This document shows, one piece after another, positions 1-24,737 of a stretch of DNA of 24,737 bases. Source of the DNA: a virus; IMG/VR virus record IMGVR_UViG_3300017727_000152, positions 1 through 24,737 of that record; one strand, 5' to 3'. The notes under the pieces are model-generated. The model saw only the letters and a list, made by a program, of their open reading frames with translations. It made no database searches and had not been told where the DNA came from. A program made the position numbers and the translations under genes. The stretch's first letter is position 1. Each line of letters starts with the position of its first letter.

Positions 1-1
1 G

Positions 2-487
2 TCGCAGACCCTTGGCATGTATCATTGGTCTTTTACGTTATCTAAAACGTCATTAGCTAGATTAGCGACAACACCTACTAACTTTTATTCTTATGCGTAT
101 CAATTACCTTCAGATATGTTTTTGAATGTACCAAGGGTTGTTTATACTTCTACGTCTTTGTCTGCTCCTAATACTACTGAATATGAAATACAAGGAGACA
201 AGCTGTTAACTAATCAAACGACTATTGTCGTTGACTATCAAAGATTAGTATCAGAACAAGATATGCCGTCTTACTTTACGCAATTACTAGTTTATCAAAT
301 GGCTTGGCATTTAGCTGAACCTATTACTGATCAAATAACAAAATCAGATTACTGGAAGACTGTAGCCCTGGGAACTCCTACTGAAAATATGCGTGGTGGA
401 TACTTTAGGCAAGCTATCAATATAGATGGTGCTGGTCAGTCTAAAACAGTTATAGCTGATTATTTATTAACCGAGGTTAGATCTTGA
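2..487 (+). CDS. Tail tubular protein A-like (T7 gp11-type), 5' partial
   Basis: The reading frame is already open at the left edge, so the true start lies outside the window; the first internal ATG is at 17. The visible part (about 160 residues) has the hallmark of T7-type tail tubular protein A near its start: an HWSF segment, then SLARLATTP and a YSYAYQLP segment, which matches the 'HPWNFA...SLA.LA...YSYAYQLP' region of this family. In T7 the protein forms the ring joining the portal to the tail nozzle. The gene ends in a TTGA overlap with the following tail tubular protein B gene, the same order as T7 genes 11 and 12. Function is inferred from motif and synteny; the missing N-terminus is probably a few dozen residues. 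Confidence 0.85.
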   Translation, partial: SQTLGMYHWSFTLSKTSLARLATTPTNFYSYAYQLPSDMFLNVPRVVYTSTSLSAPNTTEYEIQGDKLLTNQTTIVVDYQRLVSEQDMPSYFTQLLVYQMAWHLAEPITDQITKSDYWKTVALGTPTENMRGGYFRQAINIDGAGQSKTVIADYLLTEVRS

Positions 488-2517
488 GCAGAGTTACCCA
501 ATATCAATCTAATTTTACTGTTGGAGAAATAGATCCTCTTTTATTAGGTAGAATTGATATACAGCAATATGCTTCCGGATTAAGTAAAGCACAAAACATA
601 GTTGTACTTCCTCAAGGTGGTTTCGAGAGAAGACCAGGTCTTAGGTTTATGGCTGATATAACTTCTCACCTGGGTGGATCATTTACTACTTTAGATGGTA
701 TTAGGCTAGTGCCATTTGAATTTAGTACGACACAATCCTTCATGCTTGCCTTTGTTAAATATGATACAACTAACACCAGGGTATTTTTCTTTGCTAATGG
801 AGTTCAGCTTCTTAATATTAATGGATCAGGTGCTGACTATTTAGTTTGTGCTTTAGGTGATATCGACCTAGATAGAATGTATTTTACGCAAAGTGCTGAT
901 ACTTTAATTTTAGTACATGAAGATATGTCACCTAAATCTATTGTTAGAGGTGCTAATAATACAACCTGGACATTTGCTACAATTTCTTTAACAGATCCTA
1001 AAGTTGCCTACACTTTAGCTACTAGTAATCCTTCTGCAACAATAACACCTGATGCCATAGATGGTACTGTAACAATAACAGCTTCTGCTGGAATATTTAC
1101 TACCGATCATGTTGATCAATACATAAATGTTTTAAGTGGTTTTGGTCGAGCTAGAATTATAGAAAGAGAATCATCTACAGTTGTTAAGGTTGTAACTGAG
1201 CTTCCATTTTTCAAAGCAGATCAAGCTATAGCTAGTGGAGCATGGGAACTAGAAACTGGTTATGAAGATGCCTGGTCAACCTCTAGGGGGTTCCCTCGTA
1301 CTTGTACTTTCCATGAAGGTCGGCTGTACATGGGTGGTAGTAAGGCTATGCCTAACACATTATTTGGATCTAAGGTTGCTGACTTTTTTAATTTCAAAAG
1401 TGCTGAAGCTTTAGACGATGATGCTATCCTGGTTACAATGAATACCGATAGTGTTAATGCTATCACAGCAATGAGGTCCGGTAGAGATTTACAGATCTTT
1501 ACTAAGGATGCTGAGTTCTTCGTTCCACAAGCCGATCTAGATCCTATTACACCATCTAACATAGTTATTAAGAATGCTACTCGTAGAGGATCAAAAGAAG
1601 GTGTAAGACCAGTAATGGCTGAAGGTGGTACTTTGTTTATTCAAAGAGAAGGCAAAGCTATTAGAGAGTATTTGTTTAGTGATGTTGACCTAAACTACCA
1701 GGCAAACAACATATCTTTACTAGCTAGTCATTTATTAAAAACACCGAGATCTATGGCATTAAGAGTTGCGACTAGTACTGATGATGGTGACCTTCTTTTA
1801 ATACCTAATGATGATGACGGCTCTATGGCTGTATTCTCTATTCTTAGATCACAAAACGTAGTTGCCCCAGCAGAGTTTGTCACAGATGGATCTTTCCTGG
1901 ATGTAGGAGTTGATATAGCAGATATTTACGTTGTTGTTAAAAGAACTGTTGGTGGTTCTACAAAATATTATATTGAGATGTTTGACGATCAAAGAACGAC
2001 AGATAGCAACATACAATATTTTTCAGGTGCTAGTTTACCTGACAGAGCTAAACCTACAAACACAACATGTTCTAACCTATCTCACCTGGAAGCAAAGTCT
2101 GTAAACGTAGTTAGAGATGGATTTGTATTAACTGATAAAACTGTTTCATCGGGTGCTATAACTATAGATGCTGTGCCTAGCACATTTGTAGAGGTTGGAC
2201 TGCCCTATTCTGTAGAAGTTAAGACATTACCGGCAGAGCCTAAGTTAAGTTCCGGTGTTGTTGTTAGTAGAAAACGTAGAATATTAGAAGCTACGACTTT
2301 AGTAGATAGAACCCAAAACCTAGCAGTCAATGGTTTTGAACTCCCCTTTCATTCATTGCCCTATACTTTGGGTTCTACACCAGCCACATTCACCGGGAGA
2401 AAAAGATTAGCTCCCCTTCTTGGTTATAGTGATGAAGCACAATTAACATTTACTATGACACAACCTCTCTTCGCTACTGTGTTAGCTGTAGAGTACAAAC
2501 TTAGTACGGGGCAATAA
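484..2517 (+). CDS. Tail tubular protein B-like (T7 gp12-type nozzle protein)
   Basis: A 677-residue protein starting at TTG 484, inside the stop of the preceding gene. Its N-terminus carries the family signature: NFTVGEIDPLLLGRID, then a segment ending in LPQGGFERRPGLRF. This 'NFTAGE.SP.L.GR.D...PQGG..RRPGTRF' pattern is typical of podovirus tail tubular protein B and related stabilisation proteins, which form the hexameric tail nozzle. The rest is beta-rich without transmembrane segments. T7 gp12 is somewhat longer (about 794 aa), so this is in the family range. It sits between tail tubular protein A and the first internal virion protein, as in T7-like genomes. The TTG start is supported by translational coupling and by the conserved motif lying immediately downstream. 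Confidence 0.87.
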   Translation: MSRVTQYQSNFTVGEIDPLLLGRIDIQQYASGLSKAQNIVVLPQGGFERRPGLRFMADITSHLGGSFTTLDGIRLVPFEFSTTQSFMLAFVKYDTTNTRVFFFANGVQLLNINGSGADYLVCALGDIDLDRMYFTQSADTLILVHEDMSPKSIVRGANNTTWTFATISLTDPKVAYTLATSNPSATITPDAIDGTVTITASAGIFTTDHVDQYINVLSGFGRARIIERESSTVVKVVTELPFFKADQAIASGAWELETGYEDAWSTSRGFPRTCTFHEGRLYMGGSKAMPNTLFGSKVADFFNFKSAEALDDDAILVTMNTDSVNAITAMRSGRDLQIFTKDAEFFVPQADLDPITPSNIVIKNATRRGSKEGVRPVMAEGGTLFIQREGKAIREYLFSDVDLNYQANNISLLASHLLKTPRSMALRVATSTDDGDLLLIPNDDDGSMAVFSILRSQNVVAPAEFVTDGSFLDVGVDIADIYVVVKRTVGGSTKYYIEMFDDQRTTDSNIQYFSGASLPDRAKPTNTTCSNLSHLEAKSVNVVRDGFVLTDKTVSSGAITIDAVPSTFVEVGLPYSVEVKTLPAEPKLSSGVVVSRKRRILEATTLVDRTQNLAVNGFELPFHSLPYTLGSTPATFTGRKRLAPLLGYSDEAQLTFTMTQPLFATVLAVEYKLSTGQ

Positions 2518-2518
2518 T

Positions 2519-3085
2519 ATGACTTTTGCAGTAGCATCACTAGTATTATCCGGAGTTTCTGCTATGGCTCAAATGAAAGCTGGTAGCGACACAAAAAAAG
2601 CTTATTACGCACAAGCCGAGCATAAAAAGTTAGAAGGTAGAGTAGAAGCTGTTAAGGCTAAAGAGCAAGGTATTCAGGTTTTAAAAAACACTAACAAAGC
2701 TTTGGCTTCAGTTGGAGCTATAGCCTATGCCGGTGGGTTGGAACCTACTATTGGAACACCTCAAGATGTTGGAACATTCGGGGTTCTTAATCCTGGGTTA
2801 AATGATTTTATTACGTCTAAAGATAATGAGTTCTTGGCTATAAGTACTGCTAATGCTCAAGCTGAAGATTTGAGGTTTGCCGGTAGAATGGCTAAGAAAC
2901 AAGCCACTATTGGTGCGTTATCAACTATGGGTAGTGCAATGATGAGTTATAACTCTTTAGGATCTGCCCCAGCCGGAACTACTGCAACATATCCAGGAAT
3001 GAGAACTGGAGTACAAAATGTAGGTAGAGGTAATTATATGAGGTTTTATGGCTATACAGCTAATTCAGGTCTAGGAGTTGGTTAA
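2519..3085 (+). CDS. Internal virion protein, T7 gp14-like
   Basis: A 188-residue protein with an apolar N-terminus (residues 1-18), then a charged helical stretch (about 25-70: AQAEHKKLEGRVEAVKAKEQG, 'GIQVLKNTNKAL'), a Gly/Ala-rich segment and a second helical segment near 115-145. The pattern of repeated Ala/Gln/Lys helices with 'A.A...G...A....G...L......L' is the one usually seen in gp14-type internal core proteins of short-tailed phages, which are ejected and form the outer-membrane part of the DNA channel. It starts one base after the tail tubular protein B stop, and its stop overlaps the next ATG. Assignment rests on position, size (T7 gp14 is 196 aa) and composition, not on a diagnostic motif. 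Confidence 0.7.
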   Translation: MTFAVASLVLSGVSAMAQMKAGSDTKKAYYAQAEHKKLEGRVEAVKAKEQGIQVLKNTNKALASVGAIAYAGGLEPTIGTPQDVGTFGVLNPGLNDFITSKDNEFLAISTANAQAEDLRFAGRMAKKQATIGALSTMGSAMMSYNSLGSAPAGTTATYPGMRTGVQNVGRGNYMRFYGYTANSGLGVG

Positions 3086-4953
3086 TGGCACCTCGTTCTA
3101 GATATTTAGGCATACAACGACAGATCGGTACAAGTGGCTATCGAGGTCCTTCCGGTGTTGGTATGCGTGAAGCCCAAAGAACGTCACAGATGCTTGTTAG
3201 TGCTTTAAATGATATGTCTAGCTATTTTATGAAAAAGGCTGGCACACAAGCAGAAATAGAGGGTGCTGAGTATGGTGCTGAAAACCCTATTACCATAGAG
3301 CAAATTAAAGAAAGTGCATACAACGGCACTAGTGTAACAGACAGATTTGATGACGATACAATATTTGGTAGATCAGCTAAAAAGATAGCATTAGAAAGTG
3401 TTGGGTCAGATTTATCATTAAGTGCCAAAAGAAGTTTTTCAGAGATAATTAGTAAGGCTACATTAAATAATACTGACCTAAGTGAAGTTAGTAATGATTT
3501 AAAAGCAATTACAAATGAATATGTCAAAATAGCCAATAATGCTTCACCCGTACTAGGTAGAAAATTATATGCCGAACTAGGTGTAAACTCTTCTGCTCAC
3601 TACAATGCTTATTCAAAAGTTTATGCAAAAAAATCTTTAGACCAATTACAAACCGGCACAGCTTTAAATTTAAATTTTGATCTTAAAAATATGGGTATTG
3701 AGTTAGATGCTGTTCTTAATTTTGAAGGTGATGAAGATACATTAACAGCTAAGATCTATGGTGCTGGTCTATATCAAAATGGAAAGCTGTTAAATGAAAA
3801 AGCTAGAAACAAAGATGAATTAAAAAAAGCTCCAGGTTTTGGTATTAGTAAAAAATACGATTACATCTACAAAGCTTCTAAAGCTAAATACACCAAGACT
3901 ATGATGGAAAGTGCTTTAAAAGATTGGGATGATAAATGGTTAGAGGTGAGAACAAGCACTATAGTTAGCACAGCATTAGAAACAGAAACGTCATCTGACA
4001 TAGCTATGAAAATACAATTAAACAAAAAAACCGGTAATATTAAAATTGATGCCATTTTAAATGGGATGAGTGACAAGGAAAGATTAGATGTAGCTAAAGC
4101 TATTAGAACAGAAAAGAATGCACAAATAAACTTTGAGAATACTATTCAAGATAAAAAGGATGGTGATGCAGATAATAAAATAGCTGAACTAGAAGTTGAC
4201 CTTTCTAAGCAATTAGCATTTGGTGCTAAAGACAATTTAAAAGACAAGCTTTTAGAGTTAGAAGCATTAGCCCCTGATAAATATGCAGATTACAAAATCA
4301 AGTTTGATGAAAGTGGTGGTCTGAGAACTGTAAGTGATTCCAGGGTCAAAGCAGAATTAATGAAAAAATTATCAACTGCAAATTTAAGTTTTGGTGAGTT
4401 ATCCAAACATTATAAATCCCTTTCTTCTAAAGAATACACAGACATAGCAACAAAAGTTGAATCAAACGAAAGACAAGAAATTAAAGACAGTATGATAACT
4501 ATATCCGGTGAAATGAAGTTTGATCCGGAAGCAGAAGTAATAGCAGACCAAAATGACTATTTTGAAAAAAGAGAAATATATCGAAGAGTTCTAGGTCGTG
4601 TTACTGACGAATTTAACAAGTCATTGAGAGAATCTAAAGACTTTGATGCTCTTGCTTTTGGTAGATCTGTACTTAGTACTGAAAGTGAAATTGTAGCAAG
4701 TGAAGTATACAAAAACAAATTAGCTTCAGCCAAATCTTCAATAGATAGATTTGCTAGTATTTACACAAAAAAAGGCATTCAAAAAACATACACCAGGGAT
4801 GAGTTTTTAAAGGTAAAAAATATGCTACTTACATTACAACCTGATACCGATGTTGCCAAAAAACTTAGAATAAAAGATTACAGAAATATATCTATAATTA
4901 AGTCAGATATTCAATCACTTACAAACATTTTATCAAGTAGTAGGTTACAATAA
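3085..4953 (+). CDS. Internal virion/DNA-ejection protein, gp15-like position
   Basis: A 622-residue, highly charged, mostly alpha-helical protein with no transmembrane segment. Its start overlaps the previous stop (TAATG) and is preceded by AGGAG about 8 nt upstream. The N-terminus is Gly/Arg-rich (RSRYLGIQRQIGTSGYRG), followed by long Lys/Asp/Glu/Ala helices. I recognise no catalytic motif. By position it corresponds to T7 gp15, the core protein ejected into the periplasm (747 aa in T7). Many marine podoviruses carry a similarly placed protein of this length. Function is inferred from synteny. The next gene starts on this gene's stop codon, so the two are translationally coupled. Confidence 0.65.
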   Translation: MAPRSRYLGIQRQIGTSGYRGPSGVGMREAQRTSQMLVSALNDMSSYFMKKAGTQAEIEGAEYGAENPITIEQIKESAYNGTSVTDRFDDDTIFGRSAKKIALESVGSDLSLSAKRSFSEIISKATLNNTDLSEVSNDLKAITNEYVKIANNASPVLGRKLYAELGVNSSAHYNAYSKVYAKKSLDQLQTGTALNLNFDLKNMGIELDAVLNFEGDEDTLTAKIYGAGLYQNGKLLNEKARNKDELKKAPGFGISKKYDYIYKASKAKYTKTMMESALKDWDDKWLEVRTSTIVSTALETETSSDIAMKIQLNKKTGNIKIDAILNGMSDKERLDVAKAIRTEKNAQINFENTIQDKKDGDADNKIAELEVDLSKQLAFGAKDNLKDKLLELEALAPDKYADYKIKFDESGGLRTVSDSRVKAELMKKLSTANLSFGELSKHYKSLSSKEYTDIATKVESNERQEIKDSMITISGEMKFDPEAEVIADQNDYFEKREIYRRVLGRVTDEFNKSLRESKDFDALAFGRSVLSTESEIVASEVYKNKLASAKSSIDRFASIYTKKGIQKTYTRDEFLKVKNMLLTLQPDTDVAKKLRIKDYRNISIIKSDIQSLTNILSSSRLQ

Positions 4954-7418
4954 TGGCAGAAAATGAAATAGACGTATATAACGAGATTTTACTGTCCAAC
5001 AATATTAGGTCTAGTGGTTCAGAATATGAGCAGTCCTGGGATGGTAAAACGTCTAAGATTAATATGCCTACATCTATATTTGAAGACGTTGTAGATACAG
5101 CCGGTGACGTTGTTGATACTGTAGGAGATTTTGCAACTGGTGTTGTTAAGGGTATGCCACAAGGAGCTTCTAAAGCTGGCACAGAAATAATGGATACATT
5201 AACTGGTCAATGGTTTTCAGAAACTGCTGTTCCTTGGATGAATGAAAATATACCTGGTTTAGATACAGCTAATACAGCTATCAATGAATTAATAAAATAT
5301 GATGGTACAGCACAAGAAATCGGTGGGATGATTGGAGAAGTTGGAACACAGATCATTGCTCCTGGTGCATTGGCAACTAAAGGATTACAAGGTGCAAACT
5401 TAGGTAGCCGTTTCCTTACCAATGTTCTTGGTTATGGAACAACTGAAGCCTTAGTCATTCCGGCAAAAGATAAAGGATTGTTGGAAACAGCTATCACCCT
5501 GATATCAAAAGACAGCGAAGCAAGTAAAGCTGTACTTGAAACATTAGAAGCTGACGAAGATTTACCCTACTTAATGCAAAAATTACAAAGGTCACCATTA
5601 TTACTTTTAGAAGGTGGTGTTATTGGTGAAGGCATAGCTGAAGGTTTAGGATTGTTAATAAAGTATGGCAAGAACAGCCCTATGCTCAAAAGCTTAAAAA
5701 GTGGTGTTAAATCGCAGTTTCAAAAAATCGGTGAGAAAGCACAGCGAGAATTAGACCTAGATACTGGTGGTACATCTTTATCGTCTATGGGGGCTGGTGA
5801 ATTAAATACTGCACTTAATACACATTTAGCAAAGTTAGCTAAAAACAGAGAGCAAGCTACAAGAAAAGTTGATAACCAGGGTTTTTATTCTCAAGCACTA
5901 GAAGAAGCAAATAACTTGAAACAAGAAAAAGGAACTGGTCAACAATACAAAGCTATGCTTTTAAAAGCTGGTGTAAAGCAAGACGAAATAGATTGGTCGG
6001 GTTTAGATGAAGTATTAAGTAAAGATAAAGTTACAAAACAAGAAATTGTAGATCAGCTTGAAGCTAACAAAATAGAGTTAGAGGAAGTCGAGAAAGTTGG
6101 AAGCGAAGAAGTAAACTCAATGGATTGGTTTTACAATGAAAATGCTGTTTCAAGTGATGATCTTTTAATAGAGGGATTAGAAAAGAAAACAGAAATAACA
6201 GAAAGTTCACTTTTTGAAATGGAAAGAAAATTAATATCAACAATGAGAGCAGACGATGCTTTTGGTTCTGATTATCTTTATGAAAGAGCAGATGAGATAT
6301 ATAATGATTTTGAACCTGATTTACTAGATACAAAAGGCTTTACAAAAGATGATGCTTACAGAAAAGCTGTTAATGAATATTATGCAAATCCAGTAAGAAT
6401 ATATGAAGATTCAAATACTGGTTATGTCATAACTGGTAATGATGATTTAGGTTATTCTATTTTTAAAAATAAAGGTGAAAGTACAAGTTATGCAAATGCC
6501 ATGAATGTTAGTGATGGCACAAATGAATATCTTAGAGGAAACACCGACATACCTTACAGTTTAGATGAAGCAAAGGTTCAAGCACAAAATATTGCAGAGT
6601 ATGAAGGTGATGTAATGTTTGAAGGAAGTGCTGGTAGATATGAAGATTATACTGTTGATGGGGGTACTAATTACAGAGAGTTTTTAATAACTTATGGTAG
6701 ACAAGGTATGATACAAAACAAAAAAATGAGAGAAACTGACGAATACATGGGACCTCATTTTGACGAAGAAAATATTATCGCACATTTTAGAACTAAAGAT
6801 AGAACCTATGGTGACAAACAAATTTTGTATGTTGAAGAAATACAATCTGATTGGGGTCAACAAGGAAGAAAACAAGGATTCCAAAAGTCAGAACAAGAGA
6901 TGGCAAACCTTACAAAAGATATAAATGCCGGCAAACTTACAGACGAAGCAGAAGATTTAATAGTTGAAAACAATAGGCTAAAGCCACCTAAAGCACCTTT
7001 CGTGACAGACACTAATAAATGGACTGCATTATCTATAAAAAGAATTTTAGCTAAAGCAAGTGAAGAAGGATACGATGCTGTAGCCATAACACCAGGTAAA
7101 GTTCATGTTGATAGATGGAATGTAGAAGGGTTAGGAAATTATTATGATAATATTGTTCCAAAAATAGCAAAACAAGTTGTAGGAAAATTAGGAGGTAGTG
7201 TTAGAAAGTTACCAAGTTCAAAAGATGTTGACCTTAGAGATACTCCTTCAGGTGATACTTTTGGTAATATGGAAGCATTTGACGAAGCATTGTTTATCGA
7301 TCTTACACCACAAGTAAAAGACAAAGCTAAAAAAGGTCAGGCATTATTTGCTGTTCCAGCTGGTGCTACAGCCGTAGGAGTTTCACAGCAAGAAAATAAT
7401 GGAGCTAATGATGGTTAA
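4953..7418 (+). CDS. Large ejected virion protein with polyvalent-protein-type domain
   Basis: An 821-residue protein. The N-terminal part (about 30-60) is rich in Asp/Val/Gly (DVVDTAGDVVDTVGDF), and there is a Gly-rich apolar stretch near 205-230. The C-terminal 250 residues carry motifs I associate with large phage/plasmid polyvalent proteins: a 'GPHFDEENIIAHFRTKDRT' segment near 600, EEIQSDWGQQGRKQGF near 630, APFVTDTNKWTALSIKRIL near 680, and a terminal 'IDLTPQVKDKAKKGQALF' near 785-800. Such modules ride in proteins injected with phage DNA and may act in the host cell. The exact activity is not clear to me. Position between the gp15-like and gp16-like genes supports an ejected virion protein. 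It overlaps the next gene by a few bases. Confidence 0.65.
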   Translation: MAENEIDVYNEILLSNNIRSSGSEYEQSWDGKTSKINMPTSIFEDVVDTAGDVVDTVGDFATGVVKGMPQGASKAGTEIMDTLTGQWFSETAVPWMNENIPGLDTANTAINELIKYDGTAQEIGGMIGEVGTQIIAPGALATKGLQGANLGSRFLTNVLGYGTTEALVIPAKDKGLLETAITLISKDSEASKAVLETLEADEDLPYLMQKLQRSPLLLLEGGVIGEGIAEGLGLLIKYGKNSPMLKSLKSGVKSQFQKIGEKAQRELDLDTGGTSLSSMGAGELNTALNTHLAKLAKNREQATRKVDNQGFYSQALEEANNLKQEKGTGQQYKAMLLKAGVKQDEIDWSGLDEVLSKDKVTKQEIVDQLEANKIELEEVEKVGSEEVNSMDWFYNENAVSSDDLLIEGLEKKTEITESSLFEMERKLISTMRADDAFGSDYLYERADEIYNDFEPDLLDTKGFTKDDAYRKAVNEYYANPVRIYEDSNTGYVITGNDDLGYSIFKNKGESTSYANAMNVSDGTNEYLRGNTDIPYSLDEAKVQAQNIAEYEGDVMFEGSAGRYEDYTVDGGTNYREFLITYGRQGMIQNKKMRETDEYMGPHFDEENIIAHFRTKDRTYGDKQILYVEEIQSDWGQQGRKQGFQKSEQEMANLTKDINAGKLTDEAEDLIVENNRLKPPKAPFVTDTNKWTALSIKRILAKASEEGYDAVAITPGKVHVDRWNVEGLGNYYDNIVPKIAKQVVGKLGGSVRKLPSSKDVDLRDTPSGDTFGNMEAFDEALFIDLTPQVKDKAKKGQALFAVPAGATAVGVSQQENNGANDG

Positions 7419-10257
7419 TATACTTGGCAAAGGTGTAGAGATACTTAACAAGCTAGATCTAGAACAGCAGAAGATCCATAAAGAAACAATGCCTGATAGT
7501 GATATTACCGAAACGGCTAGTGGTGATTTAGTTATAAAAGGTATGGATGACGAAGGTGTAAAAGCTCTAAACAAAGTATTAGAAGATACTGGATATCAAG
7601 GTCCTGGGCTGAACCTAAATAAAATTGGTTTGATATTTAAACAAGAAGGAGAAGATCAAGTATTAGATCTACAAACTATGCTTGTTAATATTAAAGACAA
7701 TAATAAAGCTTTATTTGCACATTTAAGAAGACCTAAACAGACTATTGAAGGTATGGTTGCTATGGCTGAGAAAACTGGCTTTAGCAAGATTACTTATAAA
7801 TTACTAAATAAAAAACCAGGTACAGTCGAACCACCGGAACATGTTATAGGTGGATTAATTATGATGTTAAAGCTCGGTAAGGAAATAGAAGACAAAGCTT
7901 TAGCAATTACTAAATCATCAGATGAAGGTGAAAAGTTACAAATATTTAGAGAGCTAAAGGTAATAGCTACTGTTCAGTCTAATTTATCTGCTCAAGTGTC
8001 TGCGAATGTTTCTGAGTATGGTAGAGGTCTAGCCGTTATATCTAACGTAGCTAAATTAAATAATATCAATCTAACAGAGTATACATCACAAATAGATGAA
8101 GTTGTGCAAAACTTAGATGAAAATATGATTGATTACCATGCCCAGGCATTTTTAACTTTACCGAGTACTGGTCGAGCTATGTATACAGAAAAAGGTTTTT
8201 TAGCCAAAGGCTATGACGTAGCTATGGAAATATACATTAATGCCCTACTATCGTCACCGGTCACGCATATGGTTAACATTGCTGGTAATGCTATATTTCA
8301 AGGTTCCACACTTTTAGAAACTGGTATGGCTGGATTTATTGGTAATGTAAGAACACTTGGTGGCACAAGAGGTAAAGTTGGTGATCGTGTTTACATGGGT
8401 GAAATGAATGCCGAGGCTTATGGTGCTAGTATGGCTTTAGGTGATGCTTTAAAGTCTATGGGTTTATCATTAGGTGTTACCGGACAAGCTGGTGACTTTG
8501 CATCCAAGATTGATCTTAGAAGAAAAACATCTATAGGATCTACTGACAATATGGCTCACATAATGGAGATGGCTAATAAAGGCGATTATGGTGCTATGGC
8601 TATAAACATGATTGGAGTAGCAACTAGATTGCCAGGAAGATTTCTTGCTTCAGAAGATGAATTTTTTAAAGTGATATCTAAACGTAAAGTTTTATATAGA
8701 GAAGCTTATAGAAGACAAATGATGACCTACGAAGAAGCTATAAGAGGTGGAGTTGATAAAAGAAGAGCTTTTGAAATGGGTGAAGCAAAATACGTTAGTA
8801 TTATGGAAGAGCCACCGGCAGACATTGTAGAAAAGATGACAGCCGAAGCTAAGATTATGACGTTTCAGGATGATCCCAAAGGTGCTTGGTCTTCTTTAGT
8901 AACATTGGCTAATGCTCACCCATTAATGAAAACGATTGTACCATTTTCTAAAACACCTACAAATATTGTAAAACAAGTGTTTGATAGAACTTTTAACTAT
9001 TCACCTATTTACAAAGCACTTAAACAAAATATGCCTGACAATATGCAAGGCATTGATCCATTTGGTGCTGGTAAAATATCAGGGCAAGAGTTTGACAAAG
9101 CACTATCTAAGCTTGTTATGGGCAATGGATTGTTTATGGGTATGGTCATGTTAGCTGATGGTTTTTTTGGAGATAACGTAATTGTTAATGGATCGGGACC
9201 AAGTGATTGGAAAGCTAGACGTTATATGAGATCAGCAAAAGTACCACCCTATTCTATTGGATTTAAACAAGATAATGGCGAATATAAATATATTACATTT
9301 AGTAGATTAGATCCTTTGTCGGGAATATTAGCTATGGCATCTGACTATTCTTACTATTCTAAACAAGAAGATGACCCGAATATGTTGATAAACCTAGCTA
9401 AGTCCGGTTCTTTAGCTATAGCTGAATACGCAATGAATTTACCATTTCTTCAAGGTGTATCTGAGATATTTAAGCTGGCTGGCAATCCATATGGAAGTAA
9501 AGAAGATGGTTTTACAAGAATACAAAAGACAATAGCCGGTGTAGCTGGTGACATTACTATGACAGCAACAAGTGAATTAAACACATATCTTCCTGAAAGT
9601 TTTGAGTTACCTGGAGCTAGTTCATTTACTAGGACTATGGAAAGAATAGGTAATCCTATGGCTAACAATACTATGTTAAGTGCCGATCAGATTGATGATG
9701 CTAATACGTTTTATTTTCCTGAAGCCATGAAAGGTTTTTATATGGCTCTCAATAGAGCTAAGTCAGGTAACCCAAGATTCAATAATGAATTACCACCGGC
9801 ATTAGATTTTTGGGGAAACATCAAAACGCAAGGTAGTGGCAAGCTGTATGAATTTATTAGCCCTATTAAAATTCAAGATGGTGGTTATACCTCTTTAGAT
9901 AAAGAGCTAATAAGGTTGTCTGAAAAAGGTCATGTATTTAGTTCGCATAGAAAAAAATATAATGGTGTAGAGTTGTCGGCATTACAATTTAATAAATATG
10001 TAAACCTGGTAAATAATTCTAACAGAATAAATTCAAAGTATAGTTTAGCTAGTGGTGATCCTGGGTATGATGCTACTAAGGCATTGTTACCAGCATTAAA
10101 CAGCACAGTTAATAGTGAAGCATATAAGCTTGAAGTTGATGACGAAGAAAAATTTAAAATGTTAAATAATGTACTTGGTGATGCTAGAACTTCTGCAATG
10201 AAAATAATGTTAGATACAGACGATAGATTAAAGATATTGTCGAGTGAAAATAATTAG
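7411..10257 (+). CDS. Giant internal virion protein with LPD38-like region (T7 gp16 position)
   Basis: About 948 residues. In-frame ATGs lie at 7399, 7408 and 7411. I prefer 7411 because a GGAG at 7401-7404 sits 6 nt upstream; 7399 would lack a ribosome site. The segment INALLSSPVTHMVNIAGNA (about residue 275) and the region with 'PFSKTPTNIVKQVFDRT' (about 510-525), followed by an apolar segment LVMGNGLFMGMVMLADGFF (about 567-585), resemble the large polyvalent protein associated domain 38 seen in phage ejection proteins. T7 gp16, the inner-membrane ejection protein with transglycosylase activity, occupies the same position. I see no clear transglycosylase motif here. The protein probably enters or spans the host envelope during DNA entry. 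It is the last gene of the core-protein block. Confidence 0.7.
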   Translation: MVNILGKGVEILNKLDLEQQKIHKETMPDSDITETASGDLVIKGMDDEGVKALNKVLEDTGYQGPGLNLNKIGLIFKQEGEDQVLDLQTMLVNIKDNNKALFAHLRRPKQTIEGMVAMAEKTGFSKITYKLLNKKPGTVEPPEHVIGGLIMMLKLGKEIEDKALAITKSSDEGEKLQIFRELKVIATVQSNLSAQVSANVSEYGRGLAVISNVAKLNNINLTEYTSQIDEVVQNLDENMIDYHAQAFLTLPSTGRAMYTEKGFLAKGYDVAMEIYINALLSSPVTHMVNIAGNAIFQGSTLLETGMAGFIGNVRTLGGTRGKVGDRVYMGEMNAEAYGASMALGDALKSMGLSLGVTGQAGDFASKIDLRRKTSIGSTDNMAHIMEMANKGDYGAMAINMIGVATRLPGRFLASEDEFFKVISKRKVLYREAYRRQMMTYEEAIRGGVDKRRAFEMGEAKYVSIMEEPPADIVEKMTAEAKIMTFQDDPKGAWSSLVTLANAHPLMKTIVPFSKTPTNIVKQVFDRTFNYSPIYKALKQNMPDNMQGIDPFGAGKISGQEFDKALSKLVMGNGLFMGMVMLADGFFGDNVIVNGSGPSDWKARRYMRSAKVPPYSIGFKQDNGEYKYITFSRLDPLSGILAMASDYSYYSKQEDDPNMLINLAKSGSLAIAEYAMNLPFLQGVSEIFKLAGNPYGSKEDGFTRIQKTIAGVAGDITMTATSELNTYLPESFELPGASSFTRTMERIGNPMANNTMLSADQIDDANTFYFPEAMKGFYMALNRAKSGNPRFNNELPPALDFWGNIKTQGSGKLYEFISPIKIQDGGYTSLDKELIRLSEKGHVFSSHRKKYNGVELSALQFNKYVNLVNNSNRINSKYSLASGDPGYDATKALLPALNSTVNSEAYKLEVDDEEKFKMLNNVLGDARTSAMKIMLDTDDRLKILSSENN

Positions 10258-10285
10258 TGTATAAAACCTAGAGAGGTAATCTAGA

Positions 10286-11530
10286 ATGGCAACATATAAT
10301 GTAACAGATCAAACTTCAGTAAGAAGAGTACAGTTCACCGGTGATGGTACTGCTGGTCCATTTGCCTTTGCTTTTCAAATTAATGCAACAAATCAAATAA
10401 AAGTTTATGTAGATACTACAGTTAAAACTGAAAGCTCACATTATACAGTATCATTAAATTCAGGAACTGGAGCCGGCACAGTATCTTTTACTAGTGGTAA
10501 CTTCCCTACTAGCTCACAAACTATTACATTATTAGGATCTATTCCTTTATCCAGGACATCAGTTTATACATCCGGTGGACAGCTAACGTCAGCAAGTCTT
10601 GAAGATGACTTTGATACAAATATGTTTGTTCACCAGCAAACCAATGAAGAGCTTAATAGATCACTAAGACTTGCCGAGCATGATACTGTATCCGGTGCAG
10701 ATATGACCTTGCCGGTAAAAGCTACTAGATTAGGAAAGTTACTAGGATTTAATTCTTCTACTGGTAATCCTGAAGCTTCTTTTACTATAGCCGATGGAAC
10801 CACATTAACTAACATGTCAGCTAGTATTACGGCAGTAGCCGGTATTGCTTCTAATGTGACGAGTGTAGCTGGAGTGGCAAGTAATGTAACGACTGTAGCC
10901 GGTATATCTTCTAATGTAACAACTGTAGCCGGGATAGCTAGTGATGTAACGGCTGTAGCCAATGTTGCTAGTGCTGTATCAAGTGCTGGAGATAATGCAA
11001 CTAAAGCACAGAACTACGCAATTAAGACAGATGGTGCTGTGGAATCAAGCCAATACTCAGCTAAAGCATGGGCTATTGGTGGTACTGGTGTAACAGATAC
11101 TGCTGGATCAGGAAGTGCAAAGTCCTGGGCAGTCGAAGCTGATGCAGTAGATGGATCAGAACATTCAGCAAAATCATACGCTATAAGTGGTAGTGCAATA
11201 TCAGCCGGTTCAGCAAAACAATGGGCGTTAGGTGGTGGATCAGGGTTTACAACATCAACGGCTGTATCAGGTGGATTATATTCAGCTAAGTATTATGCCG
11301 AATTAGCTTCAGCTTCTTTCGATTCATTTGATGATAAATATTTAGGTAGCAAATCTAGTGATCCATCAACAGATAATGACGGGAATGCTTTAGCAACTGG
11401 TGCAATATTTTATCATACTGGTTCATCAGTATTAAAGGTGTGGACTGGTTCTGCATGGAACGCAGTTGCAGTAGATACATCTTCATTTGCAACCAATGGC
11501 TTTAGTGTAGCTATGGCAATAGCTTTATAG
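10286..11530 (+). CDS. Tail fibre protein, T7 gp17 N-terminal type
   Basis: A 414-residue fibre protein. Residues 1-130 match the T7 tail-fibre N-terminal domain that docks the fibre to the tail: YNVTDQTSVRRVQFTGDGT at the start, 'FQINATNQIKVYVD', and SLEDDFDTNMFVHQQTNEEL near 105-125. Next come five ten-residue VAGIASNVT-type repeats (about 184-233), probably a rod. Then follow repeated 'YSAKAWAIGG / SAKSWAVEAD / HSAKSYAISG' units common in phage fibres. The C-terminus is short and ends without an obvious receptor-binding domain, so the following small fibre genes may supply the tip (inference). AGAGAGGT lies upstream of the ATG. The gene contains the CCWGG and CCGG sites typical of the rest of the genome but missing just downstream. 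Confidence 0.88.
   Translation: MATYNVTDQTSVRRVQFTGDGTAGPFAFAFQINATNQIKVYVDTTVKTESSHYTVSLNSGTGAGTVSFTSGNFPTSSQTITLLGSIPLSRTSVYTSGGQLTSASLEDDFDTNMFVHQQTNEELNRSLRLAEHDTVSGADMTLPVKATRLGKLLGFNSSTGNPEASFTIADGTTLTNMSASITAVAGIASNVTSVAGVASNVTTVAGISSNVTTVAGIASDVTAVANVASAVSSAGDNATKAQNYAIKTDGAVESSQYSAKAWAIGGTGVTDTAGSGSAKSWAVEADAVDGSEHSAKSYAISGSAISAGSAKQWALGGGSGFTTSTAVSGGLYSAKYYAELASASFDSFDDKYLGSKSSDPSTDNDGNALATGAIFYHTGSSVLKVWTGSAWNAVAVDTSSFATNGFSVAMAIAL
10835..10984 (+). repeat. Five tandem 30-bp degenerate repeats in the tail fibre gene
   Basis: Five in-frame units of 30 bp encode VAGIASNVTS, VAGVASNVTT, VAGISSNVTT, VAGIASDVTA and VANVASAVSS. The units differ at many third positions, so the repetition is kept at protein level and is not a recent slippage event. 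A fibrous trimeric rod with a ten-residue period is the likely role. Confidence 0.85.
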
Positions 11531-11539
11531 GAGTAAAAT

Positions 11540-11869
11540 ATGGCACAAAATTTTAAACAAATAAAAATGAGGAACATTGGTACTAGTGCCACAGACATTC
11601 CTGATGGAGCAAACTTTCCTAGTGGCTTTCATACTCTGATTGGATTGAACATGGCTAACACCACAGCCAACGCCATAACAATATCAGCATATGTTCAAGC
11701 TAGTTCAGCAAATTATTACATAATTAAAGACATGACAATTCCAAGTGGATCAGCTTTTACACATGATTCAAAGATTGTTTTGTTGAGTGGTGACAGATTG
11801 TTCTTTGTAAGTGATACAGCAACATCATTAGACGTTATCGCAAGTTATGTAGAAAACATTAGTACATAG
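11540..11869 (+). CDS. Small beta-rich tail-associated protein, unknown function
   Basis: A 109-residue protein with AGGAG 8 nt before the ATG. It is predicted beta-rich, with alternating polar and apolar residues (e.g. 'YYIIKDMTIPSGSAF', 'DRLFFVSDTATSLDVIASY'), no membrane segment and no cysteines. The pattern, including the 'ASYVE' ending, resembles small structural proteins that follow fibre genes in many marine phages. I do not recognise a specific family. It begins the composition-shifted cassette and is followed 8 nt later by an MPFIG fibre gene. A baseplate, tail-decoration or fibre-connector role is plausible but unproven. Confidence 0.6.
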   Translation: MAQNFKQIKMRNIGTSATDIPDGANFPSGFHTLIGLNMANTTANAITISAYVQASSANYYIIKDMTIPSGSAFTHDSKIVLLSGDRLFFVSDTATSLDVIASYVENIST

Positions 11870-11877
11870 GATTTGAT

Positions 11878-12699
11878 ATGCCTTTTATTGGAAACACACC
11901 TGACGTAAACTTTACAAGCTTTGCCAAGCAAGATTTAACTGGTGTTACTGGCAGTCCTGCTAAAAGAGGATATACCTTAACTCATGCAGTAGCCAATGCA
12001 AATGAGATTGAAGTCTTTGTTAACAACGTAAGACAAGAGCCAACAGATGCTTATACAGTAAATGGTACTGGTTTAACTATGACTGGTGATGTTGAAACTA
12101 CAGATGATTTTTACATTATTTATTTAGGCAAAGCCATACAAACAACTGTTCCACCTGATGGCTCTGTAAGCACAGCCAAGATAGCTAGTAGTGCAGTAGA
12201 CCTTACATCAAAGGTAACTGGTGTATTGCCAGTAGCTAATTCACAAACAAACACACCAGCATTTTTGGCAAAGATGTCAGGTGACCAAACCTTAACAGAT
12301 GAAGCTGAAAATAAAGTTCAGTTTGATACAGAAGTATTTGATACAGATGGTAAATATGACCACGCAACAAATTATAGATTTACACCTACAGTAGCAGGAA
12401 CATATTTCATATTTGCTCAAGCACATGGAAAATCTAATGCTAATGGTCAACTAGCAGATTTGAGAATAATAATTAAAAAGAATGGAACAAGTTTATATTC
12501 TACAAGACACAACCCTGCAACTAATTATGCAAATCAAATAGCTTTAAATATACAGATAATGGATATAGCAAATACTACTGACTATTATGAGGTATTTTTA
12601 TTTATTAATGACACTAATACTGGAACTGCACCAACTATAGAACATGACGAAAATGGTGTTGCAAGTTGGTTTGGTGCATATAAGTTGATAGGAGTTTAG
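11878..12699 (+). CDS. Fibre/receptor-binding protein with C1q-like C-terminus
   Basis: A 273-residue protein with two parts. The N-terminal part (1-120) begins MPFIGNTPD and includes 'EVFVNNVRQEPTDAYTVNG' and PDGSVSTAKIASSAVD, a layout shared with the gene at 13355 and with many phage fibre proteins. The C-terminal part (about 125-273) has the C1q/TNF-like beta-sandwich pattern 'KVQFDTEVFD...YRFTPTVAGTYFIFAQ', ending in WFGAYKLIGV. C1q-like domains are common as trimeric binding tips on phage tails. AGGA lies about 6 nt before the ATG. Likely a receptor-binding or tail-tip adhesin; the ligand is unknown. Confidence 0.72.
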   Translation: MPFIGNTPDVNFTSFAKQDLTGVTGSPAKRGYTLTHAVANANEIEVFVNNVRQEPTDAYTVNGTGLTMTGDVETTDDFYIIYLGKAIQTTVPPDGSVSTAKIASSAVDLTSKVTGVLPVANSQTNTPAFLAKMSGDQTLTDEAENKVQFDTEVFDTDGKYDHATNYRFTPTVAGTYFIFAQAHGKSNANGQLADLRIIIKKNGTSLYSTRHNPATNYANQIALNIQIMDIANTTDYYEVFLFINDTNTGTAPTIEHDENGVASWFGAYKLIGV

Positions 12700-12700
12700 A

Positions 12701-13057
12701 ATGGCATTAAGCAAAATTCAAGCTGAGTCCATGAACCTAGCAGACACCTATGCATTTAGTGGAACTGTGAGTGGTGTTGGTGCAATAGGTCAAGGTCAAA
12801 CAACTACAACACCTACTAGGGCATTAAATACTGTTTACACTAATACAACTGGTAGAAGCATAGAAGTCCATGTAAGTTTTTATTACTCAGGTGGTGCTGT
12901 ACAATTTGGTGTAGAGATTGATGGTATAAATACTATACTTCAATCAGGTGATCATGGTGCTTGGGCTTCTGCTCAATTTATAGTTCGTAATGGTGGAACT
13001 TACAAAATACCAAGTCTGACTCATACTGCAAAGGTTTGGTATGAATTATCAACATAG
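12701..13057 (+). CDS. Small fibre-like structural protein
   Basis: A 118-residue protein beginning MALSKIQAESMNLADTYAF, the typical opening of phage fibre-tip proteins ('ALSKIQ.ESI.LA..FAF'). The remainder is beta-rich with no membrane segment and looks like a short C1q-like or related sandwich domain ('TGRSIEVHVSFYYSGGAVQF', 'WASAQFIVRNGGTYKI'). AGGAG lies 8 nt upstream, and the gene starts one base after the previous stop. Likely another tip or adhesin component of the cassette; the exact family is not certain. Confidence 0.62.
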   Translation: MALSKIQAESMNLADTYAFSGTVSGVGAIGQGQTTTTPTRALNTVYTNTTGRSIEVHVSFYYSGGAVQFGVEIDGINTILQSGDHGAWASAQFIVRNGGTYKIPSLTHTAKVWYELST

Positions 13058-13066
13058 GTTTAAATT

Positions 13067-13351
13067 ATGAAACATTATATAAATAACAAAACTAAAGAAG
13101 TGTATGCTTACGAAGAAGATGGTAGTCAAGACGACTATATCAAGTCAGGTTTAGTTCCTATTAGTGATACTGCTTTGGCAACATTAAGAAAAGAACAAGA
13201 ACAAGAAAGACTTGATGCTTTAACTTATGAAGAAAAAAGAAAAGCAGAGTATCCATCAATAGCAAATCAATTAGATGACTTGTATCACAATGGCATAGAT
13301 GGTTGGAAGACAACTATCAAAGCTATTAAAGACAAGCACCCAAAGGAGTAA
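13067..13351 (+). CDS. Possible tail fibre assembly chaperone-like small protein
   Basis: A 94-residue, charged, soluble protein. Its C-terminal half holds 'EEKRKAEYPSIANQLDDLYH' and 'GIDGWKTTIKAIKDKHPKE', a pattern (YPSI..QLD.LYH.G...W...I..IK.K.P) widespread in small proteins next to phage tail fibre genes. The N-terminus (MKHYINNKTKEVYAYEEDG) resembles fibre-assembly chaperones, which carry a short strand mimicking the fibre followed by a helical tail. It sits amid fibre genes, so a chaperone or fibre accessory role is likely but inferred. It differs from its neighbours in being helical and acidic/basic, not Ser/Thr/Asn-rich. Confidence 0.55.
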   Translation: MKHYINNKTKEVYAYEEDGSQDDYIKSGLVPISDTALATLRKEQEQERLDALTYEEKRKAEYPSIANQLDDLYHNGIDGWKTTIKAIKDKHPKE

Positions 13352-13354
13352 GCC

Positions 13355-13819
13355 ATGCCATTCATAGGTAATCAACCACTTACTGGGCAGTTCAATAAGC
13401 TAGATGCTATTACAGCTTCAGCTACAGACACATATGCCTTAACTAAAGGTTCAGCATCATTCAACCCTGCTACGGCAGAGCAACTAATAGTCTCTGTCAA
13501 TGGTGTTACTCAAGCACCTAATGATGCCTATAGTGTATCAGGGTCTAACATTATCTTTACAGAAACATTAAGTTCTTCAGACACTATAGATTACATCTTG
13601 GCTTTAGGTGAGGTAGGCAATTCAGTTGTACCTACAGATGGGTCTGTTACTGGGGATAAGTTTAGTTCTACTGTCTATAGAGATGGCATCAGGATTAATG
13701 GAAGTTCAGCTACTGACAATGTAACAATAGCTAGTGGTGAAAGAGCAATGGTTGCAGGGGATTACACAATTCCCACAAACAAAACATTAACAGTAAATGG
13801 AGTATTGACCATTGTCTAA
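13355..13819 (+). CDS. MPFIG-type fibre protein
   Basis: A 154-residue fibre-type protein whose N-terminus is related to that of the 11878 gene: MPFIGN, then 'EQLIVSVNGVTQAPNDAYSV', a hydrophobic 'IDYILALGEVGNSV' and VPTDGSVTGDKF. It ends with 'DYTIPTNKTLTVNGVLTIV', a short beta-strand tail common in phage fibre tips. There is no C1q-like domain of its own; the next gene, which starts inside the last codons in another frame (TTG 13812), may supply it. That raises the possibility that the two are a split version of the two-part 11878 protein. AAGGAG lies 6-7 nt upstream. Confidence 0.66.
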   Translation: MPFIGNQPLTGQFNKLDAITASATDTYALTKGSASFNPATAEQLIVSVNGVTQAPNDAYSVSGSNIIFTETLSSSDTIDYILALGEVGNSVVPTDGSVTGDKFSSTVYRDGIRINGSSATDNVTIASGERAMVAGDYTIPTNKTLTVNGVLTIV

Positions 13820-14369
13820 ATTATTTGTTGACGAGATTCAACCCAAAACTACTGGTGGTAACGTAACCTTACACGAGGGTAGTATTGTTAAAATGTTATA
13901 CACACAGTTTGACGGAACTAATAGTGTTGCAGTTAGTGCAAATACTGATGTTGTATTAACCGACTTAACTGTAACAGTTACTCCTACTTCTGCCACTAGT
14001 AAATTTAGGCTAGAGGGTCAAGTATATGGAGAGTGGTCTGTTAGAGATGCAACTTGGGATAGCACAGTATTTTTCTTTAGAGACACTACAAAACTTGCCC
14101 ACCCAACAGCAGGGAGTAGAAACTGTGGAGTTGGTGGTATGTTTTTAAGCCATGAATCAGATAGTGCTAGTACACCAGAGGGTTCTGCAATGTTTCAATA
14201 CTTTGATGCTCCTAATACGACGTCTAATATTACTTACAAAGTAGGTATAAGAACTAATAATAATTATACTTTTTATTTAAATAGAACAGTAAGTGATGCT
14301 GATACAGTAGGTTATGAAAGATTTGTTTCATCAATCTGTGTAACAGAAATAAAGGGAGCATCATCATGA
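13812..14369 (+). CDS. Fibre-tip protein, C1q-like beta-sandwich
   Basis: A 185-residue protein starting at TTG 13812, with GGAG at 13799-13802 upstream, overlapping the previous gene by 8 nt. It begins MSKLFVDEIQPKTTGG, an opening typical of marine phage fibre-tip proteins. It then shows a beta-rich body with 'VTPTSATSKFRLEGQVYGEW' and a terminal 'YERFVSSICVTEIKGASS'. The 'P.S..SKF.......' and 'I...EIKG' elements recur in the genes at 14939 and 15456, so the three share a fold. Likely receptor-binding or tip function. Two cysteines (GSRNCGVGG and SSICVTE) are unusual in the cassette. Confidence 0.65.
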   Translation: MSKLFVDEIQPKTTGGNVTLHEGSIVKMLYTQFDGTNSVAVSANTDVVLTDLTVTVTPTSATSKFRLEGQVYGEWSVRDATWDSTVFFFRDTTKLAHPTAGSRNCGVGGMFLSHESDSASTPEGSAMFQYFDAPNTTSNITYKVGIRTNNNYTFYLNRTVSDADTVGYERFVSSICVTEIKGASS

Positions 14370-14929
14370 GTAGTAAACTAGGTGTGCAGAACATAGCACA
14401 CACAAACGGCACAAATGCTATGACTATTAGTAGTGGTGGTGTAACTGCATTTACCTCTGACCCTTTTAATAGTGTAATAGAAGTTTGGGATTATGGTACA
14501 ACAAATGCATCAATAGCTAATGCAACAGTATTGAGTGGGTGGGCTAGACAAACTAGTGGTTTATTGCCAAATAAGAATGGTGGCATGAGTGAGAGTAGTG
14601 GTATTTGGACTTTCCCATCTACTGGTGTTTGGAGTGCAAGTATACAATTCAATATTTATGCAACTGGTGCTGTTCCTTGGGCAGGTATACAAATATCTCA
14701 AACTGAAAATAATTCTAGTTATACTAATGTAAGGTCAGCATATACAAACATTTATGCAAATGGCACTTATAGTAATCTTGTAATTAATTACATTGTTAAT
14801 ATAACAAATACATCTAATCAAAAAATAAAATTTGAAACTAATACTGCTAGTAATGTTATTGTTCAGACAACTGGTTCAGGTTCAGCATCTACTTTTGTTC
14901 AATTTATTAAACTATGTCCGTCAGTATAG
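14366..14929 (+). CDS. Fibre-tip protein, C1q-like
   Basis: A 187-residue protein joined to the previous gene by an ATGA overlap, with GGGAG at 14354-14358. It opens MSSKLGVQNIAHTNGTNAM, another recurrent fibre-tip N-terminus ('LGVQNI.H.NGT.A'). A beta-sandwich-like body follows with 'SSGIWTFPSTGVWSASIQF', the C1q-like strand pattern in which an aromatic residue follows a Gly turn, and the end is 'STFVQFIKLCPSV'. It is probably a tail-tip adhesin. The body differs from that of the preceding gene, so the two are not simple duplicates. Confidence 0.64.
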   Translation: MSSKLGVQNIAHTNGTNAMTISSGGVTAFTSDPFNSVIEVWDYGTTNASIANATVLSGWARQTSGLLPNKNGGMSESSGIWTFPSTGVWSASIQFNIYATGAVPWAGIQISQTENNSSYTNVRSAYTNIYANGTYSNLVINYIVNITNTSNQKIKFETNTASNVIVQTTGSGSASTFVQFIKLCPSV

Positions 14930-14938
14930 GAGGATAAC

Positions 14939-15454
14939 ATGACATCAATTCTTAAAGTAGACAACCTCCAAGATGCTAGTGGTTCTGGCACTCCTTATAT
15001 TAAAGGTGCTGTCTTAGATGTTTACCAACATACCAGTTCAACACAAACATCAGGAAATTCTACAGCAAATTATAATAGTACTGGTTTATTCTTAACACTA
15101 ACGCCAAAAAGCAGTGCAAGTAAATTCTTAGTAACCTTTCATGGTGCAGTTCATGGTAATACTGCAGATGGATATGTAGTTGCTAACATAGTTGTTAATC
15201 CTACAAGTTCAACTGATATTAATACAGTAATGACTGGTGGAACTCTTATAACTGACCAAACATATGGAATGGCACACATTAATATTGTTAGTAGTGTTTA
15301 TGTAAGTCAGTTAAGTGCTTCAATTTTACATTCTCCTAACACAACTTCACCAGTTACTTACAATGTTGTATTTAAAAGGGCTGTAAGAGGCGTTACTTTT
15401 TGGTCGATTAATAATACATTGACAACACTAACTGCAATGGAAATAGGAGGATAA
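14939..15454 (+). CDS. Fibre-tip protein, beta-sandwich
   Basis: A 171-residue protein with a strong TAGGAGG site 5 nt before its ATG. It opens MTSILKVDNLQDASGSGTPY, a very common start of marine phage fibre-tip proteins ('S.LKVD.I.DASG.G.I...G'). The body includes 'TPKSSASKFLVTFHGAVHGN' and 'SPNTTSPVTYNVVFKRAV', the same strand elements found in the genes at 13812 and 15456. It is soluble and Ser/Thr/Asn-rich. Likely a receptor-binding or tip subunit, and another member of the tandem set of related adhesins. Confidence 0.66.
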   Translation: MTSILKVDNLQDASGSGTPYIKGAVLDVYQHTSSTQTSGNSTANYNSTGLFLTLTPKSSASKFLVTFHGAVHGNTADGYVVANIVVNPTSSTDINTVMTGGTLITDQTYGMAHINIVSSVYVSQLSASILHSPNTTSPVTYNVVFKRAVRGVTFWSINNTLTTLTAMEIGG

Positions 15455-15455
15455 T

Positions 15456-15914
15456 ATGCCACTCACAAAACTAAACTCAGCAAGTGTCATTGAACGTCTT
15501 CCAGTTGGTAGTGTGTTGCAGACAGTAGAGGCTCAATCACAATCATCAACCACAGAACCAACTACTAGCTATGCTGATGTTAATGGAACATCTATAACTA
15601 TAACACCAACAAGCACATCAAGTAAGATTTTACTTATATGGAATACTGGTGGCATGGGTACTGGTATTAATAATTCTATTCGATTTAAAGTATTTAGAAA
15701 TTCAACAGAAGTCAGAGATTTAAAAAGATATGGTTATATAACTACTGGTTGGAGTGCAGTACCAATAGCTATTCAATATTTAGATTCACCTGCAACAACT
15801 TCTTCAGTTACATACAAACTACAATGTGCAACTCAAAATGATGGTGATTTTAGAATCAATAATGAGGCTAGTACAAATTCTATGGTTGTAATTGCTCAGG
15901 AGATTAAAGGTTAA
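15456..15914 (+). CDS. Fibre-tip protein, beta-sandwich
   Basis: A 152-residue protein preceded by an identical AGGAGGATAA ribosome-site block to that of 14939. It opens MPLTKLNSASVIERLPVGSV, a standard fibre-tip start, then shows the shared elements 'TPTSTSSKILLIWNTGG', 'SPATTSSVTYKLQCATQND' and a terminal 'MVVIAQEIKG'. The C-terminal sandwich is clearly related to those at 13812 and 14939. It is the last fibre gene, and its stop overlaps the start of a short membrane-protein gene. The identical ribosome sites suggest cassette duplication. Confidence 0.66.
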   Translation: MPLTKLNSASVIERLPVGSVLQTVEAQSQSSTTEPTTSYADVNGTSITITPTSTSSKILLIWNTGGMGTGINNSIRFKVFRNSTEVRDLKRYGYITTGWSAVPIAIQYLDSPATTSSVTYKLQCATQNDGDFRINNEASTNSMVVIAQEIKG

Positions 15915-16075
15915 TGGTAAAAGCATCTGAAGTAAAAGCACAGATAGACACACATGAGGCAGTATGTGCTGAGAGATGGAAAGAAACTATACTTCGCATC
16001 AAGAGAATAGAAACTATTATGATTGGTACTGCAGGCACAATGATACTAATGATGGCAGGCTTACTACTGAGGTGA
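15914..16075 (+). CDS. 53-aa XhlA-like membrane protein
   Basis: A short gene starting on the previous stop (TAATG). The peptide begins MVKASEVKAQIDTHEAVCAE, continues with a charged helix 'RWKETILRIKRIE' and ends in a single hydrophobic segment (about residues 35-52, TIMIGTAGTMILMMAGLLL) plus one Arg. A short charged coiled coil followed by a C-terminal membrane helix is the architecture of XhlA/haemolysin-type proteins that assist holins. It sits at the beginning of the lysis region, 5 nt before another membrane-protein gene with a good GAGGTGA ribosome site. Function is inferred from architecture and location. Confidence 0.6.
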   Translation: MVKASEVKAQIDTHEAVCAERWKETILRIKRIETIMIGTAGTMILMMAGLLLR

Positions 16076-16079
16076 CACT

Positions 16080-16550
16080 ATGCTTGAAATGCTAATGGTT
16101 GCGAATAGTGCCTTTGCTGTCATCAAACAAACAATAGAAAATGGTCGTGATATTTCAAGTGCTGGTTCAGCAATCGCCAAATTTGTAGGTGCAGAAGACC
16201 AGCTACAACAAGATTTAAACAAAAGAAAGAATAGCATATGGACTAACTTCTTAGGCAAAACAGACAATGATCTTGAAGAGTTTATGGCACTAGAACAGAT
16301 ACGAGTTAAGAAAGATCAAATTCGTGAGTTCATGCAATTATATGGCAGAGCTAATTTATACACAGATTATATTCAGTACTGTGCAGATGCTAGAAAAGCT
16401 AGGAAAGAAGCTAGAATAAAAGCACTCAAGAGAAAGCAAAAGATGCAAGACACAATATTAAAAGTTGTATTAGCTATATTAATTACTGCCGTCTTATCAG
16501 GAGCAGTAGCAGTATTGTTTATCATAGCTAAAAAGAAAGGATTGATATGA
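16080..16550 (+). CDS. Helical protein with C-terminal membrane anchor, unknown
   Basis: A 156-residue protein with GAGGTGA upstream of its ATG. The N-terminal half is helical ('AFAVIKQTIENGRDISSAGS', then 'IAKFVGAEDQLQQDL'). Residues 103-122 are very Lys/Arg-rich, and residues 126-149 form one membrane helix followed by KKKGLI. The positive inside flank suggests that the N-terminal domain stays in the cytoplasm. Similar proteins lie beside lysis genes in several marine podoviruses, but I know of no established function. Role in lysis timing or as an anti-holin is only a guess from context. The last bases overlap the next ATG (ATGA). Confidence 0.6.
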   Translation: MLEMLMVANSAFAVIKQTIENGRDISSAGSAIAKFVGAEDQLQQDLNKRKNSIWTNFLGKTDNDLEEFMALEQIRVKKDQIREFMQLYGRANLYTDYIQYCADARKARKEARIKALKRKQKMQDTILKVVLAILITAVLSGAVAVLFIIAKKKGLI

Positions 16551-16753
16551 AAGAAAAGAAATTAATAAACTTAGATTTAAGTAACAATTCTTTTGAGCTG
16601 TCGCTGAGAATATTAGGCAACGAGTTCGTGGCAATCAAAATCGGATCAACAAATTTTAGCGGGAAACTTATAGCTGGTGGAATCTTGTTATTATTTTTTA
16701 CTTTAATTTTGCTTGAGGGTTTTGGTTTAAATGAAATATTAAAAGGAGTTTAG
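16547..16753 (+). CDS. 68-aa single-pass membrane protein
   Basis: A small protein in ATGA overlap with the previous gene and with AAAGG upstream. Residues 1-40 are polar and beta-like ('NLSNN'-type, 'NEFVAIKIGSTNFSGK'), and residues 41-57 are a strong hydrophobic segment (LIAGGILLLFFTLILLE). No motif is recognised. Its place just before the 3-TM holin suggests a membrane accessory to lysis. It is two bases from the holin ATG, whose AAGGAG ribosome site lies inside this gene's end. Confidence 0.5.
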   Translation: MKEKKLINLDLSNNSFELSLRILGNEFVAIKIGSTNFSGKLIAGGILLLFFTLILLEGFGLNEILKGV

Positions 16754-16754
16754 A

Positions 16755-17144
16755 ATGTTACAATTTTTAGGACCGATTGCTAACCTGGCTTCAAGCTGGA
16801 TGGACAGCAAGGTTGAGAAAGTAAAAGCAGATGGGCAAGTTAAAGTAGCTCAAGCTAAAGCTAAAGCTGTCGTTGCTGAGAAGGTTGCTACCGGAGAAGT
16901 TGCCTGGGAAAAGTCTATGGCTGATGCTACAGATGGATCTTGGAAAGACGAGTTCGCCCTGGTTGTATTACTTTTGCCAGCAATACTAGTCTTCATCCCT
17001 AGCCTAACCGAGTATGTCAGGACCGGCTTTGAAGTATTAAACACCCTACCCGATTGGTATCAGTACCTATTATTTATAGCTGTGAGTAGCTCGTTTGGAA
17101 TTAAAGGTGTTGGTCAGGCAATGAAACTTATGGGTAAGAAATAA
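16755..17144 (+). CDS. Holin, GTA-type 3-TM family
   Basis: A 129-residue protein. The N-terminus (1-15) is moderately apolar, then an Ala/Lys/Val-rich amphipathic helix (about 18-58). The signature part follows: SWKDEFALVVLLLPAILVFIP (62-82, membrane helix), 'GFEVLNTLPDWYQYLLF' and a second membrane helix (about 101-117), ending FGIKG....... This 'W.DE......PAIL.FIP....V..GF..L...P.WYQ' pattern is that of the GTA_holin_3TM family (PF11351), known from gene transfer agents and alphaproteobacterial phages, which permeabilises the inner membrane so that the endolysin can act. AAGGAG lies 7 nt before the ATG. It stands upstream of the endolysin in the same transcription direction. Confidence 0.78.
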   Translation: MLQFLGPIANLASSWMDSKVEKVKADGQVKVAQAKAKAVVAEKVATGEVAWEKSMADATDGSWKDEFALVVLLLPAILVFIPSLTEYVRTGFEVLNTLPDWYQYLLFIAVSSSFGIKGVGQAMKLMGKK

Positions 17145-17245
17145 TGATTTGGTTTTGGTTAAGCATCTCAAAATTTTTTATTAAGATCGGCAACTATTTT
17201 TATTACAAGCATGTCGAGGAAGTAAGAAGGAGAAGAAGAAAATGA
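17144..17245 (+). CDS. 33-aa aromatic/basic small protein (copy 1)
   Basis: A short gene starting on the holin stop (TAATG). The peptide opens MIWFWLSISKFFIKIGNYFY and ends YKHVEEVRRRRRK. It shares the pattern FF..I.NYF..KH..E.R with the next gene, so the two look like tandem paralogues. It is aromatic and amphipathic, long enough for one membrane-associated helix, with a five-arginine tail. It ends in an ATGA overlap with copy 2, whose GGAG ribosome site is within this gene. Coding status is supported by paralogy and coupling, not by any known family. Confidence 0.55.
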   Translation: MIWFWLSISKFFIKIGNYFYYKHVEEVRRRRRK

Positions 17246-17343
17246 TGAAAGTTTACATGGGCTTATACGAGTTCTTTAATTCTATAGCTAATTATTTTTG
17301 GCATAAACATATCAATGAGATTAGAAAAAAGGATAAAGCATAA
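17242..17343 (+). CDS. 33-aa aromatic/basic small protein (copy 2)
   Basis: Begins at ATG 17242 (another ATG follows at 17245), with GGAG at 17229-17232. The peptide opens MMKVYMGLYEFFNSIANYFW and ends HKHINEIRKKDKA. The residues F-F, I, N-Y-F, K-H, E and R align with copy 1 at equal spacing. Its stop overlaps the ATG of the zinc-ribbon gene. Function unknown; membrane-surface binding is plausible from the aromatic amphipathic helix and basic tail. Confidence 0.55.
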   Translation: MMKVYMGLYEFFNSIANYFWHKHINEIRKKDKA

Positions 17344-17666
17344 TGGCTAGACCTATAACTAGATTTGCTCACAATCAATGTGTTGAATGTGGTGCTGATA
17401 TTGGCAAAGTAATTTATATTAGACCATTCGCAAAAATGTGTACTGATTGTAAAACTAATGCCTGGTCAGGTAACGCAGAAGTAAAAAAAGTTCTTCACGA
17501 ATTAAGACAACGCAATAGCAAGATGACACCTAAAGAATTAGGTGAAGATGAAAAGTTTGAAGATGATCCCAGGGCTGAAAAAGAAATACAATATGGGAGA
17601 GTGACGAAGAGGGAAACAACACTAAGTAATAATGCAACATTAATAGAAAGGAACTTCCATGTCTAA
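17343..17666 (+). CDS. Small zinc-ribbon-like protein
   Basis: A 107-residue protein with two CxxC pairs, C13-x2-C16 (CVEC) and C33-x2-C36 (CTDC), a spacing suited to a single zinc ribbon near the N-terminus. The remaining 70 residues are charged and probably helical ('VKKVLHELRQRNSKMTPKEL', then an acidic stretch). No enzymatic motif is visible. It could bind nucleic acid or a host protein; the role is not known. AAAAAAGGA lies upstream. It overlaps the next small gene by 8 nt in a different frame. Confidence 0.6.
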   Translation: MARPITRFAHNQCVECGADIGKVIYIRPFAKMCTDCKTNAWSGNAEVKKVLHELRQRNSKMTPKELGEDEKFEDDPRAEKEIQYGRVTKRETTLSNNATLIERNFHV

Positions 17667-17799
17667 ACCTGGATTATATGCCAACATAAATGCCCGAAAG
17701 AAAAAAGGTATATCTCGTACTAAAAAGAACTCAACGATCAGCGACAAGGCATACGCAAACATGAAGGCTGGATTTAAAAAGAAAAAGAAGAAAGCCTAA
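17659..17799 (+). CDS. 46-aa basic GLYANI-type small protein
   Basis: A very basic peptide beginning MSKPGLYANINARKKKGISR, continuing 'SDKAYANMKAGF' and ending in a run of lysines. The GLYANI.A(K/R)(K/R) start is familiar from short conserved proteins of marine phages whose function is, as far as I know, undetermined. 'YANINARKK' and 'YANMKAGFKKK' look like an internal duplication. The high charge suggests binding to nucleic acid. AAAGGA lies 8 nt upstream; the stop overlaps the endolysin ATG. Confidence 0.68.
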   Translation: MSKPGLYANINARKKKGISRTKKNSTISDKAYANMKAGFKKKKKKA

Positions 17800-18251
17800 T
17801 GAACCTATCTAAAAATTTTAGTGTCGATGAGTTAATTAAAAGTCAGACAGCAGAACGTAAAGGGATTGATAATTCACCTAATGCAGATGCTTTATATAAC
17901 CTAAGACTATTAGCTGAAAATATTTTACAGCCAGTTAGAGATCAATTTGGTCCCTTCATTGTATCAAGTGGATATAGGTCAACAGCTTTATGCGAAGCAA
18001 TAGGATCTAAACCAACAAGCCAACATGCCTTTGGACAAGCCGGAGACTTCGAGGTTCCTGGAATAGATAACTATGATCTGTGTAAATGGATAGAAGATAA
18101 CCTGGAGTTTGATCAGCTAATATTAGAATGTTATAAGCCAGGGTATCCGAATAGTGGATGGGTTCATTGCTCTACAGATGAAAGCCCCCGGAAAGAACTA
18201 CTAACGTATGATCGGACCAGGGGCTATCGTAGTGGATTAATTAGGGATTAG
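17799..18251 (+). CDS. Endolysin, peptidase M15 (D-Ala-D-Ala carboxypeptidase-like)
   Basis: A 150-residue protein of the peptidase M15A type. The zinc motif SxHxxGxAxD is present as SQHAFGQAGD (H76, D83), and a second zinc histidine lies in GWVHCS (H123). Upstream comes the conserved 'FIVSSGYRST' (S-x-YR) element. The N-terminal 'LSKNFSVDELIKSQTA' matches the usual start of these endolysins. Such enzymes cut the peptide cross-links of peptidoglycan at the end of infection. No signal peptide is visible, so it would depend on the holin. It is the last rightward gene of the block; its final 15 bases overlap the end of the convergent leftward HTH gene. Confidence 0.87.
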   Translation: MNLSKNFSVDELIKSQTAERKGIDNSPNADALYNLRLLAENILQPVRDQFGPFIVSSGYRSTALCEAIGSKPTSQHAFGQAGDFEVPGIDNYDLCKWIEDNLEFDQLILECYKPGYPNSGWVHCSTDESPRKELLTYDRTRGYRSGLIRD

Positions 18252-18470
18252 TTCTATAGCTCTGTAACTACAGCCCCCATTGTTCTTAAATCGTTTTATA
18301 TGCCCCTTCTCATCTAGTTTGTTTATTAGATTAAAGACTGAGTTGGTTGATTTAAAACCAGCACCTATACATATCTCTTTATAGGTTGGCATATACTCAT
18401 GTTCAGCATGGTAAGCTTCTAAAAATTTTAGGACCTTGTGCTGTTTAGGTGTTAGTGGCATCTTCTGCAT
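18237..18470 (-). CDS. LexA N-terminal-type winged-helix DNA-binding protein
   Basis: A 77-residue stand-alone HTH protein. It matches the LexA DNA-binding domain: MPLTPKQHKVLKFLEAY, 'YMPTYKEICIGAGFKSTNSV' and 'LINKLDEKGHIKR', then 'YRAIELIPN'. The LexA protease half (Ala-Gly site, Ser/Lys dyad) is absent, so it is not expected to self-cleave. I chose the ATG at 18470 because GGGAG sits 8 nt upstream; an in-frame ATG at 18488 would add six residues without a ribosome site. It overlaps the end of the RecT-like gene and the end of the convergent endolysin gene. A repressor or regulator of the leftward operon, or of host SOS-type promoters, is possible but inferred. Confidence 0.75.
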   Translation of the reverse strand: MQKMPLTPKQHKVLKFLEAYHAEHEYMPTYKEICIGAGFKSTNSVFNLINKLDEKGHIKRFKNNGGCSYRAIELIPN

Positions 18471-19350
18471 CGAACAATCTCCCTTCATCCATTTCTATTT
18501 CTTCTATTAAACCGAAGTCAGCTTCCCTTAGTTGCTCTAACATCTCCATGTTATTAGTTTTTAGTTCAGCATATTTTTTTTGCTTAGTTTGGAAATCCCA
18601 CATTTTAGATCGGTCAATTAAATCCATGAAATATTTATACTCTAAAACAAAATCATTTTTATTTTTGACGTGAAGAGGTTTTTTACCTGGAATATTTAAT
18701 ACCCATTCAAGCTCCTTTTTAGGCTCTTCAGGAGGTGTAAGCTCTCCAACTATAGCATCAATGCTTCTAGCATCCTTATCAAACTTAGAGGTACTCTCTT
18801 GGTCTTGTACAGCACCTTTAGGAACCGGATAGTCTTGAGCTTCCTCGCTGGTAATCAATCCACCGATAACATCAGCAAATGCATCACGCAAAGCAAAGCC
18901 CCTAGCCCTCATCTGAAGCATACGATCCGGGTATTGTTGCCAAGGCTTTCTGTTAAGTAAGCCAGCTTTCTGAGCATTGCCCATAGAAAAGCTAGAACTT
19001 ATAACTTCTGTTTCTCCATTAGGTGCTAACCTTGATACAACACAAGTTGCCTTCATATTGGCACCCTCACCTTCAATGGATTCTTTCACAGACAAACATC
19101 TCTTATCATTTCGGACCATGGCTAGTAAGGCATCACCAAAGATTGACGGCTTACCATTTATGACAGCTATGTTCTGCATCGCCTGGAAAGGTGCAAGCCC
19201 AAGTGAAGCCCCGGCAGATACAGCCAAAAAGATATTGGCTGGTTTGTTCTTGTAATTGTCCGGAACCAAGTCAGACTTAGCAAACATTTCAGATATCCTG
19301 AGTGCCTGGTCTACATCAGTTGGGATTAAATTTGTTCTTAAATTATTCAT
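18445..19350 (-). CDS. recT: RecT-type single-strand annealing protein
   Basis: A 301-residue protein with the RecT-family core in its first 175 residues: 'ISEMFAKSDLVPDNYKNKPA', 'SLGLAPFQAMQNIAVINGKP' (about 49-68), a central 'GEGANMKATCVVSR', then 'PWQQYPDRMLQMRARGFALR' (136-155) and DAFADVIGGLITSEE. The 'G.DP..AM.N..V..GKP' and 'W...P..ML..RA......' blocks are the usual RecT signatures. These proteins anneal complementary single strands produced by a partner exonuclease. The C-terminal 90 residues are acidic and less conserved. The gene overlaps the exonuclease gene by 8 nt and has GAGGAGATAAG before its ATG, so the two are probably co-expressed as a recombination pair. Confidence 0.83.
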   Translation of the reverse strand: MNNLRTNLIPTDVDQALRISEMFAKSDLVPDNYKNKPANIFLAVSAGASLGLAPFQAMQNIAVINGKPSIFGDALLAMVRNDKRCLSVKESIEGEGANMKATCVVSRLAPNGETEVISSSFSMGNAQKAGLLNRKPWQQYPDRMLQMRARGFALRDAFADVIGGLITSEEAQDYPVPKGAVQDQESTSKFDKDARSIDAIVGELTPPEEPKKELEWVLNIPGKKPLHVKNKNDFVLEYKYFMDLIDRSKMWDFQTKQKKYAELKTNNMEMLEQLREADFGLIEEIEMDEGRLFDAEDATNT

Positions 19351-20272
19351 TGCTTATCTCCTCGATTGAAAATCTTCTATGTTGTGTCGATGGCTTGGCA
19401 GGAACTATCTTCTCCGGCTGTGCCTTACGTTTGACTATTGGATGACTAATTCTGTAGTTACCTATGCTTGCGTATTCAGCATCAAACTCATCAAGGACAA
19501 GCTCCAAAGCTTCCTGGCATTTTTCTTTTTGTAACTTCCATGACTTCTCTTCAGCCTTACATTTATTGTAGTCAGTAATGATTTGAATAACATCTTCCTT
19601 AGTTTCCAAGTGGTCTAATGGAATAGTATCCGGCTTGCCATTATCGATTGGTGGGTATGGCTTGTCATTATCAACACGATCCCAAAAGTCCTCAACCTTT
19701 TCCAAAATAATTTTTATCAGCTTTTCGCTTCTCATATATGGATAGAGTTCAAACTTTAATTTAGGACCAAGCTTGGCAATAACTCCCCAGCCAAAGTCAG
19801 CACACAGCATTTGTGTTTGAAGCTGTATAACCTGGTCTGCTCTTGGTGGTCCATCATCCCAGCCATCAGTCTTTATTTCTAAAGCACCGAAGCCCGATAC
19901 AGTTATGTCTTCACCTTGTGGATTAGGTATAGTGAGTTCGCCCCCTACTACTTCCAGGATGCCATCAAGAGAAGCACACAACCTAAGTTCTTTTATGCGA
20001 TGAGCATCTGTTGGTGGCTGAAAGTTACAAGCTACATTATCAGGACAAAGTCGGTCTAACTTATCACTAGCCCATTGAGTTAATGCCGGCTCTAGGACAT
20101 CACCTCGTTCTTGTGAATCTGCAAACATGGAAGGACTAATAGTAGGTACTCCATTTTGTGCATTAATAACTGTTTGTCTAATACCTTCATTAGTATTGAA
20201 AACTGTTTCACCCATAACAATAGCCCCTACTTTTGAAGCTCCTAATTCGTCTGCATCATTAGACCATTTCAT
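19343..20272 (-). CDS. YqaJ/lambda-exonuclease-type recombination nuclease
   Basis: A 309-residue protein with a PD-(D/E)XK nuclease core of the YqaJ type. Visible elements in order: GASKVGAIVMG (11-21), ERGDVLEPAL with E61, ASLDGILEV with catalytic D103, LEIKTDGWDDGPP with E132-x-K134, and 'VIQLQTQMLCADFGWGV' with Q152, the motif that helps metal binding in lambda Exo relatives. Residues 225-309 form a helical C-terminal part. The enzyme would resect 5' ends of double-stranded DNA and hand the 3' strand to the RecT-type protein encoded next. The ATGA overlap with the upstream membrane-protein gene and GAGGTGAAG before the start suggest coupled translation. Confidence 0.83.
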   Translation of the reverse strand: MKWSNDADELGASKVGAIVMGETVFNTNEGIRQTVINAQNGVPTISPSMFADSQERGDVLEPALTQWASDKLDRLCPDNVACNFQPPTDAHRIKELRLCASLDGILEVVGGELTIPNPQGEDITVSGFGALEIKTDGWDDGPPRADQVIQLQTQMLCADFGWGVIAKLGPKLKFELYPYMRSEKLIKIILEKVEDFWDRVDNDKPYPPIDNGKPDTIPLDHLETKEDVIQIITDYNKCKAEEKSWKLQKEKCQEALELVLDEFDAEYASIGNYRISHPIVKRKAQPEKIVPAKPSTQHRRFSIEEISNE

Positions 20273-20517
20273 ATCTTCACCTCGTAGTTAAGAGCAAAGC
20301 AAGCATCGTCAAGTAGACATGCAAAATGAAATGAATAATAAATGCTAGCAAGTGCAATTACTGTCAAAAGGATGTATAAGATTACCTTGGTAAGTATTAC
20401 AAATGCTAGAGGGTTAAACCAAAATGATAGGTTTCCGGGGCTTACATGATATATATTATGCGACAAACCCTTTATGTTATCCAATAGGTCTTCCCTAAGT
20501 AGTTGATTAAGTGACAT
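20269..20517 (-). CDS. 82-aa membrane protein in recombination operon
   Basis: An 82-residue protein from ATG 20517, which has AAAGGAG 9 nt upstream. The frame stays open to another ATG at 20628 that overlaps the previous stop (ATGA), giving a 119-residue version, but that start has no ribosome site. Residues 37-60 are strongly hydrophobic ('PLAFVILTKVILYILLTVIA') and make one membrane helix; three cysteine or acidic residues follow. No family recognised. It lies between the 173-aa gene and the exonuclease. If the shorter start is real, a weak promoter-like TATAGT (20570-20575) with ATGACT (20595-20600, 19-nt spacer) stands in the 107-nt gap; I rate that promoter as speculative. Confidence 0.5.
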   Translation of the reverse strand: MSLNQLLREDLLDNIKGLSHNIYHVSPGNLSFWFNPLAFVILTKVILYILLTVIALASIYYSFHFACLLDDACFALNYEVKI

Positions 20518-20624
20518 ATTATTTTTCTCCTTTAATGTACACAGTCTAGAAGTCTTAGCAGAAACAGCTACTATATGTAGTTTTACGAGTGCTAAGTCAT
20601 TGATTTTTCGTGGGCTAAAATAGG

Positions 20625-21146
20625 TCATCTTAGGGAATGTACACCAAGCATTTCAAATAATCCATGAGTTGTTTTTATGGACAAGTTCGTACTTACGATA
20701 GCTTCTTGTGCCTGGATAACTCTTTCAAATTTAGACTTGCTTGCATCCTTAGATATTTTACCTAGCTCACGACTAAGTTGTCTTAAATGGGTCGCTGTAG
20801 ATTTAATCATTTTAATATCGACCATTGGTATTGTCATACGAACGGCAACACGAAGGTCTTTATAGGTGAGATATTCTTTCCCATTTAAAAGCATTCTAGC
20901 AATCTTTTCTTTTTGTGGTCCGGTTAAGGTTGGAAATACATGACCATCACGAAGCTCGGCTCCACCAAATGGTCCGGTTTCTTTTATTCGTTTTGCTAGT
21001 ATCTTACCGATAGGTAGCTTATCGAAATAATCGTCTGCCGTTTTACCATCTAAGTTGGGTATCTGATGACCTGGTGGTTGGTTATGACCAATCAGGCTGT
21101 CTTTAACCGGGGCTTGACTTTTAGTTTTGTTCTTAAAGTATTTCAC
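20625..21146 (-). CDS. 173-aa phage protein, unknown function
   Basis: Starts at GTG 21146 with a strong GGAGAAGG ribosome site. The N-terminus is disordered and contains DSLIGHNQPPG (16-26), a GHN.PP element I associate with N-termini of various alphaproteobacterial phage proteins. A charged helical part follows (about 75-150: 'LTGPQKEKIARMLLNGKEYL', 'HLRQLSRELGKISKDAS'), which may form a coiled coil. There is no membrane segment or catalytic motif. Being upstream of the exonuclease and annealase, it may act in DNA metabolism, but this is only context. About 100 nt separate it from the winged-helix gene. Confidence 0.55.
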   Translation of the reverse strand: MKYFKNKTKSQAPVKDSLIGHNQPPGHQIPNLDGKTADDYFDKLPIGKILAKRIKETGPFGGAELRDGHVFPTLTGPQKEKIARMLLNGKEYLTYKDLRVAVRMTIPMVDIKMIKSTATHLRQLSRELGKISKDASKSKFERVIQAQEAIVSTNLSIKTTHGLFEMLGVHSLR

Positions 21147-21247
21147 TTACCTTCTCCTTTCTACCAAGATTTGATCACTTGATGTTCTACCCTTGCATAA
21201 AAAAAATCTAAATAATATGCATATCAGTTTGGCATCTTGACCCTCAA
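21147..21247. promoter_or_regulatory. Intergenic gap upstream of the recombination genes
   Basis: A 101-bp, A+T-rich gap in the leftward operon, the only sizeable one on this strand apart from the possible gap at 20518-20624. On the minus strand it holds the ribosome site of the 173-aa gene, a T8 run and a TATGCATATTATTT stretch that could include a -10 element. A convincing -35 element or terminator stem was not found. It may house a separate promoter for the recombination genes. Confidence 0.25.
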
Positions 21248-21736
21248 TCATGTAAATCTCTTTTGCATTAATTTCTCAAACCGAACTAGATTGTCAAAGG
21301 CTGTTCCAATAGTTGATTTAGCAATACTCTGCCTCCATCGGCAGTAGTCTTCCATTTTCTGTAAAAGTATTGGTGAGGCTTGACATGCGACAGTTGAGCC
21401 TTGTCTTTTAACAACGATATAACCTTCAGCTTCACACTCATTAATCATGGTCGAAATGGTTTGTCTATTGCTATGCATTTCAGTAACAAGCTCTGAAATC
21501 GTGTAAAACCTATTGGTATATGTTGCATACGTCATCCAACGAGAAAAAGCATGTCTAATTGGTGTTGAATTGAAATATCTTTGTACCTTGCTTAACATTC
21601 TAGTTTGTCTTGCCTGATGCAATGTCATTTCTATTTCAATAACTTTCATATTATAATCATGCAGTAAATGAGCATGTATTTCATCAACAGAATTGTGTAC
21701 GCTTGAATTGTCGCAACATGTTTTAGGCTTATTCAT
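21248..21736 (-). CDS. Winged-helix DNA-binding protein (MarR-like fold)
   Basis: A 162-residue protein. Residues 76-118 form a winged helix-turn-helix: 'RFYTISELVTEMHSNRQTIS' with a recognition helix around 88-104, then 'GYIVVKRQGSTVACQASP' as the wing. Helical segments lie before (about 20-70) and after (121-158), as expected for a dimer. The N-terminus contains a CC pair and three histidines (CCDNSSVHNS, IHAHLLHD), possibly metal-binding, though this is a guess. It overlaps the serine recombinase stop by one base, with GGAGAAG before the ATG. Probably a transcription regulator of the phage, perhaps of recombinase or early genes. Confidence 0.65.
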   Translation of the reverse strand: MNKPKTCCDNSSVHNSVDEIHAHLLHDYNMKVIEIEMTLHQARQTRMLSKVQRYFNSTPIRHAFSRWMTYATYTNRFYTISELVTEMHSNRQTISTMINECEAEGYIVVKRQGSTVACQASPILLQKMEDYCRWRQSIAKSTIGTAFDNLVRFEKLMQKRFT

Positions 21737-22482
21737 TATTTCTTCTCCAATCTTTTAGCTATATTTCTCACCGATGATGCGTGCCAGTTGCCACCTCTTG
21801 CAGTCGGTACACCAAGGTCATTTAACTTTTGTGCTATCTCTCGGTAGCTTTCACCACCTCTTGATAAAGCTGATACTGTAGGAGCTATTTTAGTAGCAAA
21901 GTTATCAGCAATCGTTTTAACGGCTGTCGAAGCTGAAGCCCTGGCTTTATCCATTTCGTCATGGATGCCAAGCTTAGTAATTCGATTGCCATTAGATGAG
22001 GTAATACTACCCTTCTCTCTTAGCTCTTTCTTGATCCTTTCAAGACCTGACTTAGTACGCTCTGAAATCTTATCCCTTTCAAAGTCAGCAAACATTGCCT
22101 TCATATAGAAGTTCTGCTTGTTCTCAGATATTGTAGGATCATTGCAGACAACTAGTTTAACAGCATTCTTTTTAAGAATAGTTTCAAAGAACTTTAATGT
22201 ATGCCAGGTGGTACGACTGAATCTATCCAGGTCAGCTACAATGATAGTGCCATTCATAGCTTTGGCTGTCTCGATGCATTCGTTAAGCTTTGGTCTATGC
22301 TCGGGAGCTATCTTACCTGATATGCCCTCCTCCTTAAACCAAACGACTGAATGATTACCACCATTAAGCCATTTAAGTATCTCCATTTCTTGCCTTGCTA
22401 CATCCTGGTCATCTGTCGATACCCTGACGTAGGCAAAGTAAGTGCCGGCATGTTCTTGCCCGGCTGTGGTTTTAACTGCCAT
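21736..22482 (-). CDS. Serine recombinase (resolvase/invertase family)
   Basis: A 248-residue site-specific recombinase. The N-terminal catalytic domain (about 14-150) shows FAYVRVSTDDQ with the likely nucleophile S22 and R20, 'EEGISGK', VADLDRFSRTTWH with R87 and R90, and 'ADFERDKISERTKSGLERI'. A C-terminal helix-turn-helix (about 205-245) reads 'YREIAQKLNDLGVPTARGGN' then WHASSVRNIAKRL. It lacks the long zinc and coiled-coil domains of large serine integrases (usually 450 aa or more), so it is nearer resolvases and invertases. It could act in integration, dimer resolution or DNA inversion; no crossover site was identified. AAGGAG stands 8 nt before the ATG. The catalytic residues are intact. 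Confidence 0.85.
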   Translation of the reverse strand: MAVKTTAGQEHAGTYFAYVRVSTDDQDVARQEMEILKWLNGGNHSVVWFKEEGISGKIAPEHRPKLNECIETAKAMNGTIIVADLDRFSRTTWHTLKFFETILKKNAVKLVVCNDPTISENKQNFYMKAMFADFERDKISERTKSGLERIKKELREKGSITSSNGNRITKLGIHDEMDKARASASTAVKTIADNFATKIAPTVSALSRGGESYREIAQKLNDLGVPTARGGNWHASSVRNIAKRLEKK

Positions 22483-22793
22483 TAGTTTGCTCCTTCTTTT
22501 TTTACAAAATGATACGCTAAAAATGTAGGTGTTCTATCCATGTCTTTACGATTATCATTCTTATGCAAAACACCAATTCTTTTTGGTGTAATTTTAACAA
22601 CAACCCAGTCAGGACTTTTATCCCATGACCTAACCATTACATCGTAATGACCAGTTTTGCTGACACCTCTTTTAATAATCTTTTTGGTTATATTGCATCG
22701 ATACGTTTCGTATCTGACAATTTGACTTTCACTCAATGGTTGTAATGACATTTGGTTTGTAAAAACTTTGTCACCTATTTTGATTTCACTCAT
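22482..22793 (-). CDS. 103-aa protein, unknown function (first leftward gene)
   Basis: A 103-residue, basic, soluble protein of mixed alpha/beta type. It begins MSEIKIGDKVFTNQMS, which looks like a small beta-barrel start, and contains 'HYDVMVRSWDKSPDWVVVKI' and 'RTPTFLAYHFVKKEGAN'. No family recognised. It is the first gene of the leftward operon and ends one base into the recombinase start, so the two are likely translated together. AAGGG lies 9 nt upstream of the ATG. Being promoter-proximal suggests early expression. A small regulator or recombinase accessory is possible, without direct evidence. Confidence 0.55.
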   Translation of the reverse strand: MSEIKIGDKVFTNQMSLQPLSESQIVRYETYRCNITKKIIKRGVSKTGHYDVMVRSWDKSPDWVVVKITPKRIGVLHKNDNRKDMDRTPTFLAYHFVKKEGAN

Positions 22794-22916
22794 TTGTTAG
22801 CCCTTGTTCTATTAACTTTCAACTTACGTTCTATATACAGATAGCACATAGATATCTAATATACAAGACCTAGACGTAAAATAATTAAATTCATTTTGTA
22901 CAGAAAGAAAAAGACA
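22794..22916. promoter_or_regulatory. Divergent control region between leftward and rightward operons
   Basis: A 123-bp A+T-rich spacer from which both operons diverge, the layout of a phage early control region. On the minus strand TTGTAT and an extended TGCTATCTG element are 17 nt apart and could form a leftward promoter. No good rightward promoter match was found. It contains the palindrome at 22849-22858. Promoter calls are by eye and weak. Confidence 0.4.
22849..22858. promoter_or_regulatory. 10-bp perfect palindrome, candidate operator
   Basis: TAGATATCTA is a perfect two-fold symmetric site in the middle of the divergent spacer, lying in the spacer of the possible leftward promoter. 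Such a short palindrome would suit a ribbon-helix-helix or HTH dimer, and the adjacent gene encodes a ribbon-helix-helix protein. Short A+T-rich palindromes also arise by chance, so this is a candidate only. Confidence 0.3.
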
Positions 22917-23159
22917 ATGGAAGTTGTGCCACTTTATCTAAGATTATCAAGGGAATGCTACGATATGCTGAAGTACCAGGCAAAGAAAGAAAGATGGACT
23001 ATGGCTGGGCTAACTGAGAGCATTTTAAGGGAAGCTTTGCGTAAAAGACAGCCTGGATCAATCAGTAATGAGAACATATTTAACGAGCAGTTGGCTGTCA
23101 AAGACCTCAACATAGCTCAAGCCCTGGATAAAATGGTGAAATCTAATGACAAAATATAG
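22917..23159 (+). CDS. Ribbon-helix-helix DNA-binding protein
   Basis: An 80-residue protein from ATG 22917; an in-frame TTG at 22896 would add seven residues, but the first beta-strand fits the ATG start. The N-terminal 45 residues have the Arc/MetJ/CopG pattern: a strand VVPLYLRLS, helix 'RECYDMLKYQAKKERW' and second helix 'MAGLTESILREALRKRQ'. The C-terminal 35 residues are polar and may mediate oligomer contacts. As the first gene of the rightward operon next to the divergent control region, it is a good candidate for an autoregulator or early switch protein. It overlaps the DUF1064 gene by 14 nt. Confidence 0.7.
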   Translation: MEVVPLYLRLSRECYDMLKYQAKKERWTMAGLTESILREALRKRQPGSISNENIFNEQLAVKDLNIAQALDKMVKSNDKI

Positions 23160-23481
23160 AGCAATAAAGACCGAGGTCGATGGCATCATGTTTGATAGCA
23201 AGAAAGAAGCTAAACGATATGAATACCTAAAAGAAAGATTAGATGCCGGTATAATCCAGGACCTAAAACTACAGCCTAAGTTTGATTGCATCATCAATGG
23301 CAAAAAGATCTGCACATATAAAGCTGACTTTGAATATCTCCTGGTAGATGAAATTGGTCCCCAAGGACAGATCAGTTACTACGTTGTCGAGGATGTTAAA
23401 GGATTTAAAACACCAGTATACCGACTAAAGAAGAAGATGGTCGAGGCATTGTTTCCAGGAACATTAATTACCGAGGTTTAA
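23146..23481 (+). CDS. DUF1064 nuclease-like protein
   Basis: A 111-residue protein matching the DUF1064 family (PF06356): 'KYRAIKTEVDGIMFDSKKEA', 'LQPKFDCIINGKKICTYKAD' and 'VVEDVKGFKTPVYRLKKKMV'. The residues E21, D61 and D83-x-K85 fit a PD-(D/E)XK nuclease core, so a DNA endonuclease, perhaps a resolvase of branched DNA, is likely from fold; the substrate is not established. The family is common beside replication genes of phages and prophages. It starts inside the ribbon-helix-helix gene, with GGTGA about 6 nt upstream, and stops directly before the next ATG. Confidence 0.82.
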   Translation: MTKYRAIKTEVDGIMFDSKKEAKRYEYLKERLDAGIIQDLKLQPKFDCIINGKKICTYKADFEYLLVDEIGPQGQISYYVVEDVKGFKTPVYRLKKKMVEALFPGTLITEV

Positions 23482-23673
23482 ATGCCATTCGATAATGGGC
23501 TGACAGCCGAGCAACAAAAGATAGTTGACGATAAATACGAAGAGTTAATGGCTAAAGTGAAGGAGAAGGACATGAGCTTATATAATAGATTAAGAGCTAA
23601 CGAACTAGCTGGCTTCATTAAAGATAAAGACTACCAGGTAAATGATCAGGACCAGTTGGAGATGCTGTTATGA
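23482..23673 (+). CDS. 63-aa acidic/helical small protein
   Basis: A small, highly charged protein, predicted almost wholly helical ('AEQQKIVDDKYEELMAKVKE', 'LYNRLRANELAGFIKDKDYQ'), with no membrane segment and no recognised family. It begins immediately after the DUF1064 stop and ends in an ATGA overlap with a zinc-ribbon gene, so it is embedded in the rightward operon. A small protein-protein adaptor is possible. Confidence 0.55.
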   Translation: MPFDNGLTAEQQKIVDDKYEELMAKVKEKDMSLYNRLRANELAGFIKDKDYQVNDQDQLEMLL

Positions 23674-23807
23674 ATCAAACTTACTGCCCCATATGCTCAA
23701 CCATAGTTAATAGACCTGATCTATCAGATGATTATATCTGCCCGGTCTGTAATCTTACAACCTTACCCGAAGAAGATGCCAATGAACATGATGAACAAGA
23801 TAGATAA
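23670..23807 (+). CDS. 45-aa zinc-ribbon protein
   Basis: A short gene in ATGA overlap with the preceding one. The peptide begins MNQTYCPICSTIVNRPDLSD and has two knuckles, C6-P-I-C9 and C24-P-V-C27, then an acidic tail ending EDANEHDEQDR. The CPxC..CPxC spacing (14 residues between knuckles) is that of a rubredoxin or zinc-ribbon fold. Function unknown; it overlaps the start of the initiator-like gene in another frame. Confidence 0.6.
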   Translation: MNQTYCPICSTIVNRPDLSDDYICPVCNLTTLPEEDANEHDEQDR

Positions 23808-24737
23808 AGTAGAGCAAATAATAGAGGCAAGGAAGCAAATCCTGGAGCTACCAAAAGATAGGATGGTTTCAGATATGCAAGCCCCCTCACCTTTTACAAC
23901 GATACCTTCAAGAGCTTTATCCGATAAGTATATATTAACTCATCCATCAGCTCTACAAGTACTGTGCGTTCTATGCTCATACGTTAATGGTGTATCAGGC
24001 ACAGCTTATCCAAACCAATACTCGGTAGCTAAAAGATTAGGTAGGTCACAGCCGGCAGTATCCAGGCAGTTCAATAACCTGGTTAAATGGGGCTACATCG
24101 AGAAGATAATAAAAGAAAACCCATTAAGAGATAGAGGCAGAAAAGGTGCAACCTGGAGAGTTATATACGATCCTGAAATAACAGCCGATGAGATAGCTAT
24201 GACTACTACAGATCCAAGAGTAGAAGATAACAAGGCAGAAGATACTATGAAGGTCCTGGTCAAAGAACAAGTTAAGGAAGAGAAGAAACAAGCCAGGTTA
24301 TCAGAAGCACAACTTAAGCTAGTAGAAAGCATCACACAACGATACCTGAAGGATGAAACAGAATACTTTGCATATGGTTCTGTGTTTAATGATGTAAGCA
24401 CATACATAGCCGGTGAACAAACTATCGAAGCCTGGAATAGTATCGGTAATGGTCTATTATCACCTATCGAGAAGGGTTATTTAAAGAGCAGTAATATAAC
24501 ACCTAATGTTATAAATCGTGCAAAGCATAATGCTAAAAAGATAACACCTGATGTTATAAAACATGTAGATCGGAATAACACAAAAGATAACACTAGATGT
24601 TATACCAGTAGTGCAGAAAAGATAACGTCAGATGTTATACATAACTCTAATAATATAACTATAAATAATAGTATAATAGAAAATGCAAAAGAAATGACAA
24701 AAAGATATGCAGACATGCTGGATGCTATCATGGGAAC
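23782..24737 (+). CDS. Replication initiator-like winged-helix protein (lambda O-like), 3' partial
   Basis: An open frame runs off the right edge, so the C-terminus is missing; over 315 codons are visible. In-frame ATGs lie at 23776, 23782, 23788 and 23791; I chose 23782 for its GAAGAAG 6 nt upstream. Residues about 45-128 form a winged helix: 'LTHPSALQVLCVLCSYVNG', 'PNQYSVAKRLGRSQPAVSRQ' (recognition helix) and 'NNLVKWGYIEKI', then 'KGATWRVIYDP' as the wing. After a charged linker comes a low-complexity Asn/Ile/Lys-rich part whose DNA carries four palindromic repeats and an A+T-rich tract. In lambda, gene O has the same plan: an N-terminal DNA-binding domain and the origin inside the gene. 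No sequence identity to O is claimed. Confidence 0.7.
   Translation, partial: MNMMNKIDKVEQIIEARKQILELPKDRMVSDMQAPSPFTTIPSRALSDKYILTHPSALQVLCVLCSYVNGVSGTAYPNQYSVAKRLGRSQPAVSRQFNNLVKWGYIEKIIKENPLRDRGRKGATWRVIYDPEITADEIAMTTTDPRVEDNKAEDTMKVLVKEQVKEEKKQARLSEAQLKLVESITQRYLKDETEYFAYGSVFNDVSTYIAGEQTIEAWNSIGNGLLSPIEKGYLKSSNITPNVINRAKHNAKKITPDVIKHVDRNNTKDNTRCYTSSAEKITSDVIHNSNNITINNSIIENAKEMTKRYADMLDAIMG
24495..24639. repeat. Four 18-bp palindromic iterons, probable replication origin
   Basis: Copies at 24496-24513, 24541-24558, 24587-24604 and 24622-24639 read ATAACACCTAATGTTATA, ATAACACCTGATGTTATA, ATAACACTAGATGTTATA and ATAACGTCAGATGTTATA. Each has inverted arms ATAACA/TGTTAT around a 5-nt centre (one mismatch in the fourth). 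Copy 1 extends to 7-bp arms. Start-to-start spacing is 45, 46 and 35 nt. Copies 1, 2 and 4 share one reading frame, and copy 3 is in another, so the DNA, not the peptide, is what is conserved. A possible half-site ATAACAC lies at 24575-24581. Likely binding sites for the initiator encoded here. Confidence 0.8.
24641..24684. other. A+T-rich tract next to the iterons, candidate DNA unwinding element
   Basis: Directly after the fourth iteron, only 5 of 44 bases are G or C, and only 3 of 37 in 24648-24684. One strand is markedly purine/A-rich toward the right. In lambda-type origins such a tract beside the iterons is where the duplex opens after initiator binding. Position and composition fit that role; function is inferred. 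Confidence 0.6.

Follow-up and report, generated by a model that had tools for sequence, protein, structure and literature searches.

The initiator gene and its palindromic array

The window, by which we mean the whole stretch of 24,737 nucleotides analysed here, stops inside a gene encoding a winged-helix protein, the putative replication initiator of the phage, whose full-length counterparts in relatives have 415 aa. The features of this locus are:

23776..24737, plus strand: initiator gene, truncated by the window end (likely start 23776; the longest ORF runs from 23728)
23893..24165, plus strand: winged-helix DNA-binding domain, proposed reader of the repeats (AlphaFold2 model, Foldseek, joint swap with the repeats)
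24043..24081, plus strand: recognition helix RSQPAVSRQFNNL (alignments)
24495..24513, no strand: iteron 1, TATAACACCTAATGTTATA (palindrome and consensus scans)
24540..24558, no strand: iteron 2, GATAACACCTGATGTTATA (palindrome and consensus scans)
24586..24604, no strand: iteron 3, GATAACACTAGATGTTATA (reading frame differs from the other copies)
24621..24639, no strand: iteron 4, GATAACGTCAGATGTTATA (palindrome and consensus scans)
24640..24684, no strand: A+T-rich tract, proposed DNA unwinding element (lowest-GC 44-nt windows)
24667..24737, plus strand: start of the helical C-terminal domain, putative helicase recruiter (fold from the AlphaFold2 model)

The initiator matched PF13730 (HTH_36) with an E-value of 3e-9 and 36.9 bits, above the curated cut-off of 25, while its matches to PHROG replication-initiation entries were weak (E 1e-4 to 0.03). 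An AlphaFold model built from 15 sequences had a low overall confidence (mean pLDDT 55), with a folded winged helix at about residues 56-146 (pLDDT ~70-87 over most of it), whose best Foldseek folds were MarR/ArsR-like regulators (E ~0.01), and a helical C-terminal domain with pLDDT ~74-86 over residues 321-390. Confidence was low for residues 231-313, including the iteron-encoded part, and this stretch is probably disordered.

Four near-palindromes of 19 bp with the form ATAAC-7-GTTAT, 35-46 bp apart, occupy positions 24495-24639, within the last 250 nt of the window. The preliminary description of this DNA had reported four 18-bp palindromes; the palindromes stand, but their length is 17 bp in the strict form (6+5+6, ATAACA-5-TGTTAT) or 19 bp when the next base on each side is counted. 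Iteron 4 carries a single mismatch (ATAACG). By scanning the window with the 19-bp consensus, allowing ≤3 mismatches, we found 5 matches where 0.05 were expected, a number that none of 100 window shuffles reached. Also, the observed arm forms four inverted pairs, whereas no 5-nt arm formed more than two when the last 1 kb was resampled 2000 times under a Markov-1 model. The array is thus real and far beyond chance. The whole-window motif scan that the same description had proposed as a check uncovered no good copy elsewhere in the 24.7 kb, the next best being 1041-1059 with 3 mismatches, and a pattern with a 6-nt spacer gave matches at chance level only. As had also been noticed, one copy is off-frame: iterons 1, 2 and 4 share a reading frame, from which iteron 3 is shifted.

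Directly after the array comes the A+T tract. Of all 44-nt windows in the sequence, the two with the lowest GC start at 24635 and 24641 and have 5 G/C each, in agreement with the 44-nt tract of 5 G/C described before. Within this tract, AACTCTAATAATATAACTATA recurred without a single change in an exact-match scan of related contigs, over a range of 62-100% identity between the initiator proteins. A turn in GC skew lies near 22.9 kb; since gene orientation turns at the same place, this proves nothing about an origin.

Arrays in related initiator genes

We then examined about 80 related initiator genes, starting from 16 contigs with close initiator relatives, to which wider searches added dozens more; the near family consists of the window, L001-L016 and L045. 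A palindrome array was found in about 70 of these genes, between the winged-helix and the C-terminal domains, with an A+T minimum just after it in most of them. In about ten relatives the array is degenerate and does not pass the strict test, which counts against the origin model presented below. The arms are of the ATAAC, ACAAC or ACAAG type, and by inspection L043 and L077-L079 have GTAAC/GTTAC-like arms. In the near family some members have ATAAC arms and others ACAAC, every array being homogeneous. Wider relatives mostly have ACAAG arms with a 6-nt spacer, usually in three copies, often with one off-frame. When one arm of a palindrome changes, so does the other, and nearly every genome shows the change in all of its copies. 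Moreover, copy 3 of the window and its counterpart in L006 are read in different frames while the palindrome is kept. Given that copies lie in mixed frames and that arms and copies change in step, selection acts at the DNA level, as the preliminary description had argued from the off-frame copy.

Two observations concern single arrays. In ACAAC relatives, the half-sites of one and the same origin are 5, 7 or 8 nt apart (L006:2802-2930 and L010:1990-2120), which is odd for a rigid dimer and counts against the origin model presented below. In L014 (355-380), the frame of the initiator is shifted by a 1-base deletion within iteron 1, possibly an artefact of assembly.

The winged-helix domain and the repeats are exchanged together

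By comparing gene alignments in 60-column steps for the pairs L003/L008 and L004/L010, we could follow which parts of the gene change with the repeats. L003 and L008 are 70-81% identical in the winged-helix part, 98% in the middle, 17-83% in the repeats and 100% just after them. L004 and L010 differ in the same pattern, with 80-96% identity in the middle. Hence two otherwise near-identical pairs differ only in the winged-helix domain and in the palindromes. Related phages have thus replaced the proposed reader domain along with the DNA that it would recognise, with the match between them kept, and this joint exchange is the strongest evidence that the winged-helix domain would be what reads the repeats.

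Other candidate readers were rejected. The ribbon-helix-helix protein is 100% identical across the pairs with different repeats and therefore cannot read them. WHD2 and TerS were also ruled out, as neither follows the repeats.

DnaA boxes in the ACAAG relatives

Of the 38 ACAAG relatives with called arrays, 29 have a perfect DnaA box, TGTGGATAA, placed 16-30 bp ahead of their first repeat and always in one orientation and one frame, whereas none was found outside the related initiator genes in 293,718 bp. Such a box is expected next to an origin, but not next to operators or hairpin arrays. In the window's own subfamily we found no DnaA box, which counts against the origin reading.

Many ACAAG phages also encode a DnaA domain-IV protein (PF08299) and the window's subfamily does not. 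In L036 (4751-5242) and L041 (1571-2038), this small HTH protein (E ~1e-15) is encoded near the initiator gene. We considered a tie between these phage genes and the DnaA boxes and rejected it, the link not being tight.

A probable replication origin

Taking these observations together, we consider it very probable that 24495-24684 is the replication origin of the phage, located within its own initiator gene. Dimers of the winged-helix initiator would bind the four palindromes, and the resulting complex would strain and open the adjoining A+T tract. Host helicase and polymerase could then enter at the opened tract, probably through the C-terminal helical domain of the initiator. A search of five records, 25-36 kb long and in part fragments, found neither a DnaB helicase nor a family A DNA polymerase; therefore, host replication enzymes are needed. 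The analysis locates a probable origin for an uncultured marine phage group.

Other readings of the array were weighed against this one. First, the palindromes could be an operator array through which the winged-helix protein autoregulates its transcription, with no role in an origin. Joint exchange links protein and sites in this case too, and MarR-like folds are mostly repressors. However, the array lies ~700 bp inside the gene instead of at a promoter, the lowest-GC stretch comes next and relatives have a consensus DnaA box beside the array, so that we regard an operator as improbable. Second, the palindromes could serve as hairpins of the mRNA, given that the region folds better than shuffled sequence (z = -3.7) and that loop length varies. 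Any palindrome folds, though, and RNA folding consequently does not separate the readings. Changes in the arms run parallel in the different copies and accompany those of the winged-helix domain, half-changed G-U-type copies are absent from the near family, and DnaA boxes adjoin the arrays in relatives, all of which makes hairpins very unlikely. Third, terminase genes just downstream and a ribbon-helix-helix gene upstream would suit a site for packaging or partition with the small terminase or the ribbon-helix-helix protein as its reader, a reading to which we give hardly any credit: the latter protein does not vary with the repeats, and for TerS the identity is 97% in the pair L004 and L010, whose repeats differ, but 92% in the pair L009 and L010, whose repeats are the same. 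Finally, that the repeats were selected as linker peptide repeats (ITPDVI) can be dismissed with near certainty, even though 3 of the 4 copies share one frame, for copy 3 and its counterparts read otherwise (DNTRCY vs TTPDVV), as does the ACAAG set (APAC vs PQLV), with the DNA palindrome kept in both cases, and the segment is predicted to be disordered.

A candidate recognition code

Returning to the proposed origin and its reader, we compared residue x7 of the recognition helix with base 5 of the arm in 54 loci. Arg or Lys at x7 went with C at base 5 in 16 of 16 loci, and Gln, Glu or Leu with G in 38 of 38. The rule was stated as a prediction before we looked at loci from a DNA-side scan, which yielded 14 more initiator genes with ACAAC arrays, every one of them with Arg or Lys at x7. 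The residue therefore agrees with the base in all 68 loci, a match that rests on only two independent changes on the tree (p = 0.5), for which reason the x7 rule remains a candidate. As for base 2, a wing residue (RDRG with ATAAC) fits it in the near family, where there are few lineages. A rule by which Pro or Gln in the helix sets base 2 was dropped, since L045 has a class-A-like helix (QPA) with ACAAC repeats, a combination that also counts against the origin model.

Together, these data allow us to propose, tentatively, a natural code in which x7 (R/K vs Q/E/L) would set base 5 (C vs G), a further helix or wing position would set base 2 (T vs C), and the dimer would tolerate 5 to 8 nt between half-sites. 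If this code were true, exchange of domain and repeats would create replication compatibility groups among co-infecting marine phages. The natural series of matched initiator-origin pairs, with few differences between them, makes recognition specificity directly testable.

Genome context and the relationship to MEP301

In relatives the initiator gene is followed by SSB, TerS and TerL, and L007 adds a head-tail connecting protein (PF12236) and a capsid protein after TerL. SSB is the next recognised gene and belongs to the same operon, where no P-type gene was recognised. T7-type tail and internal virion proteins are present.

The nearest cultured relative by terminase is Methylophilales phage MEP301 (TerL 66% identical), which encodes tail tubular proteins A and B, a recombinase, a YqaJ exonuclease, an ERF-family protein, RusA and SSB, without DNA or RNA polymerase (PMC8024684). 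Given this absence of polymerases, dependence on host polymerase is normal for the lineage. Like the phage studied here, MEP301 combines the recombinase, YqaJ exonuclease, ERF-family protein and SSB with a T7-type tail. The idea that a lambda-type plan beside T7-type tail genes points to an unusual replication mode for such a virion was thus overstated, as MEP301 has a similar plan. Its HTH protein is 29% identical over part of the initiator; the gene (gp55) has ~200 codons, and on reading the region no palindrome array was evident.

Several other window genes deserve mention, all on the minus strand unless a run is given. A second winged-helix protein (21248-21736) is 68-78% identical between relatives, compared to >91% for the flanking proteins; its evolution is thus much faster than theirs, and it does not follow the repeats. 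Next to it, 21736-22482 encodes a serine recombinase of 248 residues, with Mpi-type invertases as its closest matches. A large serine integrase was not seen, an observation that the authors of the MEP301 study also made for their phage. An 83-residue protein (18237-18488) consists of a LexA-like DNA-binding domain only. Finally, the region 10286-15914 holds a run of small tail-fibre-like genes, two of which begin with MPFIGN.

Comparison with iteron plasmids and lambda

Origins of iteron plasmids contain a DnaA box, iterons and an A+T-rich region, and the ACAAG relatives share this order. In contrast to those of the plasmids, the phage sites are palindromic and lie inside the initiator gene, and the window's subfamily lacks the DnaA box.

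The layout is also that of the lambda origin, and of its relatives in Stx phages, where iterons in mixed frames inside the initiator gene precede an A+T tract. In lambda, the iterons are the binding sites of O proteins, and unwinding requires the A+T tract (PMC7466680). When lambda was put through the same scan as a control, gene O gave four iterons, spread over three frames, and the lowest-GC stretch directly behind them, which bears out the lambda-like layout claimed earlier; the window likewise has iterons and A+T tract within the initiator gene, the lambda-O-type trait. The N-terminal part of O binds DNA, as predicted here for the window initiator. The two systems differ in that lambda iterons are 20-24 bp apart (35-46 bp in the window), in that a P-type gene follows in lambda and SSB is the next recognised gene here, where a helicase loader of unfamiliar sequence may also be encoded, and in the DnaA boxes of the relatives studied here. 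Kinship to lambda O found no support: the initiator has no match to PF04492 (Phage_rep_O) up to E 10 (lambda O control 5.7e-36), and its hhalign probability against the lambda O family is 0.14%, compared to 99.1% for a true distant relative. Because homology is not detectable, we do not file the initiator in the lambda O family, and the best reading by analogy is that the locus would work like a lambda-type origin. The lambda plan, an origin in the initiator gene, would thus also occur with an initiator that shows no detectable relationship to lambda O.
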